Source: Acidithiobacillus marinus (lineage in GTDB: Bacteria; Pseudomonadota; Gammaproteobacteria; Acidithiobacillales; Acidithiobacillaceae). From it: a DNA stretch of 64,000 nt. This document shows positions 1 through 64,000 of this stretch, piece by piece. The translations under genes were made by a program, and so were the position numbers. Under the pieces are notes generated by a model. That model saw only the letters and a list, made by a program, of their open reading frames with translations. It was not told the origin of the DNA and ran no database searches. The stretch spans positions 62,001 to 126,000 of the forward strand of contig NZ_MXAV01000034.1 of NCBI RefSeq assembly GCF_002847505.1. Direction: 5' to 3'. Position 1 is the stretch's first letter. Each line of letters starts with the position of its first letter.

Positions 1-1042
1 CCGTCGTGAGCTTCAGTGCTCCGCCATTGCTCAGAGGAATAACGGTCTGCACGGAACCCTTGCCAAAACTGCGTTGGCCCATGATGAGGGCACGATGATC
101 GTCCTTGAGCGCACCAGTCACAATTTCGGCGGCAGAGGCCGAGCCGCCGTTGATGAGCACGATCATGGGTGCACCGTGCAGATAATCGGGACCATGGGCG
201 CTAAAGCGCATATCACTGTCGGGAGTCCGGCCCTTGGTATAGACAATCAGGCCCTTGTTCAGGAAGGTATCGGCGGTTTCGACACCGGCGCCCAAAACGC
301 CCCCCGGATTGTTGCGTAAATCCAGAATCAGACCCTTCAGATGCCCCTGGGCTTCCTTCTCGAGTTTTTCCACGGCCTTGCGGGTTTCCCGGCCGGTATT
401 TTCCTGGAACTGGCTGATGCGAATATAGCCATAGCCCGGAGCCAGCATGGCGGAACGGACACTTTGCACCTTGATGATGGCCCGGGTGAGGGTCAGATGG
501 AGAGGCTGGTTCTGGTGGGGACGCAGAATGGTCAGAGTCACTTGGGTACCCGGTTTGCCCCGCATCATGTCGACGGTTTTCTGCAAGCCAATGCCTTGTA
601 GGGCTTTACCATCGATTTTGATAATCAGATCCCCGGGTTCTATGCCGGCCTTGGCAGCCGGAGTGCCATCAATGGGTGCTACGACCTTGAGAATCCCGTG
701 ATCTCCCGTGACTTCAATTCCCAGACCACCGAACTTACCATCAGTGATTACCTGCATTTCCTTGAATTCCTTGGGCGTCAGGTAAGCTGAGTGGGGATCC
801 AGCGCACTGACCATACCACTGATGGCACCGTCCATAAGTTTTTTGTCTGAAGTCGTGTCCACATAATTGGATTTGACGATGGCAAAAACCTGACTGAGGG
901 TCTGGATTTGTTGCAGGGGGACTGGGCTCTGCTCTGTAGCCGCCAGCGTATTTCCCGCATAGATACAACCCAGTACCAACAGAACGCTGAATCTGAGCCA
1001 GTGACCAGAGGGGCGGGATAAAATGTGGCGCAGCGGGATCAT
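1..1042 (-). CDS. ctpA: Carboxyl-terminal processing protease, S41 family (partial, C-terminus off window)
   Basis: Periplasmic or membrane-anchored serine protease of the CtpA/Prc family, which processes C-termini of exported proteins and cell-wall enzymes. The reading frame runs off the left edge, so the C-terminus is missing. The protein starts MIPLRHILS with a hydrophobic N-terminal segment (about residues 16-33). It then shows a PDZ domain (GGLGIEV, later PGDLIIKIDG) and the S41 catalytic core, with the serine in GSASAAE and the lysine in SFGKGSVQ. The ATG at 1042 is preceded by GGAGA. It lies downstream of envC and gpmI on the same strand, the usual gpmI-envC-ctpA order, so co-transcription is likely. 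The family call is secure; the substrate is unknown. Confidence 0.93.
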   Translation of the reverse strand, partial: MIPLRHILSRPSGHWLRFSVLLVLGCIYAGNTLAATEQSPVPLQQIQTLSQVFAIVKSNYVDTTSDKKLMDGAISGMVSALDPHSAYLTPKEFKEMQVITDGKFGGLGIEVTGDHGILKVVAPIDGTPAAKAGIEPGDLIIKIDGKALQGIGLQKTVDMMRGKPGTQVTLTILRPHQNQPLHLTLTRAIIKVQSVRSAMLAPGYGYIRISQFQENTGRETRKAVEKLEKEAQGHLKGLILDLRNNPGGVLGAGVETADTFLNKGLIVYTKGRTPDSDMRFSAHGPDYLHGAPMIVLINGGSASAAEIVTGALKDDHRALIMGQRSFGKGSVQTVIPLSNGGALKLTT

Positions 1043-1100
1043 GATGATTGTCTCCAGAAAACAGGCTGTCGGTTTCCGAAACGGCGTGGCCAGGTCGGAA

Positions 1101-2534
1101 TCAATTGTGAATGTAGTCCAAAGGATTGACGGGGTGCCCGCCATTGCGGATCTCGAAGTACAGGCCATCATTCCCCAGTTCGCCGCCACTACCTACAGTA
1201 CCAACCTGATGCCCAGCCGCGATTTGTTCGCCGACGTGGGCATCGGTAGAACCCAGATGCCCATAAATACTGAGCAGGCTATGACCAATCTGGACGATCA
1301 CAATCTGTCCATAACCTCTGAGGGGCCCTGCATACAGTACCATGCCCGGGGCGATGGCACGAACCGGCGTGCCTTGTGCAGCCTGAAAAGTAATGCCCTG
1401 CCAGTCCAGCCCACCGCTTACGCGCGGACTGCCATAGCGGGCGGTAATGGGACCGTTGACGGGGGCGGGATAGCGGCCATGACCGATGATCGGGGTGCTC
1501 GGAGGAGGCTGGCCCGCACTGGGGGCGGGGCTTGGTACAGGGGGCGCTGGCACGGTGCTGATCTTCGGAGGGCGCACGATCGTGGTCGGGGGAGCCGCAT
1601 TTTCGGCTGCGCGCTGGACTTGCTCGGCGCGCTTTTCTTCCTGGGCTTTTTGTGCGGCCGCACGTCGTTCTGCCGCCAGGCGGCGCTGCTTTGCGGCGCG
1701 TGCTTCGGCGGCTGCCCGGGCTCTGGCGGCAGCCGCCCGTGCCGCCGCTTCAGCAGCCGCCTTGCGCTGGGCTTCGGCAACTGCTTCCTGATGCCGGAAT
1801 TGGACCACCAGCCGACTTACCAGGCCATTGAGTATGTTGGCATTGGCCTGTAACTCGGCAATTTTGGCCTTATCCCTGGCGATCCGATCCGACAGTTGAT
1901 TTTCCAGGGTGGCATGTTGCTGGCGCTGCTGGTTCAGAGTGTTTTCCTGGGCCTGGATTTGTGCGGCGAGTTTGACCAGACCCGCTTCGCGTTGTTCTAC
2001 CTGAAGGCGAGCCTGAACAATTTGCGCAGCGGTATTTTGAGTTTTAACAATGAGTGCTGCCCGAGCCTTGGCCAGAGCGGCATAAAAAACGCTCATACGC
2101 CCCAGTTCTCCGGGTTTTTCGGTTTGCAGCCAGACCGCGAGGGGGGTGCTGCTGCCCAGCATGTAAGCGCCTTGCATCTGCTTGCCAAGAATCCCTTTTT
2201 GCTGGATTAATTCATTTTGCAAGGCAGTGATTTTTTCTTTGAGCGCCTTCAATTTATCCTGGGTTTGCCGTTGCTGGGTTTGAATACCCGCCAGTTTTTT
2301 GCGGGTGACGGTAATTTTTTGATCCAACACCTTGATTTCTTGGCGAAGCTCCGCCTGGGTTTTTTGGCCAGCGCTGAGATGGGCCTGAACCTGACCCAAA
2401 TTCTCATGCAAGTGTTCCAGTTTTTCGCGGTTACTTTGAATTTTTTCCTGAAGCGAACTCGCATTTGCCGCCATGGGGAGTAATCCCGCCGTTACCAGCA
2501 GGATTGCCGAGCGCAGCAAATTCCCTGGGGTCAT
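1101..2534 (-). CDS. envC: EnvC-like murein hydrolase activator (degenerate M23/LytM domain)
   Basis: 477-residue exported protein with a signal peptide ending near ANA-SS, a long coiled coil (about residues 27-250), an Ala/Arg-rich linker and a Pro-rich segment, then a C-terminal LytM/M23 domain (about 350-477). The zinc ligands of active M23 enzymes are altered: the first His position reads GLDWQG and the final HxH reads LYFEIR. This fits EnvC-type activators, which switch on amidases at the septum rather than cut peptidoglycan themselves. The start codon follows the gpmI stop with no gap (TAG then ATG), which suggests translational coupling. In other bacteria EnvC works with FtsEX and AmiA/AmiB; no amidase of that kind lies beside it here. 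Confidence 0.9.
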   Translation of the reverse strand: MTPGNLLRSAILLVTAGLLPMAANASSLQEKIQSNREKLEHLHENLGQVQAHLSAGQKTQAELRQEIKVLDQKITVTRKKLAGIQTQQRQTQDKLKALKEKITALQNELIQQKGILGKQMQGAYMLGSSTPLAVWLQTEKPGELGRMSVFYAALAKARAALIVKTQNTAAQIVQARLQVEQREAGLVKLAAQIQAQENTLNQQRQQHATLENQLSDRIARDKAKIAELQANANILNGLVSRLVVQFRHQEAVAEAQRKAAAEAAARAAAARARAAAEARAAKQRRLAAERRAAAQKAQEEKRAEQVQRAAENAAPPTTIVRPPKISTVPAPPVPSPAPSAGQPPPSTPIIGHGRYPAPVNGPITARYGSPRVSGGLDWQGITFQAAQGTPVRAIAPGMVLYAGPLRGYGQIVIVQIGHSLLSIYGHLGSTDAHVGEQIAAGHQVGTVGSGGELGNDGLYFEIRNGGHPVNPLDYIHN

Positions 2535-4064
2535 CTAGATGATCTGTACCAGATTTTTCCCACCCATTTCCGGTGGGGTGGGCAGACCCATTAAATGCAG
2601 CAAGGTCGGAGCAAGATCTTCCAAAGCACCACCCGCGTGAATTTTGGCGGGGCGGCCGATGTACAAGAGGGGCACTGGATTACAGGTATGGGAGGTATGG
2701 GCTTGGCCGCTTTCGGTATCCAGCATTTGCTCGACGTTACCGTGGTCGGCGGTGATGAGCACTTCGCCACCCACATGACGGACAGCACTGACAATCCGGC
2801 CAAGGCTGTGATCGACAGCTTCCACTGCGGCAATGGCGGCACTGAGCTTGCCACTATGGCCGACCATGTCGGGGTTGGCGATATTGCAGATGATGGCGTC
2901 GTACTGACGGCTTTCCACTTGTTCCACCAGGGCATCGGAGAGCGCCTGAACGCTCATTTCCGGTTGCAGATCATAAGTGGTGACTTTAGGGGAAGGGATA
3001 AGGATGCGATCTTCACCGGGAAAAACGGTTTCATCCCCGCCATTCAAAAAAAAGGTAACATGAGCATACTTTTCGGTTTCGGCAATACGCAACTGATGTA
3101 GACCACGGTTAGAAAGCCATTCACCGAGCGTATTTTTGATGCGGGTCGGAGGAAAGGCGACGTGCACATCAAAATGCTCACTATATTCCGTGAGGGTCAC
3201 AAAATCGGCCAGTTTGGGCGTAACCTGACGAGGAAAACCATCAAAATCGGACTCGATGAAAGGGCGGGTAATCTGCCGGGCACGATCAGAACGAAAATTC
3301 ATGAACAGCACAGCGTCATGATCCTGGATACAGGTAGGGGTGTTGCCGATGGAGGAGGGTGATACAAATTCATCACTTTCCCCGCGCGCATAGGCGGCGG
3401 CCAGGGCTTCCTGCCCATTGGGATAACGGGTTCCAGCACCCATCGTCAACAAGTCATAGGCCTGTTGCACACGATCCCAACGATGATCCCGATCCATGGC
3501 ATAAAAACGGCCGATCAACGATACCAGTTTGCCACCATGAGCTTCAACCTGGGCATCCAGGTTTTCCAGAGAACTGGCGGCACAGCGAGGCAGGGTGTCT
3601 CGCCCGTCAAGAAAAGCATGCACATAGACGCGCTCCGCGCCCCGTTGCCGCGCCAGGCGGAGCGCTGCAAACAGATGCTCTTCATGGGAGTGCACTCCGC
3701 CTGCCGAGAGTAGTCCCAATATATGTACGGCACCACCCTGAGATTGCGCAGCATCTACCGCAGCACAAAGGGCACTGTTATGGTAAAAGCTGCCATCCAG
3801 TATTCCCCGGTTGATACGTTCATATTCCTGATAGACCACGCGTCCGGCGCCGATATTGATATGCCCGACTTCGCTGTTACCCATCTGACCACCGGGCAGG
3901 CCTACAGAGGCGCCGGAAGCGTTGAGGAGTTGATGGGGGTGGCTACGCCACCAGTCATCCCAGTTGGGGGTACGAGCCAGGGCAATGGCGTTGTTTTCCG
4001 GGTCTTCGCGGTAGCCCCAGCCATCCAGAATCAATAGGAGTAAGGGGCGCGGTGAGTGAGCCAT
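2535..4064 (-). CDS. gpmI: 2,3-bisphosphoglycerate-independent phosphoglycerate mutase
   Basis: Cytoplasmic glycolytic/gluconeogenic enzyme interconverting 3- and 2-phosphoglycerate. The 509-residue length is normal for the cofactor-independent, alkaline-phosphatase-like family. The metal-binding N-terminus (LLILDGWG), the phosphoserine site in GNSEVGH, the repeated DGRD segment and the C-terminal TADHGN metal site are all present. An in-frame TTG sits just upstream at 4067, but the ATG at 4064 is the better start. It heads the gpmI-envC-ctpA gene string. In an autotroph it serves gluconeogenic flow from the Calvin cycle. Confidence 0.97.
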
Positions 4065-4128
4065 CAATATTCTCTGTACAGGAAATAAATGCGAACAAAG
4101 CGCATTAAACCAGATTGACTGGATTCTG

Positions 4129-6615
4129 TCATGGGGCCATCACCAGAGGCTCGAGATGCCAGATATCCCTATTATATTCCTGAATGGTCCGGTCACTGGA
4201 AAAAACACCACTGGCAGCCGTATTCAAAATGCTCAGACGCTGCCACTCGGCCTGATCACGCCATAGCGCAGCGGCTTCCTGCTGCTTGAGTTTATAGCTG
4301 GTGAAGTCGGCCAGTACCATCCAGGGATCATGAGGATTATTCAAAGTCTGGATGATCGGATCGAAAACACACGGCTCGAAGGCATTGAAAAAACCGCTAT
4401 ATAAAAGCTCCATGACTCTTTGCAGATCATGATCGGCCTGCAGATAAATGTCGGGCCGGTAATCATGCCGTAAGCGGCTGACCTCATGCGCGTTCAGGCC
4501 GAAAAGAAAAAAATGCTCAGGCCCGACCGCCTCGCGAATTTCGATATTGGCACCATCCAGTGTCCCAATGGTCAGGGCGCCATTCATCATGAACTTCATG
4601 TTGCCGGTTCCGGAGGCTTCCTTGCCTGCTGTCGAAATCTGTTCGGATAAGTCTGTAGCTGCGCAGATTTTTTCCATGAGGGACACCCGGTAGTCGGGCA
4701 AAAAGCAGACCCGCAGGCGTCCGGCCGTATCGGCATCATGATTGACGACGTTGGCGATGTTGTTGATGAGCTTGATGATGCGCTTGGCCATGAAATAACC
4801 CGGCGCGGCCTTTCCGGCAAAGAGCACGTTGCGGGGGGTGACCTCGGCGCTTTCACCCCGTTTGATGCGGTCGTAGAGATGAATGACGTGGAGGGCATTC
4901 AGGAGTTGGCGCTTGTATTCGTGAATGCGCTTGACCTGGGTGTCGACCATGGCCCCCGGAATGAACTGCACCCCGGTATGTTCCTGCACCAGATGGGCCA
5001 GACGGGCCTTGTTGATTTGGCGGACGCCATCCCAGCGTTTGCGGAATGCCGGGTCCTCTGCAAAGGGGGCGAGTTTCTTCAGGTGATCCAGATCGTTTTT
5101 CCATTCGGGACCAATGTGTTCAGTCAGCAACTCCCGCAGGGCAGGGTTGGCCCATTGCAACCAGCGGCGCGGGGTGACGCCATTGGTCTTGTTGTTGAAC
5201 TTTCTGGGCCAGAGGCGGTAAAAATCGGCAAATAGTTCCTCACAAAGTAACTCGGTGTGCAGTGCGGCAACGCCATTGATGGAGAAGCTGCCGACCACGG
5301 CCAGATGCGCCATGCGCACCATTTGTTCGTTACCTTCCTCAATGATGGACAGGCGCCGCAGTAGGGCGGTGTCACCGGGAGCCTTGCGGGCGACCTCCTG
5401 GAGGAAACGACCGTTGATCTCAAAAATAATTTCCAGCAGGCGTGGCAGCAGTTGCTGAAACAGGCGTACCGGCCAGCGTTCCAGGGCTTCGGGAAGGAGA
5501 GTGTGGTTGGTATAGGCCATGGTCTGGCTGGTGATGTTCCAGGCGCTGTCCCAGTCCAGGCCATGTTCGTCCATGAGTAAACGCATCAGTTCCGGCACTG
5601 CACAACTCGGATGCGTGTCGTTGAGCTGAAAGCAGTGCTGCTTGGCGAAGTGGCGGAAGTCCTCACCGTGGATGGCGACCCAGTCGGCAACCACATCCTG
5701 GAGGCTGGCAGAAGCCAGAAAGTACTGCTGACGCAGGCGCAGTTCCTTGCCGTTCTCGCTGCTGTCATTGGGGTACAGCACCATGCTGATATGTTCGGCG
5801 TTATTTTTGGCCGCCACCGCTTCCGGATAGGCCCCCGCGTTGAATTCACCCAGATCGAAGATGTCGGTGGAAGCCGCACGCCACAGACGCAGGGTGTTGA
5901 CAACCTCATTGCGATAACCGGGTATGGGAATGTCATAGGGGACGGCGAGCACATCGTGTGTATCCACCCAGCGATGCTTGAGTTTGCCATGGGCATCGGC
6001 GTAGACATCGCTGCGCCCAAAAAAATGAACATGCCGCACCCTTTCCGGACGTTTCAGTTCCCAGGGATATCCGTTTTTCAACCAGTGGTCTGGTTCTTCC
6101 ACCTGTTCACCGCCGCGGATCTCCTGACGGAACATGCCGTAACTGTAGCGAATACCATAGCCGGTGACGGGTAGGCCGAGAGAGGCGCAACTATCCAGGA
6201 AACAGGCGGCGAGGCGGCCAAGTCCACCGTTACCCAGGCCTGCATCCGGTTCTGCTTCAATGATGTCACTCAGGTGGCGATGTTCCTGTGCAACGGCCTT
6301 CTCGGCCGCTTCTTCCAAGCCAAGATTGAGCAAGGCATTGCCCATGGTGCGGCCCAGGAGAAATTCCAGGGATAGGTAAAAGGTGCGTTTGCCTTTTTCC
6401 TCTATCACTTTCTTTTGGGTGTTTTTCCAGCGCTCCACCAGACGATCGCGCAAACTCATGGAAAGTGCCGTGTAAAGATTGTTTTTCGAAGCATTTTCCT
6501 CATCGGCACCGAGCGTGTGCGCGAGATAATGGCGGGTGTCAGAACAGAGGCTGGTTTCGTCCATTCCAAGAGGGGGTAATTGGCATGCATCTTTACGTGA
6601 ACGTTTGGCAGGCAT
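4129..6615 (-). CDS. glgP: Glycogen/starch/alpha-glucan phosphorylase
   Basis: 828-residue PLP-dependent GT35 enzyme that releases glucose-1-phosphate from glycogen. Visible hallmarks are [15 protein letters not shown] near residue 130, the nucleotide/phosphate region FAGKAAPGY, and the PLP-lysine region [16 protein letters not shown] near residue 650. A GGAG box precedes the ATG. It is separated from gpmI by about 60 bases that hold a weak ATGCG/CGCAT hairpin (about 4089-4105), a possible but poor terminator. It is divergent from the rhodanese gene. It is probably used to mobilise storage glycogen. Confidence 0.97.
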
Positions 6616-6831
6616 GGTGAGACTCCTCTGGGCTAAGGAAAGATGTTTTCATCATAGAATAATATTATAGGCAAAGGAAAGGGATTATTATTCTTTGATT
6701 TTTCGTGAAAACGTTCCATTTTGCGCGCGCTGCCGGATGCGCGTGAAAGCGGATGGTGAGGGGTGCTAAACTCTGGTTCTGGGGCGGACGCAGGGGTGTA
6801 TGCTCTTCAGCGAGGCAGAATGGAGAAGAAA

Positions 6832-7221
6832 ATGATGGCGAAATCTCTGGCAGATTTTATACGGCATGCGCGGAGTCAGATTCGTGAAATTGACGTGGAT
6901 ACTTTGGAAGACTGGTTACGGACGCGGGATGATATCGTCCTTGTGGATGTGCGCGAAGCCCACGCTTTTATCGAGGGGCATCTGCCCGAAGCAATCCATG
7001 TCCCCCGGGGTTATCTGGAGGCTCTGGCGGACCCGGATTACGGTCATTGTCATCCGCTGCTTTCTCAGGCTCGGGATCGGGTGGTGGTATTGTATTGTGA
7101 CAGCGGTACGCGCTCGGCACTATCCGCTGTCACCTTGCAGGAAATGGGCTTTAACGAGGTCTACAATCTGGGTGGAGGGATCAATGTCTGGGATGCGGAA
7201 GACAAGCCCATCGTGACCTGA
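6832..7221 (+). CDS. Rhodanese-like sulfurtransferase, single domain
   Basis: A 129-residue single rhodanese domain. The active-site loop reads YCDSGTRSA, with a catalytic cysteine and the usual CxxGxR-type loop, so it is expected to carry a persulfide. The ATG at 6832 was chosen because GGAGAAG lies 6 bases upstream; longer in-frame starts at 6820 and 6763 have no better ribosome site. No signal peptide is visible, so it should be cytoplasmic. Its partner is unknown; given the sulfur metabolism of the window it may handle sulfane sulfur, but this is inference. Confidence 0.85.
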   Translation: MMAKSLADFIRHARSQIREIDVDTLEDWLRTRDDIVLVDVREAHAFIEGHLPEAIHVPRGYLEALADPDYGHCHPLLSQARDRVVVLYCDSGTRSALSAVTLQEMGFNEVYNLGGGINVWDAEDKPIVT

Positions 7222-7231
7222 TAGCTCCTGA

Positions 7232-8173
7232 TCAATCGAGTTTGCTGCCGAAATTTTCCTGATAACGTGCCTGAAATTCTGCCCAGGTAAAGTGATGATT
7301 CTGGGTGCCAGCCGTTTCGATTTTGTAAGCACCCATCAGGGAGGCAATTTTCCCGCAGGTTTCCCAGTCCCGCCCGCGCTCAAGACCATACAGCAAACCT
7401 GCCCGATAGGCGTCACCACAACCCGTCGGATCGATTACGGCCTTGGGTTTGGCGGCGGGAATGTGGGTTTCCTGGCCATCATGGTAAATCACGGAACCCT
7501 GTTCGCCCTTGGTGACAATCATGGCTTTCAGGCGCTGTTTAAGTTCATCCGGCTTGAGACCGGTGCGCGCCTGCACCATCTGGTACTCGTAGTCGTTCAC
7601 CGTCAGGTAATCGGCCAGATCGATCAGTCGGGTCAGGGTCTGGGCATCAAAAAGGGGTAGGCCCTGACCAGGATCAAAGAGGGTCGGGATGCTGGCGCGG
7701 GTGAGATCTTCCAGATGTTGAACCATGGCACCCAGACCGTCGGGAGAGACAATGGCCCAATGGGTGTCACTGGGGATATGGCCTTCCAGATGATTGTCCT
7801 GGGCCATGAACATGGCTCCGGGATGAAAGGCGGTGATCTGGTTATCATCCAGATCGGTGGTGATGAAGGCCTGGGCGGTATAATGATCCGGGAGGATACG
7901 AATCAGGCTGGTATCCAGGCCTTGTTTTTCGAGATGCTCCAGGTAGGGGGTGAAGTCCTGTCCGGCGGTGCCCGCAATGATGGGATTGCCGCCCAGGAGT
8001 TTGAGGTTGTAGGCGATGTTTCCCGCACAGCCGCCAAAGTCCCGGCGCATTTCGGGGACTGTAAAGGACACATTCAGCATGTGTACCTGTTCCGGCAGAA
8101 TGTGGGCCTTGAAACGGTCCTGAAACACCATGATGGTATCAAAGGCCAGTGATCCGCAGATCAATGTGGACAT
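7232..8173 (-). CDS. PfkB-family carbohydrate kinase, probable adenosine kinase
   Basis: 313-residue ribokinase/PfkB-fold kinase. The N-terminal glycine motif GGCAGNIAYNL and the C-terminal DPTGCGDAYRAG (anion hole and catalytic aspartate) are present. The closest family by feel is bacterial adenosine kinase-like PfkB proteins. The neighbourhood supports this: metK, ahcY and metF lie just downstream, and AhcY releases adenosine that must be removed to pull the reaction forward. The ATG at 8173 has AAGGAG upstream; the track-level longer start at 8200 is not needed. Substrate is inferred, not shown by the sequence. Confidence 0.8.
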   Translation of the reverse strand: MSTLICGSLAFDTIMVFQDRFKAHILPEQVHMLNVSFTVPEMRRDFGGCAGNIAYNLKLLGGNPIIAGTAGQDFTPYLEHLEKQGLDTSLIRILPDHYTAQAFITTDLDDNQITAFHPGAMFMAQDNHLEGHIPSDTHWAIVSPDGLGAMVQHLEDLTRASIPTLFDPGQGLPLFDAQTLTRLIDLADYLTVNDYEYQMVQARTGLKPDELKQRLKAMIVTKGEQGSVIYHDGQETHIPAAKPKAVIDPTGCGDAYRAGLLYGLERGRDWETCGKIASLMGAYKIETAGTQNHHFTWAEFQARYQENFGSKLD

Positions 8174-8295
8174 GACAACTCCTTGTTGGGTTTTTATCAA
8201 ATTGCTAGGTTGGATGTGGTATTTTTGCTGAAATCAGTCTATTATCATAACAGGTTTTCAAGAATTGTGTTGTCCTGTCTGAGGTGGGTCTGGTC

Positions 8296-8910
8296 ATGAT
8301 CAGGGTTCTGGGTAATATGCTGGCGCTTTCGATGCTGGCTCTTGCTATTCCGGCATGGGCTGCGGAGCCGGTTGCCCATGACCAGACTTATGTGAACCTT
8401 TTTGGCGGGAACACGTTTTTTAGCAGTGCCAGTGGACTTGCTCAGCATGACAGCGGTCCAGTACTCGGCTTGCGTCTGGGGCAGCGCCTGGATGGACATC
8501 TGGGGGTGGAGGCGCAGGTGGCTGCCGCATTTGCTCATTTACAGGATATTGCTCCGCACTCCAAAGCGGCGGAAGCGAATCAGTTCAGTGGGGCATTGTT
8601 GGGTAATGTCTATGCTTTCAATAGCCCCAACACTCCCTTCCTCACCCTGGGTCTCGGGGCTTCCAGCAACCGGTTCAACCAGGATATAGGGCGCGGGACC
8701 TCGCTGATGGGGGTTTTTGGTCTGGGATATCAATACGCTTTGGGTGACCACTTTGGCCTGCGTCTGGATGTGCAGGATCAGCTGCTGTTCGACAGTCCGA
8801 CGCCTAACGCCGCCAATCTTAATAATATTCAGGTCACGGGCGGCATCTCCTATTTTTGGGGGGGTAGTAAAAAAACGTCTTTCCCAATTATTGGCCCTTC
8901 CCGACCCTGA
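8296..8910 (+). CDS. Outer-membrane beta-barrel (porin-like) protein
   Basis: 204-residue exported protein. It has a signal peptide (MIRVLGNMLALS through PAWA-AEP) followed by alternating hydrophobic strands with glycine and aromatic girdles (TYVNLFGGNTFF, VLGLRLGQRL, FGLRLDVQDQ) and an aromatic final strand (GGISYFWGG). This fits an 8-stranded OmpA/OmpW-type barrel. GAGGTG lies upstream of the ATG at 8296; an earlier in-frame GTG at 8284 is less likely. It is divergent from the PfkB kinase and sits before metK without an obvious link. Function unknown. Confidence 0.7.
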   Translation: MIRVLGNMLALSMLALAIPAWAAEPVAHDQTYVNLFGGNTFFSSASGLAQHDSGPVLGLRLGQRLDGHLGVEAQVAAAFAHLQDIAPHSKAAEANQFSGALLGNVYAFNSPNTPFLTLGLGASSNRFNQDIGRGTSLMGVFGLGYQYALGDHFGLRLDVQDQLLFDSPTPNAANLNNIQVTGGISYFWGGSKKTSFPIIGPSRP

Positions 8911-8970
8911 GCTTGAGTCTTTTTTGTTCGTGAAGTGAGTGTCTTTCACTTCGCTTGTCAGCATATCCTT

Positions 8971-8986
8971 TGCTATAGTGCGGTCT
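8971..8986 (+). promoter_or_regulatory. Probable extended -10 promoter for metK
   Basis: The bases TGCTATAGT (8971-8979) match an extended -10 element (TG-n-TATAGT), about 50 bases before the metK start. No well-spaced -35 is visible, as expected for extended -10 promoters. A 7-base inverted repeat (GAAGTGA at 8932-8938, TCACTTC at 8946-8952) lies just upstream and could be an operator. Confidence 0.4.
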
Positions 8987-9027
8987 GTCCCCGACTCATC
9001 GGCCACGCCAGCAAGGAGCCTGAACGC

Positions 9028-10197
9028 ATGTCCAAAAGCCATCTTTTTACTTCTGAATCTGTTTCCGAAGGTCATCCCGACAAGGTCGCAGACCAGATTT
9101 CCGATGCCATCCTGGATGCCATCCTCGCCCAGGATACCCGTGGTCGGGTTGCCGCAGAAACCCTGATTACTACCGGACTGATCGTGCTGGCTGGTGAAAT
9201 CACCACGACTGCCACCGTCGATTATGCCGACGTGGCCCGGCAAACCGTGCGCCGTATCGGCTATGACTCATCGGAAATGGGTTTTGACTGGGCTTCCTGT
9301 GCCGTAGTCCAGACCCTCGATAAACAGTCTCCGGATATTGCCCAGGGCGTGGATGAAGGGGCAGGGCTTGATCTGGATCAAGGCGCTGGCGATCAGGGCT
9401 TGATGTTCGGCTTCGCCTGCGATGAAACCGATGTACTGATGCCGACCCCGATTTACTTTGCTCATCGTCTTACCGAGCGCCAGGCCTTGGTGCGCAAGGA
9501 TGGCCGTCTGCCCTGGTTGCGACCCGATGCCAAAAGTCAAGTCACTGTGCGTTACGAAGATGGCCGCCCGGTAGCGATTGATGCCGTCGTGCTTTCCACC
9601 CAGCATAGCCCGGATATTTCTCATGCTGACCTTGTGGAAGCCGTGCAGGAAGAAATCATCAAGCCGGTCTTGCCCTCGGAAATGCTCCATAAGGATACCA
9701 AGTACCTGATCAATCCTACCGGCCGTTTTGTGATTGGTGGACCTGTTGGGGATTGCGGCCTCACCGGTCGCAAAATCATCGTTGATACCTACGGTGGTCA
9801 GGGAAGTCATGGCGGCGGCGCCTTTTCCGGGAAAGACCCTTCCAAGGTTGATCGCTCCTCTTCTTACGCTGGCCGTTACGTGGCTAAAAACATTGTCGCC
9901 GCTGGTCTGGCGAGCCGTTGTGAAGTCCAGGTGGCATATGCCATCGGCGTTTCCCAACCCGTCAGCCTGATGGTGGACACCTTTGGTACTGGCAAAATTG
10001 ATGATGATCGTATAGCCGCCCTGGTACGGGAACATTTTGATCTGCGCCCCAAGGGTATTATTCAGATGCTCGATTTGTTGCGCCCGATTTACGGGAAAAC
10101 GGCAGCATATGGACATTTTGGTCGTGAAGAACCGGAATTCACCTGGGAGCGGACGGACAAGGCTGCGGCCTTGCGGGATGCTGCCGGACTGCGGTAA
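9028..10197 (+). CDS. metK: S-adenosylmethionine synthetase
   Basis: 389-residue cytoplasmic enzyme making SAM from methionine and ATP. Signature motifs are visible: [13 protein letters not shown] near the N-terminus (ATP and metal binding) and [17 protein letters not shown] (catalytic loop with phosphate-binding lysine). The start at 9028 follows AAGGAG with ideal spacing; the longer reading frame from 8935 is upstream sequence. It is followed by a SAH riboswitch and ahcY, so synthesis and recycling of SAM are encoded together. Confidence 0.98.
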
Positions 10198-10233
10198 AAA
10201 GCTTTGTGCGGAGCTGGTCTCCGCCAGATGATC

Positions 10234-10310
10234 GAGTCGAGGAGCGCTGCAGTCGCCATATTTCTGGCGGTCAGGCTCGGCCCGGTTACTCCCGTAAAAC
10301 CGCGCTCGCT
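10234..10310 (+). promoter_or_regulatory. SAH (S-adenosylhomocysteine) riboswitch
   Basis: The leader of ahcY carries the SAH-riboswitch signature: CGAGGAGCGCTGC at 10238-10250, CAGGCTCGG at 10272-10280, and an AACCGCGCTC element at 10298-10307. Three helices can be drawn: CGAG (10238-10241) with CTCG (10276-10279); GTCGCCA (10252-10258) with TGGCGGT (10265-10271); and the pseudoknot GAGCGC (10242-10247) with GCGCTC (10302-10307). In this class SAH binding turns expression on, so ahcY-metF would be induced when SAH accumulates. The ahcY ribosome site lies just downstream. Confidence 0.93.
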
Positions 10311-10335
10311 TTCATGATAAAAGGAAATGACCTGC

Positions 10336-11742
10336 ATGAATGCTGTGCTGAAAACTGCTGAAGACTATAAAGTGGCGGATATGTCCCTGGCAGCCTGGGG
10401 ACGCAAGGAAGTCCGTATTGCCGAAACCGAAATGCCGGCCCTGATGGCCATTCGTCGCAAGTATCAGGCCCAACAGCCACTCAAAGGTGCGCGTATTGCC
10501 GGTTGTATCCACATGACCATCCAAACGGCGGTGCTCATCGAAACTCTGGTGGCTTTGGGGGCTGAGGTGCGCTGGTCTTCCTGCAATATTTTTTCTACTC
10601 AGGATCAGGCAGCGGCGGCTATTGCCGCAGCCGGTATTCCGGTTTTTGCCTGGAAGGGTGAAAGTGAGGAAGAATACTGGTGGTGCGTGGAACAGACCAT
10701 TACCGGACCCGATGGCTGGCGGCCGAACATGATTCTCGATGACGGTGGTGACCTGACCGGCTTGCTCCACGATAAATACCCCGAGTTGCTGGAAAACATT
10801 CATGGCGTTTCCGAAGAAACTACCACGGGTGTTCATCGTCTCTGGGAAATGGCCAAGGAAGGCAAACTCAAGGTGCCGGCCATCAATGTCAATGACTCGG
10901 TGACCAAAAGTAAAAATGACAACAAGTATGGTTGTCGCCACTCCCTCAATGATGCCATCAAGCGCGCTACCGACCACTTGTTGTCGGGTAAGCGCGCCCT
11001 GGTGCTGGGTTATGGTGATGTGGGCAAGGGGTCGGCCGCTTCCCTGCGTCAGGAAGGCATGATTGTGCGGGTCACCGAGGTCGATCCCATTTGTGCCATG
11101 CAGGCCTGTATGGATGGTTTTGAAGTAGTTTCACCCTATCAGAAAGGCATTAATGATGGTACTGATGCCTGTATAGATCGGGGACTGCTGGGACAGACCG
11201 ATCTGCTGGTGACAGCCACGGGTAATTACAATGTCTGCGATGCGGGCATGTTGAAGGCTCTCAAGAAGGGCGCGGTGGTGTGTAATATCGGTCACTTTGA
11301 TAATGAAATTGACACGGCTTTCATGCGTGCCAACTGGGCCTGGGACGAGGTCAAGGCTCAGGTGCACAAGGTGTATCGCGATGCGTCGGCGGGCAAGGAC
11401 TTTAACGCCGACAGCGATGATTACCTGATTCTTTTGTCCGAAGGGCGACTGGTCAATCTGGGCAATGCCACCGGGCATCCCAGCCGCATCATGGATGGCT
11501 CTTTTGCTGACCAGGTGCTGGCCCAGATTCATCTTTACGGTGAGCGCTTTGCCGACCTGTCTGCCGATCAGAAGGCCTCCCGAATTACGGTTACCGTGTT
11601 GCCGAAAACCCTGGATGAGGAAGTGGCTCGATATATGGTAGAAGGTTTTGCCGGGGTGCTGACGCAGTTAACGTCTGCCCAGGCGGATTATCTGGGTGTG
11701 GACGTCCATGGTCCCTTCAAGAACGACGCATATCGTTACTGA
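10336..11742 (+). CDS. ahcY: Adenosylhomocysteinase (SAH hydrolase)
   Basis: 468-residue NAD-dependent enzyme that splits S-adenosylhomocysteine into homocysteine and adenosine. The NAD-binding Rossmann motif [13 protein letters not shown] and the active-site segment [13 protein letters not shown] are present, and the C-terminus ends in the conserved KNDAYRY. The ATG at 10336 was preferred to the one at 10327 because AAGGA at 10321-10325 is properly spaced only for it. It is preceded by a SAH riboswitch and its stop shares one base with the start of metF (TGATG), so the two are translationally coupled. Confidence 0.98.
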
Positions 11743-12560
11743 TGACGCACTCTATCGAGTTTTTCCCGCCGAAAAACACCGCAGGTGAGGAACGCCTGCG
11801 GGAAACTATCCGTGTCTTGAAGGCATTGAAGCCGGAATATGCTTCGGTGACCTACGGCGCGGGAGGCTCCACGCGAGAGCGGACTTTTGCCACGGTCGCC
11901 ATGATCCGTCAGGAATATGATCTGGAGGCGGTTCCTCATCTGTCCTGTATCGGATCCACCGAAGCGGGCATCCGGGAAATCCTGGAAGCTTATCGTGATC
12001 AAGGTATTCAAAAGATTGTGGCTCTACGTGGCGATTTGCCCGAAGGGATGTCCAATCCCGGGCACTTTGAATATGCAGCTGATCTGGTAGCATTTATTCA
12101 TCAATTTGGCGGTTTTGAGATTTACGTGGCGGGCTATCCGGAAATCCACCCCCGGGCTGCTTCTGCCCCGGATGATCTTCAGCATCTGACCGAAAAAGTG
12201 CGGGCGGGTGCAGATAGTATCATCACGCAGTACTTTTATAATCCGGACGCCTATTGGCAGCTTCTGGAAGATCTGCAAAAGCGTGGAGTGGATGTTCCTG
12301 TGGTCGTAGGGGTGATGCCCATCACCAACTTTGAGCAGATTACCCGCTTTTCTGCCATGTGCGGTGCCGAGTTGCCCCAATATATACGGCGACGTATGGA
12401 GGCCTTAGGTGATGATCTTCAGTCGCAGACTCAGTTTGGCATTGAACTGCTGAGTCGACAATGTGAACAGCTACTGTCTCAGGGCGCCCCCAGTTTGCAT
12501 TTTTATACCCTGAATCAGCATGAGGCGACCGCTGCCATTTGGCAGAATCTCGGACTTTGA
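11742..12560 (+). CDS. metF: Methylenetetrahydrofolate reductase
   Basis: 272-residue FAD-dependent enzyme reducing 5,10-methylene-THF to 5-methyl-THF for methionine synthesis. Family features include the N-terminal SIEFFPPK (catalytic glutamate), VTYGAGGS, and the folate/FAD segment IVALRGDLP. It begins on the last base of the ahcY stop codon, so it shares the SAH riboswitch transcript. With metK and ahcY it forms a methyl-cycle block. Confidence 0.97.
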   Translation: MTHSIEFFPPKNTAGEERLRETIRVLKALKPEYASVTYGAGGSTRERTFATVAMIRQEYDLEAVPHLSCIGSTEAGIREILEAYRDQGIQKIVALRGDLPEGMSNPGHFEYAADLVAFIHQFGGFEIYVAGYPEIHPRAASAPDDLQHLTEKVRAGADSIITQYFYNPDAYWQLLEDLQKRGVDVPVVVGVMPITNFEQITRFSAMCGAELPQYIRRRMEALGDDLQSQTQFGIELLSRQCEQLLSQGAPSLHFYTLNQHEATAAIWQNLGL

Positions 12561-12640
12561 TCGTTTTTGCGACGCTTTTGGTATTCCATGGACGCTGCAT
12601 ATGAGCGTTTCATATTGACCCTCAGACCTCCTTTGTTACA

Positions 12641-12675
12641 CTGACCCAAAGGCGGCCTTGAATTATCTGGGTCAG
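12641..12675 (+). promoter_or_regulatory. Inverted repeat before prk, possible operator
   Basis: CTGACCC (12641-12647) and GGGTCAG (12669-12675) form a 7-base inverted repeat with a 21-base spacer, starting about 68 bases before the prk start. It could be a regulator site for the Calvin-cycle gene or an RNA hairpin; nothing in the sequence decides which. Confidence 0.25.
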
Positions 12676-12708
12676 CGCAAGCATTTTTCACACTATGAGG
12701 TTCATACC

Positions 12709-13587
12709 ATGTCCAAGAAATATCCCGTTGTCGCGGTCACCGGTTCTTCCGGGGCGGGTACCACCACGGTCAAACATGCCTTTCATGATATTTTCAGGCG
12801 TGTGCAAGTCAATCCGGTCATTATTGAAGGGGATAGTTTTCATCGTTACAACCGGGCGGAAATGCGTGAAGCTATTGCCAAAGCGGCATCTGAGGGGAAA
12901 ACCATCAGTCATTTTGGACCGGAAGGTAACGACTTTGAGGCTCTGGAACGTTTGTTTCGGAGCTATGGAGAAACCGGCCACGGGCAGCTGCGTTATTATG
13001 TGCACGATGAGGAAGAGGCTGAGTTGCGGGGTAGTGCGCCTGGAACCTTTACGCCCTGGCAGGATATACCCTCTGGTACAGATCTGCTTTTTTATGAGGG
13101 CCTGCATGGTGGTGTAAAAACTGAAGATGTGGATGTAGCAAATTACGTGGATTTGCTGGTGGGTGTAGTTCCGGTGGTAAATCTTGAATGGATCCAGAAA
13201 ATTCATCGTGACAATGCTCAGCGCGGGTATTCTGCGGAAGCCATTGTCGACACGATTCTGCGCCGTATGCCGGATTATATTCACCATATTACTCCCCAGT
13301 TTTCACGGGCCCATATCAACTTCCAGCGCGTACCGCTGGTGGATACCTCCAATCCTTTCATTGCCCGGGATATTCCGACTCCCGATGAAAGCATGGTGGT
13401 TATTCGCTTTAGGGATCACAAGCTCGAGCATTTTCCGACCTTGCTGCAAATGATTCCCGGAAGTTTTATGTCCCGTGCTAATACCTTGGTGGTTCCGGGA
13501 ACCAAAATGGGCTTTGCCATGGAAATTATTCTCGGACCGCGCATTGAACAAATGCTGGAAGAAAAAAAAGAAGCTCTTATGCTATAA
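12709..13587 (+). CDS. prk: Phosphoribulokinase
   Basis: 292-residue class I (proteobacterial) phosphoribulokinase, which makes ribulose-1,5-bisphosphate for Rubisco. The P-loop reads GSSGAGTTTVKH near the N-terminus and the ribulose-5-phosphate region IEGDSFHRYNR follows. The start at 12709 has GAGG upstream; the frame extends further back without a ribosome site. No Rubisco gene is in this window. A strong terminator follows directly, so prk closes this gene block. It marks the host as an autotroph. Confidence 0.97.
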   Translation: MSKKYPVVAVTGSSGAGTTTVKHAFHDIFRRVQVNPVIIEGDSFHRYNRAEMREAIAKAASEGKTISHFGPEGNDFEALERLFRSYGETGHGQLRYYVHDEEEAELRGSAPGTFTPWQDIPSGTDLLFYEGLHGGVKTEDVDVANYVDLLVGVVPVVNLEWIQKIHRDNAQRGYSAEAIVDTILRRMPDYIHHITPQFSRAHINFQRVPLVDTSNPFIARDIPTPDESMVVIRFRDHKLEHFPTLLQMIPGSFMSRANTLVVPGTKMGFAMEIILGPRIEQMLEEKKEALML

Positions 13588-13611
13588 CGCATCATATTGA
13601 GTTAGTGATGG

Positions 13612-13646
13612 AACCGGTGCCAGCGCGTCTGGCACCGGTTTTTTTA
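13612..13646 (+). terminator. Rho-independent terminator after prk
   Basis: An 11-base perfect stem (ACCGGTGCCAG / CTGGCACCGGT) with a CGCGT loop is followed by seven T residues. It lies 25 bases after the prk stop. Confidence 0.95.
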
Positions 13647-13688
13647 TGGATGAGTGAACGTCCAAATAATCGATCAGTAAGTGAAATC

Positions 13689-13730
13689 TGTCATGACGCG
13701 CGCTAGCAGATGTCATGACGTGTCATGATT
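13689..13730 (+). promoter_or_regulatory. Three TGTCATGACA-like boxes (candidate enhancer sites)
   Basis: TGTCATGACG occurs at 13689-13698 and 13711-13720, and TGTCATGATT abuts the second at 13721-13730. They lie about 110-150 bases upstream of the -24 element of a sigma54-type promoter, the normal distance for enhancer-binding proteins. The same box occurs in tandem beside the regulator gene at 20724. An IHF-like match with one mismatch (13787-13799) sits between boxes and promoter in an AT-rich stretch. Confidence 0.7.
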
Positions 13731-13837
13731 AAGGATAGTCAGTACCCAGAATGAAGTACAAGGCGAATTTTATGTTTATAATTAAATAACAAATAGTTAT
13801 ATATAAATTTACGATTTTCTTTGGCTGTTTTTCATGT

Positions 13838-13852
13838 TGGCCTCTTTCTTGC
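13838..13852 (+). promoter_or_regulatory. Sigma54 (-24/-12) promoter of the DUF3034 gene
   Basis: TGGCCTCTTTCTTGC has the invariant GG (13839-13840) and GC (13851-13852) exactly 10 bases apart and a TTGC -12 element. Transcription would start near 13864. A short inverted repeat (GAATGTT/AACATTC, about 13865-13883) lies at the start of the predicted leader. Confidence 0.75.
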
Positions 13853-13911
13853 TTTTGTGACCATGAATGTTTTTTTAACATTCAAGAATCGCTTAACGGC
13901 TAGGAGGAGGT

Positions 13912-14985
13912 ATGAAAATGAAAAGTAAGACTGCGAAGTCACCTGCTACAAAAGTAGTTATCGTGGCGATGGCTTGTGCGCTTGGTGGGTTGGCTCCAGT
14001 TGCAGCTAGTGCAGCTATAGGATCTTCCTGTTTGTTTGGCCAGGGTCGTATCCTGGGTACAGGTGCCGTAACAGCAGTGGACGGTGCTGCTGGTGGTGGT
14101 ATCAACCCCTGGGCCGTGATTTCCGGTTATGGTACGAATCAGCAGATAGGCGCCACAGCCTTTTATTCTCACGTATTACTGAATAATTATAATCTCAATG
14201 CTTACGGTGCATCAGTCGGAATATTTAATCGCATTGAAGTGTCATTTGCTCGGCAGGGATTCAGTTTAGGTAATACCGGTCAAACACTGGATCATCGTAT
14301 TCTCAGCGTCGTGAGTGGAAAGCCGGTTCCTTTGGGAACATCCACCACTTCCGCGGCTCTTGGATTGAGCGGACCAGCATTTTTTGGCAGCAATTATGAT
14401 TTGAATCAGGATATTGTTGGCCTGAAAGTCAGACTTTTTGGCAACATCGTCTATGACCAAAACTGGTGGGAACCTCAAGTATCCGTTGGCGTGGACTTTC
14501 ACCACAATGAAATGCCTAAAAATTTAGCAGATACGTTGCATGTGAAACGTAATGGTGTCAGTTATTATTTGTCAGCTACCAAAGTATGGCTCAATGGTTT
14601 GTTTGGTTTAACGACCTTGGCAGACGTGAATATTGATGTGACCAACGCTAACCAGCAAGGGCTGTTGGGTTTTGGCGGCGTCAATGGTATGCGTTATAAG
14701 GTTGTTCCGGCGGCATCGGTAGGCGTTTTCCTGAATCGTCATGTGGTATTGGGCGCCGAATATCGGGGAATGCCCCAAAACCAGTTGATTGCACCGTCCA
14801 GCGGGGCCGGGAATTTCAGTACATTGGGGAATGCCGTATCCAAGACCAGCGCCTGGAAAGACGTCTACGTGGCCTGGTTCCCCTATAAACAGCTTTCTCT
14901 GACTGCGGCTTATGTGGATCTCGGTACTATTGCTACGGAAAAGAACCAGAACGGCCTGTATCTGTCTCTGACCACCAGTTTCTGA
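13912..14985 (+). CDS. DUF3034-family outer-membrane protein
   Basis: 357-residue exported protein with a signal peptide (cleaved near ASA-AIG). The segment LGTGAVTAVDGAAGGG followed by alternating beta-strand patterns and a C-terminal aromatic residue (LYLSLTTSF) resembles the DUF3034 family of predicted outer-membrane barrels. Function of the family is not established. AGGAGG lies just before the ATG. It is preceded by a sigma54-type promoter and TGTCATGACA boxes and is followed after 26 bases by a truncated haemoglobin gene, so the two are probably one transcript. Because the boxes are shared with the dsrE-tusA-sqr operon, a role in sulfide or sulfur metabolism is plausible. Confidence 0.8.
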   Translation: MKMKSKTAKSPATKVVIVAMACALGGLAPVAASAAIGSSCLFGQGRILGTGAVTAVDGAAGGGINPWAVISGYGTNQQIGATAFYSHVLLNNYNLNAYGASVGIFNRIEVSFARQGFSLGNTGQTLDHRILSVVSGKPVPLGTSTTSAALGLSGPAFFGSNYDLNQDIVGLKVRLFGNIVYDQNWWEPQVSVGVDFHHNEMPKNLADTLHVKRNGVSYYLSATKVWLNGLFGLTTLADVNIDVTNANQQGLLGFGGVNGMRYKVVPAASVGVFLNRHVVLGAEYRGMPQNQLIAPSSGAGNFSTLGNAVSKTSAWKDVYVAWFPYKQLSLTAAYVDLGTIATEKNQNGLYLSLTTSF

Positions 14986-15011
14986 TCTCACCCAATTACG
15001 AGGAGTTTAAT

Positions 15012-15485
15012 ATGTTTGCACGTACTTCTTCCCGTCTGTCGGCCATCAGCAAGGGTGTTGCTCTGGCGGCAGGTTTGACGGCAGTTTCCCTGATGGGGAT
15101 TTCGACGGCATCGGCGCAGGATTATTATGCCCAGTATGGCGGTAAAGCAGGTATCACGGCGCTCATCAATACTTTTGTGGGTAATGTGGCCGCCGATCCT
15201 CATATCAATTACTACTTTGCTCATGCAAATATTCCGCAACTAAAATATCAACTGGTGCAACAGGTCTGTATGGCTGTGGGTGGACCCTGTAAGTATACCG
15301 GGCCGAGCATGCGCAAAGTGCATCAAGGCATGGATATTACCCAATCCGCATTCAACTATCTGGCCCAGGATATGATGAATGCCATGCAAACCCGCCGGAT
15401 TCCGATGGCCGCCCAGAATTACCTGATTGCCATCCTGGCTTCCATGGAACCGCAAATTGTGACCGCCAATGGCCCCTTGGGTTGA
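15012..15485 (+). CDS. Exported group 1 truncated haemoglobin
   Basis: 157-residue protein with a clear signal peptide (hydrophobic core ALAAGLTAVSLMG, cleavage near ASA-QDY) joined to a truncated-globin domain. The YAQYGGKAGITALINTFV start, the HINYYFAH segment and the later KVHQGMDI with a candidate proximal histidine fit group 1 trHb. Most truncated globins are cytoplasmic, so export is unusual. It likely binds oxygen, NO or sulfide in the periplasm. It has its own ribosome site (GAGG before ATG) and probably shares the upstream sigma54 promoter; a terminator follows. Confidence 0.85.
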   Translation: MFARTSSRLSAISKGVALAAGLTAVSLMGISTASAQDYYAQYGGKAGITALINTFVGNVAADPHINYYFAHANIPQLKYQLVQQVCMAVGGPCKYTGPSMRKVHQGMDITQSAFNYLAQDMMNAMQTRRIPMAAQNYLIAILASMEPQIVTANGPLG

Positions 15486-15551
15486 CCAGCGGATGACGCG
15501 ATAAAATGTTCATTGTAGTCTCCTCCTCCCGCTAGCAAAATCGGGAACTTC

Positions 15552-15580
15552 AGGCTCCATCCCGGATGGGGCCTATTTTA
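15552..15580 (+). terminator. Probable terminator after the truncated haemoglobin gene
   Basis: GGCTCCATCC and GGATGGGGCC can form a stem of at least 8 pairs (one G-T), followed by TATTTTA. It closes the DUF3034-globin transcript. Confidence 0.65.
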
Positions 15581-15649
15581 TGAGAACCGGTATCCGTTGT
15601 TGTAAATACAGTTTATCAGCCCAAAAAGTAGCTACTAAGGAGATGTCTC

Positions 15650-16186
15650 ATGAAAAAAATATATCAACATACCCTGGCTGTAGCGGTTGTATTGGCTGCC
15701 GCTGGTTGTGGAACCAATCCTTTTGCCTGTGCACCGGGCATTCCGCCGGCGGCCCCGGCGGCTCCCGCAGCCAAACCTGCTCCGGCACCGAAGATTGCGC
15801 CCGTGCAACATACGGTTCTGGAAAGCAAACCTATTACCATCACCGGAATCAATTTTCAGACCAATTCTTCCCGGCTGATCAGCCATGATATTGCGGTATT
15901 GGATCAGGTGGCTGATTTTGCGCACAAACATGCGGATGCGGTGCTGGATGTGAATGGTTACTGCAGTAAAACCGGGAGTTTTGCCTACAATCAGAAACTG
16001 TCCGAGGAACGGGCACAGAGTGTCGCTGGTTATCTGGAAGCCCACGGGGTAAATGCCTCACGGATTGTGACCAAAGGTCATTCCTATCTGGATCCGGTGG
16101 CCAGCAATGCGACCGCCAAGGGCCGATTCATGAATCAACGTGTAGAAATCAATTCCAGTATCAAGGTGCGCAAAACCGTACAATAA
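15650..16186 (+). CDS. OmpA-family peptidoglycan-associated lipoprotein
   Basis: 178-residue protein with a lipoprotein signal (AVVLAAAGC), a Pro/Ala-rich spacer (about residues 28-48) and a C-terminal OmpA/Pal domain (about 55-178). Peptidoglycan-binding features (NFQTNSSRL, GYCSKTGS, NQKLSEERAQSVAGYL, NQRVEI) are visible, with one cysteine in the domain. It should tether the outer membrane to the wall. It has an AAGGAGA ribosome site and is flanked by terminators, so it looks like its own unit. Confidence 0.88.
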   Translation: MKKIYQHTLAVAVVLAAAGCGTNPFACAPGIPPAAPAAPAAKPAPAPKIAPVQHTVLESKPITITGINFQTNSSRLISHDIAVLDQVADFAHKHADAVLDVNGYCSKTGSFAYNQKLSEERAQSVAGYLEAHGVNASRIVTKGHSYLDPVASNATAKGRFMNQRVEINSSIKVRKTVQ

Positions 16187-16221
16187 TCTGCTGTTCCATT
16201 AAACTTCAGGAGACTGATATA

Positions 16222-16256
16222 GGCAATACAGCTTCAGGTATTGCCTGTTGATTTTT
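16222..16256 (+). terminator. Probable terminator after the OmpA-like gene
   Basis: GGCAATAC (16222-16229) and GTATTGCC (16238-16245) form a perfect 8-base stem with an 8-base loop, followed by TGTTGATTTTT. Confidence 0.7.
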
Positions 16257-16289
16257 GGGGTAAAAAATTGTCTGAAGGAGAAATATAGC

Positions 16290-16715
16290 GTGCGGAAATT
16301 CCTGAAAATCATGATCTTGGCAGGCATGTCAACTAGTATTGCTGCCTGTGGACTGTTTAACAGTTCGGGTCCGGAAAATGTAGCGATGCATTTTGTGCAT
16401 GGCATGGCAAAAGGAGATATTCAGCAAGTCGACAAGCTGGTGTATTGGGGACCGGAAATCCATAACTCTGCACAGCCTTATGCCCTGCGTCTTGAAGAAG
16501 CGAAGGTCAATGGCTATGTGATGGCTACCTATCAACGTCTGCAGGCTGATGGAGGATTGAAAGAAGCCAAGATAGTCAAAAATGAGCACACCCTGGTCAA
16601 TGGCGTAGAGCATGCGACGATTGTTATTCAGTTGATTCCCAAAAAAGGGGCCCCAAGAGATACGACCCTGCAAATGCTGCGACGAGACGGAAAATGGTTC
16701 GTGAGTGTGGACTGA
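16290..16715 (+). CDS. Lipoprotein, DUF4878-like (NTF2-like fold)
   Basis: 141-residue predicted lipoprotein with a lipobox ending SIAAC. The body resembles small DUF4878/NTF2-like lipoproteins (ENVAMHFVHGMAKGD ... TTLQMLRRDGKWFVS). A GTG start at 16290 is chosen because GAAGGAG lies 9 bases upstream; the longer frame from 16248 runs into the preceding terminator region. Its end overlaps the next gene by 22 bases, so the two are coupled. Function unknown. Confidence 0.7.
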   Translation: MRKFLKIMILAGMSTSIAACGLFNSSGPENVAMHFVHGMAKGDIQQVDKLVYWGPEIHNSAQPYALRLEEAKVNGYVMATYQRLQADGGLKEAKIVKNEHTLVNGVEHATIVIQLIPKKGAPRDTTLQMLRRDGKWFVSVD

Positions 16716-17212
16716 CTGCTTATCTGCTGGTTCGTGAGGGGCTGGGAGTGGAGGCGCGTCTGGTGCGCCTCAAGGACCGTGGACCCTGGACGCATGTGGG
16801 GCTCATGGTTGGCGGCACGTTATTTGAAAGTGTGCCGTCAACGGAACGTACCCATGGAGGTGTGCGGGTGGGGAGGTTGGCAGAATTTTCTGCAGCAGAA
16901 CGGGCAGTGAGCGTGGGATATGTACCGATCTCCCTCGTGGAACCTCAGTGTCAAAACCTGTTTCGCTGGTGTCAGAAACAGGTAAAAGCGCAGATTCCTT
17001 TTGATGATCTCTATAACCTGGAGGATGACCGGACATTGTATTGTACGGAATTTGTCTACAAGGCTTTTTTGCAGATTCACATCAACCTGCTCTCGGCTGA
17101 ACTCAGCAGTTTATCCATCCCCCTTGTCGGTAAGAGAAAAGTGATTTTTCCGCGTGATTTGATTGGCATGAAGCCTGTTTCTCATAATCTTCATGTTCTG
17201 AATCAGGGATGA
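16694..17212 (+). CDS. YiiX/YebB-like NlpC/P60 (permuted papain-fold) protein
   Basis: 172-residue protein with the hallmarks of the permuted papain-like (DUF830/YiiX) family: a histidine in WTHVGLMVGG and a cysteine in LYCTEFVYKAF. Members are thought to be cysteine hydrolases or amidases acting on cell-wall or lipid amide bonds. No signal peptide is visible. It overlaps the preceding lipoprotein gene by 22 bases. The substrate is unknown. Confidence 0.75.
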   Translation: MVRECGLTAYLLVREGLGVEARLVRLKDRGPWTHVGLMVGGTLFESVPSTERTHGGVRVGRLAEFSAAERAVSVGYVPISLVEPQCQNLFRWCQKQVKAQIPFDDLYNLEDDRTLYCTEFVYKAFLQIHINLLSAELSSLSIPLVGKRKVIFPRDLIGMKPVSHNLHVLNQG

Positions 17213-17298
17213 TTTCAGCGAAAAGGCGCGGCTGCCATAACTATATTCATTCAGACAAATTTAATGAGATTTTTTTGCCGCCGGTTTTGAAATTTTGC

Positions 17299-17314
17299 AT
17301 CTATCCGGATAGAT
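17299..17314. promoter_or_regulatory. 16-bp perfect palindrome before the HiPIP gene
   Basis: ATCTATCCGGATAGAT is a perfect palindrome about 60 bases before the HiPIP start, in an otherwise AT-rich leader. This is a candidate operator for an unknown dimeric regulator. Confidence 0.35.
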
Positions 17315-17372
17315 ATTCCGTATACCTTAGTGGGCCTAACAGCCTCTTTTTTATTATCTAGGAGAATGTGTT

Positions 17373-17663
17373 ATGAAATCCATGAATCGTCGTGAATGGT
17401 TGAAATCCACCGGAAAAATAGCTGCCACTGTTGCTGTCGCCCCCTTGGTGTTTTCCTCAATGGCCCATGCGGGAACTGCGGATAGTTTGCAAAGTAAAAG
17501 CTCCGTGAGTTATCAAAATCATCCCAGCGGGAAAGATATGTGCTGTAACTGCACGCATTTTGTACCTGGAGCATCACCCAAGGTGGACGGTACCTGCAAG
17601 GTGGTCGCTGGAAAGATCAGTCCCCATGGTTATTGTTTTGCCTACACACCCATTTCCGATTAA
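17373..17663 (+). CDS. High-potential iron-sulfur protein (HiPIP)
   Basis: 96-residue periplasmic electron carrier. A twin-arginine signal (NRREWLKSTGK, cleaved near AHA-GTA) precedes a small HiPIP domain with four cysteine ligands in CCNCTHF, GTCKVV and HGYCFAY, where the extra cysteine in CCNC is unusual. It resembles the Iro-type HiPIPs of Acidithiobacillus. It probably carries electrons between a quinol or sulfur oxidase step and a terminal oxidase. TAGGAG lies upstream of the ATG. A palindrome upstream may control it. Confidence 0.93.
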   Translation: MKSMNRREWLKSTGKIAATVAVAPLVFSSMAHAGTADSLQSKSSVSYQNHPSGKDMCCNCTHFVPGASPKVDGTCKVVAGKISPHGYCFAYTPISD

Positions 17664-17674
17664 TCAGCAGATAT

Positions 17675-17700
17675 AAAAAAGCCCCTCAACATCAGGGGCT
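17675..17700 (-). terminator. Rho-independent terminator of the dsrE-tusA-sqr-DUF1641 operon
   Basis: On the minus strand AGCCCCTGATG and TTGAGGGGCT form a stem followed by six T residues, 40 bases after the DUF1641 stop. On the plus strand no T-tract follows, so it mainly serves the minus-strand operon. Confidence 0.88.
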
Positions 17701-17740
17701 GCAAGCGGGGCGAGTAGAACGCTTTAAAAAGATTATTTGA

Positions 17741-18544
17741 TCAGTGTTTCAGTCGGCAGGAGCGGAAGTGTTTGCCGACCAGCATGAGGAACTGGATGGT
17801 TTGCTGGGTTTCGGGCTTTTTCATCATCTCCCACAGGCCGCCAATGCCGCCCTTGGGGGCAGGAGCACTAGCGGCCTCTTCGGTGGCACCGCTGAGGCAA
17901 TGCAGGAAATCGGTGAGAATATGATCCTGGTCCATTTTCTCAGCGACGCCGAGCAGCCGGTCCATGACCCCGGTTCGTGTTGCCCGGTCCAGGAGACACA
18001 TGGCATCAGTGGCCAGAGAAGCGAGACGGGATACCATTTCATCACTCATGGAGTCACCGGCCGCTCCGGCCATACGGGCCAGATGCACAATGCGCTCCAG
18101 ATCCCCGTTTTCCACCAGTGCCGAGATGGCCGGCAGGGCATTGGCAATCTGACTGCGATTTACCCGATCCAGTAAGTCCAGACCATCACTGGCCAGACCC
18201 GCCAGACGTCCGACCATTTCATCACTCATGGAATCGGCAGCGGCACCACTGAGACGGGCCAGATGCACGATGCGCTCCAGATCCCCGTTTTCCACCAGGG
18301 AGCTGATGGTCGGCAGGGCACGGGCTACCTGACTGCGGGTCACCTGATCCACCAGATCCAGACCATCACTGGCCAAGCCAGCTAAGCGGCCAACCATCTC
18401 ATCACTCATGGAGTCCGCTGCTGCACCACTGAGGCGCGCCAGTTGCACAATTCGCTCCAGATCTCCGTTCTGCACCAGATGCACCAGTGCATCCTGGGCA
18501 CGTTGCAGTTCATCCTGAGAAGTTTCTGCCATGACTGCAGCCAT
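17741..18544 (-). CDS. DUF1641 protein with three tandem 60-residue repeats
   Basis: 267-residue protein, last gene of the sqr operon (11 bases after sqr). Three near-identical repeats of exactly 60 residues (180 bases) are visible, each holding NGDLERIV, LARLSGAA, DSMSDEMV and RLAGLASDG; they cover about residues 25-210. The C-terminus (about 230-267) differs. DUF1641 proteins are often encoded beside sulfide:quinone oxidoreductases, but their role is not established; a scaffold or partner of SQR is a fair guess. No signal peptide or membrane segment. GAGGAGGTG precedes the ATG. Confidence 0.85.
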   Translation of the reverse strand: MAAVMAETSQDELQRAQDALVHLVQNGDLERIVQLARLSGAAADSMSDEMVGRLAGLASDGLDLVDQVTRSQVARALPTISSLVENGDLERIVHLARLSGAAADSMSDEMVGRLAGLASDGLDLLDRVNRSQIANALPAISALVENGDLERIVHLARMAGAAGDSMSDEMVSRLASLATDAMCLLDRATRTGVMDRLLGVAEKMDQDHILTDFLHCLSGATEEAASAPAPKGGIGGLWEMMKKPETQQTIQFLMLVGKHFRSCRLKH

Positions 18545-18555
18545 ATGTCACCTCC

Positions 18556-19695
18556 TCAGAGTAAACCACGGGCAGTCGCCCAGTAGAGTTTGTTATAAGA
18601 CATCTTGAAAGCGTGAACAGCACCAGTAGGTGCCTTGGGCTGAGGAGGCGTTTTGTAATCGAACATGGCATAAGTTGCCCGATCCTTGCCTGCCTCGATG
18701 AAGCAAAACACCTTGCCATCGTAGCTTTTTACCGGCCGCCCCATTTTGATGACTGCCGCCACATTCTCGGCAGCCGTTTCTGCCTCAAAGTGTGCGGTGG
18801 AACCCGCCTTGCTGATGGGTAGATTGGTGGTATCGCCGAGAACCAGAACATTTTTGCCATGTTCGCCTTCCATGTGCAGGGAAGAACGATTGGTGGGAAT
18901 CCAGCCATTTTCGCCCAGGCCGTTTTTCTCGATGACCTCCTGACCCTTGTGGGGAGGTACAGCTACCAGCAGATCATATTTGACGGCACCCCCTTCCTCG
19001 CTCAACACTTCCGCGTTTTTACCGTCCACTTCCTTCATATTAAAAAGGGTTTCGTACTTGATACCCATCCGGTCAAATTCCGGTGCGGCCCACTTGGCGA
19101 CATTTTCCAGGCTGTGCACGCGACCGATGGGGTAGGTGTAGTAGAATTCCGTTTTATCCAGCAGACCGCGATCCTTGATGAAGTCGTGCATGGCAAAAGT
19201 GATTTCCAGGGGAATCATCGGGCACTTGTGGGGCAGGCCCACCGTAATCATAATGCGGCCACCCTTGAAGTCCGACAGTTGCTTGAAGAATTCCACGGCA
19301 TCGTCGGCAGTGTAGCAGTTGATGGAATTTTCCTTGAGGCCGGGGATTTTCTCGGGCAAGGGCCGCGAGCCGGTCGAAATGACAATCAGGTCATATTCAT
19401 GAACCTTCCCGCTTTTGCACTTGACGTGATTCTCGGCCAGATGAAATTCTTCGACGGGGTCCACATGAAATTCAATGCCTGGCTCCAGCAGGCTTTGCTG
19501 CTCCCGGACCAGCTCGTCGGGAGTGGCGCGCCCCATAGCTACATAGAGCCAGCCCGGCTGATACACATGCTCATGGCTGGCTGACAACATGGTAATGCGT
19601 GCTTTGCCGGTTTTCATTTCATGGTGAATACGCCGGGCCAAGTGATTCGCGAAAATGGTACCGCCCATACCGCCACCTACAACCAGAATTCTCAT
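18556..19695 (-). CDS. sqr: Sulfide:quinone oxidoreductase-like flavoprotein
   Basis: 379-residue FAD-dependent oxidoreductase. The N-terminal dinucleotide motif VGGGMGGTIFA, STGSRPLP and the C-terminal FAD motif VLVLGDTTNLP are clear. Two cysteines fit the SQR active site: one in LPHKCPM and one in KVFCFIE; the third cysteine seen in some classes is absent. It should oxidise sulfide at the membrane and reduce quinone. The start at 19695 follows AAGGAG; an in-frame extension to 19779 has no ribosome site. It lies between tusA and a DUF1641 gene, the usual context. The exact SQR class needs a tree. Confidence 0.87.
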   Translation of the reverse strand: MRILVVGGGMGGTIFANHLARRIHHEMKTGKARITMLSASHEHVYQPGWLYVAMGRATPDELVREQQSLLEPGIEFHVDPVEEFHLAENHVKCKSGKVHEYDLIVISTGSRPLPEKIPGLKENSINCYTADDAVEFFKQLSDFKGGRIMITVGLPHKCPMIPLEITFAMHDFIKDRGLLDKTEFYYTYPIGRVHSLENVAKWAAPEFDRMGIKYETLFNMKEVDGKNAEVLSEEGGAVKYDLLVAVPPHKGQEVIEKNGLGENGWIPTNRSSLHMEGEHGKNVLVLGDTTNLPISKAGSTAHFEAETAAENVAAVIKMGRPVKSYDGKVFCFIEAGKDRATYAMFDYKTPPQPKAPTGAVHAFKMSYNKLYWATARGLL

Positions 19696-19735
19696 GATGT
19701 CACACTCCTTGGGTTGTTTGACCCTGTGATTGTTT

Positions 19736-19966
19736 TTACTTGGCCTTGCGAACCCGGATATGCCAGGTCCCTTCGCCATCCTGTTCAGTGTCTACCATTT
19801 CGTGCCCGACTTTTTTGATCCACTCTGGAACATCAGCTGCGGAACCGGCATCGGTGGATAACAGCTCCAGGGTATCGCCCACCTGCATCATTTTCATGTT
19901 GGAAATCAGTTCCATCAGTGGACCGGGGCAAAAGCTGCCACGGGCATCTACGACGCGTTCACTCAT
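19736..19966 (-). CDS. tusA: TusA-family sulfur carrier protein
   Basis: 76-residue cytoplasmic protein with the TusA signature CPGPLMEL near residue 13, whose cysteine carries a persulfide. It lies between a DsrE-family gene and sqr, which suggests that sulfur from sulfide oxidation is passed from one protein to the next rather than released. A GGAGTAG box precedes the ATG. Confidence 0.93.
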   Translation of the reverse strand: MSERVVDARGSFCPGPLMELISNMKMMQVGDTLELLSTDAGSAADVPEWIKKVGHEMVDTEQDGEGTWHIRVRKAK

Positions 19967-20017
19967 GTGCTACTCCTTACTCGCGCTGTTGGTTATGGGG
20001 ATATCATCAACAAAACA

Positions 20018-20404
20018 TCAGAAAGTCAGAATCTGACCGCCTTCGGCATCGCTGAAAAATTTGGTCAGTCCAAGAGGACCTGCGACGATCTCTTCCATGC
20101 CGTCCTCTTTGACACCGAGGACATCCATGGCCATGGAGCAAGCCCAGATTTTGGCATCTCCCAGCTCCACCGCCTGTTCGAAAATCTGATAGAAGGGAGG
20201 CACTTTGCGTTCCGCCATGGCTTCTCCCAACTTGCCTTCGGCCGGCGCTTCCTTGCTATGCCCTTTAATGAAGTAGGGGAAGGCATTCATGGACAGAAAA
20301 ATATGGACATCAGTCCCAGATACAGCGGCTACCGAAGCCGCCATCGCCGCAAACTGCAGCTTTTCGCGCTCACCGCTCAAGCAAATAATATACATGCCAG
20401 ACAT
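20018..20404 (-). CDS. DsrE-family sulfurtransferase (DsrE2/E3-like)
   Basis: 128-residue DsrE/F-like protein, first gene of the operon. The conserved cysteine lies in [14 protein letters not shown], as in DsrE2/DsrE3-type proteins that trade persulfides with TusA. The N-terminal [14 protein letters not shown] is typical. No clear membrane segment is seen, which favours the soluble DsrE3 type. A sigma54-type promoter lies about 24 bases upstream of the predicted start of transcription to the ATG. It probably acts in the cytoplasm with the neighbouring TusA. Confidence 0.85.
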
Positions 20405-20439
20405 AGAGATTCCTCTTGGTAGTGAATGCCAATTGGGTA

Positions 20440-20454
20440 GCAGTAAATATGCCA
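20440..20454 (-). promoter_or_regulatory. Sigma54 (-24/-12) promoter of dsrE-tusA-sqr-DUF1641
   Basis: On the minus strand TGGCATATTTACTGC has GG and GC exactly 10 bases apart. Transcription would start near 20428, leaving a leader of about 24 bases before dsrE. Confidence 0.72.
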
Positions 20455-20518
20455 GATATACATCGGGACTGTTTTTTTTAAGCTAAACGTTTCATTCCTA
20501 TGTTGAGTTAAAAAATAA

Positions 20519-20531
20519 TAATAATCTGATT
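20519..20531 (-). promoter_or_regulatory. IHF-like site between promoter and enhancer boxes
   Basis: Read on the minus strand, AATCAGATTATTA matches the IHF consensus WATCAR-N4-TTR. It lies between the sigma54 promoter (20440-20454) and the boxes at 20574-20604, the usual place for an IHF bend. Confidence 0.5.
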
Positions 20532-20573
20532 GAACGTTTGACTGTGGTATTTAACCCGGGGGCTTATGAATCA

Positions 20574-20604
20574 TGTCATGACATGTCATGACATGGGCAT
20601 GACA
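20574..20604. promoter_or_regulatory. Tandem TGTCATGACA boxes (candidate enhancer sites)
   Basis: Two perfect palindromic decamers TGTCATGACA abut each other (20574-20583 and 20584-20593), one helical turn apart, and a third, half-conserved copy GGGCATGACA follows (20595-20604). They are about 120-150 bases upstream of the -24 element of the dsrE operon and about 120 bases before the regulator gene at 20724, which is the likely binder. Confidence 0.75.
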
Positions 20605-20723
20605 GAACCAATAACTGCCGCCTATAAATAAATATAATTTGGCTATCCTGATAAAAAATTTCATGCATCCAAGCAGAGAGAGGATGCGTATTATTTGCAA
20701 ATACCTATTTATATCGTAAATAT

Positions 20724-22154
20724 ATGACAAAAGCCGACCAGGCACCGAGGCAAATGATGGATATGCGAAATCGTAATCCCAGTTCTTCCTTAGGACACAA
20801 GTCCACCCAAAAGTCCAAGCCTGCCCTCGGGCTGGATGTACAAAGTGTTTTGAACATCCAGCAAAATCCCATGGTTTTAATTGATGAGCACTATCGGATC
20901 ATTGCGGCCAATCGCGCTTATCAGGAAGCCTATGGTATGCAAGCCGATGAGGTATTAGGGCGTTGCTGTCATGAAATTTCCCATCATTCGCCGGTCCCTT
21001 GTCATATGCGCGGTGAGGATTGTCCCCATCAAGCGGTGTTCACGACGGGCGAGGCCCACGAAGTGCGGCATATTCATTATGACCATCAGAATCATGCGGA
21101 ACACGTGCGTATTCGTGGTCATGCTATAAAAGATCAGGACGGCAATACCTATTTAGGTGAGGAGATTATTCGTCTTCCCCACCAGGATGATGAAATTACC
21201 TGCGGAGAAATGCGCATGGTCGGTCGTTCTCCGGCCTTTCTGAAATGTTTGCATCACATTGAAATGTCTGCCCGCACCGATGCCAGTATTTTACTGTACG
21301 GGGAAAGCGGCGTCGGTAAAGAACTGGCCGCCAGCGCGCTGCACCAGTTTTCCGCCCGGGCTGCGGGAGCCTTTATTACCGTCGATTGTGCCTCCCTTCC
21401 GGAAACCTTGTTTGAAAGTGAAATTCTGGGTCATGAAAGAGGCGCTTTTACCGGTTGTTTGGGGCGCAAGCGTGGTCTTTATGAAATGGCGGATGGGGGA
21501 ACCCTGTTTCTGGATGAAGTCGGTGAGTTGCCGCTGAGCATGCAGGCCAAATTATTACGGGTTCTGGAAACAGGTACCTTTCGGCGTCTGGGGGGGGCGG
21601 AAACCTTGCAGGCGAACGTGCGTATCATCGCGGCGACGAATCGCAATCTGCTGGAAATGGCAGGGCAAAGACAATTCCGTGAAGATCTATATTATCGGTT
21701 GGCCGCTATCACCATCGATCTGCCGCCCTTGCGGGAGCGTCGAGAAGATATTCCCGGCATAGCTTCGGTGCTGCTGGAGCGCATCGGAAAAAGTTGGGGA
21801 GGGCAATGGTCGCTCTCGAAAGAAGCAGAAAAACGTTTATTTGCCTATGATTTTCCAGGCAATGTTCGGGAGTTGCGGAATATTCTGCAAAAAGCGGCGG
21901 CTTTGGCCGATGGGCCGGTTATTCAGGCGAGTCATCTGGATTTTGAGTTACCCCAGCCCAAGGCGGTATCACACCTATCCGTATCTGATGAAGTGAATGA
22001 TTCTGTCATTCGCCCGACAGCGCTGCGCAATGGCGGTCAACCTGATGATCTGGATGGCTTGTTACGTCAATATCGGGGGAATCGTCGTCGGGTTGCCGAA
22101 ATTCTGGGCGTGAGTGAACGAACGGTGTACCGCTGGTTACGACGTGGTTCCTGA
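20724..22154 (+). CDS. Sigma54-dependent enhancer-binding regulator (PAS-AAA-HTH)
   Basis: 476-residue one-component regulator. A PAS domain (about residues 40-145) contains a Cys/His cluster (GRCCHEISHHS, then PCHMRGEDCPH). An AAA+ domain (about 165-395) has Walker A GESGVGKE and Walker [14 protein letters not shown]. The sigma54-contact loop reads GAFTGC instead of the usual GAFTGA. A Fis-type HTH (RRRVAEILGVSERTVYRWL) ends the protein. It is divergent from the dsrE-tusA-sqr operon, with TGTCATGACA boxes between them, so it most likely activates that operon and the DUF3034 gene, perhaps on sensing sulfide or redox state through the cysteines. The start is uncertain: GAGG favours ATGs at 20754 or 20757. 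Confidence 0.9.
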   Translation: MTKADQAPRQMMDMRNRNPSSSLGHKSTQKSKPALGLDVQSVLNIQQNPMVLIDEHYRIIAANRAYQEAYGMQADEVLGRCCHEISHHSPVPCHMRGEDCPHQAVFTTGEAHEVRHIHYDHQNHAEHVRIRGHAIKDQDGNTYLGEEIIRLPHQDDEITCGEMRMVGRSPAFLKCLHHIEMSARTDASILLYGESGVGKELAASALHQFSARAAGAFITVDCASLPETLFESEILGHERGAFTGCLGRKRGLYEMADGGTLFLDEVGELPLSMQAKLLRVLETGTFRRLGGAETLQANVRIIAATNRNLLEMAGQRQFREDLYYRLAAITIDLPPLRERREDIPGIASVLLERIGKSWGGQWSLSKEAEKRLFAYDFPGNVRELRNILQKAAALADGPVIQASHLDFELPQPKAVSHLSVSDEVNDSVIRPTALRNGGQPDDLDGLLRQYRGNRRRVAEILGVSERTVYRWLRRGS

Positions 22155-22236
22155 GCGGATGAGCAGTTATCCTGCAGTGGTCTTCGTGAAAATCGCATAG
22201 CAGGTTACAATCTCCCATCAGATCGGGAGGAAGAAC

Positions 22237-23781
22237 ATGACGACGTCCACAGAACACTTGATCATTTTTGATACCACCCTGCGTGATGGCGAGCAGTCAC
22301 CGGGAGCCTCCATGACCCGGGAAGAAAAGCTGCGGATTGCCCAGGCCCTGGAACGCCTGCAGGTGGATGTCATCGAAGCAGGTTTTCCCGTCGCCAGTCC
22401 CGGGGATTTCGCCGCCGTGCAGGCCATTGCCCGAAATGTGCGGGAAAGTCGAATCTGTGGTCTGGCACGGGCACGGGAGGAGGATATCCGCCGTGCGGGT
22501 GAGGCGCTGAAAGAGGCCAATGCGGCGCGTATTCATACGTTTATTGCTACCAGTCCCATTCATATGCAATCCAAGTTGCGTATGCGACCCGACGAGGTGC
22601 TGGAGCGTGCGGTGGCTGCGGTCAAGCTGGCGCGACAATATTGCGATGATGTGGAATTTTCTCCCGAAGACGCGGGGCGTTCCGAAGAGGATTTCCTCTG
22701 CCGGGTCATTGAAGCGGTGATCCAGGCCGGGGCGCGCAGCATCAATATTCCCGACACGGTCGGCTATAACCTGCCCGATCGCTTTGGCCAGCTGATTGGC
22801 AACCTGCGGCAGCGGATTCCCAACGCAGATCAAGCCATATTTTCCGTACATTGCCATAATGATCTGGGACTGGCAGTGGCCAATTCCCTTGCGGCCGTGC
22901 AGCATGGTGCCCGCCAGGTGGAATGTACCATCAACGGTCTGGGAGAACGGGCTGGTAATGCTGCCCTGGAAGAAATCGTCATGGCGGTGCGCACTCGCCA
23001 GGACGTTTTCAGTTGTGATACGCGCATTGATACCAGCCAGATTGTCGCCACCAGTAAACTGGTTTCGACCATTACCGGTTTTCCGGTTCAGCCTAACAAG
23101 GCGATTGTCGGCGCCAATGCTTTTGCCCATGAGTCCGGTATTCATCAGGATGGTGTGCTCAAACATCGTGAGACCTATGAAATCATGCGTGCTGAGGATG
23201 TCGGCTGGTCCGCAAACCGCATGACCCTGGGTAAACTCTCAGGACGAGCGGCCGTCCGCGCCCGTCTGGAGGTTTTGGGCATTCACCTGGACAAAGACAC
23301 CCTGGATCAGGTTTTTGCCCGTTTCAAGGACCTTGCCGACCGCAAGGCGGAAGTATTTGATGAAGATCTCCAGGCCCTGGTCAATGAAGATTTGCAGGAA
23401 GAGCAGGCTGAACATTATCGTCTGGGCTATTTGCGGGTCTGCTCGGAAATGGGCACACATCCCGAGGCGACCGTGGAAGTGTGGGTGGATGGCGTCGCCA
23501 AAACCGCCAAGGCAGTGGGCGGCGGCCCCGTGGATGCGGCCTTCAAGGCCATGGAAAGCCTTTTGAATAGCGAGGCTCATTTACTATTGTATTCGGTCAA
23601 TGCCATTACCACTGGCACGGACGCCCAGGGTGATGTGACAGTTCGCCTGCAGGACGGGAGTGGTCGTGCCGTCAACGGTCAGGGTGCTGACACGGACATT
23701 GTCGTGGCCAGCGCCAAGGCCTATCTTTCCGCCATGAATCGCTTGCGCGGCCCTCAGGAGCGGCAACACCCGCAGCTTTAA
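22237..23781 (+). CDS. leuA: 2-isopropylmalate synthase
   Basis: 514-residue enzyme for the first step of leucine synthesis (acetyl-CoA plus 2-oxoisovalerate). Family motifs are present: LRDGEQSPG at the N-terminus, the metal-binding HCHNDLG, and NGLGERAGN; a C-terminal regulatory domain (about 390-514) should bind leucine. GGGAGGAAG precedes the ATG, and CTCCC (about 22212) could pair with this GGGAG and hide the ribosome site. No leucine-rich leader peptide was found. Confidence 0.97.
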
Positions 23782-23834
23782 GCGGATCAGCCCCGATGAA
23801 GGGGCCGATAACGCCAATAAACCCTGTCCGGATT

Positions 23835-25175
23835 TTATGCCGAAAGCAAGTTGGCTGCCTGATCGAATGTTTCCATGGCAGCCTGGGAATTCCCAAGATG
23901 TGTAAATATTTTCCCCTGCAGGACCAGGCTCTCGGCCAAGGTTTGTACTAAGGCCGTTGAATGGGCAGTGTATTCCTGGTTATGAAGTTTTTCGAGAATG
24001 GGTCTGGCTTGCTGGCATGAAGTCTCTGCACGATGGGCCTGTCCCATGCTCAGCTCGGAACTGGCACGCTGAAGATGGGTTCTTGCCAGCATTATTTGTA
24101 AATGTGGACCAAAATTTTCATGTAGTCGCTCTTGTAAATTGCCGAGAATGCTGACGGCGCTGCTCAGTTGGGCAACAGCCTGTTCATGACGGCTGGTACA
24201 GGCCAATATTTGTGCCTGCTCATTCAGGTTGACCGCTGCTTGGACCACCAGTGCTGGCATGTCCTGTTCCTGGAATTGCTCCTGCAACGCCGCCAGCTCC
24301 GTTTCCGCCTCACGATTGTGCTGTGTCGCCGCCTGTAATTGACCTTGAATACGCAAAGCCTGGCAGCGTTGCCCCTGTAGTCGGGCAAATTGCAGACGCC
24401 AGTCGGATAATTTATGGAGTTCTAGAGCTTCAGTGCTGTCTTGGAGAACAGCCTGAGCACGATCAATCAGGGACAAGGCATCGCTGCTTTGTTCTTGCAT
24501 CAGAAACAGCTCTGCGAAGCCTGCCAGTGCGACTGACATGCGCAAACGAATTTGTGGTGGGCATTGCGTGTCCAGCTTGGTGATTACTGCGTCCAGATGT
24601 TCCAGGGCGCGACGGTAGTCGACTTCGGCATCGGCGAGATCCCGGTCCTGCAGAATCTTTGCCTGTGTCAGCAGGCTAAGGGCTAGATTCTGGGTCCAGT
24701 CGGGCATGTCTCCCACTTCCGCCCCTGGGTATGTCTGGAGCAAACTCAGGGCCTGTTGAACTAATGCAGCAGCATCTTCGTCTTGTCCCAAGGCGTGCAT
24801 GGCTTCCGCCTCGCCACGCAGGGCGATTGCCTGTAACTCCTGCTGTGACAAGGTTCTGAAGCTATCAGTGTGGTTGGCTTCTTCTTGCGGGCTGGTCATC
24901 TCAATCACGCGGCGAAACTGTTCGATGGCCTGGTGAAATTCATAACGTTCAAGATGTAGGGCGCCTTTTTGAGAAAGCACCATGGCCAGTTCGTGATTCA
25001 GTTGCGGGACAATGGTTTTGCCAGAGCCCTGTTTGGCGGTTTTGCGCAAAACCGGTATATCTTGAGAACCGAAGGTTGTTGCTGGGTGATTGGAAACGGG
25101 ATGTGGATTTACCAAAACGGGCTGTTGCTGTAACTGTTCTTCGTCGCTCATGCTGTCCTCGCGAGAGTGGCTCAT
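23835..25175 (-). CDS. TPR-like helical-repeat protein
   Basis: 446-residue protein rich in Gln, Leu and Ala. After a low-complexity N-terminus (EEQLQQQPV) it consists of helical hairpins of TPR type (LHLERYEFHQAIEQFRR, AEAMHALGQDEDAAALV, GKIFTHLGNSQAAMETF). No signal peptide or membrane segment. Its ATG overlaps the stop of the PilZ gene by four bases (ATGA), so they are co-translated and probably act together, perhaps as a c-di-GMP-responsive scaffold. Function unknown. Confidence 0.65.
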   Translation of the reverse strand: MSHSREDSMSDEEQLQQQPVLVNPHPVSNHPATTFGSQDIPVLRKTAKQGSGKTIVPQLNHELAMVLSQKGALHLERYEFHQAIEQFRRVIEMTSPQEEANHTDSFRTLSQQELQAIALRGEAEAMHALGQDEDAAALVQQALSLLQTYPGAEVGDMPDWTQNLALSLLTQAKILQDRDLADAEVDYRRALEHLDAVITKLDTQCPPQIRLRMSVALAGFAELFLMQEQSSDALSLIDRAQAVLQDSTEALELHKLSDWRLQFARLQGQRCQALRIQGQLQAATQHNREAETELAALQEQFQEQDMPALVVQAAVNLNEQAQILACTSRHEQAVAQLSSAVSILGNLQERLHENFGPHLQIMLARTHLQRASSELSMGQAHRAETSCQQARPILEKLHNQEYTAHSTALVQTLAESLVLQGKIFTHLGNSQAAMETFDQAANLLSA

Positions 25176-26374
25176 AGATTCAAGGGGGGGGGTGGGAGTA
25201 CTTCAAAGACATCTGCAATCAATGGCGGAACCTCTATATCTTCCGCAGAAAAGTCGGCTCTGGTTTCTTTTTCAAGCTGTTGATGATCACGATTGGACTC
25301 TTGATGAGTGGGGCTTTGCTCTGGTTCCGCTGAGATCTCTGTTTCCCGAGGAGCCGTTGTGGTCATGCTTGGCAGATCTGTGGCAATGATCTGTTGCTGG
25401 TCCATCGTTTTAGCTTGCTGTTGTTGCGGATGTTCTGTTTCTTGTACCAGGCGTTTATCTGCAGCGGCAAAACCATAAAACTGAGATTGCTGTTCCTGTG
25501 GCCTGGCCTGTGTGGCTGACGGGCGATTGTCCAGTGAGTAATAATGCCTTGGTGGTGAGGGGGTCGCTGAAACTAAAGGCTCTCCATCGCTTTGATGCTT
25601 CTTTGCAATCAAGGGCTCGGGAGATATGGATGCCTCATGAATATGGTTTAAGTGCGCGAAAGTGCGATCCTGCTTCAGGCTGCAGATAAATATACGTTCC
25701 ATATTGGCACGTTGCGCTTTGGTTGGAACCAGTCGCGCAGCAGCAAAGGTCTTGTGATTTTGATGCAGGTTGATTTCCTGACGGACAATCGTTGCCGCAC
25801 TTTCATAAGTGCCACAATGCTCCGTCATGAATTCAACCAGAATCAGTTCGCCATCTGAGAAGTCCACTACATTGGTTTGAAAGCCGATTCCGGACATGCT
25901 GAAGTCATATAATCGCGCGAGAACCTGCCTGCCATTACGCCGTGATATGGTAAGTTCTGTATTCAGCAGCAAGCGGTTTTTATTGCGTTTTTTTCGCCAC
26001 TGAATCAGTTTTGGGTGATCGAATCGATAGAAGTCGATATCCACTGAGAGAAAGTTTGAAAAAAAAGTGGCAATTGAGCTTGGGCTGTCCAAAAAAACCA
26101 AAGTTCTTGAATAGGGGAGCTCTAGAAGGGGTGCTTGGGGTAGAAACAGAAGTTGTGAATCCTCACAACGGGAAAATATAAAGGAATGCCCTTCATCCTC
26201 TTCCTCTTCACCATAGAGAATGGCTTCCGCAGGATGGTTTCGGCAAAGATCGGCAGGATCCATGAAGCCGGAGCTTTCCCCCCCAAAAAGAAACGCTCTT
26301 TGAAAGTCGAAGAGATTCAGGCCTGAGCGTGGGGGAAGGCGCGCGCGCAGGTTCAGTCTGTCAGGTTCAGGCAT
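25172..26374 (-). CDS. PilZ-domain (c-di-GMP-binding) protein with disordered tail
   Basis: 400-residue protein. A central PilZ domain (about residues 125-230) carries both c-di-GMP motifs: RxxxR in KRNKNRLLL and DxSxxG in DFSMSGIGF, so it should bind the second messenger. An N-terminal domain of unknown type precedes it and resembles the N-terminal part of YcgR-like proteins. The C-terminal 150 residues are Gln/Pro/Glu-rich and probably disordered. No clear ribosome site is seen before the ATG at 26374. It is coupled to the TPR gene downstream. Confidence 0.8.
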   Translation of the reverse strand: MPEPDRLNLRARLPPRSGLNLFDFQRAFLFGGESSGFMDPADLCRNHPAEAILYGEEEEDEGHSFIFSRCEDSQLLFLPQAPLLELPYSRTLVFLDSPSSIATFFSNFLSVDIDFYRFDHPKLIQWRKKRNKNRLLLNTELTISRRNGRQVLARLYDFSMSGIGFQTNVVDFSDGELILVEFMTEHCGTYESAATIVRQEINLHQNHKTFAAARLVPTKAQRANMERIFICSLKQDRTFAHLNHIHEASISPEPLIAKKHQSDGEPLVSATPSPPRHYYSLDNRPSATQARPQEQQSQFYGFAAADKRLVQETEHPQQQQAKTMDQQQIIATDLPSMTTTAPRETEISAEPEQSPTHQESNRDHQQLEKETRADFSAEDIEVPPLIADVFEVLPPPPLNL

Positions 26375-26568
26375 TGTGGAGATTCATGTTTGAGCGGTTG
26401 CAGTTAAGATGTGAAACTATACATGCGGTAATCCATTTTATTGCAATATCAATGCTGAACTGTAACCAATATTGCAGGTAGAATCCAGACAGTCTGGGTG
26501 GTTTTCATTTTTCAAGTGCTTATTGCGGGCGAGCGCTGCGTTCAGCACGCATGGAGAAGGAGCGATAT

Positions 26569-26904
26569 ATGGAGTTGGTTTCTGAGCTGGGATTTTGGCA
26601 GCGCATGGCAGAAACCCGGGGCGAAGTGGTATTGTTTTTCAGCTCTGCGGGATGTCATTCCTGTCGCATCTGGCGAAAGCTTCTGGCCAAACTGGAAGAG
26701 CAGCGTGCCAATCTCCAGGTTTGGGAAATTGATGCGGGGGTGGACATGGGGATTACCCAGGAGTTTGAGGTGTACCATTTGCCCGCCTTGTTTTGGTTTC
26801 GGGATGGGCAGTATCAACGGCCAATTCAGGTAGAAGCGCGGGTCCATGCCCTGGAGCAGTGGCTGGATGCTCATGCGGATCTCCCCCCTGAAGAGCTGCC
26901 TTGA
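26569..26904 (+). CDS. Thioredoxin-like protein with CHSC motif
   Basis: 111-residue thioredoxin-fold protein. The redox motif reads SSAGCHSCRIW and the cis-proline loop is in YHLPALFWF. The ATG at 26569 was chosen because AAGGAG lies 6 bases before it; an ATG at 26551 is also in frame. It has no signal peptide and would act in the cytoplasm as a disulfide reductase or sulfur-carrying thioredoxin. Its stop overlaps the start of ampD by one base. Confidence 0.82.
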   Translation: MELVSELGFWQRMAETRGEVVLFFSSAGCHSCRIWRKLLAKLEEQRANLQVWEIDAGVDMGITQEFEVYHLPALFWFRDGQYQRPIQVEARVHALEQWLDAHADLPPEELP

Positions 26905-27494
26905 TGGCAAATCCCGGGCACCCTTGGAATGCAGATGGTTGGTATGCCCAGGCACTTGCAGCGCCATCCCCCTACTATGATCAACGTCCTGCTGGTGTCG
27001 CCGTGGATCTCTTGGTGGTGCATGCCATCAGCCTGCCCCCGGACCAATTTGGCAGTGGTGAGGTTCCCCGATTTTTCACGGGCTGTCTGGATTTTGATCG
27101 GCATCCGTACTACCAACAGTTGCGCGACTTGCGCGTGTCTGCCCATTTTTTCATTGAACGGGATGGACGGCTTTGGCAGCATGTAAGTGTTTGGGATCGG
27201 GCCTGGCATGCGGGCGTATCTTCCTGGCAGGGGCGTACTGCCTGTAATGACTATAGTGTGGGTATTGAGCTGGAAGGCAGCGAAAGCACGCGCTTCTTGC
27301 CAGAGCAATATCGCCGTCTGGCGGCTTTAGCCAGAGATTTGCAGGGACCTTTTCCGGCGATCCACCCAGAGCGCATCGTGGGTCACGCGGATATTGCCCC
27401 CGGCCGTAAATGGGATCCTGGCCCGGGATTCTCCTGGGACTATTTTAGAGAGGTGTACGCACATGGCAGAGATGAGACAAGCCCCGAAACGTGA
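26904..27494 (+). CDS. ampD: 1,6-anhydro-N-acetylmuramyl-L-alanine amidase
   Basis: 196-residue cytoplasmic zinc amidase (Amidase_2 family) of cell-wall recycling. Zinc-ligand segments are visible: LLVVHAISLP near residue 33, DRAWHAGVS, and GHADIAPGRKWDPGP near residue 155. It starts on the last base of the thioredoxin-like gene (TGATG) and overlaps the next gene by 32 bases. Confidence 0.95.
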   Translation: MANPGHPWNADGWYAQALAAPSPYYDQRPAGVAVDLLVVHAISLPPDQFGSGEVPRFFTGCLDFDRHPYYQQLRDLRVSAHFFIERDGRLWQHVSVWDRAWHAGVSSWQGRTACNDYSVGIELEGSESTRFLPEQYRRLAALARDLQGPFPAIHPERIVGHADIAPGRKWDPGPGFSWDYFREVYAHGRDETSPET

Positions 27495-28023
27495 TTGGCG
27501 CCGGGGTTGGGCGGGGCCGCTTGTGGTATTTGTGCTGCTGGTGCTGGGTACCTTGTGGTGGCTGGGAGTTTTTCAGAGCGCAGCGGTGCATGAAGAACAG
27601 GGGATGGCGCATGTGTATATCTACCAGAATTTTCAGGGTACGTATCGGCAGATGGTCAAAACCAGAGGCAAGTTGGCTCCGCAGTTGCCAGCCAGTTGGC
27701 GCGATCATACCGAAATGACGCTGATGGAAAGCGAGCAGGGTAGCGGTGGCGATGCCCTGGTCAAAGCCCGATTAGGCTATCTGGTAGATGCGGGCAGTGA
27801 AACCCCGGCAGGGTGGCTGCGGGGCGAGTGGCCCGCGCAGGATGTCGCCAGAGTAAAAGTGACTGCCAATGCGGCTATAGCTTCGTGGAAGGCGTATTCG
27901 GCGCTGGCGGACTGGGGGAAAGCCCGTGGTATCCCCTTGCATTACCCCTTGTTCGAGATGCTGGGGCCCGGAAACCGTTATATATTATTGATGCCGTTGA
28001 AGTCCTTGTCAGCCTCTTCCTGA
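27463..28023 (+). CDS. Membrane-anchored protein with GyrI-like domain (weak)
   Basis: 186-residue protein with one N-terminal membrane segment ([19 protein letters not shown]) and an outside domain of about 140 residues. The body ([19 protein letters not shown] ... [12 protein letters not shown]) loosely resembles GyrI-like/effector-binding folds. Function unknown. It overlaps ampD by 32 bases and runs 46 bases into the convergent queH gene. Confidence 0.6.
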
Positions 28024-28682
28024 GGGCGCGTGTCCTTGCCGTAAAATTTGATGCCGCGCAGAATTTTTTCGCGGCCCTGGCTGAGGCGATGTAAATTGGT
28101 ATCACGTAATGAATAGACGCAGCCGCAGTATTCCTGCTGATAAAATTGTTCCTGCTTGGCGATTTCAATCATCCGCGCGCTGCCCCCACCCTTGCGCCAG
28201 TTGTAATCCCAGTATTGCAGGTCAGCGTGTCGGGCCGCTGCCCGGGCTCCACAGGCATTGATCTGCTGCATGTCTTTCCAGCGTGAAATGCCGAGGGTGC
28301 TCGTGAATACAGTAAAACCGTGCTCTGCTGCATATAGTGCCGAGCGTTCAAAGCGCATGTCGAAACAGGCAGTACAGCGTTCACCCCGTTCCGGTTCCCA
28401 TTCCAGGCCTTTAACGCGCGCAAACCAGTTGTCCTTGTCATAATCGAGATCAATGAAAGGCACGCCCAAGGTTTCCGCATAACGAATATTCTCTTCCTTG
28501 CGCAATTCGTACTCTGCCTGAGGGTGGATATTGGGATTATAAAACAGCACCGTATATTCGATACCGGCCTTGTGGATATCGTCCATGATCGGCCCGGCGC
28601 AGGGGGCACAGCAGGAGTGCAGCAGGATATGGGTACTGCCATCGGGCGTCTGCAAGGGTGAGGGCGACATTTTTTTGGACAT
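27978..28682 (-). CDS. queH: Epoxyqueuosine reductase QueH
   Basis: 234-residue enzyme for the last step of queuosine synthesis in tRNA wobble position. QueH (DUF208) signatures are the paired cysteines in [10 protein letters not shown] near residue 23, [14 protein letters not shown] in the middle and EYCGCVYS near the C-terminus, which bind the iron-sulfur cluster and a nearby metal. The ATG at 28682 has AGGTG upstream. The C-terminus overlaps the convergent gene at 27463-28023. Confidence 0.92.
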
Positions 28683-28758
28683 GATCAACACCTGAAAAAG
28701 CACTAAACTGGGTGTAAGCATACAACCCGGCAGTCATTTTGCCAAAAAGGAGGAGATA

Positions 28759-29088
28759 ATGCCCAGTGATTTACGTAAGGGAAAATGTCAGGCTTGCGAA
28801 GGCGGGGTGGCAAAGATCCCGGATGCATTGTTGCTCACACGGCTCCAGGAGCTTCCCGGATGGCGGCTGGATAATGCCTGTTTATGTCGGGATTTTCAGT
28901 TCAGGAATTTTTACGAGACCATGGCTTTCGTCAACGCCGTAGCCTGGATTGCTGATCGGGAGGACCATCATCCGGATATGGAACTGGGCTATGCTTATTG
29001 TCGCTTGCGGTATCAGACCCATGCCGTGGGAGGCATTACCGATAATGATTTTATTTGTGCCGCTCAGATCAACCAGTTGCTGGAGTGA
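28759..29088 (+). CDS. phhB: Pterin-4a-carbinolamine dehydratase
   Basis: 109-residue small PCD/DCoH protein. The core ELPGWRLDN, AFVNAVAWIADREDHHPDMELGY and THAVGGIT with the DHHP histidines is typical. It regenerates the pterin cofactor; in bacteria without phenylalanine hydroxylase it may serve molybdopterin or other folate-like pathways. AGGAGGAG is placed directly before the ATG. It is the only gene of its unit. Confidence 0.95.
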   Translation: MPSDLRKGKCQACEGGVAKIPDALLLTRLQELPGWRLDNACLCRDFQFRNFYETMAFVNAVAWIADREDHHPDMELGYAYCRLRYQTHAVGGITDNDFICAAQINQLLE

Positions 29089-29124
29089 ATATTGTCTTCA
29101 CTCCAGACTGTGGTGCACGATTTA

Positions 29125-29427
29125 TTAGGCGTTATTGACAGGGCGCAACAAGGGACGCATTCCCTCGCGCACCTGACGCTGGATGAAGGCCACGCGGCCA
29201 GGCTCTTTTTTGTCGAGTTCGGCAGCACATTCCGAATCGGTCAGGGCGGCAGCGCTGAGCATGACTTCCAGCTCGCAGGGATCGACTTTGGGGTCGGTCA
29301 GGGCGGCGGGTGCCACATTCATCTGATCACCGACATGCCAGAACATCCGCGCGTTCCACATGCGCAGGCGAACATTGGGATTCTGGAAAAGTTCTACACA
29401 ACGAGTATTGAGAGCCTTGTTATCCAC
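29125..29427 (-). CDS. Small conserved protein, paralogue of the protein at 31154
   Basis: 100-residue cytoplasmic protein of unknown function. It starts with GTG at 29427, chosen because AGGAGG lies 6 bases upstream; the frame extends upstream without a ribosome site. Its second half (CELEVMLSAA, EPGRVAFIQRQV, PLLRP) clearly matches the protein encoded at 31154-31468 (LELEVLFAAI, NPGRAGFIERSI, PLLSF). The two paralogues flank the hdrB-like gene, which hints at a shared role. A terminator of hdrB lies between it and hdrB, so it is a separate transcript. Confidence 0.75.
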   Translation of the reverse strand: MDNKALNTRCVELFQNPNVRLRMWNARMFWHVGDQMNVAPAALTDPKVDPCELEVMLSAAALTDSECAAELDKKEPGRVAFIQRQVREGMRPLLRPVNNA

Positions 29428-29563
29428 GGTCTTCCTCCTGTTAAATCGGGAAATAGTATCGCTTGTTGGGGCGAGTGTGCCTAAGCATACTCGAAAATGG
29501 TGGGGCAAGGGGAGTTTTTTGGAGATTGAAGTATTCCATGCCCGGATAGATTTCCTATGCACA

Positions 29564-29589
29564 TAAAAAACCCCGCAGATTGCGGGGTT
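29564..29589 (-). terminator. Rho-independent terminator of the hdrB-like gene
   Basis: On the minus strand AACCCCGCA and TGCGGGGTT form a 9-base stem with a 3-base loop followed by TTTTAT, 27 bases after the hdrB stop. Confidence 0.92.
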
Positions 29590-29615
29590 CATTGTCGGAG
29601 CGATCAACCAATATC

Positions 29616-30965
29616 TTAGGCAGACGCCTCGGCTTTCATGTTGATATTTTGGTTAGTGGCGAGTTCAGGGTTGTAGAGGTATTCCACGTTACCCTGCTCG
29701 ACCTGTTTGAGGTATTCCTGGAAGTCGGCCTTGGCCTTGTCCCAGCTGATGCCCATTTTCTCCACCAGATCTTCACAGGGTGAAGCATGCCACTGGAGCT
29801 GGACGATCTTGAAGGGATCGGCACCGCAGGCCAGGGCGGCCAGCTGCACGTCGGCAATGATCGGGATGCTGTAGTTCATGTCATGGGCCTTACCGATCCA
29901 CTGGTTCTTGTCCATGGTGGTGATACAGCCGGTGTCGATACCAATCATGACGTCAGCGTTGGCTTCTTCCCGGGCGACCTTGATCTTGCGATTCATGGTA
30001 AAGCTGCGGGTGAATTCGCGCTCGGAAATGATGTGCCGGAAGCCGAAGCCACAGCAGTCATACCAGGTGGAATAGTCGATGACCTGAGCACCCAGGGCCT
30101 GGGCAACGGAGGTGCCGACCGCCGTGCGGTTGCCGCCGAGAATGCTGTTGTCGTAAATGGCGTCTTCCGCAACCATCTTGTAGTAGTGGCAGGCCGCATG
30201 GGTGGTCACCCGGATGTTGCTCATGTCGATGGTCTGCAGTTCGCTGGCGATGCGGTTGCGCATGACATGCAGCCATTCACTGTAGTGCACGACTTCTTCG
30301 GGAATGACGATCTTGCCATCCACCAGACGCCCGAGCTTGCCGAGAATCTTTTTGACCTTTTCGCGCAGTTCGGCAGATTCCACCAGATACTTGCGAATTT
30401 CCTTGTAGTTGCCGAAGGAGGTGCCGCAGTGCACCAGGGGATAGAAGTGGCCATTCTCGTAGCCGTGCTGCTTACCGGAAACATAGGCCTGATGGAAGTT
30501 GCGCAGGAATACGGCGGCGAGGGATTCGACGTTGCCGATGCCGGAGCCGTGATAATTCCAGGCAGTGCACGAGGTCTGGTCGGTTTCGTCCAGATAGTCG
30601 GTGCCAAAATGGTTCATGAACCAGAGCAGGCTGGTGGGATAGCCGGGGATATTGCCACACTGTCCGCAGCTCTTGTGATGCCAGAGCTGGTTGGTGGGGA
30701 CCCGCTTTTTCCAACCATAGAGGGTATCTACTTCGATGGGTTTGTGATCATCGGTGATCCGATGAACAATGATTTCGCCTTCTTTTTCCAGCTCCCACAT
30801 GTGCTCGCGAATGTCGTCCATGCGCTCACCGAGATCCATGGTGCGCCGGTCTACATGACTGCGGACCCAGGCCGTGGCCGCTTCCGCTTCATTCGCCGAC
30901 AGGTTGGTGTCCTGAAAAAAAGCGCCGTGTCCCGCCAGACCTTGCTGCGTGTTGTTGTCGCTCAT
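29616..30965 (-). CDS. HdrB-like CCG-domain protein (heterodisulfide reductase B type)
   Basis: 449-residue cytoplasmic protein with cysteine clusters typical of HdrB. The C-terminal half has Cys259, then CCG at 304-306 (DCCGFGF) and Cys347 (GIDTGC), in the order C-x44-CC-x41-C; the final CxxC of canonical HdrB is not complete. The N-terminal half has Cys100, Cys103, Cys133 and Cys180. It resembles the larger HdrB2 subunit of the sulfur-oxidising sHdr system in size and style. Here it stands alone, with no hdrA or hdrC beside it. A [4Fe-4S] or paired cluster is likely. AAGGAG lies before the ATG. Confidence 0.8.
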   Translation of the reverse strand: MSDNNTQQGLAGHGAFFQDTNLSANEAEAATAWVRSHVDRRTMDLGERMDDIREHMWELEKEGEIIVHRITDDHKPIEVDTLYGWKKRVPTNQLWHHKSCGQCGNIPGYPTSLLWFMNHFGTDYLDETDQTSCTAWNYHGSGIGNVESLAAVFLRNFHQAYVSGKQHGYENGHFYPLVHCGTSFGNYKEIRKYLVESAELREKVKKILGKLGRLVDGKIVIPEEVVHYSEWLHVMRNRIASELQTIDMSNIRVTTHAACHYYKMVAEDAIYDNSILGGNRTAVGTSVAQALGAQVIDYSTWYDCCGFGFRHIISEREFTRSFTMNRKIKVAREEANADVMIGIDTGCITTMDKNQWIGKAHDMNYSIPIIADVQLAALACGADPFKIVQLQWHASPCEDLVEKMGISWDKAKADFQEYLKQVEQGNVEYLYNPELATNQNINMKAEASA

Positions 30966-31153
30966 TGCTGTGCTCCTTGGCCGAATGGCCAGCTATTACG
31001 AATAAACATTACTACTTGTTTATATTGTTGACTATTATGCTCCACAATAATTCCGTTGCCAAGGGAGAAGATTTATGATGCACGGCGAGATCTGCTGCGC
31101 TGGCGCGAGCAGCGGCACATTTACTCAATCACAACAAGGATCCAGGACAATCA

Positions 31154-31468
31154 ATGGAAAATACACAAGAAGGACAGACTGAAAAACAGATTGCAGAGCT
31201 ATGTCAGCGGCTTTATCAGCATCCTCTGGTACAGGGTAAGGGGTGGTTACCCAATTTATTCTGGCGTCCGGCGAATCGAGAAAATCCCTTTGGGAGCTTG
31301 CGGGTGAATCCTTTGGAGTTGGAGGTGCTGTTTGCGGCCATTTGTGGTGAAAACTCCCGGGCCCGAAATCGGCTCGAACAGGAAAACCCGGGGCGGGCGG
31401 GTTTCATCGAAAGATCCATTGCCCATGGTGAATTGCCCTTGCTGAGCTTTCGCGCTGAAGCATCCTGA
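31154..31468 (+). CDS. Small conserved protein, paralogue of the protein at 29125
   Basis: 104-residue cytoplasmic protein of unknown function. It has no recognised domain; a conserved tail (LELEVLFAAI, NPGRAGFIERSI) is shared with the 100-residue protein at 29125-29427. The ribosome site is weak (AAGGATCCAGGA). Its stop overlaps the start of the RimK-type ligase gene by one base, so those two are coupled. It is divergent from hdrB. Confidence 0.7.
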   Translation: MENTQEGQTEKQIAELCQRLYQHPLVQGKGWLPNLFWRPANRENPFGSLRVNPLELEVLFAAICGENSRARNRLEQENPGRAGFIERSIAHGELPLLSFRAEAS

Positions 31469-32361
31469 TGACAGCGGTAAATACCAAAATCGTGGTCTTG
31501 TCGCGCTTCGGAAATCTGTATTCCACTCAGCGACTGCTCCAGACGATTACTGCGGCGGGGATGGAACCGCTGCTCCTCGCCCCGGAGCAATGTATTTTGT
31601 CCCTGAATGGCAAGCACGCAGCGGTATATGCCAATGGCGAAGTCCTTCCGCATTGCGCCGCTGTCATCCCGCGAATCGGCGGGCCTATTACTGCCTTGGG
31701 TGCACGATTGCTGCGCTATTTTGCCGGAGCCGGAACCTTGTGCCTGAATGGGGCCGGGGCCCTGCAATTGGCGCGGGATAAATTTGCATCCTTGCAGGTT
31801 CTGGTGGCTGCCGAGGTAGCTGTTCCGCAGACCCTGTATTTCACCGATGCACGACAGCGGGAAGCGGCGCTGGAAATGCTGGGAACTCCTCTGGTTCACA
31901 AGCTCCTGCAGGGTTCCCAAGGGGTCGGTGTCAGTCTGGCGGATTCACCCATGGCGGCGCGAGGCATGCTGGATACTTTTCTGAGCCTTCAGCATGAGGC
32001 CATGATTCAGCAGTATTTACCCGGTTGCCAGGATGTCCGGGTGATTGTTTTGTATGGTGAAGTGATTGCCGTCATGGTCCGGGAGTCTGTCGCAGAGGAC
32101 TTTCGCAGTAATTTGCACTGCGGTGGTCGTGCCCGGGCATGCTCTGATCTACCGGATACCTGGGCGGAGGTGGCGCGGAAAGCCGCTGTAGCTCTGGGCT
32201 TGGATTTTGCCGGCGTGGATCTGATGGCGGATGCTGATCAGAATCCGTTGGTTCTGGAGGTGAATCCGACCCCCAGTCTTGAAGGCGTTGAAAAGACCAC
32301 GGGCATACCCATAGCCGAGCAGGTGGTTACGGCTTTGCAGGCGCGCCTGGCATCTGCGTGA
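31468..32361 (+). CDS. RimK-family ATP-grasp ligase
   Basis: 297-residue ATP-grasp enzyme of the RimK/MptN type, which joins an amino acid (often glutamate) to a protein or cofactor carboxylate. The glycine-rich loop KLLQGSQGVGVSL near residue 145 and the metal-binding end DLMADADQNPLVLEVNPTPSLEGVE fit the family. The substrate is unknown. It is coupled to the small protein at 31154 by a one-base overlap, so that protein might be its target or helper. Its end overlaps the convergent plsC by 35 bases. Confidence 0.88.
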   Translation: MTAVNTKIVVLSRFGNLYSTQRLLQTITAAGMEPLLLAPEQCILSLNGKHAAVYANGEVLPHCAAVIPRIGGPITALGARLLRYFAGAGTLCLNGAGALQLARDKFASLQVLVAAEVAVPQTLYFTDARQREAALEMLGTPLVHKLLQGSQGVGVSLADSPMAARGMLDTFLSLQHEAMIQQYLPGCQDVRVIVLYGEVIAVMVRESVAEDFRSNLHCGGRARACSDLPDTWAEVARKAAVALGLDFAGVDLMADADQNPLVLEVNPTPSLEGVEKTTGIPIAEQVVTALQARLASA

Positions 32362-33049
32362 CGGTGGCGCGGATCCAGTTTTCGGCGGCCTGGGTCAGGG
32401 CTGCCGATTTTCCGCTGGGAGGCAGTGCTGGACCAATTTGTACTTCCACCTGTCCAGGCTTTTTGCGCCAGTCATTGCGTGCCCAAAAGCAGCCACTGTT
32501 GACGGCAATGGGCAGCAAGGGCACTTCTGCGCGTAAGGCCAGCCCGGCTGCCGTGCTGCTGAAAGGGCCGACTTCACCACAGGGATAACGCGTACCTTCG
32601 GGAAAAATAACCACATGAAACCCGGCTGTCAGGCGCAGTTTGCCTTCTTCCATGACCTGTACCAAAGCCTGGCGACCCGCGCTGCGATCAATGCCGATGG
32701 GCCAGGCCAGGCGCAGACCCCAGCCAATGATGGGGATGCGGAACAGTTCCTGTTTGAGCACATAGGAAAGGCGTGGAAAAATACACCATAGAAGCAGAGT
32801 TTCGAGGGCCGATTGGTGATTGGCAATAATCACACAGGGGGTGTCAGGAATATTTTCCAAGCCCCGGATCCGGTAATGTAAACCACAACTGAGGCCGAGC
32901 CAGTGTACCGCAACCCGGGCCCAGAGGCGGCTGGCCCAGACCCGTGCGGAAAGTGGCATGGGGACGGTCAGCAGGGTAAAAAAGGCCCAGATCAGCGTCC
33001 ATAAGGTAAAGCCGCCGTAAAAAATGCCGCTGCGCAGCGTTTGTATCAA
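32327..33049 (-). CDS. plsC: 1-acyl-sn-glycerol-3-phosphate acyltransferase
   Basis: 240-residue membrane-associated acyltransferase of phospholipid synthesis. The catalytic motif is NHQSALETL (H-x4-E instead of H-x4-D), and the substrate-binding FPEGTR is present. A hydrophobic N-terminus (TLWTLIWAFFTLLTV) anchors it. The start is taken as TTG at 33049, which overlaps the gmhB stop (TTGA); the longer upstream frame lies inside gmhB. It follows glyQ-glyS-gmhB in one string. Confidence 0.88.
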   Translation of the reverse strand: MIQTLRSGIFYGGFTLWTLIWAFFTLLTVPMPLSARVWASRLWARVAVHWLGLSCGLHYRIRGLENIPDTPCVIIANHQSALETLLLWCIFPRLSYVLKQELFRIPIIGWGLRLAWPIGIDRSAGRQALVQVMEEGKLRLTAGFHVVIFPEGTRYPCGEVGPFSSTAAGLALRAEVPLLPIAVNSGCFWARNDWRKKPGQVEVQIGPALPPSGKSAALTQAAENWIRATVTQMPGAPAKP

Positions 33050-33585
33050 GCCGCACCCAGCAAGGCATGCACCACTGCCGCCAGATCCGGAAAAATCGGG
33101 TATCCAGCCAGTTCGGCATCCTGACGGGTGTTTTGGCCTTTTCCGGTGAGTACCAGTATGGGTTTTGCGCCAGCATCCCGGGCTGCTTGAAGATCGCGGA
33201 GGCTGTCGCCAATGGCGGGCACATTGTCCAAGGAAATCTGCAGGCGTTCGGCTATTTGCTGGAACATGCCCGGCAGGGGTTTGCGGCATTGGCATCCGGC
33301 GTCGGGCAGATGGGGGCAGAAAAAAATCGCTTCAATGCGTCCCCCAAAAACGGCCAGTTCCTGCCGCATACGCTGATGGATGGCGGTGAGAGTGCGAATG
33401 TCGAAGAGCCCGCGACCCACTCCGGACTGGTTGGTGGCCACGACTACCTGATATCCCGCCCGGTTGAGGCGGGCAATAGCCTCCAGGCTGCCTGGAATAG
33501 GCCGCCATTCTGCGGGAGACTTGATGAAGGCATTGCTGTCTTCATTGATGACGCCGTCACGGTCGAGAATCACCCATTGCGCCAT
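33046..33585 (-). CDS. gmhB: D-glycero-beta-D-manno-heptose-1,7-bisphosphate 7-phosphatase
   Basis: 179-residue HAD phosphatase of LPS heptose synthesis. It has DRDGVIN (catalytic aspartates) near residue 8, ATNQSGVGRG, the zinc-binding FFCPHLPDAGCQCRKP with cysteines and histidine, and IGDSLRDLQAA. It starts on the last base of the glyS stop (TGATGG) and is coupled to plsC; the glyQ-glyS-gmhB-plsC order is common in proteobacteria. Confidence 0.95.
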   Translation of the reverse strand: MAQWVILDRDGVINEDSNAFIKSPAEWRPIPGSLEAIARLNRAGYQVVVATNQSGVGRGLFDIRTLTAIHQRMRQELAVFGGRIEAIFFCPHLPDAGCQCRKPLPGMFQQIAERLQISLDNVPAIGDSLRDLQAARDAGAKPILVLTGKGQNTRQDAELAGYPIFPDLAAVVHALLGAA

Positions 33586-35684
33586 CAGGAGCCCTGAAGC
33601 TGCGCAAAGTCGGCAATGCCCAGAAAACTATCCTGTAGTCGAGACAGCAGAGCCAGCCGGTTTTGCCGGATTTCGGGATTTTCCGCCATGACCATGACCT
33701 GATCGAAAAACTGGTCAACGGAGGGTCGTAATCCAGCCAGCAAATCCAAAGCTCCGGTATAATGTCCTTGTTGCAGATGGGTATGCACGGATTCGGCCAT
33801 GGCTTGCCAGTGCGTCCAGAGCTGTCTTTCGGCGGGATCTTCGAAGCATTGCGGATCGGGCTCGCCCGTCACTTCCTGATGTTCTTTACGGAGCAGGTTA
33901 TTGATGCGTTTGATCAGTGCCGTAAGGGCGTCGGCAGAGGGATGGTTGGCAAGAAAATCCGACAGAGCTTCCAGGCGTTGTCTTGCGTCGACCATCTGAT
34001 AGGGCTGGCGGCTGAGTACGGCGTTGATCTGGTCACCGCGAAAACCTTCTTCCTTGAAATAGACGCGTATCCGGTCCTGGAAAAAGTCGAGTACGGCACT
34101 GCGAACTGCCGTAGGATCTTTGACGATGGCGCGCCCCAGAGTCTCCAGTGTCAGGTCAACGACGGTATCCAGATGCAGGATTAAATCGGCATTGAGCATA
34201 ATGCGCAAGATGCCCAATGCAGCCCGGCGCAGGGCAAAGGGATCCCGGTCGCCGCTGGGGACTTTGCCGATGGCAAAAAAGCCGCAGAGGGTATCGAGCT
34301 TGTCGGCAATGGCCAGACACTGACCGGCTCGACTGGACGGGATATCATCATCGCGACCGTTGGGCAGGTAATGTTGACCAATGGCCGCCGCGACTTCGGC
34401 TTTTTCGCCGTCATGACGGGCGTAATGTCCGCCCATAATACCCTGCAGTTCGGGAAATTCTCCGACCACACCGGAGAGCAGATCACTTTTGCAGAGTGCA
34501 GCGGCCCGTTCCAGATCATCCGCATTGACCTGACAGAACGGACTTAAGGCCCGGGCCAGTTTTTGCAGACGCAGGGTTTTGTCGTAAATGCTGCCCAGCC
34601 CCTCCTGAAAAAGGACCTGTTTCAGCTCGGGAAGTCTTTCGGCCAATGATTTCTGGCGGTCCTGGTCCCAGAAAAAAGCGGCATCGGCGAGGCGAGCACG
34701 TAATACCCGGTTATTCCCATGAATCACCACTTGCGCATCCTGGCTGTGCAAGTTGGCTGCAAACACATATTGGGCGATCAGTTGGCCATTTTCGCCACGT
34801 AACGGAACATAGCGTTGATGCTGCATCATCACGGTGATCAGCGCTTCTTCGGGAATCCGCAGGTAATCTTCGGCAAAGCCGCCCAACAGGATCACCGGCC
34901 ACTCATTCAGCCCAGTGATTTCATCCAGTAGGGCGGGAGGTAATATGGGGGTAGCCCCCAGGTCTTCGGCCATGGCGGAAATTTTGTGGGCAATATGTTG
35001 GCGGCGCAGGTCGTAATCCGCCATCACCTGGCCTTGCATCAGTGCCTGGGCGTAGTCTGAGGGCTGCGGGATGAGGATGGCTTCAGGATGATGGACCCGA
35101 TGGCCGAAGCTTACGCCTCCAGCTTGCAGATCAAAGGCCTGCCAATCCAGCACCTGCTGTCCTTGACGTAAAAGCAGCCAACGTACCGGACGCAGGAAGC
35201 TGTCCTGACGGGATCCCCAGTGCATGCGCTTGCGTAAGGGCAGGGCGGCAATCGTCTGGCTGGCAATTTCCGGGAGCAGGCTGTCACTACTGCGGGCAGC
35301 TTCGATTTCCCGCCAGGCCAGCACTGGACCTTTCTCTGTTTCAAGGGTGTGCAAATCGGCGAAGCTTACACCACAGGAGCGGGCGAAACCTTCGGCTGCG
35401 GGAGTGATTTTTCCGTCGGCATCTCGAGCCCTCTCTACTGGAGGGCCGCGGCGGATGCTTTCCCGGGGATGGCTGTGCAGGGCAAGATCCTGAATCCATA
35501 AAGCCAGACGTCGGGGGGTGACATAGGCGGTAATCTGACCACATTCGAGTCCGGCTTCATCCAGCAGGCGAGCCATATGCGCAGCGGCAGCATCCCGAAG
35601 GGTCAGCTGTTCGCGGGCGGGAAGTTCTTCACAGCCGATTTCCAGAAGACAATCTTCGCGCTGAGCTTTTTCATGGGCTGACAT
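33585..35684 (-). CDS. glyS: Glycine-tRNA ligase beta subunit
   Basis: 699-residue beta subunit of the alpha2-beta2 glycyl-tRNA synthetase. It begins LLEIGCEELP and contains the anticodon-binding-like C-terminal domain with FFDQVMVMAENPEIRQNRL. The ATG at 35684 shares its A with the glyQ stop (TGATG), so the longer frame to 35843 is wrong. Length is normal. Confidence 0.97.
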   Translation of the reverse strand: MSAHEKAQREDCLLEIGCEELPAREQLTLRDAAAAHMARLLDEAGLECGQITAYVTPRRLALWIQDLALHSHPRESIRRGPPVERARDADGKITPAAEGFARSCGVSFADLHTLETEKGPVLAWREIEAARSSDSLLPEIASQTIAALPLRKRMHWGSRQDSFLRPVRWLLLRQGQQVLDWQAFDLQAGGVSFGHRVHHPEAILIPQPSDYAQALMQGQVMADYDLRRQHIAHKISAMAEDLGATPILPPALLDEITGLNEWPVILLGGFAEDYLRIPEEALITVMMQHQRYVPLRGENGQLIAQYVFAANLHSQDAQVVIHGNNRVLRARLADAAFFWDQDRQKSLAERLPELKQVLFQEGLGSIYDKTLRLQKLARALSPFCQVNADDLERAAALCKSDLLSGVVGEFPELQGIMGGHYARHDGEKAEVAAAIGQHYLPNGRDDDIPSSRAGQCLAIADKLDTLCGFFAIGKVPSGDRDPFALRRAALGILRIMLNADLILHLDTVVDLTLETLGRAIVKDPTAVRSAVLDFFQDRIRVYFKEEGFRGDQINAVLSRQPYQMVDARQRLEALSDFLANHPSADALTALIKRINNLLRKEHQEVTGEPDPQCFEDPAERQLWTHWQAMAESVHTHLQQGHYTGALDLLAGLRPSVDQFFDQVMVMAENPEIRQNRLALLSRLQDSFLGIADFAQLQGS

Positions 35685-36556
35685 CAGGCACTCCGCAACA
35701 GGGGATGGCCCAGTTCGGCCCGGGCTTCGGCATAAATTTCCGCGACTCCCTTGGCCAGGCCACGCACCCGACCGATAAAACGGGCGCGTTCGTTGACGCC
35801 AATGGCATGCCGGGCATCCAGGAGGTTGAAAGTATGGGAGCATTCGAGAACCCGTTCATAGGCCGGCAAGGGCAGCTTGCTGGTCAGGAGCGAACGGCAA
35901 TCGGCTTCAGCGCGATCAAAACGCTGAAAAAGATCTTCTACAGGAGCCATCTCAAAATTGTAGCGGGATTGCTCCACTTCATTCTGGTGAAAAACATCTC
36001 CGTAGAGCACTCCCGGAGTCCAGACCAGATCGTAGACGCTTTCCACCCCTTGCAGGTACATGGCCAGACGCTCCAGACCATAAGTCACCTCACCCATCAC
36101 CGGGTGACAATCCAGACCGCCCACCTGCTGAAAATAGGTGAACTGAGTCACTTCCATGCCATTCAGCCAGACTTCCCAGCCCAGACCCCAGGCGCCCAGA
36201 GTGGGAGACTCCCAGTCATCTTCCACAAAGCGGATGTCCTGAACCTTCGGGTCAATTCCCAGTGCCGCCAGGGAATCCAGATACAGGTCCTGCAAATTCA
36301 TCGGGTTGGGTTTGAGAACAGCCTGAAACTGATAATAATGCTGGAGACGATTGGGATTGTCGCCGTAGCGTCCGTCGGTGGGACGACGGGAAGGCTGCAC
36401 ATAAGCCGCCCGCCATGGTTCAGGGCCGATAGCGCGCAGGAAGGTAGCGGGATGAAAAGTACCCGCTCCGACGGGCATGTCCATGGGCTGCAATAGCACG
36501 CAACCCTGCGCGGCCCAGAAACTCTGAAGCCGCTGGATGATTTCCTGAAAAGTCAT
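35684..36556 (-). CDS. glyQ: Glycine-tRNA ligase alpha subunit
   Basis: 290-residue catalytic alpha subunit of glycyl-tRNA synthetase. The family start [16 protein letters not shown] and the segments [17 protein letters not shown] and [19 protein letters not shown] are clear. It heads the glyQ-glyS-gmhB-plsC gene string. No T-box is expected in this lineage and none is seen. Confidence 0.98.
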
Positions 36557-36646
36557 ATGCGTCTCAAGCAGTGATTTCGCGCATTATGGCCCAAGGGAGC
36601 GGATGCTGTGAAGTGATCAGGAATAACCCTGGCTATAAAGGCAGGA

Positions 36647-37009
36647 TCACAGTAGTTCGGCAATACCGCTGGAGGCGCGTTTGGCATCCAGAAAAACCAG
36701 CCCCAGCTTGGCTTCCTTGCGGGCGATAATGGTCAAAACGGCATCCGGACCCGCGTGAATAAGCAGCACGTAGCCGTTGTCACCCTTGATCATGACCTGT
36801 TCCAGCTCTCCCCGGGCCAATTCTGCGGCGGTACGGTCACCCAGGGACAGCATGGCGGCAGCCATGGCGCCGACGCGGTCTTCATCCATGCTTGAAGAAA
36901 GCAGGGAGGCAATAGTAAGACCGTCAGTAGAGATGACCGCAGAAGCCTCAATATCGGCGGATGAGCCATTGAGGTCACTGAGGATGGATTTGAGCATTTC
37001 TTCGCGCAT
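36647..37009 (-). CDS. Roadblock/LC7-domain protein (MglB-like)
   Basis: 120-residue single Roadblock/LC7 domain (ASAVISTDGLTIASLLSS, VGAMAAAMLSLGDRTA, LLIHAGPDAVLTIIA). In other bacteria MglB proteins of this fold are GTPase-activating partners of the small GTPase MglA. It is the last gene of a five-gene string that also encodes a small GTPase (37693) and a second diverged Roadblock-like protein (37058). AGGAG lies before the ATG. Confidence 0.88.
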   Translation of the reverse strand: MREEMLKSILSDLNGSSADIEASAVISTDGLTIASLLSSSMDEDRVGAMAAAMLSLGDRTAAELARGELEQVMIKGDNGYVLLIHAGPDAVLTIIARKEAKLGLVFLDAKRASSGIAELL

Positions 37010-37057
37010 GGATGTTCTCCTGATAAACTATCAATAATTCGGCATGGATATTAAAAA

Positions 37058-37696
37058 TTAGCGGTAGCGTTTATCCAGTTCCTGGACCAGTGTGACAAAG
37101 GATTGATCCTGGAGACGGGGGGTGCCGCTGACAATAAGCATGAAACGTTGTTGCCCGATGAATAGCGGCCAAAAACCCAGTTCAGATCGGCCGGAAGGGT
37201 CCAATAGTCCCCAGGATTCCGTATTGACCCGTAAGTTGTTTTTTAGCAATCGGCTATGGCGGGAGTGCAGAGAAAGTAAATCAGCGGAAAGACCTGCCAG
37301 TTCTTCAGCTGCTTCATGGGCAAAGCCTGCCGCTGCGAGATAAAAACCATTTTCATCAGCGAGCAGGGTTTTTTGCTGATCGGACAAGCGCGCCAGTAAC
37401 GGCGGCAGGGCATCTTCCAGCCGCAGCCCACTATCGGCGCGGGCCTTCTGAGCGCCGCGCAACAACCCGAGCCGTTGCAGGCGGAACACACTGCGCAGAG
37501 CTTCTTCGGGATTGCTGGTTTCTGCCCATTGGCAGGCTATTTCGGCAGAAAATGGCGCACGATTTCCCGTGCGGAGGACTTGCAACAAAAGCGCGCGGTT
37601 ACCTTCCTGGTCGGGGCTGGAAGTCGCATAAAAGGCTCCCGCTGGCGTTACTTCGCCGAAGACTTCAGTGCTCGCCGAAACCAGCTCTATACTCAT
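37058..37696 (-). CDS. Diverged Roadblock-like protein (hypothetical)
   Basis: 212-residue protein without a named family. The first half (about 25-85) looks like a winged-helix segment (ALLLQVLRTGNR ... SVFRLQRLGLL). The second half (about 105-212) has a Roadblock-like pattern (LLADENGFYLAAAGF, AAEELAGLSADLLSL, FMLIVSGTP). Its ATG overlaps the GTPase stop by four bases, so they are co-translated and probably bind each other. Family assignment is inference. Confidence 0.55.
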   Translation of the reverse strand: MSIELVSASTEVFGEVTPAGAFYATSSPDQEGNRALLLQVLRTGNRAPFSAEIACQWAETSNPEEALRSVFRLQRLGLLRGAQKARADSGLRLEDALPPLLARLSDQQKTLLADENGFYLAAAGFAHEAAEELAGLSADLLSLHSRHSRLLKNNLRVNTESWGLLDPSGRSELGFWPLFIGQQRFMLIVSGTPRLQDQSFVTLVQELDKRYR

Positions 37697-38259
37697 AGAA
37701 CATCTCCAATCCCTGGATCGATGGAGTAGAGCAGGGCCATGACCAGATTTTTGATATCTTCCTTTTTGCGGCCATCGATTTCAAAAATAGGAGGAATTGG
37801 ATTCAACATTTTGAGATCTGTAGTGACATCGAGCAGCATGTCGGCATAGTCTTTTGGGCTTGGTCGATTTTGGATATCGGTCTTGGAAATGCCAATCACT
37901 ACCGGGACATTGATAATGTAGTCCTTGAAGGCGTGCAGAAAAAAATGTAGATCTTTTTTGGGGTTGGGGCGGGTATTATCCAGCATGAGAACGAGCCCCA
38001 ATCCGCCTGTCGTGAGGATGTCCCACATGAAATCAAAGCGTTCTTGCCCCGGTGTACCATAAAGATGGATTTTGGTCTGGGCATCCAGCTTGAGTGTGCC
38101 ATAGTCCATGGCGACGGTTGTATGTCCTTTGCGATTCAGGGTCATGTCAGAGGCCTGAGCATCGGTAGAAATGATCGGCGTGTCCGATAAGACCGATATG
38201 GCGGTAGTTTTCCCCGCGCCAACTGGACCTGTAAAAACGATTTTATTATCTTCTCTCAC
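37693..38259 (-). CDS. Small Ras/Arf-like GTPase (MglA-type)
   Basis: 188-residue GTPase. The P-loop reads FTGPVGAGKTTA, G3 is LYGTPGQERFDF and G4 is GISKTDIQ (SKTD where NKxD is usual). This is like the bacterial MglA/Arf-like small GTPases that set cell polarity and control type IV pili. A GTG start is preceded by AAGGAG. It sits with Roadblock proteins, which in MglA-MglB systems stimulate GTP hydrolysis. Confidence 0.88.
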   Translation of the reverse strand: MREDNKIVFTGPVGAGKTTAISVLSDTPIISTDAQASDMTLNRKGHTTVAMDYGTLKLDAQTKIHLYGTPGQERFDFMWDILTTGGLGLVLMLDNTRPNPKKDLHFFLHAFKDYIINVPVVIGISKTDIQNRPSPKDYADMLLDVTTDLKMLNPIPPIFEIDGRKKEDIKNLVMALLYSIDPGIGDVL

Positions 38260-38310
38260 AAAATGGCTCCTTGAAAATCATTGTGATCCGCATCGCAGCA
38301 TGCGCAAGCC

Positions 38311-39456
38311 TTATATTCCGGCTATGCGTTTCAGGAGGCGACCCAAAAAGCTTCTTTTGGCTGCGGGAATTTCAGCATCTGCAGAGCTTGAATGCTGCCC
38401 AGACCGAACAACATTGCTTGGATTTTCCGGCGTGTTATAGCGGAGTAAGTCCAACGCATCTGCAGCGGCCAGGAAGTTGAATAAATCCGGCACCTCAACG
38501 CGCAGCATTTTTACCGTGAGTGCGGGAGAAGCTGGAGATCTTGCCAGAAATGCCGCCAGGCGCAGCGCATCCGGGAGCATGGGTAAACGGGTCAGATTGG
38601 GCCATTGCTTAAGTTGTACGGGAGCATTTATTTGTAGTTTCTGGTTCAGTCGACCATTTGCTGTCCATGCGCCGGTCTGCCAGAGCAGGGATTGCAGGGA
38701 CATATGGCGTGCAGTGTGACTATCTACGGAGTCATCCGCTCGGGGTGCACGCATCTGCAATTCTATAGATGATCCGCGACAAATATGCTGCAACTGTTCA
38801 TCATCTACCAGAACGATGGCCTGATCAGTCATCGCTTCAATGCGGACGATGATGTGTTGGTTCTGATCTGCAATGATGGTCGTTGCCTGATCTCGTTGTG
38901 CAATTTGCAGCAGGCCCAATAAACCTTCACTGGAACTGAAATACTGGATTTCTTCAGGGCGAAGCACCGGCGCCGGTTTGGCAGGTATCGCTGGAGCACT
39001 CGGCGGCGCTTGTGTTGGAATTACCTCCGGCATCTGGACGCTGATTTCGGGAACGCGCACATCCGGACGAATGGGCTTGACATTGCTATCAGTAGGCGCT
39101 TTTTCCGGTAACCGGGGTGTATCCAGTAAAAGCGCTTCCAATGCAGGAAACAAGGTTTCCATGCGCACGGGTTTCTGGAGTATCGGGAAGACGCAATTTG
39201 CCGGAGAGGAAACGCTGGTTACCAGAATACGCTGTTCCGGCTCCGCCAGATGGAGCTTGTTGGCAATTTCAAGACCCTGTGGCCCGTCAATATCCACAAT
39301 CGTCAAATGTGGAATCCGATCATCACTGGGTTCAAGCAAGTGATATTCACGGCGAGTATGCATTTTGAAAGCCATACGAAAAACCGCTTCCTTGCGATGA
39401 TCCATACCGAGGCTGCGAACGAGGATGGTATCACTTTGGGAGATGTTATTCGTCAT
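38311..39456 (-). CDS. Hypothetical protein with receiver-like N-terminus
   Basis: 381-residue protein. The first 110 residues follow a response-regulator receiver plan (TILVRSLGMDHRK, TIVDIDGP, ILVTSVSS, PILQKPVRMETLF), but the usual phosphorylation aspartate environment (acidic pair near the N-terminus) is missing, so it is probably a pseudo-receiver. A Pro-rich linker (about 125-165) and a second domain follow. No output DNA-binding domain is clear. It is part of the GTPase-Roadblock string. Confidence 0.55.
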   Translation of the reverse strand: MTNNISQSDTILVRSLGMDHRKEAVFRMAFKMHTRREYHLLEPSDDRIPHLTIVDIDGPQGLEIANKLHLAEPEQRILVTSVSSPANCVFPILQKPVRMETLFPALEALLLDTPRLPEKAPTDSNVKPIRPDVRVPEISVQMPEVIPTQAPPSAPAIPAKPAPVLRPEEIQYFSSSEGLLGLLQIAQRDQATTIIADQNQHIIVRIEAMTDQAIVLVDDEQLQHICRGSSIELQMRAPRADDSVDSHTARHMSLQSLLWQTGAWTANGRLNQKLQINAPVQLKQWPNLTRLPMLPDALRLAAFLARSPASPALTVKMLRVEVPDLFNFLAAADALDLLRYNTPENPSNVVRSGQHSSSADAEIPAAKRSFLGRLLKRIAGI

Positions 39457-39465
39457 GAGTAAATC

Positions 39466-40956
39466 CTAAATGACCTGACGCTGCGGTTGGCGTTGCATAC
39501 GTTCAGCAAGGCTGAACATCTGGCGCATGATTTCTTCATCCGGTGGTGTTTCCATATTAAGAATGGCACGAGTAAAACTGGAAAAACGCTCTTGGGCACC
39601 CATACGTTCATACATTTCCAGGAGCGGTCGGTAGTAAATTTTATGGTCTGGGCGGGCGAGTGTGGCTTTTTCGAGGAGATCCACGGCCTCTTCCACTTGT
39701 CCATACTCCAGAAGACTGTCGAACTCTTGTAGAATACTGTCATCATTGTCCTTGGCCATGATCTGATGATCGCGATGAACTTCTTCCAGAACCAGTGCCG
39801 GGCTGGTAAAGGGAATGGCTGTCAGGGGCAGATAAAGACCGTATTGTTCTGCTTGATCAGCGAGTATATGTTTGTTGGTTTCACTGGCTTCCAATTGATC
39901 CCAAAGGGGATGTTCTCCGAGTTGACGGCCATGATTCAGCATTCGTATGCGCAGCGCGGTCCCTGCTCCCCATAAGCTGATATACAGTTGGAGTAATGCT
40001 TCTGCGAAATTTTCGCAACGTTTTTGCTGATAGAGCATATCCAGTAAAGCCACATGCAGGACCAGCTTGCGGGGATCAAAAATAAGGTTGCGTTTCAGTA
40101 TGCGTTCGGCTTCGACGTTTTGTTGGGCCGCCTGTAAGGCCCGAATGGTAGTCAATGGATCAACCAAGGTTGCGCAGATGCTCCATTCTTCGGGACGAAT
40201 AGCCTCAAGGCGCAACTGACCTTGCAGTAGGGTTTCTTCTTCGCTGGTCTGGGCAGAATTCGTTTTGGTTCTTGGATTGGGTAGGGTCTTTTCTGAAAAA
40301 CCGCCAAGATCCATATCCAGAGGCTCAGGATTGACCAATGCTTGCTGAAGTTCTTGCTGTGCTCTCTGGAGTGCGGATGAAGTCTGCGCTGGATTCTCGA
40401 TGTTTTGTATGCTGTTGATGGCCACTAACTGACTGTTACTAATACCCGTATTTTCAGCAAGGACGCGGAGCTGGAGATTGTCTGGATCTAAGCGAAGACC
40501 TGCAAGAGTAAGGTCTTGAGCTTCTGCGCCGGAAATGGTCTTCGTATCACAGAGCTGAGTCAACAATTCAGCGAAGCCATCCATGTCCGGAATTTCTTGA
40601 TACAGGGTCAGTAATCTCCGGCTTTGCTGGATGTCATCTGGATTGTGGGAAACGTACCAGCGCAAGGATGTAGCAGCCTGCTCCAAATGACCATAAGCCA
40701 GATAAATTTCAATTTCATCAAGAATGCTGGTTTCATCCACTTCCGCACTCGCGATCCCGGCTGGCGTGGTTAATGTGGAGGCCTGAGGAGCTTGCAGGGG
40801 AGGGGGCGCAACTGACCGTTCTTCAGTATGCGCAGTCTTGGCAATCGGAGAAGCTTTCAGCAGTTTTTTTCTGTTGAATAACTTCCAGAGTCCCGCGAAA
40901 ACCACGAGAACAAGAAGTAATCCAATGATAATCAGGCTGCTAAAAGGTAATTCCAT
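39466..40956 (-). CDS. Membrane-anchored helical-repeat protein (FimV/TPR-like)
   Basis: 496-residue protein with one N-terminal membrane segment (SLIIIGLLLVLVVFAGLW) and a large cytoplasmic part of TPR-like helices (IYLAYGHLEQAATSLRWYV, LLEYGQVEEAVDLLEKA). The layout recalls FimV-type hubs that place type IV pilus factors at the cell pole. It is the first gene of the GTPase-Roadblock string; nine bases separate it from the next gene. Function unknown. Confidence 0.6.
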   Translation of the reverse strand: MELPFSSLIIIGLLLVLVVFAGLWKLFNRKKLLKASPIAKTAHTEERSVAPPPLQAPQASTLTTPAGIASAEVDETSILDEIEIYLAYGHLEQAATSLRWYVSHNPDDIQQSRRLLTLYQEIPDMDGFAELLTQLCDTKTISGAEAQDLTLAGLRLDPDNLQLRVLAENTGISNSQLVAINSIQNIENPAQTSSALQRAQQELQQALVNPEPLDMDLGGFSEKTLPNPRTKTNSAQTSEEETLLQGQLRLEAIRPEEWSICATLVDPLTTIRALQAAQQNVEAERILKRNLIFDPRKLVLHVALLDMLYQQKRCENFAEALLQLYISLWGAGTALRIRMLNHGRQLGEHPLWDQLEASETNKHILADQAEQYGLYLPLTAIPFTSPALVLEEVHRDHQIMAKDNDDSILQEFDSLLEYGQVEEAVDLLEKATLARPDHKIYYRPLLEMYERMGAQERFSSFTRAILNMETPPDEEIMRQMFSLAERMQRQPQRQVI

Positions 40957-41034
40957 GCACGAAGCTCACTTCCGATTGAATATGTTTGTGGCAATTGACT
41001 CATGAGCTCGTAAATAGGCGTTTTCAAGGTGCTG

Positions 41035-41466
41035 TCAATGTGCAAACAGTTCAGCCAAAGATTTTAAACGGGACAGACTCGGACGCGTGGGTTCGATGCC
41101 TTGAGCTGCTGCGCTGGCATAACCCGAAAAAAAGGCCGGGAGTGCTTTCACCACCAGGGGCAGACGCTCGCGGCTGACGGTAGCCAAGGTCCATTCTGCA
41201 CGCAGGTCATAGCGCGGATGCTGGCTGCAGATGGCCACTCCCCAGCGGCAATCTTCCTGAGACCAGCGATGTCTGGCGACAGCCAGCAGATGTTGTTCAG
41301 GTGCTTGGCGCAAACCTACACAGGGCCCCCGAAAGGGAATTTGCAGGTCTTCGACCAGATCAGCCAGCATGTGATCCAGGCGAAACAGAGCATCCCGCAG
41401 TTCGGTTGCAGGAATCGCGCTTCCCTGACTCGCACTTTTTAAAATGATGATGTGTGGTGATTCCAT
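41035..41466 (-). CDS. Hypothetical protein
   Basis: 143-residue cytoplasmic protein of unknown family (MESPHIIILKSA at the start, LSRLKSLAELFAH at the end). GGAGGCC precedes the ATG at 41466; the frame extends upstream without a ribosome site. It lies 78 bases upstream of the GTPase-Roadblock string on the same strand and may be its first gene, but nothing else links them. Confidence 0.55.
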   Translation of the reverse strand: MESPHIIILKSASQGSAIPATELRDALFRLDHMLADLVEDLQIPFRGPCVGLRQAPEQHLLAVARHRWSQEDCRWGVAICSQHPRYDLRAEWTLATVSRERLPLVVKALPAFFSGYASAAAQGIEPTRPSLSRLKSLAELFAH

Positions 41467-41576
41467 AAAGGCCTCCTTTTCCCTTATGATAATGATGGTT
41501 ATAAAACATGCTACCAACAACCTTATTCGGAGTTGGCCCGGCATCTTAATGGTATTTGCCGCAAACAGGAAGGCTA

Positions 41577-42668
41577 ATGAAACAAAAACAATGGGGTATT
41601 TGGCTGTTTACTGCGGTGCTCGTGGCTCTGGGCATGGATGGAGCTGAAGCAAGTGTGTTTCCTTTGCCAGAACATGGCAATATGGTGGGCGCACTGCATG
41701 CAGTCACTACCCATCGGGACGATACGCTCCTCGATATCGGACGTTTTTATGATCTGGGTTACAATCAGACCACCCGGGCGAATCCAGGAGTCAACCCGTG
41801 GCTGCCGGGGCAGGCCAGTAAAGTGGTCATTCCTGCCCAGTACATTCTGCCGCCCAAACCCTGGACCGGCATTGTAGTGGACATTCCAGCGCGGCGAATT
41901 TACTTTTTTCCGAACAATGATCATGTGGTGTACACCTACCCGGTAGGCGTGTTCTTGCCGGGCTGGAAAGAAAATCTGACCACGACCCGGATCATCGCCA
42001 AGTTCAAGATGCCGGCCTGGAATGTGCCCAAAAACATCCATGCCTGGTTCAAGCAAAAATTTCATATGGATATTCCCTGGTACTGGCCACCCGGACCGGA
42101 AAATCCCATGGGCGAACTGGCGATGGAAACCGGGCTATCGGGAATATTCATTCACGGTACCTATCATCCCTGGGGAGTAGGCATGCGCGCCAGTCAGGGT
42201 TGCTTTCAGATGTATCCCGAGAATGTGGCACAACTTTTTCCCTTGGTTCCGGTAGGAACGCCGGTGCGCATCATCGACATGCCCAATCTGGTGGGGGTCC
42301 ATGATGGTGAGGTCTACCTGCAGTCCTATAAACCCATGAATACCTATCACAAAGGTGTGCCCGACCTGCAGCGTGCGGCCATGCAGATCAAGATCTTCAT
42401 GCAGGAACACCACATTAAGCAGGCCATCGACTGGAGCAAGGTGCGGCGGGTGGTCGGTGAGCACAATACCGTGGCTTTGCCCATCGGCGTCCACTCCCCC
42501 AGTTACCAGACCCTGGCAGCAGCCCTTCCCGCCAAGCCCTATGCCTATGCGCCCTATGGGCCTTCTGCCAATGGCGCGGCAGTTCCTGCGCCGCTGAAGC
42601 TGGCAAAACCCAGTGAAGGAGAGCATCTACACGTTCAGGTTTTGTTCCCCGACCGCAAGGCGGATTAA
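41577..42668 (+). CDS. L,D-transpeptidase (YkuD) with LysM-like domain
   Basis: 363-residue exported enzyme with a signal peptide (cleaved near AEA-SVF). A degenerate LysM-like region (DDTLLDIGRFYDLGYNQ, about 45-90) precedes the YkuD domain, whose catalytic part is IHGTYHPWGVG followed by ASQGCFQM (catalytic cysteine). It makes 3-3 cross-links in peptidoglycan or attaches proteins to it. AGGAAGG precedes the ATG. It ends 4 bases from the convergent YdcF-like gene. Confidence 0.93.
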   Translation: MKQKQWGIWLFTAVLVALGMDGAEASVFPLPEHGNMVGALHAVTTHRDDTLLDIGRFYDLGYNQTTRANPGVNPWLPGQASKVVIPAQYILPPKPWTGIVVDIPARRIYFFPNNDHVVYTYPVGVFLPGWKENLTTTRIIAKFKMPAWNVPKNIHAWFKQKFHMDIPWYWPPGPENPMGELAMETGLSGIFIHGTYHPWGVGMRASQGCFQMYPENVAQLFPLVPVGTPVRIIDMPNLVGVHDGEVYLQSYKPMNTYHKGVPDLQRAAMQIKIFMQEHHIKQAIDWSKVRRVVGEHNTVALPIGVHSPSYQTLAAALPAKPYAYAPYGPSANGAAVPAPLKLAKPSEGEHLHVQVLFPDRKAD

Positions 42669-42672
42669 AACC

Positions 42673-43473
42673 TTAGTTGCTTTTGCCCAGACCCTGCTCC
42701 TGGAGCCAGAGCCAGAGCAGGCCCAGATATTCATGGCTGGCCTCACTGCTGATTTCCATGAAAATGGCCCGGGGGAGCCAGCTCGTTAGCCGGTATGGCC
42801 GAGCCTGATTGAGGCGATAATCGGTGGGGACCGGGACGACGTCAAGATGAGATAATCGAAACCAGGCTGCGGCTCTTGGCATGTGCAGTGCCGAGGTGAC
42901 CAGATAGATGCGCTGAATATGATGTTCAGCCAGCAAAGCACTGGAATCTGCGGCATTGGCGGCGGTATTGTAAGAGTGGGTTTCCGGCCAGATCGGGCTG
43001 GTTACGTGAAAATCCTGACGGAGAATATGGGCCATCGTAATGGCTTCTGCGGCCACGCCGAAGCGTGGGGCACCTCCACTGGGGACCAAGGGTAGATGGG
43101 TGCAGTGGGCGAGCCTTGCCGCAGCCATCAGGCGCACCAGGGTGCGGGCATTGGCGGTTTCCTGCTGTGAGTCTGGTGAGGTCATGACCTCACCACCACC
43201 CAGAACGACAATGGCACCTGGACGCTCAGGTCCTTGAAGAGGGTGGCCGAGGGGGGGGTAGCGGTTTTCTAGGGGGCTGATCAGCCACCTTGTGCCAATG
43301 GCAGTAGAAAAAAAATAGAGGACGCACAGAGCGACCAGCAGTAGCGTGCGCCCCAGGTATCGCCAGCCGAGCACGTCCAGGACCCAGCCAGAAAGGGCAA
43401 GAAGAAATAGAATGCCGGGAGGTTGCAGTAACGCAGATGCCAGCGTCAGAACTGTGGTGTAACGCAGCAGCAT
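42673..43473 (-). CDS. YdcF/ElyC-family (DUF218) membrane protein
   Basis: 266-residue protein with two N-terminal hydrophobic stretches (about residues 8-60) and a DUF218 domain (IVVLGGGEVMTS, LVPSGGAPRFG, THSYNTAANA, YLVTSALHMPRAAAWF). ElyC-type members take part in envelope polymer metabolism. It lies 12 bases downstream of lipA on the same strand. Role here unknown. Confidence 0.85.
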   Translation of the reverse strand: MLLRYTTVLTLASALLQPPGILFLLALSGWVLDVLGWRYLGRTLLLVALCVLYFFSTAIGTRWLISPLENRYPPLGHPLQGPERPGAIVVLGGGEVMTSPDSQQETANARTLVRLMAAARLAHCTHLPLVPSGGAPRFGVAAEAITMAHILRQDFHVTSPIWPETHSYNTAANAADSSALLAEHHIQRIYLVTSALHMPRAAAWFRLSHLDVVPVPTDYRLNQARPYRLTSWLPRAIFMEISSEASHEYLGLLWLWLQEQGLGKSN

Positions 43474-43485
43474 GATTTATGCCGA

Positions 43486-44436
43486 TTAGTCTTCGGTCAT
43501 TTCATGAAAACTGCGTTCGGCATGATAGGAAGAGCGCACCAGGGGACCGCTGGCGACGTGACGGAAGCCCATCGCCAGCCCGTCCAGGCGCAGGGCTTCA
43601 AACTCATCCGGTGGGACAAATCGGGACACCGGCAGATGATGGCGGGAAGGAGACAAGTATTGTCCCAGCGTCAGTAGTTCGCAACCCGCCTGACGCAGAT
43701 CCTGCATGACTTCACGAATCTCGTCCAGTTCTTCTCCCAGCCCGAGCATGAGTCCTGATTTGCTGGGAATATCGGGATGTTGCGCTTTGAAGGCAGATAG
43801 CAGATTCAGGGAGTGACGGTAGTCGGCACCTGGGCGGGCCTGGAGGTACAGGCGGGGTACAGTTTCCAGATTGTGATTGAACACATCCGGGGGGGTGTCG
43901 TGGAGAGCCGCCAGGGCTTTCTCCATGCGCCCGCGAAAGTCTGGAACCAGGATTTCTATATGCAGATCCGGGCAGTGCTGGCGCAAGGCGCCGATGACAT
44001 CGGCGAAATGTCCGGCGCCGCCATCGCGCAAATCATCCCGATCCACCGAAGTAATGACCACAAAACGCAATCCCATGGTGGCGACGGTCTGGGCAAGATG
44101 CAGGGGTTCTGCAGCATCCGGGGGCTGGGGACGGCCATGGGCCACATCGCAGAAGGGGCAGCGGCGGGTACAAACATCCCCGAGAATCATGAAGGTGGCG
44201 GTCCCACTACCAAAACATTCGCCGAGATTGGGACAGGAGGCTTCTTCACAAACCGTATGCAGGTCTGCTGTCCGTAAAATCTTTTTGAGGCGATCCACTT
44301 CTGGTGACAGAGGGGAGCGCACTCGCAACCACTGGGGTTTGGGCATCCTGGGAGTTTCTACAGGAATGATGGGAATAGGGTTACGGGAGGTTTTTTCCGC
44401 ACCTCTTCCGGCTTTTTTATCGGCAGTAGCTTCCAT
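43486..44436 (-). CDS. lipA: Lipoyl synthase
   Basis: 316-residue radical-SAM enzyme adding two sulfurs to octanoyl groups. The auxiliary cluster motif [12 protein letters not shown] and the radical-SAM motif [10 protein letters not shown] are clear, and the C-terminal RSSYHAE is typical. The ATG at 44436 comes after the lipB stop by 4 bases with AGAGG upstream; the frame into lipB is an artefact. It acts on the products of the lipB step. Confidence 0.97.
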
Positions 44437-44440
44437 CCTC

Positions 44441-45082
44441 TCAGGCCCCCCCTCTTCGCAGAGGTCGCTGTAACTGCGCGGACAGCGCTTGCAGTAGATC
44501 TTCAGCAACGTCCCGGCTGGCCCATTCAGGACAGAGATCATGTATCTGGGTGACGGCCAGCCCGGGCATGCCACAGGGATGAATGCGCTGGAAAGGGCTT
44601 AAGTCCATATCGGTGTTCAGGCTTAAGCCATGATAACTGCGGCCCTTTTGGACCCGCAGTCCCAGGGAGGCTATTTTAGCTTCTCCCACATATACCCCCG
44701 GTGCATCCTTGCGGGCATGAGCGCACACCTCATGTTCTGCCAGGAGCTGAATGACGGCCTGTTCCATGAAGCTGGTCAGTTGACGAACATCGATACCCAT
44801 ACGTGGTAAATCTATCAGTAAATAAACAATCCATTGTCCTGGACCATGGTAGGTGACCTTGCCGCCCCGATCACTGCGGATGACAGGGATGGAGCCGGGA
44901 TCAAGCACATCGGCGGCATTTGCACTGCGCCCCAGGGTAAATACTGGCGGATGCTGAAGCAGCCACATTTGATCAGGAGTTTCGGCATCCCGCTGGGCGG
45001 TGAATTCGCGCATGGCGTCGAGCACCGTGAAGTAGGGCAGAATGCCGGGCCAGCAGCGCACCAGTATGGGAGAATGGTTCAT
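44441..45082 (-). CDS. lipB: Octanoyl-(acyl carrier protein):protein N-octanoyltransferase
   Basis: 213-residue cytoplasmic enzyme moving octanoate to lipoate-dependent proteins. The family motif [12 protein letters not shown] near residue 72, the catalytic lysine in AKIASLGL and the cysteine in HPCGMPG are present. It overlaps ybeD by four bases (ATGA) and leads into lipA. Confidence 0.97.
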
Positions 45083-45345
45083 AAGCAGAGGATGACTCCG
45101 TCCACGGCTTTGACTGCCGTATAAATGGCTAGAAGTTGAGCTTCATGTTGGACTTCCAGAGAGATGGTGACCGCACAGTAATTCCCCTGGCTACTGCTGC
45201 GCATGACAAAATCATTATCGTGCAGATGGGGGGCATGGGGCTCCACGGCCTTGCGTACGGCATCCAGCAAATTGGTCTGCTGACCGATGACTTTGACATG
45301 ATGCAAATGGGGATAATCCCCTGCATGTTGGGATTCAGATGTCAT
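45079..45345 (-). CDS. ybeD: YbeD/DUF493-family protein
   Basis: 88-residue small protein of the YbeD (DUF493) family, usually found between dacA and lipB. The pattern HVKVIGQQTNLLDAVRKAVEPHAP and [14 protein letters not shown] is typical. It is a suspected regulatory domain of ferredoxin-like fold; function unknown. It overlaps lipB by four bases. Confidence 0.9.
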   Translation of the reverse strand: MTSESQHAGDYPHLHHVKVIGQQTNLLDAVRKAVEPHAPHLHDNDFVMRSSSQGNYCAVTISLEVQHEAQLLAIYTAVKAVDGVILCL

Positions 45346-45366
45346 TCAGGGTCCTCTCATCCTGAT

Positions 45367-46533
45367 TCAGAGGGCTTCACCGATTTTATGGAACATACGA
45401 GTTATCCAGCCAGCCTTTTCTACAGAAACCTGACTGACGACCGGCACCGTTTTGAGAGTTTTTCCGTCCAAACGAAAAACCAACTTTCCTACGACCGTAC
45501 CTTTTTTCAGGGGAGCCTGCAAATTGGGACGCACTTCGACGACCTGCTGCAGATCTGAAAAATGGCCTTTGGGTACGGTGACGGTCACACTGCTGATAAC
45601 GCCTACAGGTATGTGCATGGGCGAAAAATCATTGCGGGTAATGTCGCCCACCTTTGCGCCCGAGTGATAGAGGGGATGGTTGACAAAAAAGCGGTAGCCA
45701 TAATCCAGCAGGGCCTCCACCGCATTGGTGCTGCCCGCCCAGTTGGGACCGCCCATGACGACGGCAATCAGGCGTCGGCCATTACGCTGGGCCGTGGCAT
45801 CAATACAATATCCGGAAGCGTCGGTCAGGCCGGTTTTCAGGCCATCCACACTGGAGTCGCGAAACAGAACTGGATTCCAGCTACGCTGGGTGATTTTATT
45901 GTAGGTATAGGATTTCTGCTTGGTAATCTGGATAACCTGGGGATATTGCTGGATCAGTATCTGGGAAAGCCGGGCGACATCCAGGGCCGTGGTATAGAGA
46001 TTATCATCGGGTAAGCCATCAACATTATTATAATGAGTGTTTTGCAGGCCCAGCTGTCCGGCGCTTTCGTTCATCAAGGTTACAAAGCCGGACTGACTGC
46101 CGGCCACTGTCTCTGCCAGAGCCACGGCAGCATCATTACCGGAATCAATCAAAAGACCATGCAGGAGCTGATCGACATTGACCGCCAGTCCGGGCTGGAT
46201 GAACATGCTGGAGCCGCCGGTTTTCCAGGCTTTGGTGGATACAGCAATGTTTTCATGAGGATTGAGGCTGCCGTTATGGATGGCCTGATAAGTCAGATAA
46301 GCGGTCATGAGTTTGGTCAGGCTGGCTGGCGCCCGGCGCAGGTTTTCACTTTTGGCGGCAATAATCTGACCGGTGTCGTAATCCATCAATACATAGCTGG
46401 CGATGGCTGGCAGGGCGGGTGCCGGCGGTGTCGGCAGTCGTGGAGTGGGAACAACCGCTAAGGCGCTGCTGGCAAAAAGCAGTCCAAAAAACAAGAGAAA
46501 AATAGGATTCATCAGGGATAGGCGGGATATCAT
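45367..46533 (-). CDS. dacA: D-alanyl-D-alanine carboxypeptidase (PBP5/6 type)
   Basis: 388-residue exported class C penicillin-binding protein. The signal peptide ends near ALA-VV. The active-site motifs are PASLTKLM (SxxK), IDSGNDAA (SxN) and DGLKTGLT (KTG), and the C-terminal domain should anchor it to the membrane. The ATG at 46533 has GAGGA upstream; a longer frame to 46656 runs into rodA. It trims peptidoglycan pentapeptides. Confidence 0.96.
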   Translation of the reverse strand: MISRLSLMNPIFLLFFGLLFASSALAVVPTPRLPTPPAPALPAIASYVLMDYDTGQIIAAKSENLRRAPASLTKLMTAYLTYQAIHNGSLNPHENIAVSTKAWKTGGSSMFIQPGLAVNVDQLLHGLLIDSGNDAAVALAETVAGSQSGFVTLMNESAGQLGLQNTHYNNVDGLPDDNLYTTALDVARLSQILIQQYPQVIQITKQKSYTYNKITQRSWNPVLFRDSSVDGLKTGLTDASGYCIDATAQRNGRRLIAVVMGGPNWAGSTNAVEALLDYGYRFFVNHPLYHSGAKVGDITRNDFSPMHIPVGVISSVTVTVPKGHFSDLQQVVEVRPNLQAPLKKGTVVGKLVFRLDGKTLKTVPVVSQVSVEKAGWITRMFHKIGEAL

Positions 46534-46630
46534 CAGGTCCTCAATACGCAGTACTGAATTTGGAATAAATCTTGGGGGCATCTGTAGAATTATAATGATG
46601 CCCGTCAAGAAAGCTATGTCTGTTTGCTGA

Positions 46631-47725
46631 TCATTCGTGGGTACGGGGATGGGCATGGACAGACATGAGAATGCCGAGCCCGATCATGAAGGTCAGCATG
46701 GCGGTTCCGCCATAGCTGATCAGAGGTAAGGGCACGCCCACCACGGGTAAAATCCCGGTTGTCATGCCCATATTGATAAAAATATACAGAAAAAAGGTCA
46801 GGCTCAGTGTGCCAGCTATCAGACGCCCGAACGCATCGCGGCTTTCGAAGGCGATAACCAATCCGCGCAGGACAATCAGTAGATAGGTGGCAATCAGGAT
46901 GAGCACACCAAAAAGACCAAATTCTTCAGCAAAACCGGCAAAGACAAAGTCAGTCTGGGCCTCGGGTAGAAAGTCGAGGTTGACCTGGGTACCATTAAAC
47001 CAGCCTTTTCCCCAAAAGCCACCTGAGCCGATGGCAATCATGCTCTGGATGATATGGTATCCGGCCCCGAGAGGATCTCGTTGAGGGTCGAGAAAAGTCA
47101 GAATCCGTTCCTTTTGGTAACCGTGCAGAAAATGCCACATGATCGGCCCGCTGACGGCGACGATAATCAGCAGACCAATGAACCAGCGGCGGCGGACGCC
47201 TGCCAGCCACATCATGAAAATCCCAGCTGCGCCAATTTGCGCAGCTGTACCCAGGTCCGGTTCCTTGGCGATCAGGAGAAAAGGAATGGCAATAAGGATA
47301 AAGCCGGTGATTGCCGCACGCCAACGCCGCACATTCTCCTGCTGTGAATAGTAATAGGCCATTAACAGCGGCAAGGCCAGTTTCATGAGTTCAGAAGGCT
47401 GGAAAGTGATGGGCCCGGCTCCTAACCAGCGCCTAGCCCCCAGACTGGTTTTGCCGGCCACCAGGGTGAGCGCAAGCAGGATGACGCCAATGACATAGAG
47501 AGCCGGAGCCCAGGCGCGGAAGCGCTCGGGTGGGGTGTTGGCAACACCAATCAGTACGGCAAAACCTACCGCAAAGTGAAACAATTGGGCAAATACTACC
47601 TTTAAGCTCTCTTGGCTACCACTGTAAAGCACCGCCAGACTGATGAACATCAACAACACAATGCCGGTCAGCAAAGCAGGGTCGAGTTTTTGCAAGGGGC
47701 GAAGGAGGCGTTGTTGCAGCTTCAT
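46631..47725 (-). CDS. rodA: Rod-shape SEDS glycosyltransferase RodA
   Basis: 364-residue integral membrane SEDS protein with about ten membrane segments. Motifs are GARRWL, FQPSELMKLALPL and AKEPDLGTA, with GVPLPLISYGGTAMLT near the end. It polymerises peptidoglycan in the elongation complex. It overlaps mreD by four bases; the pbp2 (mrdA) gene that usually comes between is missing here. Confidence 0.96.
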   Translation of the reverse strand: MKLQQRLLRPLQKLDPALLTGIVLLMFISLAVLYSGSQESLKVVFAQLFHFAVGFAVLIGVANTPPERFRAWAPALYVIGVILLALTLVAGKTSLGARRWLGAGPITFQPSELMKLALPLLMAYYYSQQENVRRWRAAITGFILIAIPFLLIAKEPDLGTAAQIGAAGIFMMWLAGVRRRWFIGLLIIVAVSGPIMWHFLHGYQKERILTFLDPQRDPLGAGYHIIQSMIAIGSGGFWGKGWFNGTQVNLDFLPEAQTDFVFAGFAEEFGLFGVLILIATYLLIVLRGLVIAFESRDAFGRLIAGTLSLTFFLYIFINMGMTTGILPVVGVPLPLISYGGTAMLTFMIGLGILMSVHAHPRTHE

Positions 47726-48195
47726 GAGGAGGTCTTCAAATGGTGGCGCAGGGTGTCCAGTAAGCCGGTAAACAGCGGCCAGAGCAAGGCCCCGATCAAT
47801 GGGCTGAGAAGCAGGCTAAAATGCCAGCTCACTGATCCGGACCAGAGTTGCCAGAGCCAGACAATCAGCCGATGCAGTAATAACAGCACGAAAATGAAAA
47901 TTAGTTGTTCCCAGACCGAGAGATGCCTTACTTTACCCAAACCATTCATCAGGGCATAAATCATCAGCACTCCGGCAATGGCTTGCCCTCCGGGAACATC
48001 ACCCATTACCAGATCCTGAAGCAGTCCAATCAGCCAAACCAGGGTATAGCTGAGCTCGGAGCCACTGCGGAGAGACCAATAGATAAGGAGCATGGCCACA
48101 AAATCCGGATGGACCATGCCATATACTGGACCAGAGGGTATGGTTTCCAGTACCAATGCCAGAAAAAAGGCAATGAGCATGGCTACGGTAGTCAT
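47722..48195 (-). CDS. mreD: Rod-shape-determining protein MreD
   Basis: 157-residue integral membrane protein with about five membrane segments, part of the elongasome. Short hydrophobic repeats (MLIAFFLALVLETIP, FIFVLLLLHRLIVWLW) and position after mreC support the call. It overlaps mreC by four bases and rodA by four bases. Confidence 0.92.
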   Translation of the reverse strand: MTTVAMLIAFFLALVLETIPSGPVYGMVHPDFVAMLLIYWSLRSGSELSYTLVWLIGLLQDLVMGDVPGGQAIAGVLMIYALMNGLGKVRHLSVWEQLIFIFVLLLLHRLIVWLWQLWSGSVSWHFSLLLSPLIGALLWPLFTGLLDTLRHHLKTSS

Positions 48196-49031
48196 GATTT
48201 ACCATGCTGCACAGGGGGCGGGTTTTTTAATAGAATGAGGACAGTATTAAGCTGGCCCAAGGACACAGAAGGACGTACGGAAATTTGTGCGAAGGGCTCG
48301 TCACCGTTGTGAACGACATCAGCAATAGTACCGATCTGTAAGCCGGGAGGAAAACGTCCCCCCAGACCCGAAGTGACCAAGTGATCGCCCACTTTCAGTG
48401 CAGTGTTGCGCGACTGAAAAGGAACGCTCAGGATGTTTATGTGACCGGTGCCGTTAACCAGTAGCGGCATATTCGTGTCGGCCAGTTGCGCAGGAATGCT
48501 GCTATCCAGATCGGAAATCAGGGCGATCTGGGCACTGCGTTGAGCTACATGGATCACTTGTCCGGCTACTCCACCAGCCGCGAGGACCGGCTGCCCTACT
48601 TTTACCCCGTTAATGCTCCCCAGATTGACTGTAATCAGCTGGCTGCCCGGAGAAAAATTTTCGGCAATCACTTGCGTTGTCGCCATTTCGCCAGGCGGCC
48701 GGGGGAAGCTGTCGAGCAAAGCTAGTAATTGTCGGTTTTCATTGTGCAGTATCTCGTTTTCCAGTAGCTGCGGTTGCATCACCTTGATTTTTTCACGCAA
48801 CCGCTTATTTTGTAATAGCAATTCATTGCGGTCCTGGAGGTATTGATGCAGGGCGCGCCAGTTATCCGCGACCTGCATATCTATCCAGTGCACTGGATAA
48901 GCCAGGTTTCCGGACCAGTTTTCCAGCCCCGGATGTTTTTCGCTGAAGGCTGCAACGGCAAGGCTTAACAATATCAATGCCGCTACGCGAAGGAGCGGCG
49001 GGTAGCGGCGGGGGAAAAACAACGCGGGCAT
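48192..49031 (-). CDS. mreC: Rod-shape-determining protein MreC
   Basis: 279-residue inner-membrane protein with an N-terminal membrane segment (VAALILLSLAVAAF), a coiled coil (about 65-110) and two beta-domains (VNLGSINGVKVGQPV, GGVAGQV, TSGLGGRFPPGLQIGTI). It links MreB filaments with the periplasmic wall synthesis machinery. It lies 24 bases after mreB. Confidence 0.95.
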   Translation of the reverse strand: MPALFFPRRYPPLLRVAALILLSLAVAAFSEKHPGLENWSGNLAYPVHWIDMQVADNWRALHQYLQDRNELLLQNKRLREKIKVMQPQLLENEILHNENRQLLALLDSFPRPPGEMATTQVIAENFSPGSQLITVNLGSINGVKVGQPVLAAGGVAGQVIHVAQRSAQIALISDLDSSIPAQLADTNMPLLVNGTGHINILSVPFQSRNTALKVGDHLVTSGLGGRFPPGLQIGTIADVVHNGDEPFAQISVRPSVSLGQLNTVLILLKNPPPVQHGKS

Positions 49032-49055
49032 GGAGGGTTCTATGGCTTCGCCGCT

Positions 49056-50099
<1,044 letters not shown>

Positions 50100-50263
50100 C
50101 TAGTTACAGGCCTTTTACATGCAGAGGGAGATGCGCCCGGGATATGAAAAAGCCAATCGCCACTTCCAGGCCGCAAAAATCAGAACGCAGTCTAGCATGA
50201 GGACAGGTCGAGACAAAATCAGTTGTAATGGGGGGTTGGGCTACAGGACCTTGTTTTCCCCAT

Positions 50264-50290
50264 AAAAAAACCAGCGGCAGATGCCGCTGG
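50264..50290 (-). terminator. Rho-independent terminator of the sox operon
   Basis: On the minus strand CCAGCGGCA and TGCCGCTGG form a 9-base stem followed by seven T residues, 27 bases after the soxB stop. Confidence 0.93.
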
Positions 50291-50317
50291 CGAATGCTGC
50301 TCGTCACCTGAAGCCGT

Positions 50318-52045
50318 TTAGAGTTGATACATTTTCGGGAAAGCAATCCCTTTATTGCTTTGCATATCCTTGTTGAGTACCGGCAGATCCAATTTGTCGA
50401 CGCGGACATGCTTTTTGGATTGCAGCCACTTTGAAAAAATCTCCCAGACCGGTTTACCTTCCACGGGTTGCATGGCTGCCCATCCGGCCACCTTGTATTT
50501 TTTGCTGGCGGACATGGGCTTTCCGCCAATCCGCATGTTGCTGCAGCGATGGTAGATTTTCTCGTCGGGATTGAAATCATACTGAATATTCCCTACCCGG
50601 ATCATGTCCCCACCCTGTTGGTAATAGGGGTTCGGATTGAAAATGTTGTCGGCTACCTGCTCCATGATGTTCTTGATCTGCTCGCCGGTGTAGGTGTTGA
50701 CCGTGACCTGGGGATAGGTGATAGCGGTCTGGCCCATCACGTCTTCCATGGTGATGGTTTCACCGGGAAGCTTGCAATAGCCCCAGCGGAAGCCCGGTGA
50801 GAAAGATGCCTCACAATCCATCTCATCGCGCAGGGCATCACAGAGCAGCTGGTCGAAACTGCCATTGAAGTTGTCGCGCCGGTACAGCAGACTCTCCGTG
50901 GTAGCCAAGGGCTGGGCCAGTTTCTCTTGATACGGGCTGCGAACCTTATGGATGTAGTCCGCCATCTCCGCATCTTCCTTGATCAGGTTGGAGAATACCG
51001 GCAGATAATGGAAACGCCAGCCATTGAGCTTGCCCTTGCCCACATCCAGGTCAAAACGGGCGAGAATTTTGCCGTTAGTGCTGGTGTTGATGATCAGGGT
51101 CTTGCCGACCATGAAAGGCTTGGGACCCATGATGTCGTGGGTGTGTCCACCCAGAATGATGTCGATGCCCTGGACCATCGCGGCCATTTTCTTGTCCACA
51201 TCGGCGCCGTTATGAGAGAGGATCACCACCAGATCAGCATGATGCTGTTCGCGGCACTCCGTTACCATTTTCTGCATGTGTCCGGTATGAATACCAAAGC
51301 CCCAGTCAGGAATCATATAGCCCGGGTTGGCAATGGGCGTAAAGGGAAAAGCCTGACCAATGACGGCGATTTTGCGGCCACTGACCTCATGAATATGGTA
51401 AGGTTTGAAAACCAGTTCCTGCCAGGTGTTGCTGAATACGTTCTGGGCCAGGAAATTGGCCTTGAGTTGGGTTTTGACCAGATGCTCAACACGGTCCTGT
51501 CCGTAGGTGAACTCCCAGTGGCCCACAAAATCATCAATGCCCAGCAGATTTTGCGCGCCGACCATGTCCGCTCCTTTGGTCCAGAGGCTGGTTGCCGAAC
51601 CTTGCCAGGTGTCGCCACCGTCCAGTACCAGGACTTTGTCTCCTCGCTGTTGCCGATAGCGTTTGACCAGGCTGGCAATGTGCGCATAGCCGCCAATTTT
51701 TCCGTACTTGTGGGCCAGGGTGTCGAAGTCCAGACAGGAATAAGCATATTTGTTGGCTGGAGGCGTAGCTACACCATAATAATCGAGCATCCACTGCCCA
51801 CAAAGGTGGGGGACCTGATTCAGTACCGGGCCTACGCCAATGTTCGTATCGGGTTCCCGCCACCAGACCGGCAGTAGCTGGGCATGGGAATCCGTCATAT
51901 GCAGCAGGGTGACATTCCCGTAGTCAGGAATTTCATAAGGATCTGCATCGGCACCCCAGGCGGACTGTACGGCTCCCGGAGTCAGAAAACTCCCGGCACC
52001 GGCAATGCCCATCAATTGCATGAAATCACGTCTACTTAAATTCAT
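50318..52045 (-). CDS. soxB: SoxB thiosulfohydrolase
   Basis: 575-residue periplasmic dimanganese enzyme that releases sulfate from SoxY-bound sulfonate. A twin-arginine signal (LSRRDFMQLMG) leads, and metal-binding motifs follow: LLHMTDSHAQ, DGGDTWQGS, GHWEFTYG and SHNGADVD, with GGHTHD. It is the last gene of the soxXYZA-DUF302-soxB operon; a terminator follows. Length is normal. Confidence 0.97.
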   Translation of the reverse strand: MNLSRRDFMQLMGIAGAGSFLTPGAVQSAWGADADPYEIPDYGNVTLLHMTDSHAQLLPVWWREPDTNIGVGPVLNQVPHLCGQWMLDYYGVATPPANKYAYSCLDFDTLAHKYGKIGGYAHIASLVKRYRQQRGDKVLVLDGGDTWQGSATSLWTKGADMVGAQNLLGIDDFVGHWEFTYGQDRVEHLVKTQLKANFLAQNVFSNTWQELVFKPYHIHEVSGRKIAVIGQAFPFTPIANPGYMIPDWGFGIHTGHMQKMVTECREQHHADLVVILSHNGADVDKKMAAMVQGIDIILGGHTHDIMGPKPFMVGKTLIINTSTNGKILARFDLDVGKGKLNGWRFHYLPVFSNLIKEDAEMADYIHKVRSPYQEKLAQPLATTESLLYRRDNFNGSFDQLLCDALRDEMDCEASFSPGFRWGYCKLPGETITMEDVMGQTAITYPQVTVNTYTGEQIKNIMEQVADNIFNPNPYYQQGGDMIRVGNIQYDFNPDEKIYHRCSNMRIGGKPMSASKKYKVAGWAAMQPVEGKPVWEIFSKWLQSKKHVRVDKLDLPVLNKDMQSNKGIAFPKMYQL

Positions 52046-52065
52046 TGTGTATCCTCCGGTGTGAA

Positions 52066-52593
52066 TTAAAGCCCGCCGGCAGCGGCTTGCTTCATCACAG
52101 TGATGATCTGATGATCCAGTTCCTGAGCCACTTTGGCGGACTCGGGATTTTTCGGGAAATATTTCAGGGCATAAGTGGGCAAGTAAGTCATGAGCTTCAA
52201 TTGTCCGTCCTGCTCATACATGACAATTTTACAGGGTGCAAAAGCCCCGAATTGCGGGGTGCTTTTGAGGATTTTGGCGCCCAGTACCAAATTGCAGACT
52301 TCATAAATCACATAGGGCTGATTGCTTTTGATGCCTCTTTCCTTGAGCCCCTCCTGAACGTCCAATGTACCCACGACGTTCATATTTTCGGCTTCGGCGC
52401 CACTTTGGATGCCCATTTTGATTTGCGCCGGGGTTACGCCCTTTTGGACATTGACAATGTACAGGGGGCTAGCGGTATTGATGGCAGGCATTCCGGTTAC
52501 CGTCGAGGGTATTTCAGCCGCTTGAGCCAGACCAGCCAGCCCCAACCCTGCACAGAGAGCTGCCGAGAGCAGCAGTGATTTGTTCCTATTCAT
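52066..52593 (-). CDS. Exported DUF302-family protein of the sox cluster
   Basis: 175-residue periplasmic protein with a signal peptide (cleaved near AQA-AEI). The DUF302 pattern (VCNLVLGAKILKSTPQFGAFAPCKIVMYEQ) includes two cysteines, which may bind sulfane sulfur or a metal. It lies between soxA and soxB with 20 bases to soxB, a place also seen for an extra gene in Acidithiobacillus sox clusters as I recall. The ATG at 52593 follows GGGGAA. Function not established. Confidence 0.8.
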   Translation of the reverse strand: MNRNKSLLLSAALCAGLGLAGLAQAAEIPSTVTGMPAINTASPLYIVNVQKGVTPAQIKMGIQSGAEAENMNVVGTLDVQEGLKERGIKSNQPYVIYEVCNLVLGAKILKSTPQFGAFAPCKIVMYEQDGQLKLMTYLPTYALKYFPKNPESAKVAQELDHQIITVMKQAAAGGL

Positions 52594-52664
52594 GGTATTC
52601 CCCATCGGTTCTGGTAGTGGTGTTGGCGAGTGAAAAATCATGGATTGATCACTCGCTGCTTTAA

Positions 52665-53528
52665 TCAGGGACGATATCCCGGCACATTGATTTTGATGCC
52701 ATTACTGAGATAACTCATGAAGTATTCCAGATGTTTATAATCGGCACTTTCCAACGGTTGCGGGACAGCACCCACTTTTTTATCGCAACCTTCTATGCGT
52801 TTCTGCAAGGTGTTCACTGCCGACCAGGCTGCACGATAGGTCGGGAAATGGGCGCTTTGTCCCAGTACCGGGGAAATGATCTGGGCGCGCAGATATTTTC
52901 CGGGATAAGCGACATGGCAGGTCGCGCAAGAAAAATTCAGTTGCCCACGCTTCATGAAATAATAGGCTTTTCCTTCTTCAAAGGCTTTTGTCGCCCCCGG
53001 ACCCTGCACCTGAATATCTACGGGCATACCGTTGGACAAGGATGTCAGGTAAGTTTGCAGGGCGATCATATCGCTGCTGCCATACTTGAGTGGCGCCACA
53101 CCATTAGCCTTACGGCAAGCATTGAGGCTGGTGCCGATGGTGACAATAGCATGGGTTTTGGCGTCATACATGGGGTAATGGGCCGCAACACCCTTTCCTC
53201 CGTCGGGGTAGCAACTTGCATAGGTCTTGCCGTTGCCAAAAGCCTTATCCCATAAAGCCTTACCCTGAGATAATGTCAAATCTCCTGGGTTGAACTGAAT
53301 GGCCTCCTGATATTGACTGTACATTTCCGGGCTGTATGCATAAGCGCCCAAAGCATACTTTTCCAGAGGCATCTTGGGGTTCTGTTCCTTGAAATATTCA
53401 TGGAATTGTTTGAGTGTCTCGGCCGGTCCGACCTTGGTGTTTCCCAGGTCCCACCAGTTGACTGCCTGCGCGGCGTCACTGACACCAGCTAGGCCTATAA
53501 TTGAAAGCGCAATCAGCAACCGCTTCAT
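52665..53528 (-). CDS. soxA: SoxA, c-type cytochrome subunit of SoxAX
   Basis: 287-residue exported cytochrome with one haem site (CATCH, residues 201-205) and the putative persulfide cysteine ligand at 248 (RIEGCDKKV). Cys106 and Cys138 probably form a disulfide in place of the second haem seen in dihaem SoxA. It acts with SoxX to join thiosulfate to SoxY. A signal peptide ends near SDA-AQ. Confidence 0.95.
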   Translation of the reverse strand: MKRLLIALSIIGLAGVSDAAQAVNWWDLGNTKVGPAETLKQFHEYFKEQNPKMPLEKYALGAYAYSPEMYSQYQEAIQFNPGDLTLSQGKALWDKAFGNGKTYASCYPDGGKGVAAHYPMYDAKTHAIVTIGTSLNACRKANGVAPLKYGSSDMIALQTYLTSLSNGMPVDIQVQGPGATKAFEEGKAYYFMKRGQLNFSCATCHVAYPGKYLRAQIISPVLGQSAHFPTYRAAWSAVNTLQKRIEGCDKKVGAVPQPLESADYKHLEYFMSYLSNGIKINVPGYRP

Positions 53529-53580
53529 GGGTTCCTCCTTGTTGTTGCTGGGGCGATTGTATTCGCCCCTGGTATAGGTA

Positions 53581-53913
53581 TCAGGCTACCGTCAGTTTGG
53601 AGTTCGCACTCCAGTGCCCGCCGGTATTGTCTTTCCAGACTATGTTCAGAGTACCGCTACTTTCTGCACGTAATTTGAATGCAAGGTAGGGATTGGCACT
53701 GACGGCAGTACTCCAGTCAATGTCCAGCAAGGGTTTGTCGTTAAAGGTGATAGTGACGGTTTGAATGAAATGTGCGGGAATGATTTTTCCTGCCTTGTCC
53801 TTGGTGAGGCCGGTGGTCATGGGATTCATGATCAACGTACGGACTTCGACAATTTCCCCTTTTTTGGCGCTACTGGCCATACGAACCATTGGGTTACCTA
53901 CATTTCCTGCCAT
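53581..53913 (-). CDS. soxZ: SoxZ, partner of SoxY
   Basis: 110-residue protein with a SoxZ fold (VRTLIMNPMTTGL, HFIQTVTITFND, AFKLRAESSGTL). It forms the SoxYZ carrier complex. The ATG at 53913 has GAGG-like sequence upstream; the frame back to 53988 overlaps soxY and is not used. It has no signal peptide and is probably exported with SoxY. Confidence 0.95.
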   Translation of the reverse strand: MAGNVGNPMVRMASSAKKGEIVEVRTLIMNPMTTGLTKDKAGKIIPAHFIQTVTITFNDKPLLDIDWSTAVSANPYLAFKLRAESSGTLNIVWKDNTGGHWSANSKLTVA

Positions 53914-53950
53914 GGATAATTCCTCTTTAAAATAAATTGGGAGTATGGAT

Positions 53951-54466
53951 TCAGCCGCCGCAACCACCAATGGTGACTTTGACTTCACGGGGGGCAGAGG
54001 CCATCAATACCCCTTTATTGGTTTTGGCCACGACCCGAACATTGTCGGTTTTGGCCATTTTAATCCGTTGCTGGATGTAGGCCTGACCCGAAGCGGGCGT
54101 AAAGGTGAACTGGCTGGCCAGCGGCGTAGGATTGTGGTCAACAAACAAATAAACCGCCGCAATGTAGTCATCAGCTGTCATGGGAGATTCCACTTCGATA
54201 GTCACAGGAACTGCACCACCATTTTCTGCAATAGTGGGTGCCGTCAACTTGACTTTGGAAGACACCGGCACGTCGGTTTTACCAATGGAATCGGACATGG
54301 CATCTTTCAGCAACTTGGCATCAAATGCCTTTGCCGGCCAGCCAGAGACGTTGTCCGCAAAGGCCATCTGCGTTTTGAGCAGGCCCAGGCCGGCAGCCGT
54401 GGCCACTGCTCCCGTAGCCAGGCTGGCACCCAAAAACTGGCGTCGCGCAATGGGTTTGTTCATCAT
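53951..54466 (-). CDS. soxY: SoxY, sulfur carrier protein
   Basis: 171-residue protein with a twin-arginine signal (IARRQFLGASL) and the C-terminal GGCGG arm whose cysteine carries the sulfur intermediate. It is the substrate carrier of the Sox pathway and is made from the soxX promoter. It is separated from soxX by 31 bases. Confidence 0.97.
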   Translation of the reverse strand: MMNKPIARRQFLGASLATGAVATAAGLGLLKTQMAFADNVSGWPAKAFDAKLLKDAMSDSIGKTDVPVSSKVKLTAPTIAENGGAVPVTIEVESPMTADDYIAAVYLFVDHNPTPLASQFTFTPASGQAYIQQRIKMAKTDNVRVVAKTNKGVLMASAPREVKVTIGGCGG

Positions 54467-54497
54467 TATTGTCTCCTTAAGAATTACGGGTGGATTG

Positions 54498-54893
54498 TTA
54501 CTTTAAAGACCACAAATAGTCGGCTACCTGCTCTAACTGGGTATGTGTCAGTACTTTGTTTTTTCCAAACTCGGGCATATTGGCGTAAGGAAATAATTTT
54601 TCCGGGTCACCCAGAAAGGCCACCAACTTTTCCTTGGTTTGGAACATTTGCTGAAAAGTCACGCCTTTCATGGGCAAAGCCGGTCCGACATTACCTGCCA
54701 TAGTGCCACCGGGCAGGGCGTGACAGGCCAGACAGTTGCCCTGGGCGCGATTAAAGGCAATGGCTTTGCCAGCCTGAATATTGCTTGCGTTTGTCGGCGC
54801 ATCAGCAGCTGATGCATCCATGCTCAAAGTCAACCCGGAAAGTCCTGCCATGAGCAAAGCGATCTGCACAAGCTGTTTATTTCGGTGCTTCAT
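54498..54893 (-). CDS. soxX: SoxX, c-type cytochrome subunit of SoxAX
   Basis: 131-residue exported cytochrome with one haem motif (CLACH, residues 54-58) and an ANMPEFG segment that may supply the methionine ligand. A signal peptide ends near ASA-AD. AAAGGAG lies before the ATG at 54893. It heads the operon soxX-Y-Z-A-DUF302-B. Confidence 0.95.
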   Translation of the reverse strand: MKHRNKQLVQIALLMAGLSGLTLSMDASAADAPTNASNIQAGKAIAFNRAQGNCLACHALPGGTMAGNVGPALPMKGVTFQQMFQTKEKLVAFLGDPEKLFPYANMPEFGKNKVLTHTQLEQVADYLWSLK

Positions 54894-54944
54894 AAAATGC
54901 TCCTTTGTTGCAGCGCGTCCCACTGGCGCGGCAAAATACAGGTA

Positions 54945-54959
54945 GCAGAATTTGTGCCA
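54945..54959 (-). promoter_or_regulatory. Sigma54 (-24/-12) promoter of the sox operon
   Basis: On the minus strand TGGCACAAATTCTGC matches the sigma54 consensus TGGCAC-N5-TTGC at 9 of 10 defined bases, with GG and GC 10 bases apart. Transcription would start near 54933, giving a leader of about 40 bases before soxX. Published work on Acidithiobacillus caldus reports sigma54-dependent sox control by the TspS-TspR pair, which fits the neighbouring genes. Confidence 0.85.
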
Positions 54960-55065
54960 CCTTTTGTCAGTTGAAGTCGTTGAAAATAAACAATAAAGTA
55001 AATTGTAGAGTATAGTTTTAGGCTGGGTTTATATCTGCTTATTTTTGCGTTCCTTTATATCGCAA

Positions 55066-55089
55066 GTTCTTTTGAACAGGGATTTTCAA
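55066..55089. promoter_or_regulatory. Candidate upstream activator site for sox
   Basis: GTTC-TTTT-GAAC (55066-55077) and an overlapping TTGAA/TTCAA inverted repeat (55072-55089) lie about 110-130 bases above the -24 element. The position suits an enhancer, but the repeat is short and does not match the boxes seen elsewhere in the window. Confidence 0.3.
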
Positions 55090-55180
55090 GCAAGATCGCA
55101 TTCGTATCAGGAGAGGGCTATGGGTTTGCTGTGGACGCCGACAAAAAGTGGAAGGGAGCAATCCAGGGAAAAATCATTGT

Positions 55181-55211
55181 GCCAAAAGGACCAGATATTC
55201 CATACTGGTCC
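55181..55211 (-). terminator. Probable terminator of the response-regulator gene
   Basis: On the minus strand GGACCAG and CTGGTCC form a 7-base stem (extendable by TAT/ATA) followed by TTTTGG, 10 bases after the regulator's stop. It could also act as a binding site. Confidence 0.6.
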
Positions 55212-55221
55212 CTGCTATGGC

Positions 55222-56592
55222 TCAGGCATCGAGATTATCGTCTTCTGCGTCCTGTTCGCCCAACAAGCCGATGTTTTTCATCTTGGTGCGTAACTGTTTA
55301 CGGCTGATCCCCAGCAGAACAGCTGCCTGACTTTGATTGAAACGGGTTTTTTCCAGGGCACTGAGCACGGTTTGCCGTTCCAGGGCCGGCAAGTCAAAAG
55401 GGCTTGCTGCACTGCTGCTACCGGGTCCAGTATTCTGTTGACAGATATCGGCCGGCAATTGCTGGCGCTGAATATGGCCACTGCGGTTAAGCACCACCAT
55501 CCGTTCCAGCAGGTTTTCCAGCTGACGGATATTGCCTGGCCATTCGTAGGCTTCCAGTGACTCCAGAGCGTCACTACTGATGGTTACCGTTGGACTGCGA
55601 CCGATGACCTGGCAAACCTGCTCCAGAAAGTGATGGACCAGTGGGGCAATATCCGCCCGCCGTTCCCGCAATGGTGGAATATGTAACGGGATCACATTCA
55701 GTCGATAATAGAGATCCTCCCGAAAGTGACCATCCGTCACCGCTTTGGCCAGATCCATGTGAGTGGCCGCAACAATGCGGGCCGCCATGCGTACCGGCTG
55801 ATGTGTGCCGAGCCGGGTAAATTCTCGCTCCTGCAAGGCACGCAGCAGTTTGACCTGCATCGCCAGGGGCATGTCCCCCACTTCATCGAGGAACAGGGTG
55901 CCAGCCCCGGCCATCTCCAGTTTACCAGCCTGGGTGCGAGTGGCTCCGGTAAAGGCACCCTTTTCATAGCCAAAAATTTCACTTTCTACGAGTTCCAGTG
56001 GGATGGCACCGCAGTTGAAAGCGATAAAAGGTTGATCTGCACGGTTGGAGGCTTGATGCAGAGCGCGGGCCACAAGCTCCTTACCGGTCCCGGATTCACC
56101 GGTAATAAGGACGTTGGAGGGGGCGGGAGCCACCAGATCAATGGTCTCCAGCAGGGTTTCAATGGCGCGGCTGACACCAATCAACCCATGTCGGCGCGGT
56201 TCCTGACGCATGGGTGGAAGCGCTTTACCATGGCGGTCCAAAGTCTGACGGATGAGCGCGATGAGTTCGCCCTCATCCACCGGCTTGGTCAGATAGTGTT
56301 CAGCACCAGACTTGATAGCATCTACAGCCTGCTCGATTTCGCCGTAGGCGGTAGTGATGATGACCGGTATTTGCGGATATTGCGCCTTGATCTTGCGGAG
56401 GAGGATGGTGCCAGAAATGCCTGGCAGACGTTGATCCGTCAGAATCAGCGCCGGTTGCTCGCTCTCGATCGCGGTCAAGGCCGTTTCGCCGTTTTCAGCC
56501 TCAACGACGCGAAATCCCTCGGCTTTCAGAACTGCCGCCAGAACGCAGCGTAAGTTTTTTTCATCTTCCACAACTAGAATCAGATTTTGCAT
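55222..56592 (-). CDS. Sigma54-dependent response regulator (NtrC type; TspR-like)
   Basis: 456-residue regulator with a receiver domain (phosphorylated Asp53 in LTDQRLPG, and Lys in TKPV), a AAA+ domain (GESGTGKE; canonical [18 protein letters not shown]) and a Fis-type HTH ([21 protein letters not shown]). It lies directly upstream of soxX with a matching sigma54 promoter, and downstream of its kinase. By position it corresponds to TspR of A. caldus, which activates sox; that identity is inferred from context. The start at 56592 follows no strong ribosome site. Confidence 0.92.
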
Positions 56593-56623
56593 ATTTGTAA
56601 GAATAGATCTCTATGAGAGGAGT

Positions 56624-58159
56624 TCAATAGCCTGAGGGCTTTTTGATTGAAGGCAATCCACAGGGTAAATGGAGAATGAATCGGGCACCAGCAGCGGTGT
56701 CACACAATTCAATACTACCATCATGCACCATCATGATTTTGGTCACCACCGCTAATCCTAAACCACTGCCCTTGGTTTTGGTGGTGACATAGGGCTTGAA
56801 AATAGTGGCGCGTTTTTCCGAAGGGATGCCTGGCCCATTATCCGTAACGGAGATGTTCATCTGAGTAAGATTCTTTTGTTCTGCGCCAAGATGCAGTGCT
56901 CCCCCCTGCGTGGGCAGGGCATCAATGGCATTGAGGATCAGATTGCTCAACGCTTGTTCCATCAGAGAAGGATCGATTTTGGCATAGAGTATTTCGGGAC
57001 AGTCCAGGGTGGCTACGATAGCTTTGGTTTCCAGATCAGCTCTGTGTCTTGCCAGACAACGTTCCAGCAGAGGACGAATCGGGGTGTCCACCGGTACTGC
57101 CGCATAGGGACGACCAAAATCCAGAAACCCTTGGGTCATGTCATAGAGTCGTTGTACTTCTTCTTCAATGATGCGTATAAACTCTCCCTGATTATCTGCC
57201 TGACCATAGCGCACCAGAAAGCGCGCCGCGCCGCGCAGGGAAGACAGGGCGTTGCGAATTTCATGGGCCACCTGCGCCGACATTTCGCCAATGGTGGCCA
57301 TACATTGCATGGCTTGTTGACGCTGGTGCAACTGACGTAGCTCAGTCAGATGTTCCTTGAGACGTTGCTCGGTCAAACGGAAAGCCCATTCCAGGCGATG
57401 GATCTCATCGCCTGACTGGGGCGCGCGAATTGTAGCCATTTTTCTGTCGAGCCCCAGACGATTTTCCATGTTTTCGATTTCATCCAGTAGTCTTAACACA
57501 GGACGAGTCATGGCCAGGCTGACCAGGTAGGCCCCCAGTAATCCCAATAAGGCAGTGATCAGGCCCAGCACAATCAAGCGGCTCGTGGTTCTATCCAGAC
57601 GCTGATTGACCAGGGCGCTGATATGTTGGCGATTACCCTGTAAATAGACCGAGCCCAACTGATTGCTGCCGGCCAGAATGGGAGCCGCAAAGTGATCCAG
57701 CTGACGAGCTTTGTCGCGATTCAGCGATGGGGTGAGTGTTTGTCCTAGCTGACGAATATCCGGGCTGGCGACCACTACATGCTGTCTGTTGGTGATAATA
57801 ATGGATTGCACCAATGGATTGCGAAGTTCCGCCAGTTTCCCCAGTTTCCCGCCATCTTTGAGGAGCAGGGGGTCTGCCGCCGAACTGGCCAGGGTCTCCG
57901 TCAGTCGCAGTAGTTCAGTTTGCACCTGATTGGTCAGATCATTACGTACAGAAGTGTAAAGAAATATGGAAATGGATAAATAAATCAATGCCACCAGGAG
58001 CAAGACAAACGTCATACTCTTGGCCCGCCAGGACATGTTCTGCCAGAAACGGGTCATCAGCCCCAAGTGGCCCACAACCATGGAATGCCATTTCCGCGCT
58101 TCCGGTTTATGCGGTGCAGCCGCAAGCATGGGTCCGCTGAATTTTTTTGAGTTAGACAT
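56624..58159 (-). CDS. Sensor histidine kinase (TspS-like)
   Basis: 511-residue inner-membrane kinase with two membrane segments (about residues 50-68 and 195-215), a periplasmic domain of about 125 residues, a HAMP-like linker, the H-box AHEIRNALSSL (His299), and ATPase motifs NLILNAIDAL, DNGPGIP and GSGLGLAVV. It should phosphorylate the NtrC-type regulator that follows. It overlaps the preceding periplasmic binding protein gene by eight bases, which suggests that protein senses the ligand. Confidence 0.93.
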   Translation of the reverse strand: MSNSKKFSGPMLAAAPHKPEARKWHSMVVGHLGLMTRFWQNMSWRAKSMTFVLLLVALIYLSISIFLYTSVRNDLTNQVQTELLRLTETLASSAADPLLLKDGGKLGKLAELRNPLVQSIIITNRQHVVVASPDIRQLGQTLTPSLNRDKARQLDHFAAPILAGSNQLGSVYLQGNRQHISALVNQRLDRTTSRLIVLGLITALLGLLGAYLVSLAMTRPVLRLLDEIENMENRLGLDRKMATIRAPQSGDEIHRLEWAFRLTEQRLKEHLTELRQLHQRQQAMQCMATIGEMSAQVAHEIRNALSSLRGAARFLVRYGQADNQGEFIRIIEEEVQRLYDMTQGFLDFGRPYAAVPVDTPIRPLLERCLARHRADLETKAIVATLDCPEILYAKIDPSLMEQALSNLILNAIDALPTQGGALHLGAEQKNLTQMNISVTDNGPGIPSEKRATIFKPYVTTKTKGSGLGLAVVTKIMMVHDGSIELCDTAAGARFILHLPCGLPSIKKPSGY

Positions 58160-59675
58160 GTGCTAACGGACGGAAGCCCATGAATCCAGCGGTATCCAAG
58201 GCATTGGCAGGCAAGTCGGCAACGTGTTTCTGGACCGCCATGCGTTGTTCACGGTTCAGGGTACGCTTGACTGTCAGAGTCCATACAGGTGCACGACCTG
58301 CGCTATGGACTACGGACCAGATGCCCGGTAACTGTTTTTCCAGGGTCCTGACCGTGGCACTGCGCACGATACCCAGTTCAGCGCGATTTTCGGCAAGCGC
58401 AGTAAACACTGCGCGTTCCGAACCTTCGGGCACCCAGACCACGGAGCGTTTTCCCGCCAGACGCAATAATTGCTGCTCAGCCAGCGAGCGGGCGCTGCAA
58501 TAGGGGCTGGCAAAGGCAATACGCAATGGATTTGCGGCAGTTGCTGACGCATTGTCTCTCCGAATAATGGCCAGGCCATGTTGGTCAAGCTGAGAAACCG
58601 ACCGCGCCAGGGGAAGCATTTGGTTTTTTTCCATAACGACCATTTTGGGGGTGAGCAGGGCAAAGTCAAACTTGCCCTTTTGACCATCCTGAACAAAAGA
58701 CTGTTCGTCAGATGGAATGACGAGTTGTACCGCGCGCCCTGTGGCGGCGCTCAAGGCTTTTTGCAGTGGCGCAAAAATACGGTATGCCGCAATGGGGGTG
58801 AAGGTCGGGGGAATCCCCAGAGTCAGTGCTTGTTGCGGGACCTTGGGCGACAACTGAACGCCGTGAATTTCCTGATACAAGGTACGCAGCGCGTTATAAT
58901 CGCCATCATTGATTGGCTGGAATCCGGCTGCCAGTCCGCCGAGGGCATGGATGCTGGCGGGATCTCGTCTTTTGGCACGCAACAAAGCTTCTGTGAGTTG
59001 CTTGCGCAAAGTGGCGGGCACCCCGGCCGAGGCGGCCAGTAAATCGCCGGGACCTACGGCAGCATCAGCAATGATGCGTAAGGCACCGGAATGCAGGTAG
59101 GGGGCCGCCACATTTTTTGCCACTGCAGTGGCATCATAAAAACGCGCCGCTACATCCATCAGTGCACTTTGATCGGAACCGCTTTGGCGAAAGGCGCTGA
59201 AGCTTTTTGGCGTCATTCCCAATTCTCGAAACATTGACAATGGAACCAGGGAGGAGGCTGCGCAGGCCGGATCACCCATCACAAAACTCCGATTTTTGAG
59301 CTGTAAGACGTTATGGATTGGACTGTTGCTACGCACGACAATCACGCTATGGTTTCCACCAGGCGTAGGGATTATGCCGGCAAGCGGATAGTAGGCTTGC
59401 TGGTGGGCGCTGCGGATGTAAGAAATGGGACAAAAAAGAACCATCTGTGGTGTTTTCTTGTCGGCTTGATCGTAAAAACTTTGCAAATTAGCACTGAAAT
59501 GCAGAGTAATTTTTTGACCAATGACTTGACTTAAGTACTTGGCCAGCGGGGTAAAAGCGGCATACATGATGGCGGGGCTGCTGACCGGAGGCAGTAGAAA
59601 GCTCAGATCGGCTTGCGCGGGCAGGGCGAAACAACAGAGAATCATCCACAGCCAGATTCGTATGGAGGTTTTCAT
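58152..59675 (-). CDS. Periplasmic tandem PhnD-like substrate-binding protein
   Basis: 507-residue exported protein with a signal peptide (cleaved near AQA-DLS) and two successive binding-protein domains of the PhnD/TAXI type (about 20-270 and 280-507; [23 protein letters not shown] and [23 protein letters not shown] start them alike). No transporter genes are near. It overlaps the kinase gene by eight bases, so it is most likely the ligand-sensing part of a three-component system, possibly for thiosulfate or tetrathionate (inference). Confidence 0.85.
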
Positions 59676-59715
59676 GGGCAATTCCAGGGCCTTCGGAATA
59701 CATCAGAAAAACTAA

Positions 59716-59730
59716 GCAAAAGGAGTGCCA
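59716..59730 (-). promoter_or_regulatory. Sigma54 (-24/-12) promoter of the sensory operon
   Basis: On the minus strand TGGCACTCCTTTTGC matches TGGCAC-N5-TTGC at all defined bases, with GG and GC 10 bases apart. Transcription would start near 59704, about 29 bases before the binding-protein start. Part of the site is also the ribosome site (AAAGGAG) of the divergent moaC gene, so the match could be partly chance. Confidence 0.65.
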
Positions 59731-59735
59731 ACGCT

Positions 59736-60230
59736 ATGTCGGATCCAGAAAGCCTCAATCATTTTAATGCCCAGGGCGAGGCCCACATGGTCCATGTGGG
59801 TGCCAAGGCTGTGAGCGCAAGAGTGGCTGTTGCTGAAGGAGAAATCCGGATGGCGAAAAGTACTTTCGAGCGTATTACTCAAGGGCAGATACACAAGGGT
59901 GATGTGATGGGTATTGCCAGAATAGCAGCCATTCAGGCCACCAAAAGAACCTGGGAGCTGATCCCATTGGCACACCCGTTACTGCTGACTGGGGTCGAGG
60001 TGGAGTTGCTTCCAGTCATAGAGTCATCCAGCATCATCTGCCGTGTGGAAGTCCACTGTAGCGGTCAAACGGGCGTGGAAATGGAAGCGCTGACAGCGGT
60101 TTCAGTGGCGCTGCTGACAATTTACGATATGTGCAAAGCGATGGACAGAGGCATGGAAATTGATGCCATACGCCTGATTAAAAAAGAGGGAGGCAAGACG
60201 GGGCTCTGGACCAGAGGACCCCGCCCCTGA
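59736..60230 (+). CDS. moaC: Cyclic pyranopterin monophosphate synthase (MoaC)
   Basis: 164-residue enzyme for an early step of molybdenum cofactor synthesis. It has [46 protein letters not shown] and [23 protein letters not shown]. The usual HMVDV(S/G)AK reads HMVHVGAK, that is His where Asp is typical. The ATG at 59736 has AAAGGAG upstream. It fits beside the molybdenum enzyme soeA. Confidence 0.95.
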
Positions 60231-60237
60231 TTGCGAA

Positions 60238-60543
60238 TTACTTGCCCCGATGTGGACTGGAGCTGTAGCGCATCATGATATCCGTATCTTTCCAGTTCGA
60301 TTCCTTCAGGATTTCATCGGGAATCATGTACCGATCCTGGGGAGCCACATCCTTGAATTTCACCACCCGCAGTACGTCAGCATAGGGCAGCTTGCGCAGC
60401 AGGCCGTCCTTGTCGGTGGCGCGCACGATCATGGCATCCTTCAACAGGGCGTATACATAGAAATTACCGGGTCTTAACTTGCCTTCCTTGTCTTTCCAGG
60501 TCACGGTAATGCGTGAATGTTCTTTGAAATCATTGCGAATCAT
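60238..60543 (-). CDS. Small hypothetical protein
   Basis: 101-residue cytoplasmic protein, lysine-rich, with a beta-strand pattern (ITVTWKDKEGKLRPGNF, DAMIVRATDKDGLL, YADVLRVVKFKDV) that could form a small barrel. Not recognised. GGAGATGC-like ribosome sequence precedes the ATG. It lies between moaC and soeA on the other strand and may be under its own promoter. Confidence 0.65.
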   Translation of the reverse strand: MIRNDFKEHSRITVTWKDKEGKLRPGNFYVYALLKDAMIVRATDKDGLLRKLPYADVLRVVKFKDVAPQDRYMIPDEILKESNWKDTDIMMRYSSSPHRGK

Positions 60544-60721
60544 GAATGCATCTCCTTGGACTAAGCGCCATTAAACTAATCATCGTCCCTGCCACAAAGC
60601 AAATAAGGACTACTTATTACAAAATCAAAAACGCTGACTTGCTTTATCAGGTACGCTCCGCCAAGATTCTGGCGATAACGGGATGTCCCCGATTTGGTGC
60701 AGCCAGACGCGAGGTACAATT

Positions 60722-63580
60722 ATGGCTACGGTTATGGAATTTGAGGACCACAGCAAGCAGGAAATCAAGTACTCCACTTGCTACATGTGTGCTTGTCGTT
60801 GTGGCATCAAAGTCACTGTAGAAGACAATAAGGTACGATTTATCCAGGGGAACCGCAACCACCCGATCAACCAGGGGGTGCTCTGCGCCAAAGGTTCCGC
60901 CGGAATCATGAAGCAATATTCTCCGGGCAAGTTGCGCAATCCGCTGCGCCGCAAGCCGGGTACCGAGCGTGGCGCTGGTGAATTTGAAGAAATTTCCTGG
61001 GATGAGGCGATCAATACTCTGACCGAAAGGCTGGCCCACATCCGCGCGACGGATCCCAACAAGCTCGCTTACTTCACCGGTCGCGACCAGATGCAGGCGC
61101 TGACCGGACTATGGGCACAGCAGTTTGGTACCTTGAACTGGTCCGCCCATGGTGGTTTCTGTTCGGTAAACATGGCGACGGCCGGATTGTACATGCTCGG
61201 TCACGCTTTCTGGGAATTTGGTGACCCCGATTGGGATCGCACCAAGTATTTCATGCTTTGGGGGGTTGCCGAAGATCACTCCTCGAATCCCCTGAAAATC
61301 GGTTTGGAAAAGTTGAAGCGGCGTGGCGGAAAATTTGTCGGCATCAATCCGGCCCGCACCGGGTATCAGGCCATTGCCGACGAATGGGTGCCCATCAAGC
61401 CAGGTACTGATGGCATGCTCGCCCTATCCATGGTGCATGTACTCCTCCAGAACGAACAGTTCGACTGGGATTTTCTGCTGCGCTATACCAATGCCCCTTT
61501 CCTAGTTGTCAATACCCCCGGCAAGGCGGGAGATGGTCTGATTCTCCGTGATGCCGAAGGGCATCCCATGATCTGGGACATCCAGAAAGAATGTTTCGCC
61601 AACGGTATGGAGGCAGGTTCCACTGCTGCGCTGTTCGGTGAATATACCGCTCCTGATGGCCGACCGGTGCGCACGGTCATGTCGGTTTTGGCGGAGCGTT
61701 ATCTCAGTGATGAATACTCCCCCAAAAATGCCAGCAAAATCACCGGTATTCCGGCTGAGACCATTGAGCGTCTGGCCCTGGAAATGGCCCATGTGGCTTT
61801 CAAGGAAAGCATTGAAATCAATGTGGAGTGGACCGATTGGGCGGGACGCAAGCAGGACAAGTTCATCGGTCGACCGGTGTCCATGCATGCCATGCGCGGC
61901 ATTTCGGCGCATTCCAATGGCATGCAGTCTGCCAGAGCCATTCATTTGTTGCAGGTGTTGTTGGGTACTATCGACTGCCCCGGCGGTTTCAGATCCAAGG
62001 CGCCTTATCCCAAGCCTGTGCCGCCAGCCGTCAAGCCTGCCCAGCACAGTGCGCCCAATACTCCGCTCAAGTCTTCACCGCTGGGTTTCCCGACGGCACC
62101 TGAAGACCTGGTCATTGACGAAAATGGTCAGCCCAAGCGTATCGACAAGGCCTACTCCTGGGAAGCGCCTATTGCCAATCATGGCTTGATGCACATGGTG
62201 GTCACCAATGCGGTCAATAAAGATCCCTATGCCATTGATACCCTGATTTTCTTCATGGCCAACATGAGTTGGAATTCCACCATGAATACGGCCAATGTGC
62301 AGGACATGCTCAAGTCCAAGGACGAGAATGGTGAGTACAACATTCCCTTCCTCGTGGTGGTGGATGCCTTCCATTCGGAAATGGTCAATTTCGGCGATTT
62401 GATTCTGCCGGATACCACCTATCTGGAGCGTTACGATGCCATTTCTCTCCTGGATCGGCCGATTTCGGAACCGGATGCCATTTGTGATTCCATTCGCCAT
62501 CCCATTTTGCAGCCGGACCGTAACGTCCGGCCCTGGCAGGAAGTCATGGTGGATATTGCCGGTCGCCTGAAATTCCCGGCCTTTACCAAGGAAAATGGCG
62601 AGCCGCGTTTCTCCGGTTATAAGGATTTCATCACCAACTACGAACGTGCGCCGGGGATTGGTTTTCTTGCCGGCTGGCGGGGTGAAGATGGGGAAACGCA
62701 TCTGCGGGGCGCCCCCAATCCCAAGCAATGGGATCGTTACATCGAAAATCAGGGCTTCTTTCAGTATCACTTGCCGGAGTCCATGGCTTTCTATCGCTTT
62801 GCCAACAAGGAATATCTGGAACTGTCCCAGCGGATTGGTTTCAATCCGACTGCGGACCCTATCACCATTGAGTTGTACTCTGAAACCTTCCAGCGCTTTA
62901 GGTTGGCGGGAATGGGGCTTTATGACGGACCGCAGCCCAAGGATCCGGTGGATCGTGAGCGACTGGCCACCTACTTCGATCCGCTACCAGCTTTTTATGA
63001 GCCTCTGGAGCAGCAGCGTGTCGACAAGAAGGAGTATCCCTTTTTCGCGGTAAACCAGCGTCCGATGATGATGTATCATTCCTGGGATAGCCAGAATGCC
63101 TGGTTACGCCAGATCCTTGCCCAGAACTATATGTACATGAACCGCAAGCGCGGCGAGCAGATGGGTATCGTCGATAAAAGCTGGGTATGGGTGGAAAGTC
63201 ATAACGGCAAAATCCGCGTGCAGGTCAAGCTGATCGAAGGCTGTCAGGAAGATACGGTATGGACCTGGAATGCCATCGGTAAACAGTCTGGAGCTTGGGG
63301 CCTGAAACCGGAAGCGGCTGAAGCTACTCGGGGATTTCTTATGAATCATCTTATTTCCGAGTTACTCCCGGCCAAGCAGGGGGAAAGACGCTTGACCAAC
63401 TCCGACCCTATTACCGGTCAGGCGGCTTGGTACGATCTGATGGTGAAAATTTATCCGGCAGCCCCCGGAGAAGAAGGTACCTGGCCGGTATTCCCGACCA
63501 TGAAGCCCCTGCCAGGAGATACCCCGGCACCGGACGTGCTGCGCTACCACACCCACAAGCCCGTCAACCTGAAATCCTGA
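60722..63580 (+). CDS. soeA: Molybdenum-dependent sulfite dehydrogenase catalytic subunit (SoeA-like)
   Basis: 952-residue molybdopterin oxidoreductase of the DMSO-reductase family. The N-terminal [4Fe-4S] ligands are Cys20, Cys23, Cys27 and Cys55 (C-x2-C-x3-C-x27-C). Bis-MGD-binding segments and family signature stretches (TGRDQMQALTGLW, HGGFCSVNMATAGLY, WGVAEDHSSNP) match SoeA, which oxidises sulfite in the cytoplasm and passes electrons through SoeB and membrane-bound SoeC to quinone. There is no Tat signal, supporting a cytoplasmic face. PhsA/PsrA-type proteins are the main alternative. The ATG at 60722 has GAGGT upstream. Confidence 0.88.
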   Translation: MATVMEFEDHSKQEIKYSTCYMCACRCGIKVTVEDNKVRFIQGNRNHPINQGVLCAKGSAGIMKQYSPGKLRNPLRRKPGTERGAGEFEEISWDEAINTLTERLAHIRATDPNKLAYFTGRDQMQALTGLWAQQFGTLNWSAHGGFCSVNMATAGLYMLGHAFWEFGDPDWDRTKYFMLWGVAEDHSSNPLKIGLEKLKRRGGKFVGINPARTGYQAIADEWVPIKPGTDGMLALSMVHVLLQNEQFDWDFLLRYTNAPFLVVNTPGKAGDGLILRDAEGHPMIWDIQKECFANGMEAGSTAALFGEYTAPDGRPVRTVMSVLAERYLSDEYSPKNASKITGIPAETIERLALEMAHVAFKESIEINVEWTDWAGRKQDKFIGRPVSMHAMRGISAHSNGMQSARAIHLLQVLLGTIDCPGGFRSKAPYPKPVPPAVKPAQHSAPNTPLKSSPLGFPTAPEDLVIDENGQPKRIDKAYSWEAPIANHGLMHMVVTNAVNKDPYAIDTLIFFMANMSWNSTMNTANVQDMLKSKDENGEYNIPFLVVVDAFHSEMVNFGDLILPDTTYLERYDAISLLDRPISEPDAICDSIRHPILQPDRNVRPWQEVMVDIAGRLKFPAFTKENGEPRFSGYKDFITNYERAPGIGFLAGWRGEDGETHLRGAPNPKQWDRYIENQGFFQYHLPESMAFYRFANKEYLELSQRIGFNPTADPITIELYSETFQRFRLAGMGLYDGPQPKDPVDRERLATYFDPLPAFYEPLEQQRVDKKEYPFFAVNQRPMMMYHSWDSQNAWLRQILAQNYMYMNRKRGEQMGIVDKSWVWVESHNGKIRVQVKLIEGCQEDTVWTWNAIGKQSGAWGLKPEAAEATRGFLMNHLISELLPAKQGERRLTNSDPITGQAAWYDLMVKIYPAAPGEEGTWPVFPTMKPLPGDTPAPDVLRYHTHKPVNLKS

Positions 63581-63598
63581 CGCGCCAAGGAGACTGCG

Positions 63599-64000
63599 AT
63601 GAGACTCGGTTTAGTCATTGATCTGGACACCTGTGTCGGCTGTCACGCCTGCGCAGTGGCCTGTAAAGAATGGAATACCAGTGGTACGACAGCACCGCTG
63701 ACCGACTATGACCCCTATGGAGCGAAGCCTTCCGGGGTCTGGTTCAACCGTATCCGGCATTTTGAAATAGGTGATTATCCCTATAACAAAACCGTCAATT
63801 TTCCCATGTCCTGCATGCATTGTGAAAATGCCGAGTGTGTGACGGTATGTCCCACCGGTGCGTCTTACAAGCGGGCCGAAGACGGTATTGTTTTGGTGGA
63901 CCAAAATAAGTGCATGGGTTGCAATTACTGTTCATGGGCATGTCCCTATGGCGCCCGCGAGTTGGATCGGGTGTCTGGAACCATGAAAAAATGTACGCTC
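63599..64000 (+). CDS. soeB: Iron-sulfur subunit of sulfite dehydrogenase (SoeB-like, partial)
   Basis: The first 134 residues of a four-cluster ferredoxin-type subunit cut by the right edge. Cysteine groups CVGCHACAVAC, CMHCENAECVTVC and CMGCNYCSWACPYG are visible. AAGGAG precedes the ATG, 18 bases after soeA. It would carry electrons from SoeA to a membrane anchor (soeC), expected beyond the window. Confidence 0.92.
   Translation, partial: MRLGLVIDLDTCVGCHACAVACKEWNTSGTTAPLTDYDPYGAKPSGVWFNRIRHFEIGDYPYNKTVNFPMSCMHCENAECVTVCPTGASYKRAEDGIVLVDQNKCMGCNYCSWACPYGARELDRVSGTMKKCTL

Follow-up and report, generated by a model that had tools for sequence, protein, structure and literature searches.

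The window, i.e. the whole stretch of 64,000 nucleotides of Acidithiobacillus marinus DNA analysed here, contains a sulfide operon and an operon of a DUF3034 gene and a globin gene, and it raises the question whether both are controlled by the sigma54-type activator that is encoded next to the sulfide operon, as an earlier note on this DNA had proposed. We confirmed the positions which this note had given for the regulator gene, the operator-like boxes and both sigma54-type promoters.

Box clusters and sigma54-type promoters in the window

On the DUF3034-globin side, matches to the box start at 13689 (TGTCATGACG), 13711 (TGTCATGACG) and 13721 (TGTCATGATT), which gives a putative operator cluster (13689-13730) of three boxes with spacings of 22 and 10 bp, the 22-bp pair being kept in G001, G009, G010, G015 and G016. 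The second putative operator cluster (20574-20604) lies between dsrE and the regulator gene and consists of two exact copies of TGTCATGACA at 20574 and 20584, i.e. 10 bp apart, and a third box with two mismatches at 20595 (GGGCATGACA). Single boxes with up to two mismatches are no more frequent in the window than expected by chance (33 matches compared to 28.4 +/- 4.9 in shuffles), and we therefore rejected single-box statistics as evidence. Strict box pairs, defined as GTCATGACN{0,28}GTCATGAC, occur at these two places only in the whole genome (2.9 Mb), and the reversed pattern, which served as control, does not occur at all. A looser pair (GTCATGAN{2,32}GTCATGA) revealed one extra place, on one strand, and one control match. 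Clustered boxes, unlike single ones, are above chance. Only one further exact decamer is present in the genome (C28:244329), located inside a 614-aa open frame and with no second box of up to one mismatch in the 11 kb around it.

Downstream of both clusters we found the proposed -24/-12 elements, TGGCCTCTTTCTTGCT upstream of DUF3034 (13838-13853, plus strand) and TGGCATATTTACTGCT upstream of dsrE (20439-20454, minus strand), which reach 20/23 and 19/23, respectively, on a hand-weighted consensus score with a maximum of 23. The -24 elements are located 126 bp (DUF3034) and 133 bp (dsrE) from the box centres. A simple scan detected no sigma70 match on the correct strand before dsrE or DUF3034, and the genome has an rpoN-type gene. 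The dsrE element is identical in five out of eight aligned orthologous promoters, with TGGCA and CTGCT present in all eight, and wherever DUF3034 has a separate promoter, i.e. in six genomes, its element reads TGGCC(C/T)CTTTCTTGCT. In the aligned orthologous promoters, boxes and promoter stand out as conserved islands, while the rest of the region drifts.

As for the IHF-like sites proposed between boxes and promoters, the dsrE region has a perfect core match (AATCAGATTATTA; 20519-20531, minus strand), a weak indication given that a match with at most one mismatch in this region is equalled by 38% of mononucleotide shuffles. The site in the DUF3034 region has one mismatch, a site as good being found in 45% of mononucleotide shuffles. 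IHF may possibly be involved at both promoters, where it would bend the DNA.

The regulator gene and the two operons

The gene at 20724-22154 (plus strand) encodes an enhancer-binding protein with the expected PAS, AAA+ and HTH domains. Its AAA+ domain (PF00158, E 2e-63) has a Walker A motif (GESGVGKE) and the GAFTG loop at residue 240, which identify sigma54 enhancer-binding proteins, and its PAS domain has three cysteines, C82-X10-C93-X6-C100. The X10 and X6 spacing of the N-terminal cysteines and the divergent orientation to a sulfide-oxidation operon (dsrE-tusA-sqr) assign the protein to the FisR type; a pdo-like gene, which is a trait of the target operons of described FisR examples rather than part of a strict definition, was not detected between 17741 and 20404. 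The cysteine arrangement is kept in nine out of nine aligned orthologues and, among the matches listed, in all eight of the nearest named homologues (L157-L164); L152, a close relative (54%), is without these cysteines.

The sulfide operon (minus strand) begins with dsrE (20018-20404; PF13686/PF02635), followed by tusA (19736-19966; PF01206, E 8e-22), a gene for a type-III-like sulfide:quinone oxidoreductase (SQR; 18556-19695; PF07992) and a gene for a repeat protein (17741-18544), which closes the operon and comes after sqr in relatives as well. The name DUF1641 given to the latter in the earlier note could not be confirmed, as Pfam did not return this match even at E values up to 1. The SQR scores 290 bits against NF049943, which is under the cut-off of 525, and among chains of known structure SQORs come closest to it (E 4e-30). 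Bacterial SQR structures such as 3sx6 and 3t31, which we take to be the A. ferrooxidans enzyme AFE_1792, match it at E about 1e-3 only. Because of this poor match, the mapped sigma70 promoter of A. ferrooxidans sqr AFE_1792, near which no regulator was seen (PMC5506826), was rejected as a contradiction of the regulon proposed here. A. ferrooxidans is described to have a second SQR, AFE_0267 (PMC12016491).

The DUF3034 protein (13912-14985, plus strand; 357 aa; PF11231, E 6e-96) is probably an outer-membrane barrel, as suggested by its signal-peptide-like start and terminal Phe; a single-sequence fold model (pLDDT 28) was useless and set aside. The adjacent gene (15012-15485, plus strand; PF01152) encodes a protein of 157 aa that belongs to the group-1 truncated globins, being HbN-like (2gl3, E 2e-14) with an MRKVHQG motif where the proximal His is normally found, and that has an extra Cys pair. 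Judged by eye from its signal-peptide-like start, the globin is predicted to be exported. A terminator-like hairpin (15552-15574, plus strand), a kind of site no more frequent in this region than in shuffles, perhaps closes the two-gene operon. All 33 loci that we examined across a phylum sample pair DUF3034 with a globin; three exceptions occur within the order.

Boxes, regulator and promoters across genomes

In the order, strict pairs form 25 clusters in 14 out of 31 genomes, with no match of the reversed control in any of the 31, and 22 of these clusters are located beside a regulator orthologue or at a DUF3034-globin promoter; the remaining three (G003:650498, G003:2348631, G012:C82) lie elsewhere. 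An orthologue of the regulator (at least 77% identity) is present in ten of the 17 genus genomes searched and is accompanied by a box cluster in all ten, although such genome counts are not independent, since the species are related. The boxes therefore do track with the regulator, the point on which the earlier note had made its proposal depend. The looser pair matches in 16 of the 17 genus genomes, many matches being at unrelated places and on one strand. Among the homologue loci listed (at least 80), which were retrieved with AAA motifs as query and mostly represent other activators, with L157-L164 used as close homologues, a box pair is present at L159 only.

A similar picture emerges for the promoters, which we assigned ourselves to linked and unlinked groups. 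Where dsrE adjoins the regulator gene or DUF3034, all 16 promoters have at least two boxes and an element scoring at least 19/23, as does a 17th (G021), whose dsrE is about 4.7 kb away from DUF3034, whereas all five unlinked copies of the sqr operon are devoid of both boxes and a -24/-12 element. All 14 tabulated DUF3034 promoters have boxes and 13 of them score at least 19; this promoter is marked by strict pairs in two genera and by boxes on a looser count in a third. The tabulation omits DUF3034 copies with the order globin-DUF3034 and no boxes (G016c, G010c), those of G005 and G014 (the 38% copies), an additional, fragmentary one in G026, and loci truncated by contig ends (dsrE of G001 and G008; G025, G027, G030). 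Paired boxes are absent from the extra DUF3034 copies of G016 and G010, from the 38% copies and from the additional copies of sqr that G003 and G007 carry.

The gene arrangement links the operons, too. The two operons run in opposite directions from a single box cluster between them in G016 (second locus), G010 (C34), G022 and G026. The regulator gene follows DUF3034-globin on the same strand in G021, G022, G026 and G027, and in G029 it is oriented divergently to DUF3034, behind which lies an SQR-like gene. In G009, which has a boxed DUF3034 promoter, no regulator orthologue was found, and this absence is likely an assembly gap, because sqr and leuA (the latter searched at E <= 1e-150) were not found there as well.

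From the position of the strict pairs and the difference between linked and unlinked promoters we conclude that the proposal of one regulon, in which the 20724 regulator would control both the sulfide operon and DUF3034-globin, is well supported by the comparison of genomes. It is likely that the FisR-type protein acts as a one-component activator, which would sense reactive sulfur via its three PAS cysteines, bind the paired TGTCATGACA boxes at both clusters and drive sigma54-RNA polymerase at two operons, namely dsrE-tusA-sqr with the 17741 gene (conversion of sulfide to sulfane sulfur, and sulfur carriers) and DUF3034-globin (a probable outer-membrane protein and a periplasmic group-1 globin).

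The boxes could also be bound by another activator, e.g. the FisR-type paralogue divergent from cydAB (G000:C17:19305), to which the regulator is 43-46% identical. The cysteines of this paralogue are arranged in the same way, it could cross-talk, its divergent neighbour is preceded by a sigma54 element scoring 22/23, and a sigma54 start has been mapped for the A. ferrooxidans cyd operon beside AFE_0957 (PMC5506826). However, paralogue-type matches also occur in G002, G004 and G005, where the sqr promoters are without boxes, and the 16 kb around the paralogue in G000 contain no TGTCATGACA box within one mismatch, and we regard this explanation as unlikely. Alternatively, the regulator might control the sulfide operon alone and the DUF3034-globin boxes might be relics of a promoter that both operons once shared and that a rearrangement later displaced, since a cluster common to both operons in other genomes could have been carried along. 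That the separate DUF3034 promoter has retained its own 22-bp box pair and a near-perfect -24/-12 element in six genus genomes, and has three boxes with other spacings and a 20/23 element in another genus (G017, G018), makes such a relic quite improbable. A chance occurrence of palindromes near AT-rich promoters would fit the lack of single-box enrichment in the window and the presence of strict pairs in 22 of 397 other genomes of the phylum (control: 5/398). With one locus checked per genome, one of these 22 (G249) is a 55%-identical regulator accompanied by boxes and by an SQR-like gene in divergent orientation. Yet chance is an extremely unlikely source of both clusters in the window and of 22 out of 25 pairs at the same two gene sets in the order, with a control of zero.

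Relation to known systems and significance

That FisR is a persulfide-sensing sigma54 activator of sqr operons is already known, and, the 20724 regulator being of this type, the principle is not new. The Cupriavidus FisR targets pdo-sqr, and its third cysteine is C71. Descriptions of the protein from Cupriavidus pinatubonensis JMP134 present it as a sigma54 activator of sulfide-oxidising genes, with "three conserved cys residues" (PMC9774590), of which C53 is linked to C64 (PMC8614764); the polysulfide links reported there thus involve the same X10 spacing as in the 20724 protein. The targets in these descriptions are sulfide-oxidising genes, whereas those proposed here are dsrE-tusA-sqr without pdo and DUF3034-globin. 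In Acinetobacter baumannii, FisR, a divergent sigma54 activator beside pdo1-sqr-tauE, is likewise required for induction by sulfide, but responds without the sensing cysteines, and the sections of this account available to us mention neither globin nor DUF3034 (PMC7315123). The cysteines alone therefore do not settle the signal of the 20724 protein. To the proteins of the five FisR-type loci L160-L164 the regulator is 40-45% identical, which is not more than to its cydAB-adjacent paralogue. These five loci have no TGTCATGACA box pair; their upstream regions contain, by eye, TGGCAG/CTGCCA repeats.

Within the Acidithiobacillia, the cydAB-adjacent paralogue (L150) shares the FisR-type cysteines and a sigma54 element, but has other targets and no TGTCATGACA box within one mismatch; from the gene order, AFE_0957/AFE_0956 of A. 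ferrooxidans looks like the equivalent locus. TspR/TcsR, HupR and NtrC, covered by a sigma54 survey of the class, belong to the same activator class. The survey counted as activators those proteins that combine a sigma54-activator domain with a response-regulator domain, in place of which the 20724 protein has PAS, and the words sqr and globin are absent from the main text of this survey (PMC12194929).

Novelty appears to lie in the operator, in DUF3034-globin as second target and in the pairing of these two genes. Tentatively, DUF3034-globin may be a two-part envelope module of an outer-membrane barrel and a periplasmic haem protein, which is widespread among Pseudomonadota, handles a small reactive molecule and was captured by a FisR-type sensor in the Acidithiobacillia for sulfide or persulfide handling at the envelope, so that the globin might play a role in the sulfide response. 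If true, this envelope module would add a new branch to the response to reactive sulfur. A candidate operator is now concrete for a FisR-type regulator in the Acidithiobacillia, a class in which the handling of sulfide is important for bioleaching, and there is a functional lead for DUF3034-globin, with reactive sulfur as the predicted condition of its expression.

Gene layout and distribution of the paired boxes

The window (G000:C28:62001-126000) belongs to a genome that was grouped with 16 others in one genus, which gene content and published work indicate to be Acidithiobacillus. The regulator gene (20724-22154, plus strand) is oriented oppositely to a minus-strand set of genes, i.e. dsrE (20404-20018), tusA, sqr and a repeat-protein gene. 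The DUF3034 gene (13912-14985) and the globin gene (15012-15485) are separated by 26 bases and followed by a terminator-like hairpin. A small HiPIP-like, Iro-like protein, under both cut-offs, is encoded at 17373-17663 and is found with DUF3034-globin in other genera.

The six boxes (13689-13730 and 20574-20604) and the regulator were found where an earlier note on this DNA had put them. Single decamers are unremarkable: when up to two mismatches are allowed, the window holds 33 of them vs 28.4 ± 4.9 in shuffles, and when up to one is allowed, the whole genome holds 73 vs 37 for the reversed pattern. The strict pair, GTCATGACN{0,28}GTCATGAC, occurs in the window genome only at the two noted places. 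Within the order, 14 of 31 genomes carry it, with 25 clusters in all; 22 of these clusters adjoin the regulator or lie at DUF3034 and three lie elsewhere, and the reversed control gave none. The looser pair is less clean, with matches in 16 of the 17 genus genomes and many elsewhere on one strand. In a phylum sample of 398 genomes, the strict pair was present in 23, including the window genome, and the control in five; when one locus from each of the 22 others was scanned with the window proteins, one (L315) had matches, namely a regulator of 55% identity, boxes and a divergent SQR-like gene.

Two stray strict pairs were located in the genus genome G003. The one at 650498 falls at the start of a pilus-like gene (read by eye), and the one at 2348631 is flanked by a membrane-protein-like frame and by a gene whose product has trypsin and PDZ domains, a stretch shared by G012 (contig C82), where it makes up the third stray pair. 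This HtrA-like gene is adjoined by a box pair 35 bp apart (L145:4631-4675 and L146:5658-5702); a regulator orthologue was not found in G012.

Boxes accompany the regulator, as the earlier note had expected: an orthologue of at least 77% identity is encoded in 10 of the 17 genus genomes, all 10 of which have a box cluster beside it, and the best matches in the other seven (42-46%) represent a paralogue group. Of the 14 genomes of the order that belong to other genera, 11 encode an orthologue of 57-75% identity. The orthologue of G016 (L125:5064-7900) is split by about 1.4 kb, with three boxed promoter regions still kept there, and that of G006 contains one in-frame stop.

Promoters and linkage of the two operons

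The -24/-12 promoters proposed beside both box clusters were confirmed as elements 126 or 133 bp from the cluster centres. The promoter table covers the 400 bp preceding each of 22 dsrE or tusA genes and 14 DUF3034 genes; these come from related species, so that the counts are not independent. Sigma54 elements were scored with a hand-weighted consensus (uncalibrated, maximum 23). All 16 dsrE genes adjoining the regulator or DUF3034 have clustered boxes and scores of 19-22, and both features are also present at the dsrE gene of G021, about 4.7 kb from DUF3034. All five unlinked dsrE or tusA copies, two of which are second copies in regulator-bearing genomes, lack the boxes and the element (best near-gene scores 11-15). 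Boxes precede 14 of the 14 tabulated DUF3034 genes, 13 of them with scores of at least 19 (the exception, G021, reaches 17); the copies left out of the table include DUF3034 of G016c, G010c, G005 and G014, and at least four left-out copies are without paired boxes. The box spacing is 10 bp in most dsrE promoters, and 22 bp where DUF3034 has a promoter of its own within the genus. In eight aligned dsrE upstream regions, the boxes and the -24/-12 element form the conserved islands.

The two operons are also linked physically. At the second locus of G016 and on contig C34 of G010, they run outward from a single cluster of three boxes, and each operon has a sigma54 element of its own. In G022 and G026, from another genus, the two diverge from a single region rich in boxes, with the regulator gene following DUF3034-globin on the same strand. 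In G029, from a second family, the regulator is divergent from DUF3034, the next gene after DUF3034 is SQR-like but of a different type, and the boxes are weaker. Regulators of 51-54% identity from Hydrogenophilus, Thiobacillus and Hydrogenophilales (L157-L159) adjoin a divergent Pyr_redox_2 gene, SQR by reading, with one, two and three TGTCATGAC-like boxes, respectively, and good -24/-12 elements by eye; the boxes of L158 and L159 overlap the start of the called frame. Based on box tracking, promoters and linkage, the predicted joint control of dsrE-tusA-sqr and DUF3034-globin by the regulator through the boxes is strongly supported by genome comparison.

Likeness to FisR and proposed mechanism

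The regulator has the architecture of a PAS-AAA-HTH activator with GAFTG, and its PAS domain contains C82-X10-C93-X6-C100, an arrangement kept in nine of nine aligned orthologues. According to a citing paper (PMC8614764), C53 and C64 of Cupriavidus FisR become joined by a tetrasulfide, and the X10 spacing of C82 and C93 equals that of these two residues; three conserved cysteines are given for FisR in a review (PMC9774590). FisR-type proteins of five further Betaproteobacteria (L160-L164) share the arrangement of the window regulator. The FisR-type gene of Burkholderia latens is divergent from Lactamase_B, Pyr_redox_2 and TauE genes, an order that equals pdo-sqr-tauE of A. baumannii as described in PMC7315123. 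Because cysteine arrangement and divergent sulfide-gene context match the FisR examples, the window regulator is, by sequence, FisR-like in build and setting. By descent, the paralogue beside cydAB in the window genome could be the nearer equivalent of FisR. This C-X10-C-X6-C activator (L150:7276-8604) is encoded divergently from cydAB and from a gene that Lactamase_B matches only weakly (E 0.005, short of the cut-off), and has a sigma54 element scoring 22 of 23 and different upstream repeats.

For the window regulator, analogy with FisR suggests that reactive sulfur would modify the PAS cysteines. The protein would then bind the observed paired boxes and contact sigma54-RNA polymerase across the approximately 130 bp that separate boxes and elements, possibly with IHF at the dsrE promoter, and both operons would be induced. 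Sulfide would be dealt with by SQR and sulfur carriers, and globin and DUF3034 may act in the envelope on a putative ligand.

The DUF3034-globin module and previous descriptions

DUF3034 is encoded in 39 of the 398 genomes of the phylum sample. At all 33 loci examined, the window locus included, it directly adjoins a globin gene (L251-L280, L353-L355; 33 of the 39 genomes); within the order, G005, G014 and G029 are exceptions, as no globin was found near their DUF3034 relatives in the stretches covered. The pair forms a two-gene module, apparently undescribed so far. Outside Acidithiobacillia, for example at L344, L345 and L347, it often lies near a dCache-GGDEF-EAL protein (cluster member at 15 of 20 loci) and a small, weakly cupredoxin-like protein (12 of 20), labels that derive from Pfam on a few members. 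The globin has a signal-peptide-like start, and among solved chains it comes nearest to mycobacterial HbN. The DUF3034 protein ends in a terminal Phe and, judged by its sequence, looks like an outer-membrane barrel.

A 2025 sigma54 survey of Acidithiobacillia counted as activators proteins with a response-regulator domain, and a PAS-type protein would therefore be missed; sqr and globin are absent from its main text (PMC12194929). Mapping in A. ferrooxidans assigned sigma54 starts to tet and cyd, and a sigma70 start to sqr AFE_1792 (PMC5506826). The available parts of a sulfur-oxidation review (PMC6335251) and a 2025 SQR study (PMC12016491) describe no such regulator, and a mostly titles-level look at literature on FisR in Acidithiobacillus, DUF3034, the decamer and Acidithiobacillus sqr/dsrE/sigma54 found no description of the regulon. 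This kind of system is already known; the parts that appear new are the operator and the globin-DUF3034 target.
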